Position numbers and translations under genes: made by a program
The notes under the pieces: model-generated
The model's database searches: none
Told to the model about the DNA's origin: nothing
What the model saw: only the letters and a program-made list of their open reading frames with translations
Shown here: positions 1-64,000 of the stretch, piece after piece
How the letters are laid out: each line of letters begins with the position of its first letter
How positions within the stretch are numbered: the first letter of the stretch is position 1
Assembly: GCA_029098305.1 (NCBI GenBank)
Contig: JAQXOB010000045.1
Location: forward strand, 1-64,000
DNA: 64,000 nt
Reading direction: 5' to 3'
DNA from: Clostridia bacterium
Lineage (GTDB): Bacteria; Bacillota; Clostridia; Oscillospirales; Acutalibacteraceae

Positions 1-52
1 CAGGCTTATTTGAGTTGCGTCTTTTTCCGATTTTATACCTTTTTTCTTTCAT
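1..52 (-). CDS. possible 5' end of a gene cut by the window edge
   Basis: An ATG at 52 on the minus strand opens a 17-codon frame (MKEKRYKIGKRRNSNKP) that runs off the window. A stop codon lies two codons upstream in frame, so the ATG would be the true start. It lies downstream of tgt on the same strand. No clear Shine-Dalgarno is visible and the basic peptide is too short to assign. It may be chance. Confidence 0.25.
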   Translation of the reverse strand, partial: MKEKRYKIGKRRNSNKP

Positions 53-147
53 TTTAGCTTATTTCTCATACTAATTTCCGTCAATTTCCCAAGGTAACTT
101 CTACTCCTTTCCTACTGTGGAACTTACTTTGGGAATTAACTTGATTT

Positions 148-1290
<1,143 letters not shown>

Positions 1291-1351
1291 TTAAATAAGC
1301 CGTTTTTTTCACAGAATTAGCAGAAAAGACAGGCATCTCCAATGCTGATAC

Positions 1352-1387
1352 TATATAAGATTTTACTGATTGGTAAAATCTTATATA
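1352..1387. repeat. perfect 15-bp inverted repeat upstream of tgt
   Basis: Arms TATATAAGATTTTAC and GTAAAATCTTATATA flank a 6-base loop. It lies between the antitoxin gene and tgt, which are both on the minus strand. It could be an AT-rich operator or a hairpin in the tgt leader. It lacks the GC-rich stem and following T-run of a strong intrinsic terminator. Confidence 0.6.
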
Positions 1388-1449
1388 CCATAAACAATGC
1401 AAGTCTAATATTTACAGTATATATGAAAACGCTAAAAATTTCAATAAAA

Positions 1450-1478
1450 ATAACGCAAGAGATTTTCCCCTGCGTTAT
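1450..1478 (-). terminator. intrinsic terminator after the antitoxin gene
   Basis: On the minus strand, ATAACGCA and TGCGTTAT form a stem followed by TTTTTATTG, just past the antitoxin stop codon at 1487. It would separate the toxin-antitoxin transcript from tgt. Confidence 0.7.
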
Positions 1479-1486
1479 CTTTAGGT

Positions 1487-1705
1487 TTACTGGAATGTAG
1501 CAAGATTATCCCAATCAATATCTGCTTCATCAACAAATCCGCTTTTCTCTGCATCGGCGATGTGCTTCGCCTCCTCGGAGGTGACCTTTGTAAAATCAGG
1601 GTCCCACGCAAGCACGAGCTTCTTGATAAACTCATATGCAAAGTTCTTATCATCCTCCGGTAACATATCCATTAGTCTTGCGGCTTCCAATGCAACATTA
1701 GACAT
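1487..1705 (-). CDS. antitoxin of a RelE-type toxin-antitoxin pair
   Basis: A 72-aa acidic, mostly helical protein (MSNVALEAARLMDMLPEDDK...) with a C-terminal acidic stretch (VDEADIDWDNL) of the kind that wraps a RelE toxin. It starts 17 bases after the stop of the RelE-like gene, with an AGGGGG Shine-Dalgarno. No DNA-binding fold is evident by eye in so short a sequence. The antitoxin role is inferred mainly from size, charge and its toxin neighbour; it could also be an adaptor with another partner. The pair is followed by a hairpin terminator. Confidence 0.65.
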   Translation of the reverse strand: MSNVALEAARLMDMLPEDDKNFAYEFIKKLVLAWDPDFTKVTSEEAKHIADAEKSGFVDEADIDWDNLATFQ

Positions 1706-1722
1706 TTACTTACCCCCTTTTT

Positions 1723-1983
1723 TTATTTGTAAATATCTCCACGGTTTCCAATATCGATGATAAAAATAATTTCAATATGAGATTCTGCTCCGTATTTGTA
1801 AATGATACGCCAAGAACCGACTCTCAGTCTTTTACGGTTATCGGTATAACCTTGCATAAGTTTAATATCTCCAACAGGAGGTTTAAGGGTAAGACCGTTA
1901 ATCGCTTCCCGTATTCTTGTAACGGATTTCTTATTGAGCTTTGCTAAAAATTTTAAAGCGTCTTTTGAATATCTAATTATCAT
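1723..1983 (-). CDS. RelE/ParE-family toxin
   Basis: An 86-aa basic protein with the RelE/ParE plan: N-terminal YSKDALKFLAKLNKKSVTRIREAINGL helices, a central LKPPVGDIKLMQG segment, then the beta strands RKRLRVGSWRIIYKYG and IEIIFIIDIGNRGDIYK. The RVGSWRIIY strand and the C-terminal IGNRGDIYK are typical of RelE mRNA interferases, which cut mRNA at the ribosome. It is the first gene of the pair, the reverse of the usual antitoxin-first order. ATG is preceded by GGTGG. A promoter-like sequence lies at 2023-2050. Family assignment is firm; interferase activity is inferred. Confidence 0.85.
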   Translation of the reverse strand: MIIRYSKDALKFLAKLNKKSVTRIREAINGLTLKPPVGDIKLMQGYTDNRKRLRVGSWRIIYKYGAESHIEIIFIIDIGNRGDIYK

Positions 1984-2022
1984 AAATATATTCCACCATC
2001 AGTATATGTTTTTTCTATTTCT

Positions 2023-2050
2023 ATCTTAACATATTATTGGCTAAAGTCAA
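2023..2050 (-). promoter_or_regulatory. predicted sigma-A promoter of the toxin-antitoxin pair
   Basis: On the minus strand TTGACT, a 16-base spacer and TAAGAT end about 40 bases before the toxin start codon. Confidence 0.5.
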
Positions 2051-2211
2051 TAAATTAAATGTTAATTTTTCAGCTTTTGACTTTTGCAAAAATTGTTTTT
2101 TTATAGACATCGCCATGAATTTTATGAAAATATTTGAGTTTTCTGTAAACTTGCCAATTTTATGCAACTTGTATAATCAAAGATTAGATAAACTTAATTA
2201 TTTACTTGATG

Positions 2212-3237
2212 TCAACAAATAAACATCGCATCTCCAAAAGAGAAAAATCTGTAGTTCATAGAAACAGCTGTGTTATATGTATTCATAGTATTTTCATAAC
2301 CGCAAAATGCTGATACCAGCATTATCAATGTGCTTTCGGGTAAGTGGAAATTTGTAATCAGAGCATCCATCACATTAAATTTATATCCCGGATAGATGAA
2401 TATATCTGTCCAGCCACTACACTCTTTTATTTCTCCGTGGTCTCTTGCTGCAGACTCGATAGTGCGACAGCTTGTAGTGCCAACGCAGATAACTCTTTTG
2501 CCGTTTTTCTTTGCTTTGTTGATGGTGTCAGCCGCTTCAGATGATATCTGATAGAACTCTGAATGCATGGTATGCTCTGTTATTTCGTCAGCCTTTACCG
2601 GTCTGAATGTTCCAAGTCCTACGTGCAGTGTAACAAACGCAGTTTTTATACCTTTGTCCTTAATCTTTTTGAGTAACTCATCTGTAAAGTGCAAGCCTGC
2701 TGTAGGAGCAGCGGCTGAGCCTAGCTCTCTGCTATACACAGTCTGATATCTTTCTCTATCTTCAAGTTTTTCAGTAATGTATGGTGGCAGTGGCATCTCG
2801 CCAAGCTCGTCTAATATAGGGTAAAAATCATCAATTCTGTCAAACTCTATTATTCTGTTTCCGTCAGAAAGAACTTCTTTGATGACACCGTTTAGTTTTC
2901 CATCGCCAAAGCTGATTTGGCATCCCTCTTTTGCTTTTTTTCCCGGTTTTACCAATGTTTCCCAAACATTAGCTTCTATTTGTTTTAAGAGCAAAAGCTC
3001 TATCACTGCGCCGGTATCTTTTCTTACACCAAAAAGTCTTGCCGGCAAAACCCTAGAATCATTCAAAACAAGGCAATCGCCTTTGTTTAAATAATCAATT
3101 ATATCGTAAAAGTGCTTATGCTCCAGCGTGCCATCTTCCTTGTGCATCACAAGCAGTTTTGATGAATCACGAGGGTCTGCCGGTGTCTGAGCGATAAGCT
3201 CTTTTGGCAGATCATAATAAAAATCGCTTGTTTTCAT
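2212..3237 (-). CDS. queA: S-adenosylmethionine:tRNA ribosyltransferase-isomerase
   Basis: Transfers and isomerises the ribosyl moiety of SAM onto preQ1-tRNA, giving epoxyqueuosine. The 341-aa protein carries the family's N-terminal [56 protein letters not shown] and C-terminal [19 protein letters not shown] and [13 protein letters not shown] signatures. Length and motifs are complete. In many Firmicutes queA and tgt are neighbours; here a toxin-antitoxin pair lies between them. No preQ1 riboswitch was recognised upstream. Confidence 0.97.
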
Positions 3238-3356
3238 AATTTATGCTGATAAGTGATCTCAAAAACATCACTTAAAAAATCCTTTCTAAATAAATTTCTT
3301 TTTTTGAATATGTTTTTAATTTATGGCGAAAATTAATTTGCAAACCTATAAATAAA

Positions 3357-3385
3357 TTGACATATTATACAATAAATGATATATT
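3357..3385 (+). promoter_or_regulatory. predicted sigma-A promoter of the asd-dapA-dapB run
   Basis: TTGACA, a 17-base spacer and TATATT, about 95 bases before the asd start. The leader is too short for a lysine riboswitch and none was recognised. Confidence 0.7.
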
Positions 3386-3480
3386 AAATTGTGTAGCAAT
3401 ATAGATTATATGTTATTTTTTTACATATGGCAATACTTTTTTCATTTTTGAATTATTAATGTTTTGTGGAGGTTTTTCCG

Positions 3481-4557
3481 ATGAAAAAATATAATGTAGG
3501 TATAATAGGCGCAACAGGTATGGTAGGTCAGAGATTTATCACTTTATTATCCAACCATCCATGGTTTACAATCACGGCTCTTGCCGCCAGTGGTCGCTCA
3601 GCAGGCAAAAAATATTTTGAGGCAGTGGACGGCAGATGGAAGATGAACACAGACATTCCTCAGAATGTACATGATATGACTGTGCTTGATGCTAACGATA
3701 TAGATAGCGTTGCTTCCAAGGTTGATTTTGTTTTTTGTGCAGTAGATATGCCAAAAGATCAGATTCGTGCGCTTGAGGAGGCATATGCTAAGGCAGAATG
3801 TCCTGTAATTTCAAATAACAGCGCCCATCGTATGACATCTGATGTACCAATGATAGTGCCTGAGATAAACGCAGACCATGCAAAGATCATCCCTGCTCAG
3901 AGAGAACGATTGGGCACAAAGAAGGGCTTTATTGCGGTTAAGTCTAACTGCTCATTGCAGAGCTATGTGCCTGCTATACATCCTCTGATGGACTTGGGTG
4001 TTACTAAGATACTTGCTTGTACATATCAGGCTATCTCAGGAGCAGGAAAAACTTTTGAAACATGGCCTGAGATGGTGGATAACATCATACCATATATAGG
4101 CGGAGAAGAAGAAAAGTCTGAGAAAGAGCCTCTTAAGATTTGGGGTAAAATTGATGGGAATAAAATAGTAGATGCAGATGATATTATGATAACATCACAG
4201 TGCCTCAGAGTGCCGGTGAGTGATGGACACACAGCCGCTGTGTTTGTATCTTTTAAAGAAAAAGTGTCTATAGATGACTTAAAAGCAAGAATGATAAATT
4301 ATAAAGGAAGAGCTCAAGAGCTAAATCTGCCTAGTGCGCCTAAGCAATTTATCTATTATTTCGAGGAGAACGATCGTCCTCAGATAAAGAGTGAGAGAAA
4401 CCTTGAAAACGGTATGGCAATATCTGTTGGCAGGTTGAGAGAAGATACTCAATATGACGTTAAATTCATATGTATGTCTCATAACACATTAAGAGGTGCT
4501 GCTGGTGGTGCTGTGCTTATGGCAGAGTTGCTTTGTGCTGAGGGATATATCGACTGA
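3481..4557 (+). CDS. asd: aspartate-semialdehyde dehydrogenase
   Basis: Reduces aspartyl phosphate to aspartate semialdehyde, the branch point to lysine/diaminopimelate, methionine and threonine. The N-terminal Rossmann loop is GIIGATGMVGQRF; the [10 protein letters not shown] Cys lies in VKSNCSLQSY, and NNSAHRMTSDVPMIVPEIN and ISGAGKTFETWPEM match the archaeal/fungal-like branch of the family rather than the E. coli-type. The track start (GTG 3466) contains the Shine-Dalgarno itself; GGAGG at 3468-3472 points to the ATG at 3481, giving 358 aa. First gene of a plus-strand run with dapA 22 bases downstream. Confidence 0.95.
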   Translation: MKKYNVGIIGATGMVGQRFITLLSNHPWFTITALAASGRSAGKKYFEAVDGRWKMNTDIPQNVHDMTVLDANDIDSVASKVDFVFCAVDMPKDQIRALEEAYAKAECPVISNNSAHRMTSDVPMIVPEINADHAKIIPAQRERLGTKKGFIAVKSNCSLQSYVPAIHPLMDLGVTKILACTYQAISGAGKTFETWPEMVDNIIPYIGGEEEKSEKEPLKIWGKIDGNKIVDADDIMITSQCLRVPVSDGHTAAVFVSFKEKVSIDDLKARMINYKGRAQELNLPSAPKQFIYYFEENDRPQIKSERNLENGMAISVGRLREDTQYDVKFICMSHNTLRGAAGGAVLMAELLCAEGYID

Positions 4558-4579
4558 TTTTTTAGGGGAGATAATTTTA

Positions 4580-5467
4580 ATGAAAAAAGTTATATTTGAG
4601 GGTGCAGCAGTAGCACTTGTTACACCAATGTATGAGGATGGCTCTGTAAACTATGATGTTTATGAAAAGCTTGTAGATTTTCAAATAGAAAACGGAACAG
4701 ATGCTCTTGTGGTAATGGGCACAACAGGTGAGTCTGTGTGTATGCACAACGAAGAACGTGAAAGGCTTGTAGACATCACAGTGCAAAAAGCCAAAGGCAA
4801 AGTACCTATCATAGTAGGAACAGGCAGTAATGACACTAATTATAGTATAATGCGTTCTAAAAAGGCAGAGGCATTAGGAGCAGATGCCGTGCTGTGTGTT
4901 ACACCATATTATAACAAAACATCACAAGATGGTTTGGTTCAGCATTATAACATGATAGCAGACAGCGTAGATATACCGGTGATATTATACAATGTGCCAT
5001 CAAGAACAGGCGTAAATATCAAGCCTGAAACTTACTACAAACTATCGAAACATCCCAATATTGTAGCTACAAAAGAAGCCAACGGCGATATCTCCAGTGT
5101 GGCAAAGACGATATCTTTATGCGGGGATGATCTTACAGTATATTCCGGCAATGACGATCAGACAGTACCTCTAATGTCACTTGGTGCTAAAGGTGTTATA
5201 TCTGTTTTTTCCAATATTATGCCAAGAGAATGTCATGCGCTTACTCAGGCTATGTTAAATAGCGACATCCGCGAGGGTTCCAGACTCCAGCTTAAATATC
5301 TGGAGCTTATGAATGCGTTGTTTATGGATGTTAATCCTATACCTGTAAAAGCGGCTATGAATCTGTTGGGATATAATTGTGGAAACTGCCGTATGCCGCT
5401 CGTTCCGATGGCAGATGGTGAACTGGAAAAGCTGAAAAACTGTATGAAAAAATACGGACTACTATAA
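4580..5467 (+). CDS. dapA: 4-hydroxy-tetrahydrodipicolinate synthase
   Basis: Condenses pyruvate with aspartate semialdehyde to open the diaminopimelate pathway for peptidoglycan, lysine and spore dipicolinate. A TIM-barrel aldolase of 295 aa with GTTGES near residue 47, the Tyr in ILYNVPSRTG, and the Schiff-base Lys in IVATKEANGD. The ORF track begins at 4496 inside asd; AGGGGAG (4564-4570) before the ATG at 4580 and the MKKVIFEGAAVALVTP start support the shorter protein. It follows asd by 22 bases and precedes dapB, so the three are probably co-transcribed. Confidence 0.97.
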   Translation: MKKVIFEGAAVALVTPMYEDGSVNYDVYEKLVDFQIENGTDALVVMGTTGESVCMHNEERERLVDITVQKAKGKVPIIVGTGSNDTNYSIMRSKKAEALGADAVLCVTPYYNKTSQDGLVQHYNMIADSVDIPVILYNVPSRTGVNIKPETYYKLSKHPNIVATKEANGDISSVAKTISLCGDDLTVYSGNDDQTVPLMSLGAKGVISVFSNIMPRECHALTQAMLNSDIREGSRLQLKYLELMNALFMDVNPIPVKAAMNLLGYNCGNCRMPLVPMADGELEKLKNCMKKYGLL

Positions 5468-5510
5468 AATACATAAACTAAATTTTCAGGATGTGAAAAG
5501 AGGTATGAGT

Positions 5511-6269
5511 ATGACAGAAATTATTTTGTGCGGATGCAACGGAAAAATGGGTAAAAATATTTCCGCTATCGCTTCTCAGACTGAGGGTTTTTCAGTGGTG
5601 GCAGGTGTAGATGTCTTTGCTGAAGCAGAAACACGATTTCCTGTTTTTAAGAGTTTTGCAGATATGAAAGAGTATCCCGGCGCTGTTATCATTGATTTTT
5701 CGCATCCATCAGTGCTTCAAAATCTGCTTTCATACGCCATAAAGCACAAAAACCCTTGTGTAATTTGTACAACAGGACTTTCTGAAAATGATGTAGCAAA
5801 AATAAAAAAGGCAAGCGAAAAAATACCTATATTCTATTCGGGTAATATGTCAATAGGAATAAATCTACTGATTTCACTTGCAAAGACAGCGGCAAAGACT
5901 CTAGGCAACGATTTTGATATTGAGATAATAGAGAAGCATCATAATCTTAAGCTCGATGCACCTAGTGGAACAGCATTTATGATTGCAAACGCTGTAAACG
6001 AATCTAATGATCACAAATACATATATGACCGCCACAATGTGAGAAAAAGACGTGATAAAAAAGAGATTGGTATGCACTCAGTAAGAGGAGGCACAATAGT
6101 TGGTGAGCATGAGATAATCTTCGCAGGCAATGACGAGGTTATCACTGTATCTCATAGCGCACAGTCAAAAACTGTGTTTGCACAGGGTGCAATAAGAGCT
6201 TCTGAGTTTTTAAAAGATAAAAAAAGCGGTATGTATGATATGAATGATATAATACGTTCAAAAATTTGA
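5511..6269 (+). CDS. dapB: 4-hydroxy-tetrahydrodipicolinate reductase
   Basis: NAD(P)H-dependent second step of diaminopimelate synthesis after DapA. Visible are the nucleotide loop GCNGKMGKNI, ATP-free Rossmann fold, CTTGLSE, and the catalytic and substrate motif EKHHNLKLDAPSGTA, followed by HSVRGGTIVGEHEIIFAG. AAGAGG (5498-5503) is only 1 base from the internal ATG at 5505 but 7 from the ATG at 5511, so MTEIILCG is taken as the start (252 aa) rather than the track's GTG at 5493. Belongs to the asd-dapA-dapB run. Confidence 0.96.
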   Translation: MTEIILCGCNGKMGKNISAIASQTEGFSVVAGVDVFAEAETRFPVFKSFADMKEYPGAVIIDFSHPSVLQNLLSYAIKHKNPCVICTTGLSENDVAKIKKASEKIPIFYSGNMSIGINLLISLAKTAAKTLGNDFDIEIIEKHHNLKLDAPSGTAFMIANAVNESNDHKYIYDRHNVRKRRDKKEIGMHSVRGGTIVGEHEIIFAGNDEVITVSHSAQSKTVFAQGAIRASEFLKDKKSGMYDMNDIIRSKI

Positions 6270-6294
6270 CAAAGGGGGTTAAGAAAACAAAGTC

Positions 6295-8433
6295 ATGGGA
6301 AAAAAACAAAAAAAGAAAGTACACGTTTCACCAAAAACAAAGTATGGTTATCCATATCATAACAGAGAGTTAAGCTGGATGGACTTTAATAATCGTGTGC
6401 TTGAGGAAGCCTTTGAAAAGGAAAATCCAATTTTTGAAAGAATGAAGTTTTTATCTATAACAGCATCAAACCTTGATGAGTTCTTTATGGTGAGAGTAGC
6501 TGGAATTTCGGAACAAATTCATTCTAATTACACTTCCCCTGACCCATCAGGCTTATCACCCAAAATGCAGATGGAAAAGCTAAGTGAAAAGATTCATCGC
6601 TTTTCTGAAAAGCAGTATAACTGCTATAATCGCTCGCTGATACCTGCGCTAAAAAAATATGGTTTTCATTTTTTGAGTTTGCAGGAGCTAAACGATAAGC
6701 AAAAGAAATTTATAAAAAAATATTTTATGCATATAGTCTTTCCTGTGCTAACCCCGCTGGCTGTAGACACAAGCAGACCATTCCCTTTGCTCGGAAACAA
6801 AACTGTAAATATAGCAGTTAGACTTCGCACAGAGGATAAGGAAAACGCATTTGCACTTTTGCAGGTTCCATCTATATTGCCTAGATTTCTTGAGTTGCCA
6901 TCTCAGAGTGGTAAAAAAGAATTTATATTATTGGAAAATGTAATTCTTGATAATCTTAAAGATGTATTTGAGGTTTATAAGATAAAATCATCATGTATAT
7001 TCAGAATAACAAGAGACAGCGATCTTGAAATTGATGAAGAGGCTGACGATTTGCTGATAGAGATAGAAAAATCTATCAAGAAGCGCAAGAGGGGTAAGCC
7101 TATTCGACTTGAGCTTCAAGGAGCGTGCGACAAGGAACTAGAAAAATTCCTTATTACTATGCTTGATGTGGAGCCATGTGATATCTATCATCAGCATGGA
7201 CCACTTGACCTCACGTTTTTATCCAAGTTTTCATCAATGGATGATTACCCACAACATTTGTTTAAACCTATAGTTCCGGTAGATCCACCGGCAGAGTTTT
7301 ATGGATATGATGATGTGTTTGAGGCTATCAGAGAAAAAGATCGTCTTGTGCATCATCCTTATGAGAGCTTCAGCACAGTGGTAAACTTTATCAGGCAGGC
7401 TGCTGACGATGAAAACGTGCTTGCAATAAAGCAGACTTTGTATCGTGTGAGCGGAAAGTCCCCTATAATCGAGGCGCTTATAAGAGCAGCCGAAAATGGC
7501 AAGCAGGTAACAGTCTTAGTGGAGCTAAAGGCACGCTTTGACGAAGAAAACAATATTCATTGGGCCAAGAAGCTTGAAAAAGCAGGTTGCCATGTTATAT
7601 ACGGAGTACATGGTCTCAAAACTCACTGTAAGATAGCCCTTGTGGTGTGCAAAGAGGAAAATGGAATTCGCAGATATATTCATATGGGTACAGGCAATTA
7701 TAACGATATTACAGCACGATTCTATACAGATATTGGTATGTTTACTTGTCGTGAAGATTATGGCGAAGATGCCTCATGTCTATTTAATGTGCTCACAGGC
7801 TATTCCAGACCTCCCGAATACAACAGATTTATTGTAGCCCCAAAGGGTATGAGAAGCTTTTTTGAAGAGAAAATAAAGGCAGAAATAGAAAATTCCAAAA
7901 AAGGGCTTCCGTCAGGTATTATAGTTAAGGTTAACTCACTGGTTGATCCGGAGATAATCAAGTTGTTATATAAGGCGTCTCAGGCAGGTGTAAAGATACA
8001 GCTTATAGTGCGTGGAATATGCTGTCTGATACCCGGCATAGAGGGTATTAGTGAAAATATCACTGTAAATAGTATTGTAGGACAATTGCTTGAGCATAGC
8101 AGAATCTTTATTTTTGAAAATAACGGTGACAAGCTCATATATATGGGCAGTGCCGACTGGATGCCAAGAAACCTCGATCGCAGGGTAGAGCTTGTGTTTC
8201 CTGTGCTTGATGAAGATCTCAGGAGGCGTGTATGTGAGATTATAGATGTATCTCTGAGAGATACAATCAACAGACGCATACAGCACAGCGATACTTCCTA
8301 TGTCCTTGTAGACAGACGTGGCAAAAAGAAATGCAATAGTCAAAAAGTTCTTTCGCAGATGGCAAAGGAAGCATATATTGAAGCAAAACAAAGATACGAG
8401 GAAAGCAAAGAAATTAAAAACGAAGATAACTAA
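6295..8433 (+). CDS. ppk1: polyphosphate kinase 1
   Basis: Reversibly polymerises the gamma phosphate of ATP into inorganic polyphosphate. The 712-aa length and four-domain plan fit PPK1: N domain from YHNRELSWMDFNNRVLEEA, head domain, and two phospholipase-D-like C-terminal domains. The autophosphorylated His lies in GLKTHCKIALV and the second [10 protein letters not shown] His in LLEHSRIFIFENNG; IHMGTGNYND and MGSADWMPRNLDRRVE are also clear. A purine-rich AAAGGGGG lies about 15 bases before the ATG, a long spacing. It sits 25 bases after dapB and 24 before the pfkA start. Why polyphosphate and lysine genes are together is not obvious. Confidence 0.96.
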   Translation: MGKKQKKKVHVSPKTKYGYPYHNRELSWMDFNNRVLEEAFEKENPIFERMKFLSITASNLDEFFMVRVAGISEQIHSNYTSPDPSGLSPKMQMEKLSEKIHRFSEKQYNCYNRSLIPALKKYGFHFLSLQELNDKQKKFIKKYFMHIVFPVLTPLAVDTSRPFPLLGNKTVNIAVRLRTEDKENAFALLQVPSILPRFLELPSQSGKKEFILLENVILDNLKDVFEVYKIKSSCIFRITRDSDLEIDEEADDLLIEIEKSIKKRKRGKPIRLELQGACDKELEKFLITMLDVEPCDIYHQHGPLDLTFLSKFSSMDDYPQHLFKPIVPVDPPAEFYGYDDVFEAIREKDRLVHHPYESFSTVVNFIRQAADDENVLAIKQTLYRVSGKSPIIEALIRAAENGKQVTVLVELKARFDEENNIHWAKKLEKAGCHVIYGVHGLKTHCKIALVVCKEENGIRRYIHMGTGNYNDITARFYTDIGMFTCREDYGEDASCLFNVLTGYSRPPEYNRFIVAPKGMRSFFEEKIKAEIENSKKGLPSGIIVKVNSLVDPEIIKLLYKASQAGVKIQLIVRGICCLIPGIEGISENITVNSIVGQLLEHSRIFIFENNGDKLIYMGSADWMPRNLDRRVELVFPVLDEDLRRRVCEIIDVSLRDTINRRIQHSDTSYVLVDRRGKKKCNSQKVLSQMAKEAYIEAKQRYEESKEIKNEDN

Positions 8434-8457
8434 ATTTAATAGGAAAGGATGTCAGCA

Positions 8458-9540
8458 ATGAAAAGAATAGGTATTCTAACAAGTGGCGGAGATTGTCAAG
8501 GGCTAAACGCAGCAATAAGAGGTGTTGCTAAGGCACTATATGAGCATTATGGCGAAGAAAAGCTTGAAATCATCGGTATACAAGATGGTTACAAAGGTCT
8601 GATTCATGGCCAGTACAAAAAGCTGGAGAAAAAAGACCTTTCCGGCATCCTTACCATGGGTGGAACTATCCTGGGTACATCACGTCAGCCATTCAAGCTC
8701 ATGCGTGTCATTGACGAGGCAGATAACGTAGATAAAGTTGCAGCTATGAAGGAAAATTACAAGAAGATGAAGCTGGATTGCATTGCTATATTAGGCGGTA
8801 ATGGCACACAAAAAACAGCAAATCTTCTAAGAGAAGAAGGACTTAATGTGGTTTCACTGCCAAAAACTATTGATAATGATCTATGGGGAACAGAGATGAC
8901 ATTTGGATTCCAAAGTGCTGTAGACATCGCTACAAATGTTATCGACTGTATTCACACCACAGCCACATCGCATGGCAGAGTTTTCATAGTAGAGCTAATG
9001 GGACACAAGGCCGGTTGGCTCACACTATATGCAGGTATAGCAGGCGGTGCAGATATTATCTTGATACCAGAGATACCATATGACCTCAAGTCTGTTATCA
9101 AGACATTAAAAGCCCGTACTGAGAGCGGAAAAAACTTCTCTATTCTTGCAGTTGCTGAGGGTGCGATATCAAAGGAATACGCCTCATTACCAAAAAAACA
9201 GCGCAAGCAAGCTATGGCTCAGATTCCTTATCCATCAATCTCATATAAACTGGCGCACGAGATAGAAGAGGCAACAGGTCAAGAGACAAGAGTTACAGTG
9301 CCTGGTCATTTTCAGAGAGGTGGCAGTCCTTGTCCTTATGACAGAGTGCTTTCCTCAAGACTTGGTACAGCAGCCGCACAGCTTATTATAGAGAAAAAAT
9401 ATGGAAATATGGTTGCTGTTAAGGGTAATGATATAGTTGCAGTGCCACTTGAAGAGGTAGCAGGCAAGATAAAGACAGTCCCAACAGATTCACCGGTGAT
9501 TCAGAGTGCTAGAGAGCTTGGCATTTGCTTCGGTGATTGA
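8458..9540 (+). CDS. pfkA: 6-phosphofructokinase (PfkA superfamily, mixed-substrate branch)
   Basis: Phosphorylates fructose 6-phosphate. Motifs are RIGILTSGGDCQGLNAAIRG, GGTILGTSR, the phosphoryl-donor loop LGGNGTQ, catalytic PKTIDNDL, ELMGHKAGWL and GHFQRGG. The donor loop has Gly at the position equivalent to E. coli Gly104 (typical of ATP use) and Lys in PKTIDND where E. coli has Gly (typical of group III and PPi enzymes), so the donor cannot be settled by reading. It is 360 aa, longer than E. coli-type PfkA (about 320). AGGAAAGG (8441-8448) overlaps the track's ATG at 8449 and is 9 bases from the ATG at 8458, hence this start. Confidence 0.92.
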   Translation: MKRIGILTSGGDCQGLNAAIRGVAKALYEHYGEEKLEIIGIQDGYKGLIHGQYKKLEKKDLSGILTMGGTILGTSRQPFKLMRVIDEADNVDKVAAMKENYKKMKLDCIAILGGNGTQKTANLLREEGLNVVSLPKTIDNDLWGTEMTFGFQSAVDIATNVIDCIHTTATSHGRVFIVELMGHKAGWLTLYAGIAGGADIILIPEIPYDLKSVIKTLKARTESGKNFSILAVAEGAISKEYASLPKKQRKQAMAQIPYPSISYKLAHEIEEATGQETRVTVPGHFQRGGSPCPYDRVLSSRLGTAAAQLIIEKKYGNMVAVKGNDIVAVPLEEVAGKIKTVPTDSPVIQSARELGICFGD

Positions 9541-9588
9541 TATACCACATAGATTTTAAAATAATCACAGCAAAGGAGCTAGAAAAAC

Positions 9589-10086
9589 ATGTCAGATTTT
9601 AAAGAATCATCAGCAAGCGGTAGACTGATAACACAGGAGAGAAAAAGATTAGCTTTTTTTGGGTTGCCATTTACATTTACAAAATATCTTCTTACCGAGA
9701 AAAAATTGATAGTATATTCAGGTTTTTTCACGACCACCGAAGAGGAGATTCTTCTCTATAGAGTGCTTGATATTTCTCGCAAGCGTAACCTTTTTCAAAA
9801 AATGTTCGGTTTGGGTACTATCACTATATCGTCGCAGGATAAGAGCATGCCTGTGCTTGAGATGAAAAATGTGAAAAATTCAAATGATTTTAAAAACATT
9901 CTTTCTGAGCAGGTAGAATGTGAAAAGAAGCGTATGAATGTAAGAGCCGGTGAGTTTATTGGAGTGTCTACACATGATCATCATGATCACCATGGCTCTG
10001 ATTTGGATTTCGACCACGATTGCGATTTTGATAACGACGGTATACCTGACCATTCTCCTGATTTCCATGATGGATACAACGCTTAA
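9589..10086 (+). CDS. PH-domain (bPH2-like) protein with a His/Asp-rich C-terminal tail
   Basis: A 165-aa protein. Residues about 15-115 resemble a bacterial PH (YdbT/DUF304) domain: RLAFFGLPFTFTKYLLTEKKLIVYSGFFTTTEEEILLYRVLDISRKRNLFQKMFGLGTITI. The last 45 residues are a striking metal-ligand tail (THDHHDHHGSDLDFDHD, then DFDNDGIPDHSPDFHDG), whose second part resembles a calcium-binding DxDxDG loop. No signal peptide or membrane segment. AAAGGAG lies 9 bases before the ATG. It is the last gene of the asd-to-pfkA run, ahead of a bidirectional terminator. Metal binding is inference. Confidence 0.75.
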   Translation: MSDFKESSASGRLITQERKRLAFFGLPFTFTKYLLTEKKLIVYSGFFTTTEEEILLYRVLDISRKRNLFQKMFGLGTITISSQDKSMPVLEMKNVKNSNDFKNILSEQVECEKKRMNVRAGEFIGVSTHDHHDHHGSDLDFDHDCDFDNDGIPDHSPDFHDGYNA

Positions 10087-10107
10087 TAATAAGATTTGAA
10101 AAAACCA

Positions 10108-10145
10108 ACGGCAGCAATGAGTTTGTTTAACTCGTATGCTGCCGT
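10108..10145. terminator. bidirectional terminator between convergent genes
   Basis: ACGGCAGCA and TGCTGCCGT with inner GAGTT/AACTC form a long stem. On the minus strand it is followed by TTGGTTTTTTC (end of the patatin operon); on the plus strand by GTTGTTATTT (end of the asd-to-PH run). Confidence 0.8.
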
Positions 10146-10149
10146 GTTG

Positions 10150-11037
10150 TTATTTGCAGAATATTTCAAGTATTTTATCTTTTTGCTTCATCACTGCATT
10201 GTAGCCTTCTTCTATAGTTTTTTCTACATTATCTATAACAAAAAGTGCTGTGTTTTCATTTTTTATCTGGATTGCAAGATCTGCCAGCTTCATAGATTCT
10301 CTTGTGCTATCAATAGAATATAAGTCGAGTGCTCTCAGCACCACCTTTACTATGCCATCTAGTCCTACAGACGGTGTATAGTCTGTTATATCAAATCCAA
10401 GTGCAAGCACCTTGCCAACGCCCATATCACGCAGTATTTTTACAGGCAGATTATCCTTTGCTCCACCGTCTATAAAATTGTATTTGTCATATGTGCAAGT
10501 AGTATAAATACCGGGAAACGACATACTGGCTCTTACAGCAAGCTCCAGAGGAGCACCCGTTATGTAGTGTATATGCTCGTTTTCAAGATGTTCATCACAA
10601 GTGGTAAATATACATTCGTCTGTTGTATTTGTGTCTACGGTGCATATAGATAGATTAATTGGCAAGTCGGAAAATCCCTTTATCCCTTTTTCGTCCATCA
10701 TCTGTTTGACCACATCAGATATAATTTCACCCGATTTAAGGCCATCTTTTTTTATATTTTTATTTACACCAAATTGCACAAGAGACTTGAAGATAAAACC
10801 ACGGTCTATATCTGCAAGAGTTTTCCAGTGCTTTGTTGCAGCCACTTCCATTTCATCGGGAGTATATTCCATAGCCATAAGAGCAGCTATAACCGAACCT
10901 GAGCTGGTTCCGGATACATACTGAGGCTTTACCCCCAACTCATATAATGCTCGTATAGCACCTATGTGTGCTATACCTTGCAGACCACCGCCTGAGAATG
11001 ATATTCCAATAGCATTTGATCTATCTGAATCAAACAT
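10150..11037 (-). CDS. patatin-like phospholipase
   Basis: A 295-aa serine acyl hydrolase of the RssA/patatin family. The oxyanion loop reads GGGLQG (usually GGGxRG), the nucleophile elbow is GTSSGS near residue 41-46, and the catalytic Asp is in FIDGGAKDNLP near residue 190. No signal peptide or membrane span, so it probably acts on the inner face of the membrane. Last gene of the topB-UDG-membrane protein-patatin run, 60 bases after its upstream neighbour. The exact lipid substrate is not predictable from sequence. Confidence 0.9.
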   Translation of the reverse strand: MFDSDRSNAIGISFSGGGLQGIAHIGAIRALYELGVKPQYVSGTSSGSVIAALMAMEYTPDEMEVAATKHWKTLADIDRGFIFKSLVQFGVNKNIKKDGLKSGEIISDVVKQMMDEKGIKGFSDLPINLSICTVDTNTTDECIFTTCDEHLENEHIHYITGAPLELAVRASMSFPGIYTTCTYDKYNFIDGGAKDNLPVKILRDMGVGKVLALGFDITDYTPSVGLDGIVKVVLRALDLYSIDSTRESMKLADLAIQIKNENTALFVIDNVEKTIEEGYNAVMKQKDKILEIFCK

Positions 11038-11097
11038 AATTTATAACCAATGATACCGGTTGCCTCAAAAGGCTTGTATCTTCCTTTCATATTTATC

Positions 11098-12810
11098 TTA
11101 TTTGTAAAATCTATACACGTTGCAGTAAGATTCGGTTTCTGCAAAATAGTCATACCAGTTAAAGAAATCGTTGAAATCATAATCCTCTTGAATAATTTCG
11201 TATTTAGTAAAATCTGTGTTAGAAAGCACGTAATTAATTATATATTCTCTGTCGCAAAGCTGTGATATATACAATGTGACATCATCAAACTGTGACAACT
11301 TGGTATTACCGGATATCTTGTCAAGACAAATATCATCTGAGCTTGAGTTTGCAGAGTCTATAAAGGATTTTGCGAGATTATCAATTTTTCCGTTTGTCAC
11401 CACTCCACGCCCATTGGCAAAAGAATCCAAATCGTCCATAAAGCCCATGTTTAGTGGTGCTGTTACCATCATAACATTATCATATTGCATCAGTTTATCT
11501 ATGCTTTTATTCCACTCCATCATAGATGTTCCCACAAATACACAGTTATCAGTTTTTTTGTCATAAAGGTTTGTTTTGCCGTATGTGTAGTATGGAGACA
11601 CGGTGAATAATGCTAGTGTGTTTGTCAGTAAAATACCGGTTGTTAATACAATGCATACAATTTTTCGACTAAAAAATCTTTTTAATAGCATAGCTATACC
11701 AAATAGAAATATCATCACAACAAACGGCATCACAGCCATAATATATCTGTCGCTGTTAAAAGGTGAAGCTATCATAATACCAATCAGAAAGATTAAAGCA
11801 GGAATAAATATAATTTTAGCTTCGTCACAAATTTTTGTTTTTCTTAGAAATTTAGTGTATATCAACGACACTAATAACAGAACACAGCATAATACAAATA
11901 ACCATATTTGATTAATAAAAATCTCTTTCGATATTATCTGCATATACGTGCGAATTTTATAAACACCATATGTCAATATTGTTATAAAATCTATTGAGAT
12001 ATTGCCTGTATCAAGACCTCTGTTGCCTGATAGCACATTAGTGATAATAAATGGATAAACAGCTAGTGATGCTACTGCTGCTAAGACTCCGGCAATAATA
12101 TATTTTTTTATGCTAAAGGCACCTTTGCGTTTGATTGTGATTATAAGCAAAGTAATGCCCACCAGCACCTCAAATAAAATAAAGTAGTAATGTGTCAGAT
12201 TGCCTAGAAATGCTACAATGCAAAAAATGACAAAATGCTTAGTCTTTACATTTTCATAGTTTCTATATAAAAACAATGTCATATAAGAGAAAAGCACAAC
12301 AAAAAACGTGAGCATAGCATACATTCTGATATAAATTGTCGTGGTAATGCACGCAAGACTCATGGCATATGCTATGGCGGAAAGTAGGGCATAGGTGTTG
12401 TTTCTGCAAATCAGAGCAGCAGTCTTAAAGAGAAAATATATTGCTCCCATCATAAAGCACCCATTAAGAAAAAATGAAAACCACTTGCTAAAAATATCTG
12501 GGAACAGAGAGCATATGCTGTGAAAGAGAAAATAATACAGCGGGGGATGCACGCCATCTTTTATCTGATTTTCATACACCATGGTATAGTCAAATCTGTT
12601 ACTATCAGATACAGATAAATATGAATTAAAGTCATCAAAACTATACCATTCTCCGTCGGCACTAAGCTCACAGGAGGAGTTTGCCAGATTAAAGGTAAGT
12701 AACTCGTCCTCATGATAGCCTTGCTTGTTATATATAAAAAATATACTTATCGAAAGGCTAATTATCATTGTTACAAGCAAAAGAATGCTTGTCTTTTTCT
12801 TTGAAGTCAT
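11098..12810 (-). CDS. polytopic membrane protein, GT-C (PMT/GT39-like) glycosyltransferase
   Basis: About 570 aa with an N-terminal signal anchor, about ten further hydrophobic spans over residues 80-410, and a hydrophilic C-terminal domain of about 160 aa. The first loop carries GYHEDELLTFNLA, matching the acidic motif near the end of TM1 in GT-C enzymes that use polyprenyl-phosphate sugars, followed by HPPLYYFLFHSICSLFP, a recognisable PMT-like loop. The track starts at a TTG (12825); the ATG at 12810 is preferred, with TTGGA about 10 bases upstream. It lies between the uracil-DNA glycosylase and patatin genes, which suggests no specific sugar pathway. Confidence 0.7.
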   Translation of the reverse strand: MTSKKKTSILLLVTMIISLSISIFFIYNKQGYHEDELLTFNLANSSCELSADGEWYSFDDFNSYLSVSDSNRFDYTMVYENQIKDGVHPPLYYFLFHSICSLFPDIFSKWFSFFLNGCFMMGAIYFLFKTAALICRNNTYALLSAIAYAMSLACITTTIYIRMYAMLTFFVVLFSYMTLFLYRNYENVKTKHFVIFCIVAFLGNLTHYYFILFEVLVGITLLIITIKRKGAFSIKKYIIAGVLAAVASLAVYPFIITNVLSGNRGLDTGNISIDFITILTYGVYKIRTYMQIISKEIFINQIWLFVLCCVLLLVSLIYTKFLRKTKICDEAKIIFIPALIFLIGIMIASPFNSDRYIMAVMPFVVMIFLFGIAMLLKRFFSRKIVCIVLTTGILLTNTLALFTVSPYYTYGKTNLYDKKTDNCVFVGTSMMEWNKSIDKLMQYDNVMMVTAPLNMGFMDDLDSFANGRGVVTNGKIDNLAKSFIDSANSSSDDICLDKISGNTKLSQFDDVTLYISQLCDREYIINYVLSNTDFTKYEIIQEDYDFNDFFNWYDYFAETESYCNVYRFYK

Positions 12811-12845
12811 ATATAAAAATTCCAATCATAGTTATAATAAAATTA

Positions 12846-13400
12846 TTAACCTCTTATTTTTTCTAACTCATCTCTCAGATGCAAAAAATCTCCAAATGTT
12901 TCAGGCAATAGATGTTGATTTCGGAGGATTGCGGCAGGGTGAAGGATAGGCATCATAACAAGCCCATTTTTTCTATAGATTTTTCCGTGATCTTTCATTA
13001 TCTTTATATCAGGATCAATCATTTTTGCTGCGGCTATTCTGCCTAAGCAGACAATTATTTTTGGTTCAATTATGCGTATTTGCTCATATAGCCATGTTAT
13101 GCACATATCCTGTTCCTCCGGCTTAGGATCTCTGTTTTGCGGAGGACGACACTTTACGATATTGGCTATGTATATATTCTTATGTCTGTCTAGGTGGATA
13201 GAATTAAGTAGTTTGTCAAGTAACATACCGGCCTTGCCCACAAATGGCTCGCCCTTGAGATCCTCTTGTTCGCCTGGACCTTCACCAATAAACATTATAT
13301 CTGTTTTTTCGTTTCCAACGCCAAAAACTACATTGTGCCTTGTTTCACATAAACTACAGTTTTTGCAGTTGAGGCATTTATTTTTTAAACTCTCCAGCAT
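12846..13400 (-). CDS. uracil-DNA glycosylase, family 4 (Fe-S type)
   Basis: Removes uracil from DNA. The 184-aa protein shows the family 4 hallmarks: N-terminal cluster cysteines in CLNCKNCSLCETR, the water-activating motif GEGPGEQEDLKGEPFVGKAG, the central NIVKCRPPQNRDP, LGRIAAAK and the C-terminal MPILHPAAILRN. The start lies 21 bases from the topB stop, so the two DNA-metabolism genes are likely co-transcribed. Complete and unremarkable in length. Confidence 0.93.
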   Translation of the reverse strand: MLESLKNKCLNCKNCSLCETRHNVVFGVGNEKTDIMFIGEGPGEQEDLKGEPFVGKAGMLLDKLLNSIHLDRHKNIYIANIVKCRPPQNRDPKPEEQDMCITWLYEQIRIIEPKIIVCLGRIAAAKMIDPDIKIMKDHGKIYRKNGLVMMPILHPAAILRNQHLLPETFGDFLHLRDELEKIRG

Positions 13401-13421
13401 GGGTTTTCTCCTTTAGCTTTT

Positions 13422-15512
13422 TTATTTAAAATCAAAGGCGACTCCGTTGTCGCTAGTGATCAATACTGCATCAAATGTAGTTCCTTTTTTAGAAATAAAC
13501 CCTTTTAGATTCACAGTTCTGCCATTTGTCAGCAGGTCCTTTGCTGCACTTACGGGGATATTGCGTTTGCAAAGATATAGTGGAATTTTGAAGCTACAGC
13601 CATCCTTGTATCCACTGCATCCATAGTAGTATCTTCCTCTTATAATATCCTTACCACACACAGGACACACTCCGATATTCTGGAAAGCGATACCTGTGTC
13701 AGTATCGTTTTCAGGATCAGCCGTTGTCTTTTTAAATACCTCGCTTATCTCATTCTCTGCAATCTTAATTCCATCCTGAACGCTTATCTCATTACGAAAT
13801 ATCTTCTTGAGTGCCCTACCCAAATGAGCAGTTTTTTCTCTATCCATGTTGATATTCATCTTCATAAGTGATTCTATCAGGAAAATACCATCTTTTTGAA
13901 TGGTGTATGTATTATTTTTTAGTGCAATGTATTTAGAAGAAATAGCATTGCCTATGATTGCAGCTCTTGTGGCTTCGGTGCCTATTTCTACACCTTCAAA
14001 AAGTGCCTTATATTCTTCCATATCGTCTTCGTTTTCACTCTCGCTTGCTTCAGCCTTGATATCACGATATGGATTCTTTAGAAAATTGTTCAGCGTTTCC
14101 ACTGTGTAGTGCTTTGGTGCAGAGGTTTCCTTTTCCTTTGGCATAAAGTTGATATTCACTTTGTCACCTACATTTAATGCAGGCAAAACCTTGTTTTTTA
14201 CGTTTGGAGCTTCAAATTTGGTGAAGCCGGGTTCAACTATTACTGTGCCATTTAATGTGAATTCCTCATAGTCACCCACGCTGATTTTAATTTCTGTTTT
14301 ATTAGCAATACAATCTTCACTGCAAAATACAGCCACAAATCGTTTGAATACTATTTGATAAACCTTGAATTCTTCATCTGATATAGAGTTTTTTTGTGGG
14401 ATTTTATATGTTGGTGTTATAGCAGAGTGTGATTCTATCTTTTTATCGTCAAAAATAGTTTTTTTATCCTTGAATTTTACAGGATATCCTATTTTCGATA
14501 TTTCATTTATTATCTGCTTTATCTTGTCCTTTTCAGCCTCAGCCAAATACTCAGAGTTAGATCTGGGGTAGGTGAGGTAGCCTTTTTCATAAAGAGATTG
14601 TGCTATGCTCAATGTTTTATCAGGTGGAAGCTTATACATTTTTCCGACAACGTTTTGTAGCTTAGATAATGAAAAAAGCTTTCCGGGGTTTAGCGTTTCT
14701 TTCTTCTTTTTTACATTTTTAACTATTGCTTCACAGCTATTATATTTCTCACAAAGACTTTTTGCTCTTTCTAATTGGGTGTTTTTAAATTTTTCTTTGC
14801 TTGTAAGCTCTATTTCATAATCATTTGTCTTTTCTTTGCTCACGATACCATAATATTTTTCAGGAACAAAATCTTTGATCAGCATATCACGGTCATAAAT
14901 AGTTTTTACAATAGGTATAATGACCCTACCAACTCGCAAAAAAGCACCTGACTTCAAGGTTGCGTATCTGGTGTAGTTAATGCCAAACAGCCAGTCTATG
15001 TATGTTCTTCCAAAACCCTCGTTTGCCAGGTTGTCATATTCACTTTCAGGTTTTAGCTCTGATAAAGCTTTTTTTACAGTCTGCGGTGTTTGATCAGGTA
15101 GCCATATGCGCAACAGTGACTTGTTATGATTTTCTTTGAGTGCATTGTTCACGCATAGGCGAACTATGATTTCTCCTTCTCTGTCTGCGTCGCCTGCGTT
15201 TATAATTGTGTCGACGTCTTCACGGTTGCAAAGCTCTTTTATTATCTCAAACTGTTTTTTTACTCCATTGTCATTGCCTCTAAGCTTGAACTTGAACTCC
15301 TTAGGGAAGAATGGCAGATTGTCCATTGTCCATTTGGTCTGCTCTTTTGTATCGCTATAATCATCCACATCATAAAGACTAAACAAATGACCGAAAGCCC
15401 AGCTTACTATATATCCCTGACCTTCATAATATCCATTTTTCTTTTTCATTTCACCGATTCCGGCACAAATATTGCGTGCAAGACTGGGTTTTTCGGCTAT
15501 TATTAACTTCAT
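13422..15512 (-). CDS. topB: DNA topoisomerase III (type IA)
   Basis: Type IA topoisomerase of 696 aa that passes and decatenates single strands. TOPRIM motifs are MKLIIAEKPSLARNI and NAGDADREGEII; RTYIDWLFGINYTR and the [10 protein letters not shown] tyrosine in KGYLTYPRSNSEYL are clear; a C-terminal zinc-ribbon-like segment has CPVCGKDIIRGRYYYGC plus a later Cys. Topo III genes are frequent on conjugative elements, but no relaxase, integrase or transfer gene is near and the flanks are ordinary, so a chromosomal repair role with the adjacent glycosylase is preferred. It has a good promoter at 15552-15580. Confidence 0.95.
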   Translation of the reverse strand: MKLIIAEKPSLARNICAGIGEMKKKNGYYEGQGYIVSWAFGHLFSLYDVDDYSDTKEQTKWTMDNLPFFPKEFKFKLRGNDNGVKKQFEIIKELCNREDVDTIINAGDADREGEIIVRLCVNNALKENHNKSLLRIWLPDQTPQTVKKALSELKPESEYDNLANEGFGRTYIDWLFGINYTRYATLKSGAFLRVGRVIIPIVKTIYDRDMLIKDFVPEKYYGIVSKEKTNDYEIELTSKEKFKNTQLERAKSLCEKYNSCEAIVKNVKKKKETLNPGKLFSLSKLQNVVGKMYKLPPDKTLSIAQSLYEKGYLTYPRSNSEYLAEAEKDKIKQIINEISKIGYPVKFKDKKTIFDDKKIESHSAITPTYKIPQKNSISDEEFKVYQIVFKRFVAVFCSEDCIANKTEIKISVGDYEEFTLNGTVIVEPGFTKFEAPNVKNKVLPALNVGDKVNINFMPKEKETSAPKHYTVETLNNFLKNPYRDIKAEASESENEDDMEEYKALFEGVEIGTEATRAAIIGNAISSKYIALKNNTYTIQKDGIFLIESLMKMNINMDREKTAHLGRALKKIFRNEISVQDGIKIAENEISEVFKKTTADPENDTDTGIAFQNIGVCPVCGKDIIRGRYYYGCSGYKDGCSFKIPLYLCKRNIPVSAAKDLLTNGRTVNLKGFISKKGTTFDAVLITSDNGVAFDFK

Positions 15513-15551
15513 ATATTGACCTCAATTCAAGCTTGTAATACTGATTTTAAC

Positions 15552-15580
15552 ATTATATTGCAAATTACAAAAAAAATCAA
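15552..15580 (-). promoter_or_regulatory. predicted sigma-A promoter of topB
   Basis: On the minus strand TTGATT, a 17-base spacer and TATAAT, about 40 bases before the ATG. Confidence 0.65.
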
Positions 15581-16040
15581 CTAAATAGGCCCGATTAGTC
15601 ATAACTCTAACGGTATTTTATTAAAAAAATAATCTGATTGTACTATTTGAATTAATACAATTAGATTATATAGTCTGAAAAAATATTTGTCAAGTAATGT
15701 CAAGTAAACATTAACCAAAAAAGTTATAGAAAAGTTTTATGAAGATTAAACTTCAATTTTGCCATGCTTTTCTTCGTATTTTTCTACGAGATCTCTGATA
15801 AGAACAAGTATTTATCCGTTGCAGCTACGTCCTTCATAATCGGCTACAATGTGCAATTTGTGCAGAAGCTTATCATCTATTCGTATAGATAAGTTTTTCA
15901 TGATTAATCCGTCTTTTTTATATTTATTTTATGTTTATTTTATATTGTGTTATAATGTTTATAATAAACTTAAATTATATTTAAATACAATTTAAAATAA
16001 AATTATATTAAGTTTAAAATTAAGCAAAGGATTGATCAAT
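15581..16040. other. intergenic region with a relic gene
   Basis: AT-rich stretch between topB and the SLOG gene. It holds a tandem 10-base repeat TGTCAAGTAA x2 (15688-15707), the broken ribbon-helix-helix gene (15746-15901), and, from about 15940, very AT-rich sequence with AAACTTAA/TTAAGTTT inverted arms upstream of the next gene. Nothing else was recognised. Confidence 0.6.
15746..15901 (-). pseudogene. ribbon-helix-helix (Arc-like) protein with an in-frame stop
   Basis: Not in the ORF track. Reading the minus strand from the ATG at 15901 gives MKNLSIRIDDKLLHKLHIVADYEGRSCNG, a TAA at codon 30 (15812-15814), then ILVLIRDLVEKYEEKHGKIEV and a stop. The two halves are one frame and together match the small Arc-type family in which the position of the stop is usually Gln (GRSxNxQILVLIR...), so a single C-to-T change of CAA to TAA explains it. 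These proteins bind DNA, often as antitoxins. No toxin partner is adjacent. It could also be a sequencing error. Confidence 0.75.
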
Positions 16041-16376
16041 ATGAAAATAGCGGTAGTAGGCTCAAGAAATCTGATTGTTGAGGACATTGAGAAATATTTA
16101 CCATGTAAGCCAAATGAGATAGTTTCCGGAGGTGCAAGAGGTGTTGATGCTTGTGCCAAAAGATATGCGATTGAGAATAATATAAAATTAACCGAATTTC
16201 TCCCAGATTACAAGAGATATGGTAGAATTGCGGCGTTGCGCAGAAATTTAGATATTATTAATTATGCTGATATTGTAGAAGCTCTGTGGGATGGAAGATC
16301 AAAAGGCACAAAAAATGTAATTGATAATTGTAAACGTATAAACAAAAAAGTGATTGTCTATTATTTCAACGCATAA
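16041..16376 (+). CDS. SLOG/DUF2493-type nucleotide-binding protein
   Basis: A 111-aa single-domain Rossmann-like protein: MKIAVVGSRNL, then IVSGGARGVDACAKRYA (the GGARGVD loop shared with the SLOG superfamily, including DprA and YspA), and ALRRNLDIINYADIVEALWDGRSKGTKNVID at the C terminus. SLOG proteins bind nucleotides or nucleotide-derived ligands; the ligand here is unknown. The track starts at a TTG; the ATG at 16041 has AAAGG 10 bases upstream. It faces pnp and shares a bidirectional terminator with it. No effector gene is adjacent, so a defence role is not supported. Confidence 0.8.
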   Translation: MKIAVVGSRNLIVEDIEKYLPCKPNEIVSGGARGVDACAKRYAIENNIKLTEFLPDYKRYGRIAALRRNLDIINYADIVEALWDGRSKGTKNVIDNCKRINKKVIVYYFNA

Positions 16377-16379
16377 CAA

Positions 16380-16405
16380 ATGCCGTCAAAATTTCTTGAC
16401 GGCAT
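16380..16405. terminator. bidirectional intrinsic terminator
   Basis: ATGCCGTCAA and TTGACGGCAT form a perfect 10-bp stem around a 6-base loop, followed by CTGTTTTT on the plus strand and by A/T-rich sequence (TTTGTTATG) on the minus strand, between the SLOG gene and pnp. Confidence 0.85.
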
Positions 16406-16425
16406 CTGTTTTTACATATTATATA

Positions 16426-18618
16426 TTACTTTTTGTTGTTAAAACGACGATTTCCGTTTGATCTTCTAGGAGCACGTGGCTTTTCTTCGCTTAAATCATT
16501 CTCAGGTACTGCCCCGTTTACTTTGATGAGAGCCTCACGTCTGGAGAGATTTAATCTGCCTTTTTCGTCAGTTTCAAGCACAGAAACCATAATCTCGTCA
16601 CCTTCGCTTACTACATCAGTTACCTTATCAGTGCGTTTAACATCTAACTGAGAGATATGGCATAAGCCTTCTTTGCCCGGCACGATCTCTACAAATGCGC
16701 CGAACTCCATAATTCTTGTTACCTTGCCATAATAAACATCGCCCGGTACAAGATCATTTGCAATAGTCTCTACAATCTGCAAAGCATGATTACATTTTTC
16801 AAGATTAAGACCGCTGATAAATACATGACCGTCATCTTCAATGTCAATCTTACATTCGCAGTCAGCCTGAATCTTCTGAATGATCTTACCGCTTTTACCG
16901 ATAACATCACCAATCTTTTCTGGATTGATAGTTGTTGTGAGCATCTTAGGTGCATATGGAGAGAGCTCTTTTCTTGGCTCTGCTATAGCCTTGAGCATGA
17001 TTTCGTCGAGAATATAAAGACGAGCCTTGTGAGTTTTCTCGAGAGCTTCTTTAACCATTTCAGGTGTAAGACCGCTAATTTTGAGGTCCATCTGGATTGC
17101 TGTAATGCCGGTATGAGTACCAGCTACCTTAAAGTCCATATCGCCAAAGAAGTCTTCTAATCCCTGAATATCAACCATTGTCATCCAGCGATCGCCCTCT
17201 GTAATAAGTCCACATGAGATACCTGCTACAGGCTCTTTAATCGGTACACCGGCATCCATAAGTGCAAGTGTAGAACCACAGATACTGCCCTGAGATGTAG
17301 AACCATTAGAAGAAACAACTTCAGATACAAGTCTGATAGCATATGGGAATTCTTCAACAGATGGGATAACAGGAACCAATGCTCTCTCAGCAAGAGCACC
17401 ATGACCGATCTCGCGTCTGCCGGGACCTCTGCTTGGCTTTGTTTCGCCTACAGAGTATGATGGGAAGTTGTAGTGATGGATATATCTCTTTTCTTCCTCA
17501 CCGTCTATACCGTCTAATAACTGCTTGTCTGCTACAGGGCCGAGTGTGGCACAAGTGAGAACCTGAGTTTGACCTCTTGTGAACAATCCTGTACCGTGAA
17601 CTCTTGGCAACAATCCTACTTCGCTTGCGAGAGGACGCATATCGTTCATTCCTCTACCGTCTACACGCTTCTGCTCATCCAAGAGCCAACGTCTTACGAT
17701 AGTCTTCTGGGTTTTGTACATACATTCGTCGATCTTTGCTTCCATTTCCGGATAGATCTCGTCGAACTTAGCGTGTACAGCCTCATATATTGGTTTTAAG
17801 TTTTCATCTCTTACAGTTTTATCATCGGTATCAAGAGCAGACTTTACGTCTTCGCAAGCAAAGTTAAAGATAGCATCAAACATATCATGATCCGGCTCGT
17901 TGCTTGGATAGCTGAACTTCTCTTTACCGATTTCTTTTTGGATTCCCTTAATAAACTCAATTATCTTCTGGTTAGCCTCATGACCTGCCATGATAGCATT
18001 ATACATTTCTTCATCGGTTACACGGTCTGCACCAGCCTCAATCATAGCTATACGGCTGTCAGTAGAAGCTACTGTTGTAGACATTCTGGAAACCTTTCTC
18101 TGTTCAAAGGTAGGGTTGATAACATATTCGCCATCAATCATACCTACAGAAACAGCACTGATTGGGCCGTTCCATGGAATATCAGAGATGCTGATTGCGA
18201 TTGATGTACCCACCATTGCTGCGATTTCAGGTGAGCAGTCTAAATCTACACTCATAACAGAGCATACAACAGAAACATCGTTTCTCATATCCTTAGGGAA
18301 TAGAGGACGAATTGGTCTATCAATAACTCTTGAAACAAGGATAGCCTTTTCGGAAGGTCTGCCTTCTCTCTTGAGATATGAACCTGGAATTTTACCAATA
18401 GAATACATCTTCTCTTCGTAGTCAACAGAAAGAGGGAAGAAGTCTACACCATCACGTGGTTTTGCAGCAGCTGTAACAGCTACGTTCACAACAGTGTCGC
18501 CATATCTTACAAGACAGCTTCCGTTAGCAAGCTGTGCAATTTTACCGGTTTCGATAATAAGAGGTCTGCCGGCGAACTCTGTTTCAAAAGTTCTGAAATT
18601 CTTAAAAATCATTTCCAT
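16426..18618 (-). CDS. pnp: polynucleotide phosphorylase
   Basis: 3'-5' phosphorolytic exoribonuclease of RNA turnover. The 730 aa cover two RNase PH-like domains (GSCLVRYGDTVVNVAVTAA; FTRGQTQVLTCATLG, SYSVGETKPSRGPGRREIGHGALAERAL, SSNGSTSQGSICGSTLALMDAGVP, DIQGLEDFFGDMDFKVAGT), a KH domain (IGKSGKIIQKIQ) and an S1 domain (GDVYYGKVTRIMEFGAFVEI), ending in a basic tail. GAAAGGTG lies 9 bases before the ATG. It follows rpsO, the standard order, and its upstream region can fold into a hairpin leader. Confidence 0.98.
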   Translation of the reverse strand: MEMIFKNFRTFETEFAGRPLIIETGKIAQLANGSCLVRYGDTVVNVAVTAAAKPRDGVDFFPLSVDYEEKMYSIGKIPGSYLKREGRPSEKAILVSRVIDRPIRPLFPKDMRNDVSVVCSVMSVDLDCSPEIAAMVGTSIAISISDIPWNGPISAVSVGMIDGEYVINPTFEQRKVSRMSTTVASTDSRIAMIEAGADRVTDEEMYNAIMAGHEANQKIIEFIKGIQKEIGKEKFSYPSNEPDHDMFDAIFNFACEDVKSALDTDDKTVRDENLKPIYEAVHAKFDEIYPEMEAKIDECMYKTQKTIVRRWLLDEQKRVDGRGMNDMRPLASEVGLLPRVHGTGLFTRGQTQVLTCATLGPVADKQLLDGIDGEEEKRYIHHYNFPSYSVGETKPSRGPGRREIGHGALAERALVPVIPSVEEFPYAIRLVSEVVSSNGSTSQGSICGSTLALMDAGVPIKEPVAGISCGLITEGDRWMTMVDIQGLEDFFGDMDFKVAGTHTGITAIQMDLKISGLTPEMVKEALEKTHKARLYILDEIMLKAIAEPRKELSPYAPKMLTTTINPEKIGDVIGKSGKIIQKIQADCECKIDIEDDGHVFISGLNLEKCNHALQIVETIANDLVPGDVYYGKVTRIMEFGAFVEIVPGKEGLCHISQLDVKRTDKVTDVVSEGDEIMVSVLETDEKGRLNLSRREALIKVNGAVPENDLSEEKPRAPRRSNGNRRFNNKK

Positions 18619-18659
18619 AAAATAAACACCTTTCTTAATAAATATTTTCTACATTAAGT

Positions 18660-18731
18660 CGGCAGTGTTTAGCAATAAAACCACTGCTCAAATTAGTTAT
18701 TAACCAGTCGTTTCACTGCTAACCCACGCCG
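18660..18731 (-). promoter_or_regulatory. candidate hairpin leader of pnp
   Basis: On the minus strand the segments CGGC-GTG-TTAGCA and TGCTAA-CAC-GCCG can pair across about 40 bases, just upstream of pnp. In E. coli a leader stem cut by RNase III is used for pnp autoregulation, so a similar role is plausible here. Part of the outer stem may lie before the transcription start. Confidence 0.4.
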
Positions 18732-18760
18732 ATAATACACAAGTTTTTTCAAAAAAGCAA
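18732..18760 (-). promoter_or_regulatory. predicted promoter of pnp
   Basis: On the minus strand TTGCTT, a 17-base spacer and TATTAT, lying within and just past the T-run of the rpsO terminator. Confidence 0.45.
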
Positions 18761-18766
18761 AATATA

Positions 18767-18794
18767 GGGCAGAAAGCATCAAGCTCCCTGCCCC
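18767..18794 (-). terminator. intrinsic terminator after rpsO
   Basis: On the minus strand GGGGCAGGGAGCTTGATGCTTTCTGCCC folds with a GGGCAG/CTGCCC outer stem and AGC/GCT inner pairs, followed by TATATTTTGCTTTTTT. Confidence 0.75.
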
Positions 18795-18806
18795 AAAAAA
18801 TACAAA

Positions 18807-19070
18807 TTATTTACGGAGACCGAGTCTGCTTACTATAGAACGATATCTCTCAATATCAACCTTCTTTAAGTAGTTGAGAAGGCTTCTTCTGTGTCCTACC
18901 ATCTTAAGCAAGCCTCTGCGTGAGTGGTGATCCTTCTTATGAATCTTCAAGTGCTCTGTGAGATCTCTGATTCTCTCTGAGAGGAGAGCAATTTGTACTT
19001 CAGGAGAGCCTGTGTCGCCCTCATGAGTAGCATATTCTGCCATGATTTCGTTTTTTCTTTCTTGTAGCAT
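18807..19070 (-). CDS. rpsO: 30S ribosomal protein S15
   Basis: An 87-aa S15 with the usual [63 protein letters not shown] and C-terminal [13 protein letters not shown]. It binds the central domain of 16S rRNA. The ORF track extends the gene to 19226, but GGTGG lies about 9 bases before the ATG at 19070, family members start here, and the extra stretch lies in the leader behind a good promoter. Upstream of pnp in the same direction. Confidence 0.97.
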
Positions 19071-19188
19071 TGTGTTTTCCACCTTTTTAAAATATTTTGC
19101 CTTAGAACAAGCACTCTTGCTCACAATCTCAGTAACGGGAAGGTGAATCCTTAAAACAGGCTTACACCCGAAACCGTGATTGGGCAAC
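19071..19188 (-). promoter_or_regulatory. rpsO leader, candidate S15 autoregulatory region
   Basis: About 120 transcribed bases lie between the predicted start site and the rpsO ATG. Short stems such as CAAG/CTTG and CAC/GTG are visible. S15 represses its own translation through leader structures in several bacteria; I cannot match this one to a named class by eye. Confidence 0.4.
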
Positions 19189-19194
19189 ATTGGA

Positions 19195-19223
19195 ATTATA
19201 TCATAAGCATACCCAAATGTAAA
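19195..19223 (-). promoter_or_regulatory. predicted sigma-A promoter of rpsO
   Basis: On the minus strand TTTACA, a 17-base spacer and a perfect TATAAT, about 125 bases before the rpsO start. Confidence 0.7.
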
Positions 19224-19308
19224 CACTTTTTAAGTATTTTTTTACTTTTAATATAAATAAAAATCATACCTGGTTACGAAGTCACATAAAATAATAATTG
19301 TGAATTGA

Positions 19309-19337
19309 TTGACAATAATATTTCGTGATGATATAAT
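19309..19337 (+). promoter_or_regulatory. consensus sigma-A promoter of the CaCA antiporter gene
   Basis: TTGACA and TATAAT, both perfect, with a 17-base spacer. About 80 bases before the start codon. Confidence 0.85.
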
Positions 19338-19416
19338 CAAAAATCGGATCTTTGATGTAAACTTTTCATATCTTAATTGGTCAGTTTTAAGAATAAAATA
19401 AGGAAGTGGATTTTTT

Positions 19417-20343
19417 ATGCTGAAATATTTGTTGCTTCTAGTAGGATTTGTCCTGCTTATCAAAGGAGCAGATGTGTTTGTAGAAGGTAGCGCATCTGTG
19501 GCAAAGCTGCTTAAGGTGCCATCACTCATTATAGGTCTTACAATTGTTTCTATGGGAACCAGCGCGCCGGAAGCGGCTGTAAGCATCACTGCCAGCGTAG
19601 ATAATAGTTCGGCTATAGCGGTGAGTAACGTGGTTGGATCTAATGTTTTTAATATTCTGGTGGTTGTAGGTGCGTGTGCATTAATGAAGCCTGTGCTTGT
19701 AGATAATGCACTCATCAAGAGAGATATACCAATTTGCATAGCGGTTACACTGGTGACTTTACTGCTTGCACTCAATTGTACGCTTAGTCGCATCAATGGA
19801 ATCATATTGCTTGTTCTGTTCGTAGGTTTTATGGCACTTATGATAATAACAGGTATTCGCTCAAAGGAAAGCAATCAAGACGAGGACTACAAGGTCATGC
19901 CTGCGTGGAAGAGCGTGCTTTTTATAATTGGCGGTATTGCGGCAGTAATTTTCGGTGGTGATCTCGTAGTAGACAATGCCTGCTTAATAGCAGAGAGCTT
20001 TGGCATCAGTGAAACAATAATAGGTCTCACCATTATTTCAATCGGTACATCATTGCCGGAGCTTGTCACAAGCATTGTTGCCACTAAGAGAGGGCAAACT
20101 GACATTGCACTGGGCAATGCGATAGGCTCATGCATTTTTAATGTAATTTTTATCTTAGGTATGGCATCAGCTATCCATCCAATTACATTTGAGTTTTATA
20201 CAATTATAGATATAGTTGTTGCACTTGCGGTAGCAGTGCTTGCATTTCTTTTTACTTTCAAGAGTAAGTCGATTTCCAGATTTGAGGGAATCTTATTCCT
20301 TTTGGGATATGCAGGTTATATGGTATATATCAACCTCAGATAA
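19417..20343 (+). CDS. Na+/Ca2+ antiporter family (CaCA, YrbG-like) membrane protein
   Basis: A 308-aa inner-membrane cation antiporter with about ten membrane segments in two inverted halves. Each half carries the alpha-repeat signature: LIIGLTIVSMGTSAPEAAVS with GSNVFN, and TIIGLTIISIGTSLPELVTSIVATKRGQTDIALGNAIGSCIFN. The GTSxPE acidic residues bind the cation. The exchanged ion cannot be read from sequence. It stands alone with a perfect sigma-A promoter, and its stop codon directly abuts the ypeB stop on the other strand with no terminator between. AGGAAGTGG lies 6-9 bases before the ATG. Confidence 0.93.
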   Translation: MLKYLLLLVGFVLLIKGADVFVEGSASVAKLLKVPSLIIGLTIVSMGTSAPEAAVSITASVDNSSAIAVSNVVGSNVFNILVVVGACALMKPVLVDNALIKRDIPICIAVTLVTLLLALNCTLSRINGIILLVLFVGFMALMIITGIRSKESNQDEDYKVMPAWKSVLFIIGGIAAVIFGGDLVVDNACLIAESFGISETIIGLTIISIGTSLPELVTSIVATKRGQTDIALGNAIGSCIFNVIFILGMASAIHPITFEFYTIIDIVVALAVAVLAFLFTFKSKSISRFEGILFLLGYAGYMVYINLR

Positions 20344-21708
20344 TCATATGGTTAGATATCCGTTTTCACTTTCCAGCAATATATAGATATTTTCTTCCAA
20401 GCCAGTGTTTGCATTTATATATACAAGGATAGTGTCATCATCCTCACCATTGCAAAGAAATTCATAGCACAACACCTCATTATTTCCGCCGGTCGGGATT
20501 AATGTGGTGTTTTCTTTTTTTATGGTAAGCTTATCACTAAGATTTTTAGATGCTTGCCCGATTGTAATAGACCCTTTGGATAGATTTCGCTTGCAATGAT
20601 TCATTATATATCCTGTTGCACTAAAAGATACTATTTCACCGCTGTCTGTCGCCACGCCAACCTTTATTAGATCGTTGTAGCATATCACGCCATCTTGATT
20701 ATATGCAAAATTAAAGGTTGCAACACTATTTGAGATAAATCCGTAGCTCGGGCTCATATTATCAAAATGTTTCTCTTTTAGATAAAATTCTGCCTTTTGC
20801 ATGGCATCATCATAGCTAAGCTTTGGTTCGTCCGGTGTTAATCTTTTGTGGAACGATTCCACATATCCTCCAAACTTAGTTATACTTACATCTGTTTTCT
20901 CATCTTTGGTTATAAAATGATACAGTGGCAAGTTGTTTTTTGTTTCATTAGAAAGCTTAAGTTCGTTTTCATCGCAATTCAAGAACATGGATGCCGTATA
21001 TCGTGCCTCGTTCACAGAGTATTCTTTGCAGTTCTTTGTAAGCTTAGGTGTCGCCTGCAACAGATGATCTGAGAAAGGTCCATCATATATAAGTGAGGGA
21101 TAATTTGTAAATTCACCGTTTATATTTCTAAAGGTAGGATCCAGATTACTCAAATAGTCAGTATCTGATGAATTTGCAAGGTTATTCATAGACGTATCAG
21201 AGAATGTGATTTGTCCTCCATAATCCGTAAAAAATATAGCAGTGTCTTCCACACTGAGTGCGAGTTGCTTGCTATAATCTCTGAGCGATAGTAATAGTTT
21301 CTCATCACTATCATTCAATTCCTCCATACCATCATATTTTTTTTGAAGATACGTGGCAATATCGCTTATCTGGGACAAGTATTTTTGAATGGTTTCTTCT
21401 TCGTTAGTATTCACAGGCAACAGACTAAGTGAATCCTTTGCTAGCTGTGAAGAAACGATAAGCTTTGTGTAAATCTCATTTTTAGCAGTAGAGGTGTTTG
21501 CATACATGCTTTTTGTGAGAGTGTTTGTGAGGTCGCTAAGTCGATCTGACAGCTGATTAAGGGCATTTTGATATGTTTGCTCAATCGAGGTTTTATACTT
21601 CATTGCAAAGCTATATCCCATAACTCCGGCAGAAACAATCATTATAACTGCTGCTAGTGTGAAGCTTATTACTCGGATGATTGCTCTGTTTGACATCGGC
21701 TTGTTCAT
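20344..21708 (-). CDS. ypeB: germination protein YpeB
   Basis: A spore inner-membrane and cortex-associated protein needed for the SleB cortex-lytic enzyme. N-terminal membrane anchor (residues about 10-35), a helical region about 40-180 (YQNALNQLSDRLSDLTNTLTKSMYANTS), then PepSY-like repeats to the C terminus (YDDAMQKAEFYLKEKHF; IGQASKNLSDKL). The ATG at 21714 is only 1 base from GGAGG; the ATG at 21708 is 7 away and gives 454 aa, the usual family length. The customary sleB partner is not adjacent here. It indicates a spore-forming organism. Confidence 0.9.
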   Translation of the reverse strand: MNKPMSNRAIIRVISFTLAAVIMIVSAGVMGYSFAMKYKTSIEQTYQNALNQLSDRLSDLTNTLTKSMYANTSTAKNEIYTKLIVSSQLAKDSLSLLPVNTNEEETIQKYLSQISDIATYLQKKYDGMEELNDSDEKLLLSLRDYSKQLALSVEDTAIFFTDYGGQITFSDTSMNNLANSSDTDYLSNLDPTFRNINGEFTNYPSLIYDGPFSDHLLQATPKLTKNCKEYSVNEARYTASMFLNCDENELKLSNETKNNLPLYHFITKDEKTDVSITKFGGYVESFHKRLTPDEPKLSYDDAMQKAEFYLKEKHFDNMSPSYGFISNSVATFNFAYNQDGVICYNDLIKVGVATDSGEIVSFSATGYIMNHCKRNLSKGSITIGQASKNLSDKLTIKKENTTLIPTGGNNEVLCYEFLCNGEDDDTILVYINANTGLEENIYILLESENGYLTI

Positions 21709-21838
21709 TTTCATTCCTCCAAAGAGATTTCATTTACCATATTTTTTCACAAAACAAATAATTTATACTTCAAAAATCATTACTGCATCTGAATATGAAA
21801 GTAATAAGTATTTACACATCTCAGAAAATATAAAAATA

Positions 21839-21873
21839 ACGACTTACCAAAACATAAAGCCTTGGTAAGTCGT
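21839..21873 (-). terminator. intrinsic terminator after glnA (GSIII)
   Basis: On the minus strand ACGACTTACCAA and TTGGTAAGTCGT form a 12-bp stem, followed by TATTTTTATATTTT. Confidence 0.85.
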
Positions 21874-21884
21874 TTAGTAAAATC

Positions 21885-23981
21885 TTAGTTTACGCTGAAC
21901 AGCAAATCGGAGTATGTGGGATATGGCCAATATTCCTTAGCTATAATCAGTTCCAGTTCATCAGAAGCTTTTCTGATTGATGACATAATAGGAAGTATGC
22001 TGTTTTTATAGTATTTTGCAACTTCCAGCTTGTGAGAAATCAATTTGATTTCTTCTAAAGTGTCGTAAAGTCTATGTAGTTCTGAATAGAGTTCATCCGA
22101 AAGTGAGTCTATTTTTGTGATTGTATCTTCTTCAAATGTGCATTTCAGTGTTGGCAACACTGCTCTTTTGCTTATGATAGAATCGGAAAGGAACTTTGAA
22201 TATTTGGAAACAGCAGGAAGAATGTCTTTTTCTACCATTTCTCCAAGTGTCAAAGCCTCAATGTTTATCACCTTGCTATAGTTTTCAATCAGGATTTCAT
22301 ATCTTGAGTAAACCTCTAATTCGTTGTAAACCTTATGCTTTTTGAATAGATCAATGTTGCTTTGATCTATAAAATGCTCTAGGGCATCCGGTGTAGCCTC
22401 AAGATTATGCAGACCTCTTACTTCTACAGCTTCTTTTATCCATGCATCATCATATCCATTACCATCAAAAATAATGCGCTTATGATCCTTGATGGTCTTT
22501 TTAATTAATGAATCGCAAGCTTCTGTGAAGTTATCAGCGTTTTCAAGAATATCTGCAAAACCACACAATTCTTCTGCTACAGCGGTGTTTATCATTATAT
22601 TGGTGCAAGCAATAGAGTCAGAAGAACCGAGCATACGGAACTCAAACTTGTTGCCGGTGAAAGCAAATGGTGATGTTCTGTTTCTATCTGTTGTATCTCT
22701 GAAAAATCTAGGCAACACATGGACACCAATTTTTAGATGTTCCTTCTCCTTGCCATCATATGATGTACCATTCTCAATAGAATCTAGTATTCCGCTGAGC
22801 TCTGTGCCCAAAAACATAGATATAATAGCAGGCGGAGCCTCGTTTGAACCCAGACGATGATCGTTGCCTGCGCTTGCTACAGAAATTCTCAGTAGATCCT
22901 GATATTCATCTACAGCCTTTATAACAGCGCACAGGAAAAGCAAAAATTGAGCATTTTCGTATGGCGTTTCTCCGGGCTCAAGCAGATTAACACCGGTGTT
23001 AGTGGTAATAGACCAGTTGTTATGCTTACCGCTACCGTTAACACAGTTAAATGGCTTTTCATGCAAAAGACAAGCAAGACCATGTTTTCTGGCAATCTTC
23101 TTCATTACCTCCATTGTGAGCTGATTGTGATCAGTTGCAATGTTAGTAGTTGTGAATATTGGTGCAAGCTCATGTTGGCCCGGTGCCACTTCATTATGCT
23201 TTGTTTTGGCATATATGCCAAGTTTCCACAATTCCTCGTCAAGCTCTTTCATATATGCAGTTACACGAGGCTTTATACTGCCAAAGTAATGATCTTCAAG
23301 CTCTTGGCCCTTTGGAGGTCTTGCACCTATCAGGGTTCTGCCGGTAAATTGCAGATCCTTACGCTTGTTGTATAGCTCTCTGTCTATCAGAAAATATTCT
23401 TGCTCAGGCCCTACAGTGCTACTTACACTGGTTACTTCGTTATTGCCAAATAATCTTAATATTCTGACAGCCTGTTTGCTAAGTGCCTCCATAGAGCGCA
23501 AAAGCGGTGTTTTCTTATCGAGAACTTCGCCACTATATGAGCAAAAGGCTGTTGGTATGTATAGAGAGTTATCTTTTATGAAGGCGTAGGAGGTGGGATC
23601 CCATGCAGTGTAACCTCTAGCCTCAAATGTTGCTCTCAATCCACCTGACGGAAAACTGGATGCATCAGATTCACCCTTGACAAGCTCTTTGCCCGAAAAT
23701 TCCATTATTACAGTGCCTCCCACAGATGGAGAGATAAAGCTATCATGCTTTTCGGCGGTGATACCTGTCATTGGCTGAAACCAATGTGTAAAATGTGTTG
23801 CGCCTTTTTCTATTGCCCAGTCTTTCATTGTGTTTGCCACAATATTAGCTATGGATATATCAAGTTTTTTTCCTTCAGAGATTGTCTTTTTCATAGCCTT
23901 ATAGACATCTCTCGGCAGTCTTTGTTGCATAACGGTTTCGTTAAAAACCATGCTTCCAAAGGCTTCAGGGACATTATTCAT
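21885..23981 (-). CDS. glnN: type III glutamine synthetase
   Basis: Assimilates ammonia into glutamate with ATP. The 698-aa length and the motifs [89 protein letters not shown] and [13 protein letters not shown] mark the large GSIII (GlnN) class common in Ruminococcus and Bacteroides rather than the 450-aa GSI. The ORF track adds 29 residues ([10 protein letters not shown]...) from the leader; GAGGTGG sits before the ATG at 23981, and the family starts here. It has its own promoter and terminator. Confidence 0.97.
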
Positions 23982-24032
23982 AAAAAACCACCTCAAATTT
24001 TTGACAAAATTCCAGCGAATAATACACAAGAA

Positions 24033-24061
24033 AGTATAAAAGAAAATTAAGCATTTGTCAA
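24033..24061 (-). promoter_or_regulatory. predicted sigma-A promoter of the GSIII gene
   Basis: On the minus strand TTGACA, a 17-base spacer and TATACT, about 50 bases before the ATG at 23981. Confidence 0.75.
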
Positions 24062-24087
24062 TACACAAAGGCTAATTTTAGCTATTA

Positions 24088-24429
24088 TTATATAATCAAA
24101 TACATCAGTGCTAGGATGGTTTCACTGGGAGCTTTTTCCTCTGCCAAAATCATTATGAGCAGAATTATCAGGCTCTTCTCCTTATCTTTCATAATAATAT
24201 CTAACAGACTTGGCATGGAATCAGTACCGGAGCTGTTAGACTGTGGCAGGTGCATCTCCACGGGAGACTCAGCATGGGTGTTTTCTTTTTTATCAAAATT
24301 TTTTTGTTCTTGCATGGGTGAAGACCTTGATTTGCGGTTAGATTGTTCCATTTGCCGCACTCTGTTCTGGGCCTCCCTTTGCAAGTTGTTATACTCAGAT
24401 TGGTTTGACTTTTCAGGCACGAGCATCAT
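24088..24429 (-). CDS. uncharacterised small protein, third gene of a trio near sigG
   Basis: A 113-aa protein with a hydrophilic, Gln/Ser/Lys-rich N-terminal half (residues 1-70) and a hydrophobic C-terminal stretch, EKSLIILLIMILAEEKAPSETILALMYLII, which could be a membrane segment or an amphipathic helix pair. MPSLLDIIMKDKEKSLIILLIMIL resembles a motif I have seen in small clostridial proteins next to sporulation genes, but I assign no function. It starts 17 bases after the middle gene and ends just before the GSIII promoter. Confidence 0.6.
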   Translation of the reverse strand: MMLVPEKSNQSEYNNLQREAQNRVRQMEQSNRKSRSSPMQEQKNFDKKENTHAESPVEMHLPQSNSSGTDSMPSLLDIIMKDKEKSLIILLIMILAEEKAPSETILALMYLII

Positions 24430-24446
24430 ACCCTTTTTATATTATT

Positions 24447-24812
24447 TTATTCTAAATTAAATTCTCTTATTAATGGAATTATTTTCATAACACGAAGCAG
24501 TTTTATTGCTTCATCCAGCTTTTTTTGACGGTCATGGCTTAGTAATGGACGCAAAGAATAGAGTAGCCTGGTGGTGTCGTCATCACGATTGCATTTATTC
24601 ATTAGTGGCATCAGCTTCATAGCGGTGCTTAGCATTTCAGATTGGTTTCCACCGGTTAGGCTATCCGTAATATTTGAAAAGCTGTTGTTTTCTACCGGAG
24701 GAGGTTTTGCATTTGCTTGCCCTCCCGAGAACATTCCGGCTAGACTCTTTAGCTTTTCCATAGCTGTGGGATCATTCAGAATTTCCGAGATTTTGTTATT
24801 TAAGTCTTCCAT
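24447..24812 (-). CDS. uncharacterised small helical protein, second gene of the trio
   Basis: A 121-aa protein with two helical ends: MEDLNNKISEILNDPTAMEKLKSLAGMFSG at the N terminus and LLYSLRPLLSHDRQKKLDEAIKLLRVMKIIPLIREF at the C terminus, joined by a Gly/Pro/Asn-rich linker. The N-terminal pattern (EILNDPxxMEKLKSLA) recurs in small proteins of spore-forming Clostridia, function unknown. No signal peptide or catalytic motif. It begins 3 bases after the stop of the first gene, so translation is probably coupled. Confidence 0.7.
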   Translation of the reverse strand: MEDLNNKISEILNDPTAMEKLKSLAGMFSGGQANAKPPPVENNSFSNITDSLTGGNQSEMLSTAMKLMPLMNKCNRDDDTTRLLYSLRPLLSHDRQKKLDEAIKLLRVMKIIPLIREFNLE

Positions 24813-24815
24813 AGG

Positions 24816-25040
24816 CTAACCCTCTTTTTGGTTCAACTTTCTGATCAGTTCCTGTGCTTGTGGTGACGACAATATCTTTTTGGCATAATCTTTGTCATTT
24901 AATGCACGATTAAAGCTCTCTGCTTGTTCCTGTGATAGTCCCATAGAGTTAGCCAATTTTCCGTTTTTTAGAGATTTTTCCAGTTCTTCAGGTGTAGTGC
25001 CAAGTTGTGCAGCAGCCTTTTTGATTAATCGTTTATCCAT
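24816..25040 (-). CDS. uncharacterised small protein, first gene of the trio
   Basis: A 74-aa helical protein: MDKRLIKKAAAQLGTTPEELEKSLKNGKLAN, then AESFNRALNDKDYAKKILSSPQAQELIRKLNQ. The helix-turn spacing suggests a small three-helix bundle that could bind a partner or nucleic acid. AGGGGGAG lies before the ATG. The second helical segment (NDKDYAKKILSSPQAQELI) echoes the 'NDP...ME.LK.L' helix of the next gene, so the two may share ancestry. Confidence 0.7.
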   Translation of the reverse strand: MDKRLIKKAAAQLGTTPEELEKSLKNGKLANSMGLSQEQAESFNRALNDKDYAKKILSSPQAQELIRKLNQKEG

Positions 25041-25056
25041 AAAATACTCCCCCTAT

Positions 25057-25284
25057 TTCTTTTTTTGATACAATATACTATGCATTTTTTGATGATATTA
25101 TCACTTATTGCGTAACTATAAAATATAATTAATGGACTATAGATTTTAAACTATTTATCTTTTTGTGTAACTGTAATCTAATATGCGTATTAGAAGTAGA
25201 AAAAGGAGAGGTTTATATAAGTTAATATATATTAATGTTTTCCTATAAGCCGATCGGTGACCAGCCAAATGCTTTGCTATGATT
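25057..25284 (+). pseudogene. decayed duplicate of the uvrB promoter region and 5' end
   Basis: This stretch lines up with the sequence before and into uvrB (about 41965-42180). Shared blocks include TTTAAACTATTTAT, GTGTAACTGTAA, GTAGAAAAA and GGAG. From GGAG onward the two align without gaps: the uvrB ATG (42124) corresponds to ATA at 25217, and the next matching codons read YKPIGDQPNA against [10 protein letters not shown] in UvrB, in the same register, before a TGA at 25280-25282. An internal TAA also follows the lost start. It is therefore a dead copy of the uvrB leader plus about 20 codons. Confidence 0.8.
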
Positions 25285-25350
25285 ATATATTTAAACAATT
25301 GTTAATAATATCATGTTATAATATTTTTATCCTTGAGTTAATATAAAATG

Positions 25351-25382
25351 ACCAGTGAGAAATTAAAGCTATTCTCACTGGT
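25351..25382 (-). terminator. hairpin downstream of sigG
   Basis: ACCAGTGAGAA and TTCTCACTGGT form an 11-bp stem about 70 bases past the sigG stop, followed on the minus strand by CATTTTATATT. The T-run is weak, so it may be a terminator or an RNA-stability stem. Confidence 0.55.
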
Positions 25383-25454
25383 ACATTATTTGCTGAAATT
25401 GACTATTATTACTATCAAATAACTTTATATATAATATACTCTTATAGAAAAATT

Positions 25455-26237
25455 TTAAATCTCTTTTTTTATTTGTGATAATGCGCCTTTTTCTATTCGG
25501 CTCACCTGTGCTTGAGATATACCGATCTCTGATGATACCTCCATTTGGGTTTTTCCCTGAAAAAATCGCATATTGAGAATCTTTTTCTCACGATTAGAAA
25601 GCTTAGAGATAGCCTCACGCAGTGAAATTTCTTCTATCCAGTTGGTATCATCGTTTTTATCGCTGATTTGATCCATCACATATATGGTATCGTTGCTATC
25701 GGAGAACACAGGCTCGTTGAGCGATATTGGCGCTACTATCGCTTCGAGTGCCATCACAACATCCTCACGCTTCATATCAAGCTCTTTTGCTATTTCTTCC
25801 ACAGTAGGTTCACGACCTGTCTCGTTAATCAGCCTTTCTTTAACCTGCATTGCTTTGTAGGCAGTATCACGCATACTTCTGCTTACTCTAATGTAATTAT
25901 AGTCACGCAAGTAGCGTCTTACTTCGCCGATGATCATAGGCACACCATACGTAGAAAATTTAACATCAAGGTCACTGTTAAAATTATCGATTGCTTTGAT
26001 AAGCCCTATGCATCCCACTTGAAACAAGTCGTCACAACTTTCACCTCTATTGGTAAACCTTTGTATTACACTAAGTACAAGCCTGAGATTGCCATTTATC
26101 ATATCTTCTCTAGCTTTTTTCTTTTGTGATGGCGTGCCTTCTTTCATTATGCGAAAAAGCTCTATCTTTTCATCTTCTTTCAAAACCTTTAGCTTCGATG
26201 TGTTAATACCGCATATTTCGACTCTATTATACTGCAT
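25455..26237 (-). CDS. sigG: forespore RNA polymerase sigma factor sigma-G
   Basis: A 260-aa sigma-70-type factor that drives late forespore genes. The N-terminal NRVEICGINTSKLKVLKEDEK box is the sigma-G hallmark. Region 2 reads NGNLRLVLSVIQRFTNRGESCDDLFQVGCIGLIKAIDNFN and KFSTYGVPMIIGEVRRYLRD; region 3 and region 4 (LSNREKKILNMRFFQGKTQMEVSSEIGISQAQVSRIEKGAL) are complete. The ATG has no convincing Shine-Dalgarno; an upstream in-frame TAA excludes a longer start. The usual upstream partners spoIIGA-sigE are not in this window. Confidence 0.95.
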   Translation of the reverse strand: MQYNRVEICGINTSKLKVLKEDEKIELFRIMKEGTPSQKKKAREDMINGNLRLVLSVIQRFTNRGESCDDLFQVGCIGLIKAIDNFNSDLDVKFSTYGVPMIIGEVRRYLRDYNYIRVSRSMRDTAYKAMQVKERLINETGREPTVEEIAKELDMKREDVVMALEAIVAPISLNEPVFSDSNDTIYVMDQISDKNDDTNWIEEISLREAISKLSNREKKILNMRFFQGKTQMEVSSEIGISQAQVSRIEKGALSQIKKEI

Positions 26238-26306
26238 ATTTTAAGATACTCGATAAAGTCACACTGTTTCCGACAGAAAAGTGTACAATATCGCACCCTC
26301 CTTCAA

Positions 26307-26343
26307 AATAATGATATTGATGGTAAAACTTAATATCATTATT
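26307..26343. repeat. perfect AT-rich inverted repeat upstream of sigG
   Basis: AATAATGATATT and AATATCATTATT, 12 bp each around a 13-base loop, about 70 bases upstream of the sigG start. On the minus strand it precedes AAGGAGG that is not followed by a usable ORF. It could be an operator, or a hairpin in the sigG leader. Confidence 0.5.
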
Positions 26344-26400
26344 GCCATGCAGGTTTTATTAATACAGATTATAATAGAGAATTTAAAAATAAAAAAACGT

Positions 26401-26440
26401 AGCCACTGCATATAGACGTAATGGTCTGTACACAGTGGCT
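26401..26440 (-). terminator. intrinsic terminator after the rRNA methyltransferase gene
   Basis: On the minus strand AGCCACTG and CAGTGGCT pair, followed by ACGTTTTTTTATTTTT. Confidence 0.75.
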
Positions 26441-26455
26441 CAAACTCTTTAGAAA

Positions 26456-27574
26456 TTATTTAAAATACATATATACCTGACAAGGTATAGTGCCATTATA
26501 TAGCTTTCTTCTTTTGTCGGCTTTCCTGCCAAAAAGCTGTTCAAAGCTATCTTCCGGTGTGATGATGGTGTAGCTATGATGAAGCTTCGGTATAAATACA
26601 TTACCCATAGTTTTGTATATCTCTGCTGCTTCTGATGCTGATAGCAGTCTTTCACCATATGGTGGATTGCATATAACAGTTGCATATTCATTTGATGCCA
26701 CAAAGTTTTTCACATCTTTTTTCTCAAAACGTAGTTTATCCTTTACGCCTGCTTTTTCTGCGTTTTCTATGGCTGTTCTCAGTGCAAATTTATCTATATC
26801 ACTACCAAAGCCAATAAATTCACAATCGGTTTTGATGTCAGCCTGTGCAGTGTCTCTTTCGCTTGAAATAGCTTTTTTGCTAATATTTTCCCAATCATCA
26901 AAAGCAAATTCTCTGTTTAGTCCCGGTGCTATATTCATAGCTTTCATAGCGGCTTCGATCAAGATTGTTCCTGAGCCGCACATTGGCTCATATACAGTGT
27001 GAGATGCTCTAACCTTTGATAACTCAACCAATGCAGCAGCTAGTGTTTCTTTTATTGGTGCGTCATTTGCATTTTCTCTATAGCCTCGTTTGTGTAGCCC
27101 TGTGCCACTTGTGTCTATCATCAGTATTACCGAGTTTTTAAGGATCAAAAAGCGCACTTGGTAGGTTGAGCCGATTTCAGGAAAAATCTGAAGCTTGTAT
27201 TTTTGCTTCATTTTTTCCACGATAGCCTTTTTAATTATCTTTTGACAATCCGGTATACTAGTTAGCTTTGAATCTAAACTTCTGCCTGCTACGGGAAATT
27301 TATCATTTTTTCCGATTATCATATCCCAGTCAAGCGCCTTAGTCTTTTCAAATAGTTCGTCAAATGAAAAAGCCTTAAACATACCCATTACAATTAATAT
27401 TCTCTCGGCGAGTCTACTTTTTATGTTTGCACGCACTAAAATATGTTCGTCACCCTCAAAGAACACACGACCGTTTTCAGCGGTTACGTTTTCAGCACCC
27501 ATAAACCTTAATTCATTAGCAAGTAAGCCTTCTATACCCAGCATACAAGTTGCTACCATTTTAAACTTATTCAT
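26456..27574 (-). CDS. THUMP-domain class I rRNA methyltransferase (RlmL/YpsC family)
   Basis: About 372 aa: N-terminal ferredoxin-like and THUMP region (residues 1-160), then a Rossmann methyltransferase with VYEPMCGSGTILIEAA as the SAM loop and VICNPPYGERL as the catalytic motif, which fits N2-methylguanine formation in 23S rRNA. The ORF track begins at a TTG; the ATG at 27574 (MNKFKMVATCMLGIEG) matches the family start. Neither has a Shine-Dalgarno, and the start lies directly downstream of the T-run of the rpe terminator, so it may rely on readthrough or a leaderless-like transcript. Confidence 0.88.
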   Translation of the reverse strand: MNKFKMVATCMLGIEGLLANELRFMGAENVTAENGRVFFEGDEHILVRANIKSRLAERILIVMGMFKAFSFDELFEKTKALDWDMIIGKNDKFPVAGRSLDSKLTSIPDCQKIIKKAIVEKMKQKYKLQIFPEIGSTYQVRFLILKNSVILMIDTSGTGLHKRGYRENANDAPIKETLAAALVELSKVRASHTVYEPMCGSGTILIEAAMKAMNIAPGLNREFAFDDWENISKKAISSERDTAQADIKTDCEFIGFGSDIDKFALRTAIENAEKAGVKDKLRFEKKDVKNFVASNEYATVICNPPYGERLLSASEAAEIYKTMGNVFIPKLHHSYTIITPEDSFEQLFGRKADKRRKLYNGTIPCQVYMYFK

Positions 27575-27591
27575 AACACAACACAAAAAAA

Positions 27592-27624
27592 CAGGATTTT
27601 GCAGTATATAATAGCAAAATCCTG
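27592..27624 (-). terminator. intrinsic terminator after rpe
   Basis: On the minus strand CAGGATTTTGC and GCAAAATCCTG form an 11-bp stem followed by TTTTTTT. The T-run ends next to the start codon of the methyltransferase gene. Confidence 0.85.
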
Positions 27625-27651
27625 CATATTTCCTTTCTAAATACGTCTATA

Positions 27652-28296
27652 TTAAGCGTTCTGCAAAAGTCTGATTGCCTCTGCGGGATCTTCTGCCTTA
27701 AACACGCCTGTGCCGGATACAGCAATGTCAATGCCGGCTGCTGATGCTTGTGATGCAGTCTGCATATTTATTCCACCGTCAGCCTCTATTAAGATAGCAG
27801 TGCCAATTTCTTTAGCCTTATTCTTAATAGCAGATACCTTAGGCAACATATCTGCCATGAAAGATTGACCGCCAAATCCGGGCTCTACTGTCATTATCAA
27901 TACCATATATATATCTTCAAGATACGGGAACACAGCTTCAGCAGGTGTGTTTGGCTTGATTACCAGTCCGGGCTTTATGCCAAGTGATTTTATTTTCTCA
28001 ATAGTTTCTTTTATGTCGTCTTTAGCCTCTACATGAAATGTGATGATGTCAGCACCGGCATCAGCAAAGCGTTCTACATATTCTAGCGGATGATCTATCA
28101 TCAGATGCACATCAAATGGGATGGTTGCGTATTTTCTAAGTGATTTGATCACGTCAGGGCCAAAAGTTATGTTTGGTACAAAGTGACCATCCATAATATC
28201 TATGTGTATGAGATCCGCTTTTGCATCTTCCATTCTTTTTATTTCTTCACCCAGCTTTGAAAAATCACTCGCTAGAATTGATGGTGCTATTTTCAT
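27652..28296 (-). CDS. rpe: ribulose-phosphate 3-epimerase
   Basis: Interconverts ribulose 5-phosphate and xylulose 5-phosphate. The 214-aa TIM barrel shows MKIAPSILASDFSKLGEEI, DLIHIDIMDGHFVPNITFGP (metal-binding His and catalytic Asp), VHLMIDHP, MTVEPGFGGQSF and EADGGIN. Last gene before a strong terminator; starts 29 bases after the degenerate P-type-ATPase-like gene and is likely transcribed with the uppS-to-rlmB run. Confidence 0.97.
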   Translation of the reverse strand: MKIAPSILASDFSKLGEEIKRMEDAKADLIHIDIMDGHFVPNITFGPDVIKSLRKYATIPFDVHLMIDHPLEYVERFADAGADIITFHVEAKDDIKETIEKIKSLGIKPGLVIKPNTPAEAVFPYLEDIYMVLIMTVEPGFGGQSFMADMLPKVSAIKNKAKEIGTAILIEADGGINMQTASQASAAGIDIAVSGTGVFKAEDPAEAIRLLQNA

Positions 28297-28325
28297 ATCT
28301 TTTTATTTCCTTTCATAATTCGCTT

Positions 28326-30707
28326 TTATTTCTTTGTGATAGTTGGTAAAATCAGGGATACAACAGTCCAGAACAAAGTATACAAAATTATTCTCAACGG
28401 ACTGATGAGGATGCCACCATGGAGCAGTATCACAGTTGCCACTATAATGCATAAAAGACTTGATATCACCTGCAATAAAGTCAGCAATCTTGTAGTTGAG
28501 ATTAACCTTTTGCTATAAGCAAAACAATATGCCATTGATAAGAAGCTACCCATTGTGACTGCATATGGCTTTACATTCTCAATCTTTTCACTAGAAAGCT
28601 CTTTAAATATATTTCCAAGTCCAGACGGCAAAATCTTTATGCTTCTTTGATACAATCCAAAGTCTTTTGCTATCTTTTCAGAAGTGATAGCTTCAGATGA
28701 TGTTCTGATAAGCACGCATATGCCTGCCTCACTCAGTGATCTAAGGGCATGTGCCACTTTGGAATCCGGTCTATATCTCACCACCAACATGGCATATAGT
28801 GTTCCCTTCATGGCTATGTAGGTTATATTACAACCGTTCTCTGTGTATCGTCCTTCAAAATCCTTTGACGGAGTATCTATACCATGAGCGTTCATAAGCT
28901 GTGCATTACCCACCAAAATACGCTCGCCATATATCCAGCCTACAAGTCCCTTGTCGTCTTCAAATATAACACTATCACAGGATGGAATCTGTGGATTTTC
29001 CTTAAAAATTCCCGATAGCACATCGTATAGAGGACTTTTGGCCGCTTTTACAACAGATAGAGCATTTACAAGAGGCTCATCTATATCAGCTTGACCAAAT
29101 TTTTTGATTGCAATAAGCTGTGGTGCTCCCTTAGGATAGAGTGCACGATCCGTAATGACAATGGATGATGAAGAATTAAACTTTCTGGCTGATGCATATC
29201 CCACAAGCATGGCTTTCTTTTTGAGAGCATTATTACAAAATCTCTTTGTCATCAGTTCAGATGTGAGCACAGCATTTATTGGAGCTGCACAACAGCATAT
29301 AATTGCAAATGCATTAAAACCGGCTATTACTCCGCTTTTTATACCGCATATTACAGATATTACAGTTGCAAATAGCATAATTGGCACAGCAAGTCGGTTT
29401 ATGACCGTCATGCCTTTATATCCATTGCAAGATAGCTCAAAAAAGCCTTTGTAATGTTCGCTTGGGCGTTGATAGACTATATTAGTCTTTGGTGATGCCA
29501 CACCATTTAGTATAAGTGGCTTAGTCTGTTTATCTTTGTAGTTTCGCAGGATGTATTTATTCCCTGCAGAGCATAGAAAGCTATAGTTTTTTCGTGTTCT
29601 CTCGTTTGCTGTAAGCTTTGCATATGTACTAAATAACATTATAAAAAGGAGAAAAACAGAAAAATATTTGTAGTTTTCTTTGTAAAACTCACCAGACGCA
29701 AAAAATGCAGAAATACTTTGAATAAGAACGGCGAATCCGGCAATAGCAGAGCCTGTATCTCTGTTGCCACCGCTTTTTATCGCTTTTAAACCTGATGCTA
29801 TGGTTTTTCTGCCTGCAAGCAGTGCAAAGCAAGTTATCAGCAGATTGATAGCACAGTACATTACCGGTGCAGCAGGACCTGTTCCAAACAGATTTGGGTT
29901 TGCACCTTTTATAATAAAGAATATCACAGATGCTATCATGAGCAAAACAAGAATTAGCGTGCTCACATAAAGAGAAGTAGAGTTCTCGTATAGCTTTGCC
30001 TTTATTTTGAGAGGCTCTGTTTCATTATCAAACTCATTTTTATATTGTGTGCCGTCAATATGTTTTTTCTGAAAACTGTTTATTTTAGAAAGGATAGGGG
30101 ATAGGTTAATTTTAAACTTCTCGGTAATTCTATTCTTTTTCTTTAATTTTACCGGAATATCCTCATTTATCGTTTTCTTCTTAATTTCATTATTATCGTA
30201 TTTTACATAGTTTTCATATTCACGTCTAACAATATTTGAAAATTTTCCAACAGAAACAGACAATACAGGAATCTCTTGATCTGGCTCTACCAATTTTTCC
30301 TTAGGCTCTTCACTTTTATGTTCGGTTTTATCGTCATCTGTTTTTTTACTATGTGTTTTGATATCATCCTTATTCACCACGATAGTTTTTTCTTCTTCTG
30401 ATGATGAATCGTGAGTTTCTACCCTTTCAAATATAGCTGTTTTCGGGCCTTTTGAAGAGGTAGCATCGTCATTATCAGAAGTTTTTGAATTATTTGCACT
30501 ACTATCTGTATTTCTTTGATGATCTTTTACCTTATCAAGATAGTCGATGATATCAAAAAGCTCACGAGTGCTGGTTGAAGCTTCAGGTAAATCATCCAAA
30601 GGATTTTGCTTTGTCAGACGTACTTCTTTTGATGCGTTGCTATAAATGTCTTCACGCTTTGATTTGAAATCGGATTTTTTACTTTTATCTTTGTTGTTTC
30701 CAAGCAT
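28326..30707 (-). CDS. degenerate P-type-ATPase-like membrane protein
   Basis: A 793-aa protein. Residues 1-240 are charged and probably disordered (Asp/Lys/Ser rich). About eight membrane segments follow: clusters near 247-268, 280-300, 317-335, 347-365, 435-475 and two near the C terminus. The body matches a heavy-metal P-type ATPase in outline, but the membrane CPC/CPCAL motif reads CCCAAP (471-476), the phosphorylation motif DKTGT reads DRALY (Asp520), the nucleotide-domain segment GERILVGNAQLMNAHGI is retained, and no GDGxND is present. It is probably a pseudoenzyme. It lies in the operon of envelope lipid and rRNA-methylation genes, starting 47 bases after rlmB. Substrate and role unknown. 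Confidence 0.75.
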   Translation of the reverse strand: MLGNNKDKSKKSDFKSKREDIYSNASKEVRLTKQNPLDDLPEASTSTRELFDIIDYLDKVKDHQRNTDSSANNSKTSDNDDATSSKGPKTAIFERVETHDSSSEEEKTIVVNKDDIKTHSKKTDDDKTEHKSEEPKEKLVEPDQEIPVLSVSVGKFSNIVRREYENYVKYDNNEIKKKTINEDIPVKLKKKNRITEKFKINLSPILSKINSFQKKHIDGTQYKNEFDNETEPLKIKAKLYENSTSLYVSTLILVLLMIASVIFFIIKGANPNLFGTGPAAPVMYCAINLLITCFALLAGRKTIASGLKAIKSGGNRDTGSAIAGFAVLIQSISAFFASGEFYKENYKYFSVFLLFIMLFSTYAKLTANERTRKNYSFLCSAGNKYILRNYKDKQTKPLILNGVASPKTNIVYQRPSEHYKGFFELSCNGYKGMTVINRLAVPIMLFATVISVICGIKSGVIAGFNAFAIICCCAAPINAVLTSELMTKRFCNNALKKKAMLVGYASARKFNSSSSIVITDRALYPKGAPQLIAIKKFGQADIDEPLVNALSVVKAAKSPLYDVLSGIFKENPQIPSCDSVIFEDDKGLVGWIYGERILVGNAQLMNAHGIDTPSKDFEGRYTENGCNITYIAMKGTLYAMLVVRYRPDSKVAHALRSLSEAGICVLIRTSSEAITSEKIAKDFGLYQRSIKILPSGLGNIFKELSSEKIENVKPYAVTMGSFLSMAYCFAYSKRLISTTRLLTLLQVISSLLCIIVATVILLHGGILISPLRIILYTLFWTVVSLILPTITKK

Positions 30708-30754
30708 TTTGTTTCAACATCCTTTCCACCAGAGCGTTATTAATTGTTTTTGAT

Positions 30755-31528
30755 TTAGTTTCGTTGTTTAGCTGCTTCATACATTGCAATTCCGGCAGCT
30801 ACAGAAGCATTTAAAGAATTTATTTTTCCATACATCGGCAGTGATACCATACCATCACATTTGCTTTCTACAAGCTTGCCGATCCCTTTTCCTTCGTTTC
30901 CAATCACCAGGGCAATGCTTCCTGTTAGATTGGTTTTGTATATAGATTCGCCATTCATGTCGGTTCCATATACCCACACGCCCATGTCTTTTATCTTGTC
31001 GATAGTTGAGGCTATATTCGTCACTTTTACAATATGCATATATTCCAATGCACCGGCAGATGCCTTATGCACTGTGTATGTAAGCCCTGATGAGCGCCTT
31101 TTTGGAATTATTACACCATGCACACCGGCACATTCTGCTGTTCTGATTATTGCACCTAGATTGTGTGGATCTTCTATCTCATCAAGAATTAATATAAAAG
31201 GATCTTCTCCACGTTCCTTTGCTGTTGCAAAGATATCTTCTAACTGCGAATATTCTTTCATAGCGGCATAAGCCACCACACCCTGATGGTTGCCATGACC
31301 GCACATATAATCCATTTTTCTGGCATCAGCTTCTTTTACGGTAATACCTTTTTCTTTTGCCTTAGATATTATCACAGCCGTAGTGCCGCTATATGGTGTG
31401 CCTTTTGCAATGATTATATTATCTAGTTCACGACCACTTTTTAGTGCTTCCAGCACAGAGTTTCTGCCTATTATTATATTTTCATTAATGTTGTTATTTT
31501 TATCGTCTTCTCTTTTTTTATCTATCAT
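30755..31528 (-). CDS. rlmB: 23S rRNA 2'-O-methyltransferase, TrmH/SpoU family
   Basis: A 257-aa SPOUT-fold protein with an N-terminal L30e-like substrate-binding domain (IIGRNSVLEALKSGRELDNIIIAKG) and the three SpoU motifs: LDEIEDPHNLGAIIRTAECAGVHGVII, IALVIGNEGKGIGKL and SLPMYGKINSLNASVAAGIAMYEAA. RlmB methylates G2251 of 23S rRNA; other TrmH-type targets are possible. Start is 32 bases after rseP on the same strand. Confidence 0.9.
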   Translation of the reverse strand: MIDKKREDDKNNNINENIIIGRNSVLEALKSGRELDNIIIAKGTPYSGTTAVIISKAKEKGITVKEADARKMDYMCGHGNHQGVVAYAAMKEYSQLEDIFATAKERGEDPFILILDEIEDPHNLGAIIRTAECAGVHGVIIPKRRSSGLTYTVHKASAGALEYMHIVKVTNIASTIDKIKDMGVWVYGTDMNGESIYKTNLTGSIALVIGNEGKGIGKLVESKCDGMVSLPMYGKINSLNASVAAGIAMYEAAKQRN

Positions 31529-31560
31529 TTTAATTAAACTCCAAAATTACAAAACAATTA

Positions 31561-32934
31561 TTAGAACAATCCTTTTCCGTTAAACAGTCGAACTATGTCG
31601 TTAGCAGAAACGAAAAGAATAAATGCGATTAATATAGCAAAGCCTACACCATGGATAAGACCTTCGTATTTAGGTGGTATTGGCTTTCTTCTTATAGCTT
31701 CAATAATCAGGAACAAAAATCTGCCGCCATCCAATGCCGGAATAGGGAGGATATTAAATATACCTAGATTAATTGATATCATAGACATTATATAGATGAT
31801 ATTATTGACAGCATCTCCAAATCCACTTTCGAGGCCTACAGAAGCTGCATCTTTAACAGCACTCACAATGCCCACAGGACCAGATACCTCTGACACATAA
31901 AATTGTCCGGTCACAAGACCAATCAGGCTTTTATATACCATTCTAACAATAGAAACACTGCTACTAAAGGTTGTAGACATAACTGTCAAAAGGTTCTTAT
32001 CTACAGGAACAGTGTAAAAGTCGAAACCAATGGCAGGCTTGCCCTTGCTATCCATATATGTGTAAAAGTCTACATCTTTTAATGTGATTTTTTTACCATC
32101 ACGAAGCACTTCTACATCGGTTCTGAATCTTGGTGATGTTTCTGTAATAGATACAGATACCTCAGGCAACTCAGGTTTACTGCCGTCTGCCAAATTAAAC
32201 ATAGTCATCTCATCATATGCTTTTTCATATGTTTTCACGATTTTATCAGTTTCGTTAGCAGTTGAGATTTCATTTCTGGCTTTTGTATAAATATCTGTAA
32301 TTGAATTAAAATCCTCTTCAGAATAATTATCTTTGCTTTGATACAGATACGCATACACATTTACAAGTGTAGCGTTATATTTTTCTTTTGCTATAATTGG
32401 AGCTGTGCCATCCACATCGGTAGATTTCATCATAGCAAGGGCATATGATATATCGTTTGATGATAGTATTTTATAGTTGCCAATCTTAAGGATTTCATCA
32501 TTTTGCTCTAGTCCGGATTGAGCTGTGTAAGCACTATCAACAAATCCTGATATAGTCGTGCTTGCATATGTGTCGCTCTGCACCTGCAATATAAACACAA
32601 GTACAAGCCCAAGCAAGATATTCATAATTGCACCGGCACACACTATTATCATTCTTTTATAAACCTTAGCCTTAGAGAAAGAATCAGGTGCATCACTCTC
32701 TTCGTCTTCACCCTCCATAGCACAATATCCACCTATAGGAAGCAGACGTAGAGAATAAATAGTTTCTCCTTTTTTAAAGCTAAAAAGCTTAGGTCCCATA
32801 CCAAGCGCAAATTCATTTACACGAACACCACTAAGCTTGGCTGTAATAAAATGTCCAAATTCGTGTGAAAAAATTAATAATTCAAAGATTAGAATTCCGA
32901 TTATAATTAATAAGGCTGTTTTAATAATAAACAC
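31561..32934 (-). CDS. rseP: site-2 protease RseP-family zinc metallopeptidase
   Basis: A membrane protease that cleaves substrates within the bilayer, such as anti-sigma factors and signal peptides. HEFGH in TM1 (residues about 26-30) gives the zinc ligands, FALGMGPKLFSF follows, and the second catalytic motif is ILPIPALDGGRFLF near the C terminus. PDZ-type sequence (VDSAYTAQSGLEQNDEILKI) lies between. The 457-aa protein is longer than many Firmicutes RseP proteins, with an insertion of about 100 residues inside the PDZ region (residues about 180-270). Conserved context: dxr is 11 bases upstream. Confidence 0.93.
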   Translation of the reverse strand: MFIIKTALLIIIGILIFELLIFSHEFGHFITAKLSGVRVNEFALGMGPKLFSFKKGETIYSLRLLPIGGYCAMEGEDEESDAPDSFSKAKVYKRMIIVCAGAIMNILLGLVLVFILQVQSDTYASTTISGFVDSAYTAQSGLEQNDEILKIGNYKILSSNDISYALAMMKSTDVDGTAPIIAKEKYNATLVNVYAYLYQSKDNYSEEDFNSITDIYTKARNEISTANETDKIVKTYEKAYDEMTMFNLADGSKPELPEVSVSITETSPRFRTDVEVLRDGKKITLKDVDFYTYMDSKGKPAIGFDFYTVPVDKNLLTVMSTTFSSSVSIVRMVYKSLIGLVTGQFYVSEVSGPVGIVSAVKDAASVGLESGFGDAVNNIIYIMSMISINLGIFNILPIPALDGGRFLFLIIEAIRRKPIPPKYEGLIHGVGFAILIAFILFVSANDIVRLFNGKGLF

Positions 32935-32945
32935 TTTCCTTTCAG

Positions 32946-34094
32946 TTAGTTGATATTACTATACACAAATTCACGTGCTTTTTTGTCTGCAATAAGCACA
33001 TCTTCAACTGAATTTATTGGAGAAGCATCAGCTATCTCTACTGCTTTTTCTACCAAGTCGCCAATATCGTGAAAAGATATTTTTCCCTCTCGATAGAGAA
33101 GATTTGCAACCTCGTTTGCACCATTTGCACTTGCAGGTGCAAGACCGCCTTTTTTGATTGCTTTTTTGCAAGCGTGCATACATTTAAAAGTCTTTTCATC
33201 AGGCTTAAAAAATGTTAAATTGCATATTTCGGTTAAATCAAGCTCTTTTACAGGGCTTTCAAATCTTTGTGGATATGTTAATGCATATTGTATTGGTATA
33301 CGCATATCAGGCAGTCCTAGCTGAGCTATCACAGAGTTATCCATATATTCTATCATAGAGTGGATTATGCTTTCACGATGTACCACCACATCTATTTTTT
33401 CGACAGGTGTATCAAAAAGCCATCTTGCTTCAATTATTTCAAGACCTTTATTCATCATAGTTGCCGAGTCTATTGTAATTTTTTGTCCCATGCTCCAGTT
33501 AGGATGTTTTAGTGCTTGTGCAGGAGTTACATCCCTAAGTTTTTCGTATGTTTTGCCAAAAAATGGTCCTCCTGATGCTGTGAGGATAAGTCTTTTGAGA
33601 GCTTTTTTCTCCGGGCATCCTTCAAGACATTGAAAAATAGCAGAGTGCTCACTGTCTACAGGAAGTATTTTTATTTTGTTTTCAGATGCAGTCCTTGTGA
33701 CTAGCTCACCGCCCGCTACAAGTGTTTCTTTGTTAGCGAGGGCTATATCTTTCTTTGCTTTAGCTGCTGTGAGTGTAGGTATAAGCCCTACCATGCCTAC
33801 CAGTGCGTTAAGCACCATATCAGCCTCACCTATGCTTGCGGCATTGCACAAGCCATCTATACCATGGTCCACTATGATATCCATATCTCTAAGGCGAAGT
33901 TTTAGCTCCTTAGCAGAATTTTCATCATGCATAACCACGAGAGATGGTTTAAATTTTCTTGCTTGTTGCTCTATCAAATCAACATTTTTATTTGCTGTTA
34001 AGGCACTCACTTTTATGCCCAGCTTCTCTGCCACATCAAGTGCTTGAGTGCCGATAGAGCCTGTGCTTCCTAAAATTGATAAATTTGTTATCAT
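32946..34094 (-). CDS. dxr: 1-deoxy-D-xylulose 5-phosphate reductoisomerase
   Basis: Converts DXP to MEP, the committed step of non-mevalonate isoprenoid synthesis. The 382 aa include GSTGSIGTQALDV (NADPH loop), ANKETLVAGGE, PVDSEHSAIFQCL (metal-binding residues), LTASGGPF, HPNWSMGQKITIDSATMMNKGLE and SIIHSMIEYMDNSVIAQLGLPDMRIPIQYALTYP. It feeds the undecaprenyl pathway of uppS, two genes upstream. Complete, with the standard gene order. Confidence 0.98.
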   Translation of the reverse strand: MITNLSILGSTGSIGTQALDVAEKLGIKVSALTANKNVDLIEQQARKFKPSLVVMHDENSAKELKLRLRDMDIIVDHGIDGLCNAASIGEADMVLNALVGMVGLIPTLTAAKAKKDIALANKETLVAGGELVTRTASENKIKILPVDSEHSAIFQCLEGCPEKKALKRLILTASGGPFFGKTYEKLRDVTPAQALKHPNWSMGQKITIDSATMMNKGLEIIEARWLFDTPVEKIDVVVHRESIIHSMIEYMDNSVIAQLGLPDMRIPIQYALTYPQRFESPVKELDLTEICNLTFFKPDEKTFKCMHACKKAIKKGGLAPASANGANEVANLLYREGKISFHDIGDLVEKAVEIADASPINSVEDVLIADKKAREFVYSNIN

Positions 34095-34115
34095 AATATT
34101 ATCCTTAAAATTCTG

Positions 34116-34946
34116 TTATTTTACTAATGGTAAATATTCACTTAATATATATAATGTTGGGAAAGTAAATATTACGCCATCAAGTCTATCTAAAAATCCG
34201 CCATGACCGGGAAATATATTGCCATAGTCTTTAGCGTTATAATTTCGTTTAATCAAAGAGAACGTAAGATCTCCTATTATTGAAACACCGGCACACACAA
34301 AGCTAACGATAGATAAATTAATATAATTAACATTAGCACTGATCTCACAATTTGGGAAAACAGCCTTATCAAAAATAAGTCCTGTAATAAGCATAAACAA
34401 AGTGCAACAGATAACTCCGCCTATAGCGCCCTCCACAGTCTTTTTAGGACTGATGGTAGGGCACAGTTTGTGTTTGCCAAACAACATACCTGCAAATAAT
34501 GCTCCGCTATCTGCAAGCCATGTAGAGGCAAGCCCCACCACAAAATAATAAACAGTGAGTTTTCTATCATTCATAAATAATGGTATTAATGACGACAAAC
34601 CGAAAGAAATGATAAGGGTAAAACAAAATGATATACACGCATTAGAAAAATTGACTTTCTGATGAAAAAATATCATACATGCAAACATAAGAATGAAATA
34701 AACAAATATAACCTCTGCCAAAAATCCAGACATTATAACGTATGGTATGGAAAGGCCAAATAAAATGCTGGGTATAGAAATATAATACTTTTTCAGCATT
34801 CCACCAGTGTGTATTACTTCTGCCACACACATAGCAGATGCAAGTGATAGTACGATGTCTATGATAAATGGAAATTTTGTTCCCAAAAACAGTAGCAATA
34901 AAATGGCAGGAATGCCAATAACCGCTGTTAAAAGTCTTGCTTTCAT
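34116..34946 (-). CDS. cdsA: phosphatidate cytidylyltransferase
   Basis: Makes CDP-diacylglycerol, precursor of anionic phospholipids. 276 aa with about seven or eight membrane segments and the C-terminal CDP-alcohol signature SLIKRNYNAKDYGNIFPGHGGFLDRLDGVIFTFP; DSGALFAGMLFGKHKLCPTISPKKTVEGAIGG is also typical. It starts 4 bases after the uppS stop, so the two are probably translationally coupled. Confidence 0.97.
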   Translation of the reverse strand: MKARLLTAVIGIPAILLLLFLGTKFPFIIDIVLSLASAMCVAEVIHTGGMLKKYYISIPSILFGLSIPYVIMSGFLAEVIFVYFILMFACMIFFHQKVNFSNACISFCFTLIISFGLSSLIPLFMNDRKLTVYYFVVGLASTWLADSGALFAGMLFGKHKLCPTISPKKTVEGAIGGVICCTLFMLITGLIFDKAVFPNCEISANVNYINLSIVSFVCAGVSIIGDLTFSLIKRNYNAKDYGNIFPGHGGFLDRLDGVIFTFPTLYILSEYLPLVK

Positions 34947-34950
34947 AATA

Positions 34951-35709
34951 TCAGATACCTCCGTATCTTCTGTTTCTCTTTGAGTATTCTATTATAGCCT
35001 CGTTAAGATTTTCTTTTGAAAAATCAGGCCACAAAACATTGTCCATGATAACATATTCAGAATATGCTGATTGCCAAAGCAAAAAGTTTGATGTTCGATA
35101 CTCACCGCTTGGTCTTATTATAAGATCCGGATCAGGCTGATTTGCAGTATATAGATAGTCGGATATCAGCTTTTCGTCAATGTTTGATTTGTCTAGTTTA
35201 CCGGACTCTATATCTAAGCAGATTTGTTTTACGGCTGTTACTATCTCTGCTCTACCACCGTAATTAACTGCTATATTAAGCACCATGCCATCTCTGTTTG
35301 CACTGCCTTCTTCGGTTTGTTTCATTAGATCTTGCAGTTCAGGAGTAAATTTTGATGTATCTCCTATGAAATGTACTTTTATGGTATCATCCTTGAAGTC
35401 GTTAATAGCCTCTATCATATACGACTTAAATATTTTCATAAGCGAAAGAACTTCTTCTTGTGGACGCTTCCAATTTTCAGTTGAAAATGCATACACAGTC
35501 AAATATTTTATGCCTATGTCACTGCAATATCGTGCAATGGTTTTAAATGTGTTACTACCCACAGAATGGCCTGCTGTGCGAGGAAGTCCGCGTTTTTTTG
35601 CCCATCTGCCATTGCCATCCATGATGATTCCTATGTGCTTTGGAAGAATTATATCAGTAGGCAGAGTCGATTTTTCGCTCTTGCCCTTTTTATTGTTAAT
35701 TATAGGCAT
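34951..35709 (-). CDS. uppS: undecaprenyl diphosphate synthase
   Basis: Condenses isoprenyl units into the C55 carrier lipid for peptidoglycan and surface polymers. 252 aa with HIGIIMDGNGRWAKKRGLPRTAGHSVGSNTFK (catalytic Asp and Asn), YLTVYAFSTENWKRPQEEV and the C-terminal RPSGEYRTSNFLLWQSAYSEYV, where the final Glu binds Mg. First gene after two hairpins that follow frr, so its expression may be set separately from pyrH-frr. Confidence 0.98.
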   Translation of the reverse strand: MPIINNKKGKSEKSTLPTDIILPKHIGIIMDGNGRWAKKRGLPRTAGHSVGSNTFKTIARYCSDIGIKYLTVYAFSTENWKRPQEEVLSLMKIFKSYMIEAINDFKDDTIKVHFIGDTSKFTPELQDLMKQTEEGSANRDGMVLNIAVNYGGRAEIVTAVKQICLDIESGKLDKSNIDEKLISDYLYTANQPDPDLIIRPSGEYRTSNFLLWQSAYSEYVIMDNVLWPDFSKENLNEAIIEYSKRNRRYGGI

Positions 35710-35738
35710 ATTTTTCTCCTTAAATCAGAAAATTAAAG

Positions 35739-35778
35739 GCTGAGAGGTGAAATTACTTGCATAAATTCACCTCTTAGC
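35739..35778 (-). terminator. hairpin between frr and uppS (inner)
   Basis: On the minus strand GCTAAGAGGTGAA and TTCACCTCTCAGC form a 13-base stem with one mismatch, followed by CTTTAATTTTC. It lies about 30 bases before the uppS start. Confidence 0.65.
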
Positions 35779-35792
35779 TTTTAATTTTCAGC

Positions 35793-35833
35793 ACAAGCAC
35801 AGACACACCTTTTTACGATTTGTCTGTGCTTGT
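35793..35833 (-). terminator. hairpin between frr and uppS (outer)
   Basis: ACAAGCACAGACA and TGTCTGTGCTTGT form a perfect 13-bp stem just past the frr stop. The T-run (AGTTTTTTA) is on the plus-strand side, so on the minus strand it is a stem without a strong U-tract. Confidence 0.55.
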
Positions 35834-35845
35834 AGTTTTTTATGT

Positions 35846-36400
35846 TTAGATTTCCATTATTTCTTTTTGCTTTTTATCAGCCATAGCCTCGATGTTTTTG
35901 ATATATTTATCGGTTATATCCTGAATTTTCTTTTCGCCAATCTTCTGGTCATCCTCAGTTATTTCATTATTTTTCTTTAAAGCCTTTAGATCGTCCATGG
36001 CATCACGTCGAACGTTTCTTACAGATACTTTAGTTTCTTCTGCCATCTTGCCGATGTCTTTTGCTATTTCCTTACGTCTGTCTTCGGTAAGTGGTGGAAA
36101 GTTGAGTCTTATCAGCTTGCCGTCATTTTGAGGGTTGATGCCTACGTCAGATGTCAATATAGCCTTTTCAATAAGCTTTAGTGCTGATGCATCCCAAGGC
36201 TGAATGGTAAGTGTTCTGGCCTCTGTTACGCTTACAGCGGCTATCTGATTAATCTGAGTTGGCACACCATAATAGTCAATTGTTACTTTGTCAAGAACGG
36301 ATGGATTTGCTCTGCCTGCTCTTATTGCTGCAAAGTCATTCTCAAGATAGTTCACTCTTTTTATAATTCTTTGCTCTAATCTGTCTAATACATTTTTCAT
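35846..36400 (-). CDS. frr: ribosome recycling factor
   Basis: Splits the post-termination ribosome together with EF-G. The 184-aa protein shows [69 protein letters not shown]-like sequence and the C-terminal [23 protein letters not shown]. Starts 34 bases after pyrH, the usual neighbour; a run of two hairpins follows. Confidence 0.98.
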   Translation of the reverse strand: [184 protein letters not shown]

Positions 36401-36434
36401 AAAGTTAAAAACCTCCGTTTATTGTTATACTTAA

Positions 36435-37142
36435 TTATTTAGTTACCAAAGTGCCTATGCTTTCACCGCAGACAGCACGAACGATGTTCTCCGGATCTTC
36501 AAGGCTAAACACAAGTATTGGTATATCGTTATCTTGACACATAGATGCTGCAGTACTATCCATTACAGCAAGACCTTTTGAGAGCACTTCTGCAAAGGAA
36601 ATGTGATCAAATTTGATAGCATCCGGATTCTTTTTAGGATCGCTGTCATAAACACCGTCTACCATTGTGGCTTTCAGGATTATCTCTGCGTCAGTTTCGG
36701 CAGCTCTCAGAGCTGCTGCTGTGTCTGTAGAAAAGAATGGATTACCGGTGCCACATCCAAACACTACAACTCGATTTTTTTCATAGTGACGCATTGTGCG
36801 TGAGCGAATATATGGCTCTGCAATGCTTCGCATATTTATAGCAGTTTGCACTCTGACGTCAACCCCAAGCTGTTCCAGAGCATCGGCTACACCAAGAGCA
36901 TTTATAACAGTTGCGAGCATTCCCATATGGTCTGCTCTGGTTCTATCCATTTTGCCACTGCTTCTACCTCTCCAAAAGTTGCCTCCGCCTACAACGATAC
37001 CAACATCAACGCCCATTTCGTTAAGCTTTTTGATTGGTTCACAAATCCTAACTACTGTATTGAAATCGATACCTTGCTTCTGCTCGCCTGCAAGTGCTTC
37101 ACCACTTAGTTTTAATAATACTCTTTTATATTTTGGCTGCAT
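36435..37142 (-). CDS. pyrH: UMP kinase
   Basis: Phosphorylates UMP to UDP. Amino-acid-kinase fold with [53 protein letters not shown] and [18 protein letters not shown]. The ORF track begins at 37175; a GGAG 11 bases before the ATG at 37142 ([17 protein letters not shown]) and the family start favour the shorter 235-aa protein. tsf, its common neighbour, is not upstream. Confidence 0.96.
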
Positions 37143-37180
37143 ATCACAACACACTCCATAAAAACAATTTGTCATTGATA

Positions 37181-37209
37181 ATTTTACCTGATTTTTAAGA
37201 CAATGTAAA
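37181..37209 (-). promoter_or_regulatory. predicted sigma-A promoter of pyrH-frr
   Basis: On the minus strand TTTACA, a 17-base spacer and TAAAAT, about 40 bases before the pyrH start. Confidence 0.6.
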
Positions 37210-37238
37210 GCTAATTTTTTAATAATTTGTTAAAATTT

Positions 37239-40202
37239 TTATGGATTTGCTTTTTCTAAATTGTCAATAGCATCATTAAGCTGATTATATGCATATTCCA
37301 GTTCATCTATCTGTGCATATTCATCATCATATATGGCTATGGCATCACGATATGCATCTGTAAAGTTTAAAAATGAATCTGCCGTGTAATATCCATCGTC
37401 ATTGTTATAAAAGCTGTCTTTAAATTTCTCAATATTATCAAGAAGCTTTTTTATTTTTTGTTTTAGTTCCTCAATGCTCTCTAAATCGTCTTCGTTGCCT
37501 TCATTTTCAATAAATTCACCGGCATCAAACATATCAATAAGATCGGCTATGTATTTTTGTATGTCTGTTACATCTACAAGGTTTATTTCCAAATCTCCGT
37601 TTACATCTGCTGCCGATAGCTGAAGATCATCAAGTTCTATTAAACATGCGATGTACTTTTGCAAACTTGTAACATCAGACATAGTGACGCTTCCATCAAG
37701 ATCCACATCGCCTACAAATATTTGTTTTTTATCAGTGTCAGTTGATATAGGTGGGTTGCCGTTTCTTTTTATGTAGCAGGCACTTGAACCTGTGCGAAGC
37801 TGATATGTGTTTTCATAAATCGAGAATACACAGTAAATATCAACTATATCTCCAGCTTTTATATCCGAAGAATATTCTTCGGCATTGTATATATTTATTG
37901 AACCTGTGCTATCACTGATAGATGTATATCCATCAGAGATATGTTCACCAAGCGTAACATTTCTTATAACTATGAGTTCATTTAGATAGTCGTCTGCCTT
38001 TGATGAGCGTAATCGCGAAATAGTAACCTCTTGTGCAGGCATTATTTCACATTCTTCTAAAGGCTCAACCTTTTCTATTTCTTTTATCTCACGAAGTCCT
38101 TTATAATTAGTGATTTTTCCACTAACTATAACTACCTGACCGTCATCATATTTATCCAGAAGTCCACTATCATCAACTAGCAACAATCCATGAGCTTCTC
38201 CATTTATTTCATCTTCGATGATAATATAATTCTTTTCACCGCCGGACTTTGAAGAATACTTATGGGTTATTTGTCCAATTACATCTACTACATCGCCGTC
38301 TTGGATACCCATAGCGTCCTCTATGGTAAAAATACCATCAGGTACCATATTTGTCGGAATAGGATCAAGATTATCATTATAATCCTTTATATTCAGTGTG
38401 CAGTTAGATGAAAAGTTGCCATCCTCTGAAACAACGGTTATAGTCGTAGTGCCAGGCTTTAATGCGATGATGCGACCTGCCTGTGATATTATGGCAATGC
38501 TTTCATCAGCAGATGCCCAACGCACTTTTTTGTTTGTTGTATTTTCAGGAGTAAATTTAACTGTGAGAACTGCTGAGTTTCCCTGCGATAAGGTAAGATA
38601 ATCTTTGTTAAGCTCAATTTTTCTCGCTTTAATATTCATATCAAAGCTTTCGCCTATCATGAGATGAGATGTAAAAGCCTTTATTCTGAAATTAATGCCG
38701 TCATCTTTTGCCACGTTTACCCAATTGTTCATATTAGTGCTAAAAAAGCTTTGGTTAGATATTGCAGTATTTGTAAAGCTTATCCAGCTAAGCGAACTTT
38801 CAGTTTTATCGCATGGCAGAATTACTCTTTCTGAGGCATTGTCTTTAAAAAGTCTAACTACTACAGAAAAGCGTTGACCTTTTGTGAGTTGAATACTCTC
38901 CGGTAAAGGGATAGTATGTATACCGGCATATTTTTTTGTGCCTTTTAAAGGTGTGGGTAACGCTCTTTTACCAGATAAAGGGTCTGTACGAGATTGCAAA
39001 TCAGTGTAAATTTCAACAGAATAGTTTACATTCGGATCATATGTCACGAAGGAAACAGCATTAAGGTAATCATTATACTGTGATGTGAAGATATTAGACA
39101 TATATCCACCGCCGGTAAATCCACCATTGATAGGATCAGTTCCATCAGAATAGTTTGAGGTTGGATTGCTGGTGCCATCATATTGATAATTATAGTCATA
39201 TTGATTTACAGATGAAAACTCAAGAAAACAAGCATCATCCTCTAAAAGTGACGCATCCTCGTATGATAGCCATATATAACCATAACTACCAAATCCCTCA
39301 CCCCAACTATTTTTTACCAGCCATGCACCATTATTTTTTGGCTTTGAGAGCGGAAAATTTTCTTTGCTGTAAGAGTCGTTCCATCCTACTATGCACGCCT
39401 CGTGGTTGGCAGATTGTGTTTTGCCGGAGGTTGGTATGTAACAATATCCGCTTGTAACGCTGGATAAGTATTCTTCGTCAAAGTAAAAGCCGATCATGGC
39501 AGAGCCATATTTTAGTATAAGCTGTTTAATATCGTTTTTGTCTTTTGTAGAAACAAAATAAGCGTTTTTTAGTAATGCTTCATTTATGCCATAAGCTTTT
39601 TTATTATCTAAAACGTTGAATCCGGAATATGCATTTTGAAAAGAAAATTCACTGTGCTTTTTCTCATCTACTACACCGGTCCATCTTGCAAGTGAAAGAG
39701 CAGAGATATAGTGCATGCCACCGGATGAAAGAAAATCAGTGGATGGAGAAGTGTAATCACCCTCAAGTAGTCCGAGCTTGTCATAAGCATTGTTATTTAA
39801 ATAGTAAGCCAAATGAAGCTCAGATAAATCAATATCATTGATATCAAAATCATTTAACTTTATCAGGCTTGATTCTGCAGTGCTCATCGCAGAAAAAGCC
39901 CAGCAGGTGTTTGTTTCTCCTTGATCTTTTACCGATGTAATAAAGGGTTTATCCTCCAGACGAGGGTCATAATAAGCAGGAATAGTTAAATAGTTCTGAC
40001 TTTTGCCCACGCTATCCACGGAGAAATCAATATCCATATATCCACTTTCGGATGGCTTGCTTATATCAAATGAATGAACCACTCCGCTTGCACTAGTGCT
40101 GTGTGCCGAAGCATTATATGCAGGGATTATAGAAGCACATATAATTGTTGATAGGACTACTATGGAAATCATTCTATGAGAAAACTTTGAAATAGTTTTC
40201 AT
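37239..40202 (-). CDS. secreted papain-like cysteine protease with BIG2, OB, dockerin and FIVAR-like modules
   Basis: A 987-aa exported protein. Signal peptide at residues 1-33. Papain (C1) domain about 75-340 with the oxyanion Gln in VKDQGETNTCWAFSA (Q94), Cys100, His267 (ANHEACIVGWND) and Asn298 (VKNSWGEGFGSYGY). A beta-rich region follows to about 520, then a BIG2-like domain (about 525-610; SADESIAIISQAGRIIALKPGTTTITVVS), two OB-fold-like modules (about 620-820), a dockerin (830-893) with two canonical Ca loops (DVDLDGSVTMSD; DVNGDLEINLVD), and a C-terminal FIVAR-like helical domain. Probably a scaffold-anchored protease. RBS AGGAGATG; promoter at 40238. Confidence 0.9.
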   Translation of the reverse strand: MKTISKFSHRMISIVVLSTIICASIIPAYNASAHSTSASGVVHSFDISKPSESGYMDIDFSVDSVGKSQNYLTIPAYYDPRLEDKPFITSVKDQGETNTCWAFSAMSTAESSLIKLNDFDINDIDLSELHLAYYLNNNAYDKLGLLEGDYTSPSTDFLSSGGMHYISALSLARWTGVVDEKKHSEFSFQNAYSGFNVLDNKKAYGINEALLKNAYFVSTKDKNDIKQLILKYGSAMIGFYFDEEYLSSVTSGYCYIPTSGKTQSANHEACIVGWNDSYSKENFPLSKPKNNGAWLVKNSWGEGFGSYGYIWLSYEDASLLEDDACFLEFSSVNQYDYNYQYDGTSNPTSNYSDGTDPINGGFTGGGYMSNIFTSQYNDYLNAVSFVTYDPNVNYSVEIYTDLQSRTDPLSGKRALPTPLKGTKKYAGIHTIPLPESIQLTKGQRFSVVVRLFKDNASERVILPCDKTESSLSWISFTNTAISNQSFFSTNMNNWVNVAKDDGINFRIKAFTSHLMIGESFDMNIKARKIELNKDYLTLSQGNSAVLTVKFTPENTTNKKVRWASADESIAIISQAGRIIALKPGTTTITVVSEDGNFSSNCTLNIKDYNDNLDPIPTNMVPDGIFTIEDAMGIQDGDVVDVIGQITHKYSSKSGGEKNYIIIEDEINGEAHGLLLVDDSGLLDKYDDGQVVIVSGKITNYKGLREIKEIEKVEPLEECEIMPAQEVTISRLRSSKADDYLNELIVIRNVTLGEHISDGYTSISDSTGSINIYNAEEYSSDIKAGDIVDIYCVFSIYENTYQLRTGSSACYIKRNGNPPISTDTDKKQIFVGDVDLDGSVTMSDVTSLQKYIACLIELDDLQLSAADVNGDLEINLVDVTDIQKYIADLIDMFDAGEFIENEGNEDDLESIEELKQKIKKLLDNIEKFKDSFYNNDDGYYTADSFLNFTDAYRDAIAIYDDEYAQIDELEYAYNQLNDAIDNLEKANP

Positions 40203-40237
40203 TATACATCATCTCCTATATACTAAACGTCTATAAT

Positions 40238-40266
40238 ATCATATCAATTTCTTGGTATAATTTCAA
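40238..40266 (-). promoter_or_regulatory. predicted sigma-A promoter of the papain-dockerin gene
   Basis: On the minus strand TTGAAA, a 17-base spacer and TATGAT, about 35 bases before the ATG. Confidence 0.6.
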
Positions 40267-40390
40267 GCAATTTTAATAATTCTTTAACAATCCTGATTTA
40301 GTTGATTTTTATAGTAAAACAAAGAGAGTGGATATATATTTGAGAAAAGTTACAAAAACTTGTTGTTTGAAAATATTTGTAAAAAAATGT

Positions 40391-40419
40391 TTGACATGGC
40401 TATATTGTTGTGATATACT
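40391..40419 (+). promoter_or_regulatory. sigma-A promoter of rplU-prp-rpmA
   Basis: TTGACA, a 17-base spacer and TATACT, just before the L21 leader. Confidence 0.8.
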
Positions 40420-40425
40420 ATTCTA

Positions 40426-40520
40426 GCCGCTTATTGTAGGCTTATAAAAAAGCATATCTGCTTGCCTACGGCTCATTATTGTGAGCATAAATAGCGAGTC
40501 TTATAAAGAGAGGACAGGTG
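40426..40520 (+). ncRNA. L21 leader RNA
   Basis: A structured leader with a GTAGGC...GCCTAC hairpin (CGCTTATTGTAGGCT, loop, GCCTACGGCT) followed by GGCTCATTATTGTGAGC. It sits between a strong promoter and rplU. The layout matches the Firmicutes ribosomal protein L21 leader as I recall it (autoregulation by L21); I cannot run a covariance search. Confidence 0.75.
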
Positions 40521-40527
40521 ACTGTCA

Positions 40528-40836
40528 ATGTATGCAATTATCACAACTGGCGGAAAGCAGTACAAAGTTAGTGACGGTGACGTTATTTACGTTGAGAAGC
40601 TTGATGCTGAAGACAATGCAACTGTTGAGTTTGACGTTGTTGCTGTAGGAGCAGAAGACGGACTCAAGGTTGGCACCCCATTAGTTAAAGGTGCAAAAGT
40701 AACCGGTACTGTTGTAAAGACCGGCAAGGCTAAGAAGATCACTGTAATGACCTACAAGCCAAAGAAAGGCGAAAAGAGAAAAATGGGTCATAGACAGCCT
40801 TACACAAAGGTTGAAATCAGCAAGATCAGCCTTTAA
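40528..40836 (+). CDS. rplU: 50S ribosomal protein L21
   Basis: A 102-aa L21: [72 protein letters not shown]. First gene of the L21-Prp-L27 operon typical of Firmicutes, with a leader RNA and AGAGAGGACAGGTG upstream. Confidence 0.99.
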
Positions 40837-40845
40837 TTTTCGTAT

Positions 40846-41166
40846 ATGATAGATGCGGAAATTTACGTTGATAAATTCGGAAATAACATAGGGTTCTGTA
40901 TAAGCGGACATTCAGGCTATGCCGAGGCAGGCAGCGACATTGTGTGTGCTGCTGTAAGCTCTGCGGCATATATGACTGCCAATATCATTACTGATATTCA
41001 CAAGGTTGATGCTGATGTGTCTGTGAATGACGGCTTTATGAAATTGCGAATTTTATCACAGGATGCTGCTTTATGCTCGGTCATTTTATCAGGATTTAAG
41101 CAACATCTATGTTCTCTTGAAGAACAGTATCCCGATTATTTAATTGTAAACTATTTGGAGGTGTAA
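40846..41166 (+). CDS. prp: ribosomal-processing cysteine protease Prp
   Basis: A 106-aa protease that removes the N-terminal extension of L27. The catalytic His22 and Cys34 lie in [20 protein letters not shown], the family signature. It sits between rplU and rpmA, 9 and 4 bases from each, and the L27 encoded next carries the matching extension. In Firmicutes that have extended L27 this gene is characteristic; the role here is inferred from that pairing. Confidence 0.95.
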
Positions 41167-41170
41167 AGTA

Positions 41171-41452
41171 ATGCTTAGAATTAACATTCAACTTTTTGCT
41201 CATAAAAAAGGAATGGGCTCTACCAAGAACGGTCGTGACAGTGAGTCAAAGCGTCTTGGTGCAAAGCGTGCCGACGGTCAGTTCGTATTGGCAGGCAACA
41301 TTCTTGTAAGACAGCGTGGTACACATATTCATCCAGGTGCAAATGTAGGTAAGGGCAAGGATGATACTTTGTTTGCACTTACAGACGGCATCGTTCGTTT
41401 CGAGCGTTGGGGTCGTGACCGCAAGCGTGTTTGCGTTTACGCAGAGCAGTAA
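41171..41452 (+). CDS. rpmA: 50S ribosomal protein L27 with an N-terminal extension
   Basis: A 93-aa L27 ([41 protein letters not shown]...). The start [10 protein letters not shown] precedes the mature HKKG: the same kind of extension (consensus near LNLQFFA) that Prp cuts, here with QLFA instead of QFFA. The mature N terminus reaches the peptidyl-transferase centre. Part of the rplU-prp-rpmA operon. Confidence 0.98.
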
Positions 41453-41494
41453 TTTTTTACTGTGATTTGCTTATAAAACTACGGAGGTTTTAAT

Positions 41495-41752
41495 ATGGAT
41501 CTCAAAACTATTTTACAGCTTGTTCTCGGTTCCATTCTGGTTATTTGTTCAATAGCAATTATTATTGTTATTATTCTTCAGGAAGGTCATCAGGCAGGTT
41601 TGGGTGCAATCACAGGCGGTGCTGATACATTCTTCTCAAAGAATAAGGCACGTTCTATCGATTCTTTTCTTGCACGCTGGACAAAGGGATTTGCAGCTGT
41701 ATTTATTTTGATGGTTGTTGCATTGAATGTAATCGACCGCTTTATGGCTTAA
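41495..41752 (+). CDS. secG: protein translocase subunit SecG
   Basis: An 85-aa two-span membrane protein: LKTILQLVLGSILVICSIAIIIVIILQEGHQAGLGAITGGADTFFSKNKARSIDSFLARWTKGFAAVFILMVVALNVI. The GLGAITGGADTFF loop is the SecG signature. It aids SecYE-dependent export. AAACTACGGAGG lies before the ATG. It ends before a strong terminator at 41816. Confidence 0.95.
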   Translation: MDLKTILQLVLGSILVICSIAIIIVIILQEGHQAGLGAITGGADTFFSKNKARSIDSFLARWTKGFAAVFILMVVALNVIDRFMA

Positions 41753-42123
41753 TTTTATTCTAGCTGACTTTAATAAGTATTATAGGTGCTGTCGCATTAG
41801 GATGGCTCCCAAAAGGATCGGGCAACCCGAAAAGGGTTGCCCGATCGCTGTTTTTATAGTATAATCAGGTTGAATTCAAACTTTACAGGAGGTAAGGTTA
41901 ATATATTAGATAGTTGTGACGCTGTCTTTTTAATCAATTATTTATCTACAAAATAATTTCGTATTTCTTTTTATGCAATATATTATGCGTCTTTTTGATT
42001 ATATTGTCATTCATTGAACAAGTATAAATTATAGTTGAAAGAATTTATTTTTTAAACTATTTATGTTCTCGTGTAACTGTAAGCTGATAAATGTTTTACA
42101 GTAGAAAAAAAGGAGCTTTACAC
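41753..42123. other. intergenic region between secG and uvrB
   Basis: It holds the terminator at 41816-41846, a stray AGGAGG (41888-41893) with no usable ORF behind it, and from about 41965 the sequence that is duplicated at 25057-25284. TATAAATTATAG and similar AT-rich boxes could act as the uvrB promoter, but no pair is clearly better than another. No SOS box was recognised with confidence. Confidence 0.5.
41816..41846 (+). terminator. intrinsic terminator after secG
   Basis: GATCGGGCAACCC and GGGTTGCCCGATC form a 13-bp stem around GAAAA, followed by GCTGTTTTT. Confidence 0.9.
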
Positions 42124-44106
42124 ATGAATAAATTTGAATTAGTGTCTTCATACAAGCCTACCGGTGACCAGCCAAGAGCTATAGAAAAGCTTGTAAAAAG
42201 CATACAAGAGGGCAACAGAGAGCAAACCCTGCTTGGCATCACAGGCTCAGGCAAAACATTCACTATGGCGAACGTGATAGCACAGCTAAATCGTCCGACG
42301 CTGGTGCTTGCACACAACAAAACCCTTGCGGCACAGCTATGCACAGAGTTTAAGAGCTTTTTTCCGAATAACTCTGTAGAATATTTTGTTTCTTATTATG
42401 ATTATTATCAGCCGGAAGCTTATGTAGCATCTACTGATACTTATATAGAAAAAGACAGCTCTATAAATGATGAGATAGACAAACTGCGTCACTCTGCTAC
42501 ACTTGCACTCTCTGAACGAAACGATGTAATAATTGTAGCGAGTGTTTCGTGTATATATAGCCTTGGTAACCCTATTGACTACAAAAATATGGTTATTTCA
42601 CTTCGCCCAGGTATGCAAAAATCCCGTGATGAGCTTTTGCACAAGCTTGTGGAACTGCAATATGAAAGAAACGATATCAATTTTATACGAAACAAATTCA
42701 GAGTAAGAGGAGATGTGGTTGAAATTTTTCCTGCTGCATCTAAAGATGCTGTAATCAGAGTAGAATTTTTTGGTGACGAGATAGACCGAATTTCTGAGAT
42801 AAACCCGCTTACCGGTGAATTGCTTTCGGTGCTTAGACATGCAGCTATTTATCCGGCATCTCACTATATCGTTCCACCTGAAAAAATGAGCGACGCTGTA
42901 AAGGAAATCAGACGAGAGCTAGACGAAAGAGTCAAATTTTTCGAAAGCACGGGAAAACTTATCGAAGCGCAGAGAATTCGCCAGAGAACAGAATATGATA
43001 TCGAGATGCTCACAGAGATAGGTTTTTGCACAGGGATAGAGAATTACTCCAGAATTTTGTCAGGAAGGGCGCCAGGTAGCACACCATACACGCTGCTCGA
43101 CTACTTTCCAAAGGACTATCTGCTATTTGTTGATGAATCTCATGTTACGTTGCCACAGGTTAGAGGAATGTTCGAGGGTGACAGAGCAAGAAAACAGAGT
43201 CTTATAGACTATGGGTTTAGGTTGCCAAGTGCGCTGGACAACAGACCTCTTAATTTCGGAGAGTTTTATAATCATATCAACCAGGCTATATTTGTTAGTG
43301 CTACACCCGGTGATTTCGAACTAGAAAAAAGTGAAAACGTTGTCGAGCAGGTTATCAGACCAACAGGTTTGTTAGATCCTACTGTTAGTGTTAGACCTGT
43401 AGATGGACAGCTGGATGATCTTGTATCTGAAATTAACGTGCGTTCAGCCAGAAACGAGCGAACTCTTGTAACTACGCTTACAAAGAAAATGGCAGAGAAT
43501 CTCACGGAGTATTTTACTACGCTTGGCATAAAGGTAAGATATATGCACCACGATATAGACACAGTCGAGAGAATGGAAATAATAAGAGATTTACGTCTCG
43601 GTCAGTTTGATGTGCTCGTTGGAATCAATCTTCTTAGAGAAGGACTTGATATTCCAGAGGTATCACTGGTTGCGATACTCGATGCGGATAAGGAAGGATT
43701 CCTGCGAAGTTCAAGATCGCTAATTCAGACTATGGGACGTGCCGCACGTAACAGCGAAGGCACAGTTATTATGTATGCAGATACAGTTACACCATCTATG
43801 GAGACAGCAATAAAAGAAACACTGCGTCGCCGTGATATTCAAATAGAATATAACGAAAAGAATGGAATAATTCCGAAAACTATAATAAAAAATGTGTTAG
43901 ATATTCCGGAAATATCTACACACGCAAACGATGAACGCATAAAGGGCAAAAAGTTATCGAAGCTTGAGCGAATGAAACTGATAGATGACCTCACTAAAGA
44001 GATGAAGGCAGCAGCAAAATTGCTCGAATTTGAGCACGCAGCATATCTCAGAGATAAAATTGCTAAGCTAAGGGCAGAGGACAGCTCACACAAAACTATA
44101 GTTTGA
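42124..44106 (+). CDS. uvrB: excinuclease ABC subunit B
   Basis: DNA-damage-verifying helicase subunit of nucleotide excision repair. 660 aa with the N-terminal [21 protein letters not shown], Walker [15 protein letters not shown], beta-hairpin [27 protein letters not shown]-type [37 protein letters not shown] and QTMGRAARN, plus a C-terminal UVR segment ([19 protein letters not shown]). The track adds 11 residues; GGAG before the ATG at 42124 favours the standard start. No uvrA or uvrC is in the window. Its leader and first codons are duplicated near 25.2 kb. Confidence 0.97.
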
Positions 44107-44186
44107 TATCTAGCTTTTATGAGGTGTTTTTGCATATGTAATGAGAAATTTTCTAGTGTTTTACTATCTAAAATGGGATTTTAATT

Positions 44187-44212
44187 AGCAATAGACTTTG
44201 TTGCTTTTTTTT
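44187..44212 (+). terminator. weak intrinsic terminator after uvrB
   Basis: AGCAA and TTGCT pair around a 9-base loop, followed by a run of eight T. Confidence 0.5.
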
Positions 44213-44232
44213 AAATAGTATGCACAAAAATC

Positions 44233-44262
44233 TTGACAAAGCGTATTGAAAAGTAATATAAT
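44233..44262 (+). promoter_or_regulatory. consensus sigma-A promoter of rny
   Basis: TTGACA, an 18-base spacer and TATAAT, both hexamers perfect, about 275 bases before the rny start. Confidence 0.8.
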
Positions 44263-44269
44263 ATTATCA

Positions 44270-44538
44270 ATCCTATTAAAAGAGGATGATGCGGATTTTG
44301 TTCCGTACACATTTTATTAATTCGACTCTTTAAGGGCCGTTATATTATATAATTTATTTTTTTATTGTTATTTTACTAAGGCTGTGTTGCCTTGCTATAT
44401 ATTTCGCACTTGATATGTGGTGCATTTATGATATATACTTACTAATGCTTTAAAATTGAATAATGTTGTATAACGGCACCTTCGGGTTTGGTTAATTACT
44501 AACGAATTTGGAATTAAATTTAAGGAGGTGTCAGAAGG
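44270..44538 (+). promoter_or_regulatory. long structured leader of rny
   Basis: The transcribed leader contains small stems ATCCT/AGGAT and CGGA/TCCG near its start, AAGGC/GCCTT in the middle, and GCCGTTATA (44336-44344) pairing perfectly with TATAACGGC (44469-44477), closing a loop of about 120 bases. An AAGGAGG follows before the ATG. No known riboswitch class was recognised. Confidence 0.5.
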
Positions 44539-46092
44539 ATGGACATAGGATTGGCTATTCTTTTTATTGCTTTGGCAGCCATTGTAAGCGGTGTGTCATG
44601 CTTTCTTGCCGGCGTAAGTCACAGAAAAAGACGCGCAGAAGCGGAGATTGGTTCTGCAGAGCAAGAGGCTAAAAGAATTGTGAGCGATGCTGTAAAATCA
44701 GCCGAGGCTAAAAAGAAAGAAACAATTCTTGAGGGTAAAGATGAAATTCATCGTTTGCGTAGTGAAGCAGAACATGAGATTTCTGAGAGAAGAAAAGATG
44801 TTCAGCGTCAGGAGAGAAGACTCCAGCAAAAGGAAGAAACCCTCGATAAGAAAATGGACAATCTCGAAAAGAAAGATGAAACGCTTGCAAAGAAGATCAA
44901 AGAGGCTGAGTCAAAGCTTGAAGAAGCTGAGATGGTGAAAAAAAGTCAGTTTGAGGTTCTTGAAAAAATATCAGGATTTTCGGGTGAACAAGCAAAGGCC
45001 TATTTGTTAAAACAGCTTGACCAAGAGCTTGCACATGAAAAGGCAGTCAAAATCAGAGACTTTGAACAGCAGCTTCATGAGGAACAAGAGCGTCGAGCAG
45101 CGAACATAATTTCACTTGCCATTCAAAAATGTGCAGCCGAGCAGGTTACAGAAACAGCTGTTTCTGTTGTGCCACTGCCAAGTGACGAGATGAAAGGTAG
45201 AATTATCGGTCGTGAGGGTAGAAATATTCGTGCCCTTGAAACTTTAACAGGTGTAGACTTTATCATAGACGATACACCGGAAGCAATCACACTATCATGC
45301 TTTGAACCGGTGAGAAGAGAGATTGCTAGAGTCGCATTAGAAAAGCTTATTTCTGATGGACGTATCCATCCAGCCAGAATCGAAGAAATGATTGATAAGG
45401 CACGCCGTGAGGTTGAGGCTACAATCAAAGAGGAAGGCGAAAGAGCAGTTATTTCTGCAGGAATTAATGGTATTCACCCAGAGCTTATTAAGCTACTTGG
45501 TAGATTACGTTATAGAACCAGTTATGGTCAGAATGTCCTCAATCATTCACTTGAGGTGTCTTATCTTGCCGGAGTTATGGCTACTGAGCTTGGACTTGAT
45601 CCTACAGTTGCAAAGCGTGCAGGTTTGTTGCACGATATAGGCAAAGCTCTCGACCACGAAATAGAGGGTTCACATATTGAGATAGGCGTGGATATGGCAA
45701 AGAAATATAAAGAGCATGATGCTGTTATTCATGCTATTCACGCTCATCATGGCGATATAGAAGCCAAGACCATAGTGGCTTGTCTTGTTCAGGCAGCTGA
45801 TGCTATCTCAGCAGCAAGACCTGGTGCAAGACGTGAAAATCTTGAAAACTACATTAAGCGTCTGCAAAAGCTTGAAGAAGTTGCATCATCATTCCAAGGT
45901 GTTGATCGTTCATTTGCTATTCAAGCCGGTAGAGAGATTCGAATAATGGTAAAACCAGAGGTTATCAATGATGAAAAGATGGTTTCACTTGCAAGAGATA
46001 TTTGCAAGAAGATAGAAACCGATCTTGAATATCCAGGTCAGGTTAAGGTTACAATTATTCGAGAGAGCAGAGCTATCAACTACGCAAAATAA
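44539..46092 (+). CDS. rny: ribonuclease Y
   Basis: Membrane-anchored endoribonuclease that starts mRNA decay in Firmicutes. 517 aa: N-terminal membrane span ([21 protein letters not shown]), a long coiled coil (residues about 30-190, rich in Glu/Lys), a KH domain ([24 protein letters not shown]) and an HD domain ([48 protein letters not shown]) with the metal-binding His-Asp pair. AAGGAGG lies about 10 bases upstream. The long structured leader suggests post-transcriptional control. Confidence 0.98.
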
Positions 46093-46107
46093 CATATCAT
46101 TAAATTA

Positions 46108-46135
46108 GCGACAGTTTTTTACTGTCGCTTTTTTG
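46108..46135 (+). terminator. intrinsic terminator after rny
   Basis: GCGACAGT and ACTGTCGC flank a short T-rich loop, followed by TTTTTTG. Confidence 0.85.
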
Positions 46136-46358
46136 TATAATGTGCAGTTTAAAAATCTGTAAATATATAGAATGTTTTGTGATGATACCAACCGTGTTTA
46201 AAGGATTGATGATAGGGATACCATTTCAATTCAAAATCTACTGGGGTAGCTTGTGTAATTATGACATAGTGGATAATGAAACGTTCTAGGCTATATTTCA
46301 TTGTAGATGTTTTTTAAAAAAGTATGAATGCGATACTCTGTTTTTCACAATCTTATGC

Positions 46359-46400
46359 AAAAAATGAGTAGGGGCTAATTTGTAGCTCCTACTCATTTTT
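46359..46400. terminator. terminator after the YgjV/GNAT gene
   Basis: AAAAATGAGTAGGGGCTA and TAGCTCCTACTCATTTTT form a long stem with one G-T-like mismatch, symmetrical enough to work on both strands, between rny and the minus-strand gene. The gene's stop codon overlaps its edge. Confidence 0.7.
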
Positions 46401-47008
46401 TATATCTCTTTTATAAAGTTGTTTCCATCCTGCACAAAGCCCATTGATTTGAGATAGCTCTTGTGGCCCTCATCTTCTGTCTGTGCAATCAGCTTGTTAA
46501 AGCCTAGGCTCTTTAGTTTTTTGTATAAGAATTTTCCGACACGACAATCTCGATATTCTGGTGTTGCATAGTCAAGATCAACACGCATGGTTCCATCACC
46601 GTTGTTTTTTCCCATAATTAGTCCTGCTGCAGTCAGATTGCAATATACAAAGATAGCTGTGTTAGAATCAGTTTCACCTAATGTAAAGTTTGAAAAATGT
46701 TTTTGAATATCTCTGCCGTTGAACATAACAAAGCTTTTCAAAAATTCATTGTCCACTCTGCAATAATGAGCAGAAAAAATTTCTTCACGTTTTTTCATTT
46801 TTATTAGGTAATAAATATTAATTGCCACTAAGCCAATGTTTAATATAGCAGTCGGATAAGATTTTATTGCCAGTGCATACACTGCAAAAATCAGTGCACC
46901 TATAGTGTTCACCCATCTTAGCTTTACTACAGATGACATGATGAAAGAAACGAATACGATAACGGATGCTAAATAACCTATATATTCCCAAATTTGTTCT
47001 ATTGTCAT
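46400..47008 (-). CDS. YgjV-like membrane domain fused to a GNAT-like acetyltransferase domain
   Basis: A 202-aa protein. Residues 1-70 are a small membrane domain of three hydrophobic segments (IWEYIGYLASVIVFVSFIMSSVVKLRWVNTIGALIFAVYALAIKSYPTAILNIGLVAINIYYLIKM) of the YgjV/Imp-YgjV type. Residues about 85-202 resemble a GNAT fold: NTAIFVYCNLTAAGLIMG, VDLDYATPEYRDCRVGKFLYKKLKSLGFNKLIAQTEDEGHKSYLKSMGFV. The motif-A pyrophosphate loop (RDCRVGKFL) is recognisable. A fused membrane-bound acetyltransferase is inferred; substrate unknown. AAGGAG lies before the ATG. Confidence 0.75.
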   Translation of the reverse strand: MTIEQIWEYIGYLASVIVFVSFIMSSVVKLRWVNTIGALIFAVYALAIKSYPTAILNIGLVAINIYYLIKMKKREEIFSAHYCRVDNEFLKSFVMFNGRDIQKHFSNFTLGETDSNTAIFVYCNLTAAGLIMGKNNGDGTMRVDLDYATPEYRDCRVGKFLYKKLKSLGFNKLIAQTEDEGHKSYLKSMGFVQDGNNFIKEI

Positions 47009-47024
47009 AATTAAATACTCCTTT

Positions 47025-47168
47025 TTATTTGTTAGAATTTTGTTTTTTTATTACTTTCATTCTCGTGAATTCTTCACGATCTTTTTCTTCCAAAGATTCG
47101 GTGATACTGCTTATTTGTGACTCGAATTTTGGAATTATAATATTTTGAAGAGCATTTGCTCTTTTTTT
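47025..47168 (-). pseudogene. 3' fragment of a V-type ATPase subunit D gene
   Basis: Not in the ORF track in this frame. Reading the minus strand gives KKRANALQNIIIPKFESQISSITESLEEKDREEFTRMKVIKK then a stop. This is the conserved C-terminal region of V/A-type ATP synthase subunit D (consensus near RRxNALExIxIPxxxETIKYIxxxLEExDREEFxRLKxxKK). The N-terminal three quarters are absent. It begins right after the truncated subunit C piece, so the middle of the operon is missing. Confidence 0.85.
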
Positions 47169-47191
47169 TGTGATTTTTTTGCATAGGTAAC

Positions 47192-47272
47192 GAAAGTTTT
47201 TTCTGAAAGTCTGTTACCATACATTGTGCGTGCCTTTGCCGAAACAGCATTAGAAGCATGATTAAACATCAT
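47192..47272 (-). pseudogene. 5' fragment of a V-type ATPase subunit C gene
   Basis: On the minus strand, from an ATG at 47272, the frame reads MMFNHASNAVSAKARTMYGNRLSEKTF, the N terminus of V-type ATP synthase subunit C (typically ...ANAVxSAKARAMYGxRLT...). The homology ends after about 27 codons, where the sequence joins the subunit D tail. The ATGA overlap with the stop of the preceding fragment retains the operon-type junction. Confidence 0.75.
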
Positions 47273-47608
47273 TCTTTTGCACCTCTGAGGTCACCTGAAA
47301 GCGAGAATATCACATCAAATATAATAGGGTCAGTCCATATATCAATGTTTTTATCTCTGGCATTATCCAAGCGTTGCTCTGCGTCGGATACTTTTTGGAG
47401 CGAATTTGTCGTTTTGCGTTCTTCATCTCTACTATACATTTCTTCAAGCTTTTCTAGTTCTCCTTGGGCAGATTCAGATACTCACAGCGTAACTTATCTT
47501 TTTTGATATTACGGTGTAGGAAACTTTATCATTCTCTTTTTCTGCTTTGCTCACAATATCTCTGGCTTTATCATCAGCATCAATTATCCTTTTAAAAATG
47601 TCATCCAA
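47269..47608 (-). pseudogene. frameshifted V-type ATPase coiled-coil (G/H-like) subunit gene
   Basis: On the minus strand, from a TTG at 47608 with AAAGGAGG eight bases upstream, the frame reads LDDIFKRIIDADDKARDIVSKAEKENDKVSYTVI; it then needs one shift to read KKDKLRCEYL and a second to read ESAQGELEKLEEMYSRDEERKTTNSLQKVSDAEQRLDNARDKNIDIWTDPIIFDVIFSL up to TGA. Joined, these resemble the small coiled-coil peripheral-stalk subunit that starts V-ATPase operons in Clostridia. The two frameshifts make it non-functional. The homology call for such a coiled coil is less certain than for subunits C and D. Confidence 0.7.
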
Positions 47609-47757
47609 AAGGTGATCCTCCTTTCACTTGTCTTAAAGAGAACAAATATATATTATGAACTCTTTTCTTTTCAAAGTCAATGATTTGAGAAATTAAAATA
47701 GAAAATACTCTTATAAAATTTTTCGTAAATTTTTTATAAAGTTTTTTGAAAAAAGTG

Positions 47758-47786
47758 TTGACAAATGAAATTTCAAGTGGTATTAT
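47758..47786 (+). promoter_or_regulatory. sigma-A promoter of rplJ-rplL
   Basis: TTGACA, a 17-base spacer and TATTAT, just upstream of the L10 leader. Confidence 0.8.
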
Positions 47787-47794
47787 ATTGAAGC

Positions 47795-47945
47795 TGTAAT
47801 TCTAAAGACAGCAGGTGCACCCGCATAAAGGACAAAATAGTCCGCCTGCCGAGGAATACGGATTATATGATTTTGATTATAATTCTGTCTTCCTGCGCGT
47901 GTGGGAAGGCATTTTTTTATTCCCGGTGCACTCATCTCACTAATT
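47795..47945 (+). ncRNA. L10 leader RNA
   Basis: It contains AGACAGCAGGTGCACCCGC, then CGCCTGCCGAGGAATACGG, matching the L10-binding kink-turn region of the ribosomal L10 leader, and later a hairpin near GGGAAGG...TTTTTTTATTCCC that may act as an attenuator. It lies between the promoter and rplJ. L10-L12 binding to this leader represses the operon in other Firmicutes. Confidence 0.8.
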
Positions 47946-47962
47946 TACGGAGGTGAATTACA

Positions 47963-48478
47963 TTGCCAAGCAATAAGGTTTTGGAACAAAAGAAAGCTTA
48001 CGTAGCTGAGCTTTCAGAGAGATTGAAGAGTTCAATCGCAGGTGTTCTCGTTAATTACAGTGGCATCACTGTTGCTGACGACACAAAGCTTCGTAAAGAG
48101 CTTCGTGAAGCAGGCGTTCAGTACACTGTTGTAAAGAACACATTGTTGTCCCGTGCTGCTAAAGAGGCTGGTATAGAGGGTCTTGATCCTGTGCTCGAAA
48201 ACACAACAGCTCTCGCAACTAGCGATACAGATTATGTAGCAGCAGCAAGAATCCTTTGCAAATACGCAGAGGGTAGCAAAACATTTGAGGTTAAGACCGG
48301 TTATCTCGATGGAGAGCTTATTTCAATGGATAAGCTCAATCAGCTTGCAAAGCTTCCATCAAGAGAGGTTCTTCTTGCAAATGTACTTGGTGCATTCAAC
48401 GCACCTATCGCAAGCTTCGCACGTGCCGTACAGGCTATCGTTGATAAGAGCGGCGAGGCAGTAGAGGCAGAGGCTTAA
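47963..48478 (+). CDS. rplJ: 50S ribosomal protein L10
   Basis: A 171-aa L10 that anchors the L7/L12 stalk. MPSNKVLEQKKAYVAELSERLKSSIAGVLVNYSGITVADDTKLRKELREAGVQYTVVKNTLLSRA and KLPSREVLLANVLGAFNAPIASFARAVQAIVDK are typical. The start is TTG (47963), supported by GGAGG nine bases upstream. It follows the L10 leader and precedes rplL by about 50 bases. Confidence 0.98.
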   Translation: MPSNKVLEQKKAYVAELSERLKSSIAGVLVNYSGITVADDTKLRKELREAGVQYTVVKNTLLSRAAKEAGIEGLDPVLENTTALATSDTDYVAAARILCKYAEGSKTFEVKTGYLDGELISMDKLNQLAKLPSREVLLANVLGAFNAPIASFARAVQAIVDKSGEAVEAEA

Positions 48479-48527
48479 TAGTCTGCCAACATATTAAAAA
48501 AATATAAAATATTGGAGGTAATTTGTC

Positions 48528-48902
48528 ATGGCATCAGAGAAGGTTATGGCTATCGTAGAAGAATTAAAAACACTTACAGTTCTTGAGCTTTCAGAACTTG
48601 TACACGCAGTAGAGGAAGAGTTTGGCGTATCCGCAGCAGCAGCAGTTGCAGTAGCAGCTCCAGCAGCAGGCGGCGCAGCAGCAGAAGAGAAGACAGAGTT
48701 CGATGTAATTCTCAAGAACGCTGGCGCAGAGAAGATTAAGGTTATCAAGGTTGTTCGTGAGATCACAGGTCTTGGCCTTAAGGAAGCAAAAGAAGTTGTT
48801 GACGGCACACCTAAAACACTTAAGGAAGGCGTTAGCAAGGACGATGCAGAAGCAATCAAAGCAAAGCTTGCTGAGGTTGGTGCTGAAGTAGAGATTAAGT
48901 AA
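48528..48902 (+). CDS. rplL: 50S ribosomal protein L7/L12
   Basis: A 124-aa stalk protein: N-terminal dimer domain [31 protein letters not shown], an Ala-rich hinge ([16 protein letters not shown]), and the C-terminal domain [72 protein letters not shown] lies before the ATG. It is followed by a strong terminator. Confidence 0.99.
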
Positions 48903-48934
48903 TTTGATCTTATTACTTGTTTTTAACAATAATT

Positions 48935-48974
48935 GGGCATATCCGGTCAGATGATTTGGATATGCCCGTTTTTT
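48935..48974 (+). terminator. intrinsic terminator after rplL
   Basis: GGGCATATCC and GGATATGCCC form a 10-bp stem followed by GTTTTTTA; it also closes the convergent ABC-ATPase gene. Confidence 0.9.
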
Positions 48975-49638
48975 ATATTATTTTTCCATCAGATATTGTG
49001 ATAATTCTGCCTGCTTGATGAGCGATAGAATCGTCATGAGTGATAATTATGACGGTTTTACCATTTTGATTGAATTTTTTTAGTAGGTTCATAACTTCAT
49101 TGCCTGATGACGAGTCAAGGTTTCCGGTAGGTTCGTCTGCAAGGATAACTTCAGGGTTGAGTGCAAGAGCACGTGCTATTGCCACACGCTGTTGCTGGCC
49201 ACCGGATAATTGATTGGGACGATGAAGTGTCCTATGTGATAGTCCTACTGATTCCAATGCACTAGTGGCTTTTTCTCTTCTTTTATTTTTATTCACCTTT
49301 TGATAAACCAATGGTAATTCCACGTTTTCAAGTGCTGATAGGGTTGGAATCAGATTAAAACTTTGAAAAATAAATCCTATTTTTCTGCTACGTATCTGAG
49401 AAATACTACTCTCTTTCATTTTATTTATATCATTATCTTCAAATAGGTATTTTCCGGATGTTGGTATATCAAGAAATCCTAAGATGTTCATTAAAGTGGA
49501 TTTTCCCGATCCGGATTTACCTATTATAGATACAAATTCACCTTTATCAATGTTTAAGTTGATATTATCAAGTGCAAATAAATCTTCAGTCCCGGTTCTA
49601 TATTTCTTTGATACCATTTTTAGTTCCATTAATGACAT
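48973..49638 (-). CDS. ABC transporter ATPase of the MacB/LolD type, without a neighbouring permease
   Basis: A 221-aa ATP-binding subunit: Walker [19 protein letters not shown] loop [25 protein letters not shown], signature [33 protein letters not shown] (the GNLDS that follows Walker B is characteristic of the MacB/LolD family), and the switch His [23 protein letters not shown]. The ORF track start (49743) is too early; [13 protein letters not shown] at 49638 has GAAAGG upstream. MacB-type ATPases work with a FtsX-like permease; none is adjacent, so this looks solitary. Confidence 0.9.
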
Positions 49639-49736
49639 AACAATAAATTTAGCCTTTCTAAAAACATTTATTTTTACAAAAAATTGCTTCATAATATGTA
49701 TTTTTTCCGAAAAAGTACAAAATATTGTTTTTAATA

Positions 49737-49765
49737 TAGACAATTTAAAAAAAATATGATATAAT
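49737..49765 (+). promoter_or_regulatory. predicted sigma-A promoter of the phosphohexomutase gene
   Basis: TAGACA, a 17-base spacer and TATAAT, about 30 bases before the start. Confidence 0.65.
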
Positions 49766-49795
49766 CACTCCAGTGTAGATATAGGGAGGCTTAGT

Positions 49796-51310
49796 ATGAC
49801 AAGCGAGTTTTGGCATGGCCTGAAGAGTGGAACTGATATACGAGGAGTCGCTGTTGACGGTTTAGAGGATATGAAGCTTGATCTCTCTGATGAAGTTGTT
49901 GAAAGAGTGATTTCTGCTTTTGTATATTGGCTTTGTGAAGACAAAGGATATTCTGCTGACAAGCTTGTTGTATCAATTGGACGTGATTCACGAATCACCG
50001 GTGAGCATATTCTTACACTTTCTGCTAATACAATGAGTAGATATGGCGTTAAAGTGTTCGATTGCGGATTGGCTTCCACACCATCTATGTTTATGACAAC
50101 GGTTGATGGCGGTTGCGATGCTGCTATTATGGTCACTGCCAGTCATCATCCTTACTATAAAAACGGACTAAAATTCTTTTTGAAGAATATTGGAGGACTT
50201 GAAGGCTCAGATATTGCTAAGATTCTGTTGTATGCAGAGTCTGTCGATGCTTGCAAAGCTTCCTCCGGCGGCAGTGTAACTCCTTTAAACTATATGGAGC
50301 GTTACTGTGACAGACTTCGTAAATATATATGCAGTGAAGTTGCTGCTGAGGACTATGATTATCCGCTCAAAGGAATGAAAATAGCGGTTGATGCCGGTAA
50401 TGGTGCCGGTGGATTTTATGCTACCAGCGTCTTAAAACCTTTAGGTGCAGATGTCAGCGGTTCATGTTTTTTAAATCCGGATGGGATGTTTCCTAATCAT
50501 ATCCCAAATCCTGAAAACAAAGATGCTATGCGTGCTATTTCAAAAGCGGTTGTAGATAATAATTGTGATTTGGGTGTCATATTTGATACAGATGTTGATA
50601 GAGGTGCTGCAGTAGATTGTTTCGGTAATGAAATTAGCCGTAACCGACTTGTTGCATTAGCCTCAGCTATTGTGTTGGAAAACAATCCCGGTGCTACCAT
50701 TGTTACAGATTCTATTACATCTGATGGGCTTAATTTCTTTATAGAAACTGTTTTAGGAGGAAAGCATCACAGGTTTAAAAGAGGATATAAAAATGTAATT
50801 AATGAGTCACTTAGACTTAATTCTATAGGTATTGATTCACCTCTAGCTATCGAAACTTCCGGCCATGCTGCTATGAAAGAAAATTATTTTCTTGATGACG
50901 GCGCTTATCTGTGTACAAAGATAATTATTATGGCGGTTAAACTCAGAAATCAAGGAAAAACCTTGAATGATATCCTAAAGGATCTTCCGGAGCCTGCAGA
51001 GGCAGAGGAATATCGCATTAAAATCACAACACCTGATTTTAAAGCATATGGTAACAATGTGATTGATGGCCTTATAAAATATGCGGCTGAAAACAACATA
51101 ACAGTTGTACCTAACAACTATGAAGGTGTGAGACTATCATTTGATAGAGATAACGGAGACGGCTGGTGTCTTCTCAGACTTAGTGTTCACGACCCAATCA
51201 TGCCACTCAATATTGAAAGTAATTCAAAGGGTGGAGTTAATGAGATAATTAAGCGCATCAAACCCTATTTATCAGGGTGCGATAAGCTTGATTTTATAAA
51301 TTTATTTTAA
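49796..51310 (+). CDS. phosphoglucomutase/phosphomannomutase-family enzyme
   Basis: A 504-aa alpha-D-phosphohexomutase that shifts a phosphate between C1 and C6 of a hexose. The [10 protein letters not shown] Ser lies in VTASHHPYYKNGLKF (the Asn of TASHNP is His), the metal loop is IFDTDVDRGAAVD, sugar-binding residues are in KRGYKNVI and ETSGHAAMKENYFLDDGAYL, and the C-terminal phosphate loop is VRLSFDRDNGDGWCLLRLSVHDP. The true substrate (glucose, mannose or another) cannot be read. GGAGG lies before the ATG, and the next gene, a secreted dockerin protein, starts 20 bases after its stop, so they are probably co-transcribed. Confidence 0.92.
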   Translation: MTSEFWHGLKSGTDIRGVAVDGLEDMKLDLSDEVVERVISAFVYWLCEDKGYSADKLVVSIGRDSRITGEHILTLSANTMSRYGVKVFDCGLASTPSMFMTTVDGGCDAAIMVTASHHPYYKNGLKFFLKNIGGLEGSDIAKILLYAESVDACKASSGGSVTPLNYMERYCDRLRKYICSEVAAEDYDYPLKGMKIAVDAGNGAGGFYATSVLKPLGADVSGSCFLNPDGMFPNHIPNPENKDAMRAISKAVVDNNCDLGVIFDTDVDRGAAVDCFGNEISRNRLVALASAIVLENNPGATIVTDSITSDGLNFFIETVLGGKHHRFKRGYKNVINESLRLNSIGIDSPLAIETSGHAAMKENYFLDDGAYLCTKIIIMAVKLRNQGKTLNDILKDLPEPAEAEEYRIKITTPDFKAYGNNVIDGLIKYAAENNITVVPNNYEGVRLSFDRDNGDGWCLLRLSVHDPIMPLNIESNSKGGVNEIIKRIKPYLSGCDKLDFINLF

Positions 51311-51330
51311 TTAAAAAGGGGACAAAAACA

Positions 51331-52770
51331 ATGAAAAAGACATTCAAGAGACTTATTTCTTGTGCAATGGCTACATTGATGGTAGCTTCCATGGCTTCTA
51401 TCAGTGCCTTTGCAGACGAAGAGCCAGCTTTTAAAGTTGGTGATGCTGTTTACATCAGCTATGGCGCAAAAGATGCTGATGATAATGCTCTTTTAAGAGC
51501 ATTCTATGGTTTCGATTTTGAAGTTGCTGCTTTTGAAGAAGGCGTTGCTACTGTAACACGTGACTTCGGAAGAGAAGACCTTGAAGCTGTAGGCGTAAAT
51601 ACAGCAAAATACGACGAAGCACTCGACGTAGTTGAAAGCGTATTAGGTGAGGGTGCAAAAGTTACTGTTAGCCTAGATGTTAACGAGGAAGACCTTTCAA
51701 ATGATTTGAGCGTTGCACACAATCCATATCCAGCAGATGAAGATGCTAAGGATATCGAGGTTGGTTCATTAGTTGCAATCAAATATGATTCAAAAGATGC
51801 TAATGATGCAGAAATTGCAAAGTTTAAGAGCTTTATTGACTTCACAGTTGACGAAATCAACGAAGATGTTGCTTCAATAAGCGCAAAGCTTGATGCTAAA
51901 GATTTTATGGATAGCGTTAAAGGTTATATCACAGGCGAAGGTGTTGCAGATAATCTTGTAACATTACTTAGCGGTGTATCATCAGATCTTCTTGTTAGAG
52001 ATTATAAGATGGATGTTAAGCTTGACAGACTTGTATGTCTCGAAGAGAAAGAGCTCACAGATGACGACTGGAGAACATTACAGTCATACGTTCCAGTATC
52101 TTTCAACGATACTGATATGCTCGTAGAGTTCGTAGTAGAAGTTTCTGAAGATGAAGAGAAGACAGAGTCTGTAAAAGAGCTTGCTATCTATTACAATCAG
52201 GAAGAGCAAGTTGAGTTTGGCAGAGTTGAGCTTCCAGAGGCACTATTAGACGTTGAATATTCAAAAGAGAATATGACAGTTGCAGTTGAAGAAGACGGCA
52301 CAGTTGTAATGACAGTTCCTTACAAGGATGCTGACGGCAAAGAGTATGCTTATGTATATGTTTTGACAGAGGATAAGTTTGTTCTTGAGTCAGATGGTAA
52401 GCTTAGTGCTGGCGATGCAAACGCTGACGGCAAAGTAAACATGGAAGACGTTGTAGACCTCCAGAAGCACATTGCAAACCTCATCACAATCGAGGGTGAT
52501 GCTTTCGTTGCAGCTGACGTTTACGCTGATGGTCATCTCAGAATGCTCGACGTTACAACACTTCAGAAGTATATTGCAATGCTCATCGACACTCTACCTG
52601 TAGAGCCAGTTGAGGAGACTGACACAGATTCAACAACAGATACTGAAGAGGCAGGCACAGATACAGAAGAAGGTACTGACACAGAGGAAGGCACAGACAC
52701 AGAAGAAGGTACTGACACAGAGCCAGGTACAGATACAGAACCAAGCACAGATTCTGAAGGCGAAGAATAA
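51331..52770 (+). CDS. secreted dockerin protein with an acidic TDTEEG tail
   Basis: A 479-aa exported protein. Signal peptide 1-28 (ending ASISAFA). Two similar acidic beta-rich stretches each begin with (V)GDAVYISYGAKDADDNALL / GSLVAIKYDSKDANDAEIA, suggesting an internal duplication over about residues 34-210; a further region runs to 350. Dockerin about 358-419: first Ca loop DANADGKVNMED is canonical, the second, DVYADGHLRMLD, has Tyr at the third position. Residues 427-479 are a TDTEEGTDTE repeat with pure Thr/Asp/Glu/Gly. No catalytic domain is recognised; a structural or adaptor role is inferred. Confidence 0.85.
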   Translation: MKKTFKRLISCAMATLMVASMASISAFADEEPAFKVGDAVYISYGAKDADDNALLRAFYGFDFEVAAFEEGVATVTRDFGREDLEAVGVNTAKYDEALDVVESVLGEGAKVTVSLDVNEEDLSNDLSVAHNPYPADEDAKDIEVGSLVAIKYDSKDANDAEIAKFKSFIDFTVDEINEDVASISAKLDAKDFMDSVKGYITGEGVADNLVTLLSGVSSDLLVRDYKMDVKLDRLVCLEEKELTDDDWRTLQSYVPVSFNDTDMLVEFVVEVSEDEEKTESVKELAIYYNQEEQVEFGRVELPEALLDVEYSKENMTVAVEEDGTVVMTVPYKDADGKEYAYVYVLTEDKFVLESDGKLSAGDANADGKVNMEDVVDLQKHIANLITIEGDAFVAADVYADGHLRMLDVTTLQKYIAMLIDTLPVEPVEETDTDSTTDTEEAGTDTEEGTDTEEGTDTEEGTDTEPGTDTEPSTDSEGEE

Positions 52771-52790
52771 TCTTCACTTTGTAATTATTC

Positions 52791-52821
52791 AATCGGCGAG
52801 TTTATCTCGCCGATTTTTTTG
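52791..52821 (+). terminator. intrinsic terminator after the first dockerin gene
   Basis: AATCGGCGAG and CTCGCCGATT form a 10-bp stem around TTTAT, followed by a T-run. Confidence 0.9.
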
Positions 52822-52852
52822 TTCTAAATAGCCATGGACAAAGTCTAAATTG

Positions 52853-52881
52853 TTGACTATTGTTAATAAAAGTTGTATAAT
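52853..52881 (+). promoter_or_regulatory. predicted sigma-A promoter of the second dockerin gene
   Basis: TTGACT, a 17-base spacer and TATAAT, about 50 bases before the start. Confidence 0.7.
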
Positions 52882-52929
52882 TTTTCTTGTCTTATGACCT
52901 AATTTATATAAATCGTGGAGGTTTTAAAA

Positions 52930-55008
52930 ATGAAATCGATTAAAAGATTGTTGTGCGTTGTGCTTTCTATTACAATGTTAGCATCGATGGCAACAGCGAT
53001 TGCATCTGAATCTGATGCCAAAGCACTATCTCTTGGTGATGTTGATGGTGATACATATATATCAATGAGAGATGTTGTTGAAATACAACGCTATGTGGCT
53101 GATCTCACAGACTTATCTGATGATCAAAAAAAGGCTGCTGATGTGGATGAACCATATGAAAATGTAAATATGTTGGATGTTGTTACAATACAAAAATACA
53201 TAGCCCAGCTTATTTCTGAGTTTCCTGCAGAATCAAGAGAATTTAATGATTCCGAGAATGATATACAGCATGATACAGATATAAGTTCTTCAAGTGATAT
53301 CATTGATACTTCAACAGATACTTTAGATACATCAAGTGATACTGAATTTGATACTACAGTTGATGTTGTTTCTATAAAAGATGTTCTCTCAGCAAGCGTT
53401 GGTGCTAATCTTACCACAAGAGGTCAGGTGTGCTATGTCTATGATGGCAACACTGTAATCATAGAAGAAGTTGAGGAAGATGGCACTGTCAATGGTTTGA
53501 TGATTTTTGACAAAGAAGGAATCGCAGGCGGTTTCTATGAGTTAAACAGCATTGTTGAAGTTACAGGTACAACAAAGTTATATAATGGAAGCAACGAGTT
53601 AACAGATATATCTTCTATAGCTATTATGTCAAAACAGAATAAACCTATAGCTCCTGTTGAGTCAACCGTATCAGAATTGAAGGAGCATATAAATACTGTT
53701 GCTGTAATCAAAAACTGTAAGCTAGGTGCATATGATTCCAATAGTTCTAATGTTACTGATGCTACAGGTACAGTTGTATCATACAAGCCAGCTATGTATC
53801 CGGATGGTGTAACAGAAGGTTCTGCAGTTGATCTTGTGTGCTTGCCAACAATGTATAAGGATGCAGTTCAAATCCGTGTAGCAGATAAGAGCAACTATAT
53901 GCCTTTGGGTAGCTTCGTTGATACAGATTCTGAAACAGCATCAGAAACAGATACCTCCACATCAACAGATACAAACACAAGTCCAATCGAAATTACAGGC
54001 AACAGAGTTGTTTTTGGAGAGCCAATTACATCTCTTGATAAGATTGTAAATAGACCGGTTGCAATAACAATCAGCAATGAGGCACTAAGTGCAGCCGAAC
54101 CAAACTCTTCATACGCCGGCGCACTTGATATAAAAACTGTTGAAGGAAAGCTTACAGCAAGCAGTGATTGTGTCTATATAATTGAACATGTAGCAGGTTC
54201 ATATCTTTTAAAGAGCCATGCTACCGGTAAATATCTCACAAACAATGTTAAGACAGAATCTGTGTTCTCATCTGAGATTACAGAAGCTGCATATATGTCA
54301 ATTACTTTTGCATCAGATTTATTCGAAATCTCATCAATAAATCAGGAGAGAGAGCTTGCACTCTTTATTGGAGAGAACAAAAATTCTTTCCGTTGGTATG
54401 TGTCAACAGCACAGACATCGCTTTCACGTGATGTTAAAATATATCCTATCGTTTCTTCATATAATGAGGAAATAGACACATCCACAGACACCGCAACAGA
54501 TACAACATCTGATACATCGACAGACACATCCGGTGCAATTAATGCCAATCAAAAAGTTTATCTCACTAATAATGCAACTTCTGTGGACCAGATAATCGGC
54601 AAAAAAGTTGTTCTGACTATCAAAAACTGTGCAGTAATCGGCGAGCTATCAGGCAACAATGGAGTCGCAAGAGATATCGAATCAGACGAAGATGGAATGT
54701 ATGTAGATGGAAAGGCTGTATTTACGGTTGTTTTTGAGAATGATTCTTATTACCTCTATAATGAAGTAAGCAAAAAATATTATGGATATAAGGGCAATAA
54801 TTCTTATACATCACTGTATAATTCTATTTGTAATGATGCTATGCTAAATATCACATATAATTCAAGCAATTCATCATTTTTAATTTCCAGTGTGGTGAAC
54901 ACTCATGAATTGTCATTTTTCTCTTCTACGGGCAATTCATTTAGATGGTACGAGCCAAATGCGTTCACAGATCGCTCACGTGATGTTGTGATATACCTTG
55001 TTGACTAA
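52930..55008 (+). CDS. secreted N-terminal-dockerin protein with OB pair and two tandem novel modules
   Basis: A 692-aa exported protein. Signal peptide 1-25; dockerin 35-98 (first Ca loop DVDGDTYISMRD normal, second DVDEPYENVNMLD carries an extra residue and lacks the usual Asp). A TDT-rich linker leads to a pair of OB-like domains (about 145-320). Two more TDT linkers separate two homologous modules of about 155 residues each (about 350-505 and 535-692), ending FRWYVSTAQTSLSRDVKIYPI and FRWYEPNAFTDRSRDVVIYLV. No enzyme signature. The track GTG start (52915) overlaps GGAGG; ATG 52930 is preferred. Confidence 0.85.
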   Translation: MKSIKRLLCVVLSITMLASMATAIASESDAKALSLGDVDGDTYISMRDVVEIQRYVADLTDLSDDQKKAADVDEPYENVNMLDVVTIQKYIAQLISEFPAESREFNDSENDIQHDTDISSSSDIIDTSTDTLDTSSDTEFDTTVDVVSIKDVLSASVGANLTTRGQVCYVYDGNTVIIEEVEEDGTVNGLMIFDKEGIAGGFYELNSIVEVTGTTKLYNGSNELTDISSIAIMSKQNKPIAPVESTVSELKEHINTVAVIKNCKLGAYDSNSSNVTDATGTVVSYKPAMYPDGVTEGSAVDLVCLPTMYKDAVQIRVADKSNYMPLGSFVDTDSETASETDTSTSTDTNTSPIEITGNRVVFGEPITSLDKIVNRPVAITISNEALSAAEPNSSYAGALDIKTVEGKLTASSDCVYIIEHVAGSYLLKSHATGKYLTNNVKTESVFSSEITEAAYMSITFASDLFEISSINQERELALFIGENKNSFRWYVSTAQTSLSRDVKIYPIVSSYNEEIDTSTDTATDTTSDTSTDTSGAINANQKVYLTNNATSVDQIIGKKVVLTIKNCAVIGELSGNNGVARDIESDEDGMYVDGKAVFTVVFENDSYYLYNEVSKKYYGYKGNNSYTSLYNSICNDAMLNITYNSSNSSFLISSVVNTHELSFFSSTGNSFRWYEPNAFTDRSRDVVIYLVD

Positions 55009-55043
55009 CACACAATACGTTTTAGTAGAGTTACAAAATATTA

Positions 55044-55086
55044 AAGCTAAGCCAGAGCTAAAACAGCTCATCGGCTTAGCTTTTTT
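55044..55086 (+). terminator. intrinsic terminator after the second dockerin gene
   Basis: AAGCTAAGCC and GGCTTAGCTT form a 10-bp stem, followed by TTTTAG. Confidence 0.8.
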
Positions 55087-55112
55087 AGTTAGTTTAATAT
55101 CTTCATAAGAAA

Positions 55113-55139
55113 AAGCCATCAGCAACAAGCTGATGGCTT
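55113..55139 (-). terminator. intrinsic terminator after ireB
   Basis: On the minus strand AAGCCATCAGC and GCTGATGGCTT form an 11-bp stem, followed by TTTCTTATG. Confidence 0.75.
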
Positions 55140-55211
55140 AATGTGTAAGATAAAACTTAATTTTTGCAAGATGGAATAAAATACAGGGAAATCATCTTGA
55201 GCGTCGATATA

Positions 55212-55457
55212 TCATACCTCTAAAAATGATTTAACGAGGATTTCAAGTAAATCATCACGGTCAATACGACGAATGATATTTCGGGCATTATGATGGGTTG
55301 TGATATACGTTGGATCCTCTGACAGTATATATCCTACTATCTGATTGATAGGGTTATATCCTTTTTCTTTAAGGGCCTGATACACTGTGGCAAGTGCTAT
55401 CTTAACATCATCTTCACTACTACCACCTATACTAAAAACCTGTGTCTTGTCAATCAT
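55212..55457 (-). CDS. IreB-family regulatory phosphoprotein (UPF0297)
   Basis: An 81-aa protein (MIDKTQVFSIGGSSEDDVKIALATVYQALKEKGYNPINQIVGYILSEDPTYITTHHNARNIIRRIDRDDLLEILVKSFLEV), closely following the IreB/YrzL pattern with GYILSxDPTYIT and HxxARxxIRxxDRDxLLExLV. In Enterococcus IreB is a substrate of the PASTA kinase IreK and sets cephalosporin tolerance; a role here is inferred. The track's GTG start lies inside GGAGGTGG; the ATG at 55457 is used. Sits apart from its usual ruvX/DUF1292 neighbours. Confidence 0.9.
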   Translation of the reverse strand: MIDKTQVFSIGGSSEDDVKIALATVYQALKEKGYNPINQIVGYILSEDPTYITTHHNARNIIRRIDRDDLLEILVKSFLEV

Positions 55458-55573
55458 AATTGCCACCTCCTAAATTTTAAACTCCTAAAATAGTATTATA
55501 CAAGCTTTTTTATCAGATTTCAAGTAAATATATAAAAATATTTACTATAATAGCAAAATAAGTTGTTTTAACT

Positions 55574-57949
55574 TTAGCTTCTAAGTTCTGCACCTAAGCT
55601 TTCAAGTGCTGCAACAGCTTTTTTCATCACACTTTTTATCTGATCATCGGTCAAAGTAGCATCACTGCTTCTGAGTGTAATATTGAAAGCAACACTTTTT
55701 TTGCCGGCTTCAATTTGTTTTCCTTGATAAATGTCAAATAATTTTACTTCTTCCAAGAGCTTGCCTGCAGCCTTGGATATTGCTTTTTCAAGTGAGAGAA
55801 CAGGCAAATCTTCATCACAAATAACGGCGATATCACGAGAAACAGCAGGGAATTTTGGCAATGGGCTGTATTTGTGTTCACTTGAATAAAGCTCAAACAG
55901 CGTGTCGAGATCAAAGTCAAAGCAATATGCAGTACATAGCTCAAAGTTTTTGCAAACAAGCGGATGAATTTCACCAATAGTGCCAATCATAGTACCATCA
56001 ACACTTATTAAAGCGCTTCTGCCTGGGTGATATGCATAAGCATCTTTTGCTCTTTCAATGTCAAAATCTTTGATGCCAATTGTTCTGAATAGCTCTTCAG
56101 CAATGCCTTTTACAGTGAAATAGTCTATATTCTCGCCATACATTCCGCATATAAGCTTGCTGATTTCATCTGGAAGCTGGTTTTCTTCTGTTGGTATATA
56201 TTCCTTTGCAATTTCAAACAAATATGCTTGCTTGTTTCTGTTGTTATAATTTTTGCTGAGTATGTCTAGCATAGATGGAAGAGCGGTTGTTCTCATTATG
56301 CTGGTATCTTCACCCAGAGGATTGCTTATTTTGAGAGAATTTCTCAAAATATGATCCTTAGGCATCATCAGCTTTTCATATTGTTTAGGGCTAATAAATG
56401 AATATGTCATTATCTCGCTAAGTCCCATAGCGGTCATGGCATCCATAACCTTATTATTAAACTTCTGACGTTCTGAGTATTTGCCCTTTCCGCCACCATT
56501 TACACTGGTGCTTGAAATATTGTTATATCCATAAAATCTTGCAATCTCCTCCGCAATATCGCAGAAGTGCAAAAGATCCGGTCTGAATGTTGGCACGATA
56601 ATTTTGTCGCCACAAACTTTACATTCAATTTTCTCAAGGATTTCTACCATTTTGTCACGGCTGAGATCTGTAGACAAAAATGCATTTATCTTATCTGCAT
56701 CAAAATCGATTTCTACTTTATTATCTTTTGAACGATCATCAATGATGATTCCATCGAGTATATCACCTGCATCCAACATTTCTACTAGTTCACATGCTCT
56801 CTCCAGAGCAGGTATACATGAGTTTGGATCGAGTCCTTTTTCAAATCTGGAGCTGGCATCTGTTCTCATTCCTTGCTCTTTGGCTGTTACTCTTACGCTG
56901 CTTCCTGCAAAGTTAGCACTCTCAAAGACGATAGTGGTAGTATCATCCATAATTCCGCTATATTCTCCACCCATAACACCGGCAATAGCAACAGGTTTTT
57001 CAGAATCAGCGATAACTAAATTAGTATTTTTTAGTGTTCGCTCTATACCGTCAAGTGTGGTTATAGTTTCACCATCTTTAGCACAGCGTATTCTGATTTT
57101 GTTGTCTTTGATAAAACGTAGGTCAAAAGCGTGCATTGGCTGGCCATACTCCAACATAACATAGTTTGTTATGTCAACTATATTGTTAATTGGACGCACA
57201 CCCATTGCTCTAAGTCTTTCTCTCATCCAACGTGGTGATGGCTTTACACGCACATTTTTAACAATTCTTGCAGCATATACCTTACAGAGGTCTTCATTTT
57301 CAATCTTTACATCTATCATACCATCGCTGCTGCCGTTTCCTGCTTTAACTACAGGTGTGTGGAGCTTTAGCTCTTTACCAAATGTTGCAGCGGCTTCCCT
57401 TGCGAGTCCGATTACAGAGAAACAATCAGGGCGGTTAGATGTGATTTCAAATTCCACCTTTAGGTCGTTTAGACCGATAGCATCTCTGATATCATCTCCG
57501 GGTTTGCAATCCTCTTGTATTACAAAAACACCATCTTCATCCGCATAAGGAAAATCGTTCTTGGTGATGCCTATCTCTTCGAGTCCGCAGAACATTCCGT
57601 AGCTTGCCACGCCTCTTAATTTTCCTTTTGAAATCTTTGTGCCATCAGCAAGTGTAGACTTGTCCTTTGCAACCGGAACGAGGTCGCCCACGTTTACGTT
57701 TGTAGCGGCGGTTACTATCTGTATTGGTTCTGCTTCGCCTATATCTACCATGCATACTCTCAGCTTATCAGCATCAGGGTGCTTTTCTATAGAAACAATT
57801 TTACAAACAACAACATTGCTAAGTTTTTCGCCCTCTTGCTCATAACATTCTACCTTAGAGCCACTCATTGTCATTGCTTCAGCAAATTCTCTTGGTGAAA
57901 CCTCACCAATGTCAACAAACTCACGAAGCCATCTCATTGATAAATTCAT
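55574..57949 (-). CDS. pheT: phenylalanyl-tRNA synthetase beta subunit
   Basis: 791 aa, normal for bacterial PheT. N-terminal tRNA-binding EMAP-like domain (residues about 40-150; VVVCKIVSIEKHPDADKLRVCMVDIG), B3/B4 editing domains, B5, the central catalytic-like domain (KISNPLGEDTSIMRTTALPSML, LFEIAKEY) and a C-terminal FDX-ACB domain (SPLPKFPAVSRDIAVICDEDLPVLSLEKAI). Follows pheS by 76 bases. Complete. Confidence 0.97.
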   Translation of the reverse strand: MNLSMRWLREFVDIGEVSPREFAEAMTMSGSKVECYEQEGEKLSNVVVCKIVSIEKHPDADKLRVCMVDIGEAEPIQIVTAATNVNVGDLVPVAKDKSTLADGTKISKGKLRGVASYGMFCGLEEIGITKNDFPYADEDGVFVIQEDCKPGDDIRDAIGLNDLKVEFEITSNRPDCFSVIGLAREAAATFGKELKLHTPVVKAGNGSSDGMIDVKIENEDLCKVYAARIVKNVRVKPSPRWMRERLRAMGVRPINNIVDITNYVMLEYGQPMHAFDLRFIKDNKIRIRCAKDGETITTLDGIERTLKNTNLVIADSEKPVAIAGVMGGEYSGIMDDTTTIVFESANFAGSSVRVTAKEQGMRTDASSRFEKGLDPNSCIPALERACELVEMLDAGDILDGIIIDDRSKDNKVEIDFDADKINAFLSTDLSRDKMVEILEKIECKVCGDKIIVPTFRPDLLHFCDIAEEIARFYGYNNISSTSVNGGGKGKYSERQKFNNKVMDAMTAMGLSEIMTYSFISPKQYEKLMMPKDHILRNSLKISNPLGEDTSIMRTTALPSMLDILSKNYNNRNKQAYLFEIAKEYIPTEENQLPDEISKLICGMYGENIDYFTVKGIAEELFRTIGIKDFDIERAKDAYAYHPGRSALISVDGTMIGTIGEIHPLVCKNFELCTAYCFDFDLDTLFELYSSEHKYSPLPKFPAVSRDIAVICDEDLPVLSLEKAISKAAGKLLEEVKLFDIYQGKQIEAGKKSVAFNITLRSSDATLTDDQIKSVMKKAVAALESLGAELRS

Positions 57950-58025
57950 AATCTATAACCTATGCAATCAAACACAGAATAAAAAATTCTCTGTCTGGCA
58001 TTGTTCCTTTCTATTCTTTGTATGA

Positions 58026-59048
58026 TTATTTAAACTGCCTTAAAAAACGAACGTCATTTTCATAGAAAAGACGAATATCATCAACGCCATAACGTCTCAT
58101 TGCAACTCTCTCAAGGCCGAGACCTAGTGCAAAGCCACTATATTCTTCAGGGTCTATTCCGCAGTTCTCGAGCACCTTAGGATGAACCATTCCGCATCCC
58201 AAAATCTCTATCCAGCCCTCGTTTTTGCATAGACGACAACCCTTACCATGACAACCAAAGCACTGCACGTCAACCTCTGCAGAAGGCTCTGTGAAAGGGA
58301 AGTGGTGTGGACGGAAACGAACTACACTGTCTTCACCATAAAGTCTTTTAACAAATGTTTCCAGTGTGCCTTTAAGATCAGCAAATGTAATGCCTTTATC
58401 TACTACAAGACCTTCTATCTGATGGAAAAGAGGAGAGTGGGTCGCATCTAGTGCATCACTTCTATAAACTCTACCCGGAGATAAAATTCTTATAGGTGGT
58501 TTCTGCTTTTCCATGATACGCACCTGTACAGGTGAAGTCTGTGTTCTAAGCAAAATATTATCTGTTATATAAAATGTGTCCTGAGTATCTCTTGCAGGGT
58601 GATCTTTTGGTATATTGAGAGCTTCAAAGTTGTAGTAATCAGACTCCACCTCAGGACCTTCAACAATTTCAAATCCCATTCCTACGAAAATCTCTTTGAT
58701 TTCATCTATTACAGTTTCAAGAGGATGTCTGTTTCCCAGTGAGAATTCTTTGCCCGGCAATGTGACATCAATTTTTTCATTTTCAAGACGCTTCAAAAGC
58801 TGTGCTTGCTCTAGCTCTGATTTCTTCTCATCAATTTTAGACTCAATATAGCTTCGAATTTCATTTGCCAGCTGACCGATAACAGGGCGTTCCTCAGCAG
58901 AGAGCTTACCCATTTGCTTTAATATGGATGTTAGCTCACCCTTTTTTCCGAGAATTTCAACACGCAGTTGCTCTAGCTCTTGAGTGTCCACCAATTCTTT
59001 CAATTTATTTTCTGCTTTTTCTCGTATAGCTTCAAGCTGTTGTTTCAT
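58026..59048 (-). CDS. pheS: phenylalanyl-tRNA synthetase alpha subunit
   Basis: 340 aa. N-terminal coiled coil ([17 protein letters not shown]), then class II motifs: [95 protein letters not shown] and motif 3 [22 protein letters not shown]. With PheT it charges tRNA-Phe. The leader is about 80 bases and carries no T-box. Promoter at 59135. Confidence 0.98.
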
Positions 59049-59399
59049 ATTAATCGTCCTTTCAACCTATGTATAAGAGCGTATGTATTGCGCTTGTATA
59101 GATGTTTTTTATCAAAATAGAACATACAAACATCATTATAACATTTTTTTAGCTTTTTTCAATACTATTTTTGCAATTAATTCCATTGTATTCGTACTTT
59201 GTATGAAGAAGTTAGGTTGGCATACGTTCTTTGAAAAATTATTATTGTTTTTTCTTATACAAAATGTTGTTAATAGCAATTTTTTATGTCTTAATTGACA
59301 AAAAAACCATAATAAGGTTGACAAAATGAAATATTGTAATAAAATATACTTGTTATTTTATGCAATGAGAATTGTTTTATATAGATATATTTGTGGACG
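59049..59399. other. 351-base divergent intergenic region
   Basis: Between pheS and the exporter genes. Very AT-rich, with the pheS promoter at 59135-59162, an AGCG/CGCT-type small stem in the pheS leader, and a short poor stretch before the exporter gene. No RNA gene was recognised. Confidence 0.5.
59135..59162 (-). promoter_or_regulatory. predicted sigma-A promoter of pheST
   Basis: On the minus strand TTGAAA, a 16-base spacer and TATAAT, about 85 bases before the pheS start. Confidence 0.6.
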
Positions 59400-60224
59400 G
59401 TGAAATTTTTGTTTTCTATTTTTAAAGAACATAGACATTTTGGTAAGCAGATTCTGCTTTTGGCTAAGGACGAGCTACTAAAAACCTACAAAGGTGCTCT
59501 TGTTGGACCTCTTTGGGCAGTTATTAAGCCTGCATTTACACTCTTTGTATATTGGTTTGCTTTTTCTGTTGGTCTCAAAAAGACCGGTGACATCGAGGTT
59601 TTGATACATGGCAATAATCTTGAGTTTGATAGATTTTTGTTTATGCTTGTTGGATTTATTCCGTGGTTTTTTATACAAGACTCTATTTTGATGGGATCCA
59701 AATCTATCAGAGTGAACAGTCAGTTTGTCACAAAAGTTAGCTTTCCGGTTTCTACTATTCCTACATACACAGTGCTTTCAAGACTGTATGTAAGCTTATT
59801 CTTGTCGGCAATTATGTATATTTACGTTTTGTTTAATCAAGGCGCAAGCTTATATAATCTGCAATTTTTCTTCTATTGTCCGTTCATGTTTGTCTTCTTC
59901 TTAGTTTTTGCATGGTCTACAGCGCCTATGAGTGCTATCAGTCGTGACTTTGAAAACGCTGTTATATCAATAATGGCAGGTGTTTTCTGGTTTTCGGGTA
60001 TCGTTTACAACAGCTATGATTTGCCTGAACCACTCAAAACCATCATGCTCTTTAATCCTATTAATTTCTTCGTAAATGGATATAGAAATGCATTTTTATA
60101 TGATAGAATGTTCTTTGAATATAAAACTGAGCTTGTCATTGTTTTGGCAGAGTTTATTGTGCTGCTCTTCTTTGGGCTTTTCAACTATTCCAGACTTCGC
60201 AAAAAGCTTCCCGATGTAATGTAA
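59400..60224 (+). CDS. ABC transporter permease for surface-polymer export (TagG/Wzm type)
   Basis: A 274-aa ABC-2 permease. N-terminal FLFSIFKEHRHFGKQILLLAKDELLKTYKGALVGPLWAVIKPAFTLFVYWFAFSVGLKK leads into six membrane segments; FWFSGIVYNSYDLPEPLKTIMLFNPINFFVNGYRNAFLYDRMFF is the family's C-terminal signature. It moves undecaprenyl-linked teichoic-acid-like polymer or O-polysaccharide. The ORF track starts at TTG 59391; the in-frame GTG at 59400 (MKFLFSIF) fits family starts, though the Shine-Dalgarno is poor. Next to its ATPase, with a gap of 30 bases. Confidence 0.9.
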   Translation: MKFLFSIFKEHRHFGKQILLLAKDELLKTYKGALVGPLWAVIKPAFTLFVYWFAFSVGLKKTGDIEVLIHGNNLEFDRFLFMLVGFIPWFFIQDSILMGSKSIRVNSQFVTKVSFPVSTIPTYTVLSRLYVSLFLSAIMYIYVLFNQGASLYNLQFFFYCPFMFVFFLVFAWSTAPMSAISRDFENAVISIMAGVFWFSGIVYNSYDLPEPLKTIMLFNPINFFVNGYRNAFLYDRMFFEYKTELVIVLAEFIVLLFFGLFNYSRLRKKLPDVM

Positions 60225-60254
60225 TTGATACAATCCAGTAAAGGAAAAATATAT

Positions 60255-60980
60255 ATGGAAAATCCTATTATTACGTTTGATAATGTCACTAAGGAATATA
60301 CACTTTATAAGAACGATCACCAGCGTTTTGTATCCCTTTTTAAAGAAGTAAAAGGTGCTAAAAAGCATTTGGCACTCAAGGATGTTAACCTCAAAATCTA
60401 TAAGGGTGAGGCCGTTGGTATAATCGGCGCAAATGGCGCAGGAAAGTCTACTCTGCTTAAGATGATAACAGGTGTAACTTTTCCAACAAGTGGTAATGTA
60501 ACCGTAAACGGAAAGGTAGCTGCTCTGCTGGAGCTTACAGCAGGTTTTTCAGCTCAGATGACCGGTAGAGAAAACATTTATCTTAAAGGCTATATTCTTG
60601 GACTTACAGACGAATATATAAAGCAAATTGAAGAGAGAGTAATTGAATTTGCAGAGCTTGGTGACTACATTGATCAGCCGGTGAGAACATATTCCAGCGG
60701 TATGAGAATGAGGCTTGGATTTGCAATCAATGTCAATATTGATCCGGACATCCTTGTAATTGACGAGGCACTAAGTGTAGGTGATGCGAGCTTCAAAAAA
60801 AAGTGTAAAGAAAAGATTGCCGAAATTATGAAAAAAGGCATAACAGTGCTTTATGTTAGCCATTCAAAGGATGGAATCCAGGAGATTTGTAACAGAGCTA
60901 TTTATCTTAATAAAGGTTGCGTTATGTATGACGGCGATGTTAGCACAGCTGTTCAGATGTATAACGACCGAAAAAAATAA
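60255..60980 (+). CDS. ABC transporter ATPase for surface-polymer export (TagH/Wzt type)
   Basis: A 241-aa ATPase: Walker A AVGIIGANGAGKSTLLKMITGVTFPTSG, VNGKVAALLELTAGFSAQMTGRENIYLKG (typical of TagH/Wzt), signature RTYSSGMRMRLGFAINVNIDPDILVIDEALSVGDASF, and His in VLYVSHSKDG. It lacks the long C-terminal carbohydrate-binding extension of some Wzt and TagH proteins. RBS AAGGA precedes the ATG at 60255; the track start at 60225 is too early. Pairs with the upstream permease. Confidence 0.93.
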   Translation: MENPIITFDNVTKEYTLYKNDHQRFVSLFKEVKGAKKHLALKDVNLKIYKGEAVGIIGANGAGKSTLLKMITGVTFPTSGNVTVNGKVAALLELTAGFSAQMTGRENIYLKGYILGLTDEYIKQIEERVIEFAELGDYIDQPVRTYSSGMRMRLGFAINVNIDPDILVIDEALSVGDASFKKKCKEKIAEIMKKGITVLYVSHSKDGIQEICNRAIYLNKGCVMYDGDVSTAVQMYNDRKK

Positions 60981-60992
60981 AAAGGATATTAG

Positions 60993-61727
60993 GTGAAAGG
61001 TATGAATATTGGACTATTAATAGCAGGTGGCGTTGGAGAACGCATGAAAATGAATGTCCCAAAACAGTTTTTAGAGGTTGAGGGAAAACCTGTAATTATG
61101 TATACATTAGAAAGCTTTCAACGTTGCAAAGCGATAGATGCTATAGCTGTCGTTTGTCTTAAGGGTTGGGAAGATGACCTTAGAAAATGGGCAGATGAAT
61201 TTGGAATCACAAAATTAAAGTATATTACCGAGGGTGGCTCCACAGGCATGGAGTCTTTGCACAATGGTATGAATATGCTTCGTGAAAACTGCAACGATGA
61301 TGATATTATTATAATCCATGATGCAGTTAGACCTCTTGTATCTTGCGATATAATTAACAGAAATATTGAGTCTGTCGAAAAGCATGGAACAGCTATCACA
61401 TCTCTACCTGCCACAGAAGCCATACTTTTCAGTAGCCCTGAAGAGCATTCAGATGATGGCGCAGAGTCCGGAAAGGTAATCGACAGAGATAATATAATAA
61501 AAACTCAGACTCCACAAAGCCTTCGCCTTTCTAAGTTTGTTTGGGCACATGAAGAGGCCATGAAGAGAGGAATCACAAACACTGTTGCTACTTGCACACT
61601 CCTTATAGAGCTTGGCGAAAAGGTTCATGTAGTATGGGGTGACGAGATGAACTTCAAAATTACCACAAGTGAGCATATTTCGCTCTTGAAAGCTTATCTT
61701 AAGCTTAGAGAAGAAAATGACTCATAA
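60993..61727 (+). CDS. IspD/TarI-family cytidylyltransferase
   Basis: A 244-aa nucleotidyltransferase that makes a CDP-linked alcohol. LIAGGVGERMKMNVPKQFLEVEGKPVIMYTLESF is the signature loop with the phosphate-binding residues, HDAVRPLVSCDII supplies the metal Asp, and TQTPQSLRLSKFVWAHEEA closes the site. IspD (methylerythritol) and TarI/Bcs1-type (ribitol phosphate) enzymes are hard to separate by eye; the neighbours (exporter, SDR, LicD) favour a CDP-polyol for a surface polymer. The GTG at 60993, 7 bases after AAAGGA, is better supported than the ATG at 61002. Confidence 0.85.
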   Translation: MKGMNIGLLIAGGVGERMKMNVPKQFLEVEGKPVIMYTLESFQRCKAIDAIAVVCLKGWEDDLRKWADEFGITKLKYITEGGSTGMESLHNGMNMLRENCNDDDIIIIHDAVRPLVSCDIINRNIESVEKHGTAITSLPATEAILFSSPEEHSDDGAESGKVIDRDNIIKTQTPQSLRLSKFVWAHEEAMKRGITNTVATCTLLIELGEKVHVVWGDEMNFKITTSEHISLLKAYLKLREENDS

Positions 61728-61738
61728 GGCGGTTTCCT

Positions 61739-62809
61739 ATGAATAACTTAGTAAAAAAAGATGTTTTATCTTTAATTGACAGCCAGTCGATAGCCTGGGA
61801 GAAACTTGATGGAAAAAGTGTATTAATCACAGGAGCCACAGGCTTTATTGGTTCGTTTATAATTTATACTTTGCTTGAGCGCACAAGGCAGAATAACAGC
61901 AAAATTAATATTGTTGCACTTGTGCGAAACAAAGAAAAAGCAATAAAAATGTTTGCAGACTATGCAGACTTTGACATGATAGACTATATTGAGCAGGATG
62001 TGTGCACACCGATAGTTTATCGTAAACCTGTGGATTATATAATTCACTGTGCATCAAATGCAGCACCAAAGGAATATTCAGAGTATCCGGTAGAAACTAT
62101 GAAGACAAATTTCTATGGAACTCTAAATCTTTTAGACTTTGCCAAAGAAAAGCAAGTGTCGGGGGTTCTGTATGTTTCTACTATTGAGGTTTATGGTGCG
62201 CTTATCGGTAATGAAAAAATATCAGAGTCTGATTATGGTATAATAGACGCATCAAAGGTGCGTTCATGCTATCCACTCAGCAAAAAAGCTTGTGAAACGT
62301 TGTGTTTGAGCTATGCAGATGAGTATGGAGTGCCTGTAAAGATCGGTAGACTAAGTTATATATTTGGTCCTGGAATGAAAGCAGGGGATTCTAAAATAGT
62401 TGCCCTGTTTCCAAGATGTATTGCAGAGGGTAAAGACATTGTGCTTAAAAGCAAAGGTGATCAGCTACGCTCATATACCTATGTGTCTGATGCTATAGCA
62501 GGACTTCTCAGGGTTCTTATTGATGGTGAATGTGGCGAAGCTTATAACATTGCTTCAAAGCTATGCATAACCACCATAGCTGATATAGCAAAAACACTTG
62601 TAGAGCTTTATCCTGAAAAGAAACTGAAAGTTATCTTTGACCTGCCAAGCGAGCAGGAAGTTAAGGGGTTTTCACTCATACAAAACGCTGTATTAAACAG
62701 CGAAAAGCTGGAGGCACTGGGATGGTGCCCTAAAACAGACCTAAAAACAGGTTTGAAAAATGTTGTAGAAGAGCAACTTATGTTGATTTCCAAAGGGAAG
62801 GAATTTTAA
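61739..62809 (+). CDS. NAD-dependent epimerase/dehydratase (extended SDR)
   Basis: A 356-aa Rossmann enzyme: VLITGATGFIGSFI (dinucleotide loop), HCASNAAPKEYSEYPVETMKTNFYGTLNLL, and the catalytic Tyr-Lys in CYPLSKKACETLCLSYADEYGVPVKIGRLSYIFGPGM. The family includes UDP-glucuronate decarboxylases and sugar epimerases. It lies between the cytidylyltransferase and the LicD gene, with 11 and 4 bases between, so it probably prepares the sugar or polyol moiety. Substrate not predictable. Confidence 0.88.
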   Translation: MNNLVKKDVLSLIDSQSIAWEKLDGKSVLITGATGFIGSFIIYTLLERTRQNNSKINIVALVRNKEKAIKMFADYADFDMIDYIEQDVCTPIVYRKPVDYIIHCASNAAPKEYSEYPVETMKTNFYGTLNLLDFAKEKQVSGVLYVSTIEVYGALIGNEKISESDYGIIDASKVRSCYPLSKKACETLCLSYADEYGVPVKIGRLSYIFGPGMKAGDSKIVALFPRCIAEGKDIVLKSKGDQLRSYTYVSDAIAGLLRVLIDGECGEAYNIASKLCITTIADIAKTLVELYPEKKLKVIFDLPSEQEVKGFSLIQNAVLNSEKLEALGWCPKTDLKTGLKNVVEEQLMLISKGKEF

Positions 62810-62813
62810 AAAA

Positions 62814-64000
62814 ATGATAGACCAGTATGTCTTTAATGAGATGAATAATATTGCTGTTAATATCAAGGCATTGCCTATGCTTGATAAGTTAGCGTTATAT
62901 AAGAACGTTGCTATAGTAAGTGACGATTCGCTGTCAGCTTATTATCTTTGTGCCGGCATTGCACTTGTTAAGGGAAAGATGGAAAAAGATGGACTTCCTT
63001 TCCCTAATGTTAGCATAGTAATAGAAGATGGTCTTAATAATAAGGAATATCAAAACTATTTGAAGAAAAACATCAGCTCTGCTGAGATTTATAATAATAT
63101 TGATGAATATATGTCTAAACATAGCTTTAGTGAAAAGTCTATTGTGTTTAGATTTGTAAATTTAAAGGACAAAAAATATGATAACGTAGATTGCCAAACA
63201 AAAACATTGCAAAAGCTTGATGATCTAATGCAATTAACATCTGTAAATAGCGATAGTGTTTTTCAGCTTGTTGCAATAATCCCTGATATAGATTCGCTTC
63301 CGACTGGCATTTTAGGTGTTTCTGAGCGTGAATACGAGGTTATTTTTTCTGAAAAGGGCGAAAAAAGTCGAGAAAAATATCTTATAAAATTAGAAGATGT
63401 TCTTCGCAAATATGCAGAGAAGCTAAGCGTGAATTGCGCTCGTGTAGATAATATTATCGCACCACTGATGTCTGAGATAGACAGCAGTCTGCTTGATGAT
63501 GTGATAGACGAAGCCAAAACTTCTGATTCTATAACTATACATGAAAATGATTGCAAGGAGTATTTCTCTGCTGTGTATATAACTCAAGCGTGCATGGCGA
63601 TGCTTCAGATAGCCACGTTTGGACGCAAAGGCAATATATACAATGTCAGCTCATGGCACTTTACCAGATATGATATCAAAAGCACGCTGTATTCTCTGTT
63701 ATCACACTTGAACCTTGAGCTTAAGTATGAGAAAAACTCTGCAACTATACAGAACACATATCATATACTAAATCCTAAGAAAATATTATTAATTAGTACT
63801 CCGGCATTCAACAAAAAACAAAATTTAATCACCTTAAAATCTGCAATTCATATGACAGCACTCGCCAGAATGTGTGATTATGACAACTTCGTCACAGAGC
63901 CGATAGATGTATATTATGGCAAGATAGACATTATACGTGAGATGGAGATGCAGACACTTCTTGAGGTTGACCGTATTTGCAGAGAAAATAATATAAAATA
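62814..64000 (+). CDS. LicD-type transferase with an N-terminal SDR-like region, cut by the window end
   Basis: Not in the ORF track because it has no stop in the window. From the ATG at 62814, 395 codons read to the edge. Residues about 1-340 look like a degraded extended SDR: the Rossmann start and catalytic Tyr-Lys are not visible, but SAVYITQACMAMLQIATFGRKGNIYNVSS resembles the C-terminal part of an epimerase. Residues about 378-395 read MEMQTLLEVDRICRENNIK, the start of a LicD domain, which transfers phosphocholine or phosphopolyol from a CDP-activated donor to surface glycans. It follows the SDR gene by 4 bases. Confidence 0.75.
   Translation, partial: MIDQYVFNEMNNIAVNIKALPMLDKLALYKNVAIVSDDSLSAYYLCAGIALVKGKMEKDGLPFPNVSIVIEDGLNNKEYQNYLKKNISSAEIYNNIDEYMSKHSFSEKSIVFRFVNLKDKKYDNVDCQTKTLQKLDDLMQLTSVNSDSVFQLVAIIPDIDSLPTGILGVSEREYEVIFSEKGEKSREKYLIKLEDVLRKYAEKLSVNCARVDNIIAPLMSEIDSSLLDDVIDEAKTSDSITIHENDCKEYFSAVYITQACMAMLQIATFGRKGNIYNVSSWHFTRYDIKSTLYSLLSHLNLELKYEKNSATIQNTYHILNPKKILLISTPAFNKKQNLITLKSAIHMTALARMCDYDNFVTEPIDVYYGKIDIIREMEMQTLLEVDRICRENNIK

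Follow-up and report, generated by a model that had tools for sequence, protein, structure and literature searches.

The window analysed here is a stretch of 64,000 nucleotides from the genome of a Clostridia bacterium. This genome is referred to as G000 hereafter, and two related species of the same genus are referred to as G001 and G002. On the minus strand of the window, at 47611-47025, three collinear remnants of V-ATPase genes were found: a peripheral-stalk subunit, then subunit C, then subunit D. They lie on one strand in the order that an earlier note on this DNA had given. The features in and around this region are as follows.

46400 to 47008, minus strand: intact YgjV-GNAT two-domain gene, directly after the D remnant (72.5% identity; domain search)
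47025 to 47180, minus strand: V-ATPase subunit D (second type), C-terminal part of about 50 codons with the stop codon (PF01813; BLAST)
47178 to 47182, minus strand: junction of the deletion, C(34):D(128), within A-rich sequence (alignment; comparison with G002)
47181 to 47272, minus strand: V-ATPase subunit C, N-terminal part of about 34 codons (BLAST; frameshift-aware alignment)
47269 to 47479, minus strand: 3′ part of the stalk subunit in another frame (ORF list; alignment reaching G002 stalk residue 133)
47480 to 47611, minus strand: 5′ part of the decayed stalk subunit, G/H-like (ORF list; BLAST E = 2e-4 against the G002 stalk; frameshift-aware alignment)
47652 to 47680, minus strand: promoter-like site upstream of the remnant, TTGACT-17-CATAAT, agreeing with the consensus at 10 of 12 positions

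A frameshift-aware alignment to the G002 proteins places a frameshift within the stalk remnant at about 47476-47479. This remnant aligns to residues 26-133 of its relative, which has 133 residues when read from an upstream start, and it is therefore essentially full length. At 47272-47269, the stop codon of the stalk remnant (TGA) and the ATG of C overlap, so that the ATGA overlap described as intact in the earlier note is real. The C piece aligns to residues 7-28. An A run near 47196 then shifts its frame, and the alignment goes on beyond it to about residue 34: the last 7 or so C codons are masked by this frame change. The D piece gives an uninterrupted alignment to residues 128-176 of subunit D. 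The C and D fragments had been identified correctly and their lengths slightly underestimated: the former had been given as 27 residues and reaches about residue 34, and the latter had been given as 40 residues and comprises the last 49-51 or so. The ORF list had been said to hold only shadow frames here, but the small ORFs do appear in a mechanically made ORF list.

In the same alignment, the scores against the G002 proteins were 112 for the stalk, 106 for C and 168 for D, while the maxima for shuffled proteins (12 shuffles of each protein) were 51-54. Chance matching of short pieces is ruled out by these controls, and the reading of the first piece as a frameshifted stalk subunit holds. The D tail was also recognized as Pfam ATP-synt_D (PF01813), with E = 9.6e-14 in a search of its own genome and E = 1.8e-14 when searched alone; it scores 51.7 bits against a cut-off of 25.7. 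Residues homologous to stalk, C and D are therefore present in operon order. The open frames are broken at the locus, neither intact A or B genes nor intact membrane subunit genes were found there, and the catalytic genes of the type to which the remnant belongs (the second type, described below) are absent from the genome. The locus is not a functional V/A-ATPase operon.

An intact operon of this type exists in G002 (contig C5; public contig JAILOG010000019.1), where nine ATPase genes stand in the order stalk-C-I-K-F-E-A-B-D. In G001, parts of this operon are found in the same order, as fragments on short contigs (JAEEHZ010000079.1). Within the family, the order C-I-K-F-E-A-B-D recurs in three further genera, in one of which (L061) subunit E fell below the cut-off in the gene-order comparison. 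The earlier note had held that the pieces follow operon order, with A, B and everything between C and D gone, and the intact same-order operon in the congeners bears this out. It had also named, as evidence against its reading, a same-order operon with no overlap in these residues; the congener's operon overlaps the remnant exactly there. Besides these operons, G001 carries a third subunit D fragment, which is of the first type and lies at a contig end (contig C54; L011 1-224), which suggests that this assembly mixes strains.

G000 itself retains a complete V-ATPase operon of another type on contig C24, with the order stalk-I-K-E-C-F-A-B-D; the earlier note had proposed a search for a V-ATPase elsewhere in the genome, and this first-type operon is what it yields. 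The best BLAST match of the C piece was the second-type C of G002 (86% over 22 residues, E = 1e-14), and it gave no BLAST match to the first-type C. The D piece showed 67% identity to the second-type D of G002 (E = 3e-27) versus 37% to the first-type D (E = 9e-5). Because C has no match to the first-type C and D shows this difference, the remnant does not derive from the operon on contig C24; by these comparisons, the C and D pieces are derivatives of the second-type operon.

In G000, the genes for A, B and intact C each occur exactly once, on contig C24, and no further copy of any of the three was found in this assembly, which is rated 99.62% complete. In each of G001 and G002, both A and B are present in two copies, one of the B genes of G001 being divided between two contigs. 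The numbers of subunit C genes are in line with this. F-ATPase alpha or beta was found in none of G000, G001 and G002. The retained K of G000 can be aligned over its length to the Na+ rotor subunit NtpK of Enterococcus hirae; the TQ, Q and E residues of the Na+ site are conserved in it. In the second operon of G002, K is a single hairpin similar to Thermus K; it carries a glutamate at the position of the one in Thermus K and has no counterpart of the Gln of E. hirae NtpK. The likeness to the E. hirae rotor (PDB 2bl2) concerns the retained operon of G000, not the remnant. The lost pump was perhaps of the H+ type and the retained pump of the Na+ type, as judged for the former from the G002 sequence only, since the corresponding K of G000 is gone.

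The surroundings of the remnant provide a further link. In G001 and G002, the YgjV-GNAT gene comes directly after the second-type D, and in the window it has kept this place beside the remnant. Among 300 genomes of the family, the YgjV-GNAT protein was matched over nearly its full length in only three (G000, G001 and G002), and in a fourth the YgjV-like match was no more than partial. As a neighbour, this gene independently supports the origin of the remnant from the second operon. The encoded protein has a YgjV membrane domain, and its C-terminal stretch weakly matches GNAT acetyltransferases, below the Pfam cut-off.

The outer flanks differ: the block lies beside HIT-apt-comEC-holA in G002 and between rny and rplJ in the window. 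In addition to the deletion, a rearrangement must therefore have moved the block in one lineage, a point that counts against the pseudogene reading. The earlier note had suggested looking for an intact operon beside rplJ in relatives; no V-ATPase adjoins rplJ in G002, whose intact copy adjoins HIT-apt-comEC, and the HIT-apt-comEC block of G000 contains no V-ATPase. Synteny via rplJ was dropped as positional proof for this reason, and the YgjV-GNAT gene was taken as the link instead. Upstream of rplJ, a Ribosomal protein L10 leader was found at 47784-47926 on the plus strand (RF00557, 59.9 bits); nothing else in the window matched Rfam at the gathering threshold.

In comparison with G002, 8,025 bp between C codon 34 and D codon 128 are missing. 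This number is divisible by 3, and beyond the A run at 47196, C and D are read in a single frame across the junction. No long repeat joining C to D was found. A deletion joining C to D, together with small frameshifts, accounts for everything at the locus, as the earlier note had proposed for one deletion followed by frameshifts. We consider it highly probable that a single deletion of about 8.0 kb and small indels destroyed a second V/A-ATPase operon, presumably of the H+ type, of which the remnant is the pseudogene. Homology and gene order have been shown, and so have the absence of the other genes and the linkage to the intact gene downstream; the species is represented by one genome, in which an assembly error at the junction or at the indels is conceivable. 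The simplest course of events is as follows. One deletion of about 8.0 kb joined codon 34 or so of C to codon 128 or so of D within the A-rich stretch, removing the larger part of C and of D and, between them, I, K, F, E, A and B. Its initial product was an in-frame C-D stub, and later small indels broke the stalk gene and the C part; we infer that the deletion preceded these frameshifts. The loss was presumably tolerated because the Na+-type V-ATPase remains, and the remnant probably yields no functional product. The first reading of the locus is confirmed as an observation and supported as an interpretation, and two points were absent from it: the lost operon is the second of two V-ATPases, and the intact copy of the relatives lies elsewhere. 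The locus is a clear and well-supported operon pseudogene, and the process is the ordinary decay of a redundant operon.

The D tail carries information on the time of the loss. Among 40 comparable D codons, 27 differ from those of G002 (16 silent and 11 non-silent), counts that are dominated by divergence predating the loss. Without constraint, about 4 silent changes were expected, and 16 were reached in none of 4,000 simulations. The changes being mostly silent, most of the divergence arose while D was functional and under selection. The collapse is probably recent: mostly silent change fits a recent loss without dating it. Between G000 and G002, the D tail of the remnant shows 67% identity, while the first-type D tail shows 100%. 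Accelerated decay of the D tail was nevertheless dropped as proof, since the changes are mostly silent and second-type D tails diverge similarly between genera (mean 69% identity).

Several other explanations should be considered. The species may have an intact second operon that was collapsed or misjoined by the assembler or lost in binning. The window does come from a 50-contig assembly, its relatives in the public collection are metagenome-assembled genomes, and both the junction and one or more of the frameshifts fall in A runs. However, the nearly complete assembly contains no additional copy of A, B or C, the stalk frameshift lies outside any long homopolymer, and the remnant is located deep within the contig, flanked by normal genes and with no long C-D repeat. 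Such an artefact is very unlikely. We hold it to be equally improbable that the remnant is still productive, either through slippage on the A6 run near 47196 yielding a C-D fusion of about 80 residues, or as a transcript serving only as a leader for the YgjV-GNAT gene. The upstream promoter-like site is retained, the C and D parts share a frame after the A run, most changes in the D tail are silent, and the YgjV-GNAT gene is intact. On the other hand, there are two separate frameshifts, the D frame has no start codon and the catalytic and membrane subunits are all gone; divergence before the deletion predicts mostly silent change equally well. The promoter-like site is a weak match on its own, in a region rich in chance matches (14 such sites found versus 8.2 expected). 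A more specific version, in which the stub is expressed by slippage on the A run and the short C-D fusion docks on and modulates the remaining V-ATPase, appears less probable still. Least probable of all, to the point of being negligible, is a derivation from the first-type operon by duplication of that on contig C24, with no separate second type: the D tail does match the first-type D, but BLAST comparison with both operon types refutes this origin, the C fragment having no first-type match and D being far closer to the second type, and the gene order and the YgjV-GNAT neighbour fit the second operon only.

The pseudogene reading can be placed in the context of the family. A second-type D query gave matches in 208 of 300 family genomes: about 160 had a strong match (E below about 1e-42) and 48, G000 among them, had only a weak match (E above about 1e-22), where these two numbers are our own count of the listed best E-values, uncorrected for genome incompleteness. 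Several genera mix species with and without a second-type D. Absence of the second operon looks scattered within genera, as if it had been dropped repeatedly. A scan of named genomes for further relatives returned only G001 and G002 again. In sum, the operon of these two species shares with the remnant its gene order, the stalk, C and D residues and the adjacent YgjV-GNAT gene; it differs in that the G002 operon is intact beside HIT-apt-comEC, whereas the G000 remnant has the ends only, beside rplJ.

A literature search for this specific loss found no report. Loss of this kind is already known, as ATPase-module losses have been described in Acholeplasmataceae, together with paired dissimilar V-ATPase operons of inferred H+ and Na+ types (PMC4221730). 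Acholeplasma oculi resembles the present case in that one genome carries two V-ATPase operons of low mutual identity, the ion type was inferred from NtpK and relatives lost ATPase modules; it differs in that the lineage is distant and F-type ATPases are also present, and the sections of that report drawn on here describe no half-deleted operon (PMC4221730).

The remnant presents a whole rotary ATPase caught in the act of being lost, and a multi-gene machine can be lost by one deletion between its two end genes. The family data suggest that two V-ATPases differing in rotor type are common among its members and that one of the two has been lost repeatedly. If this is true, they offer a usable natural experiment on which ion these bacteria depend on. 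Elsewhere in the window, secreted proteins with dockerin-like repeats were recognized by eye at 37239-40202 (minus strand), 51331-52770 (plus strand) and 52915-55008 (plus strand). One of them resembles a papain-type peptidase, and these proteins suggest a cellulosome-like system.
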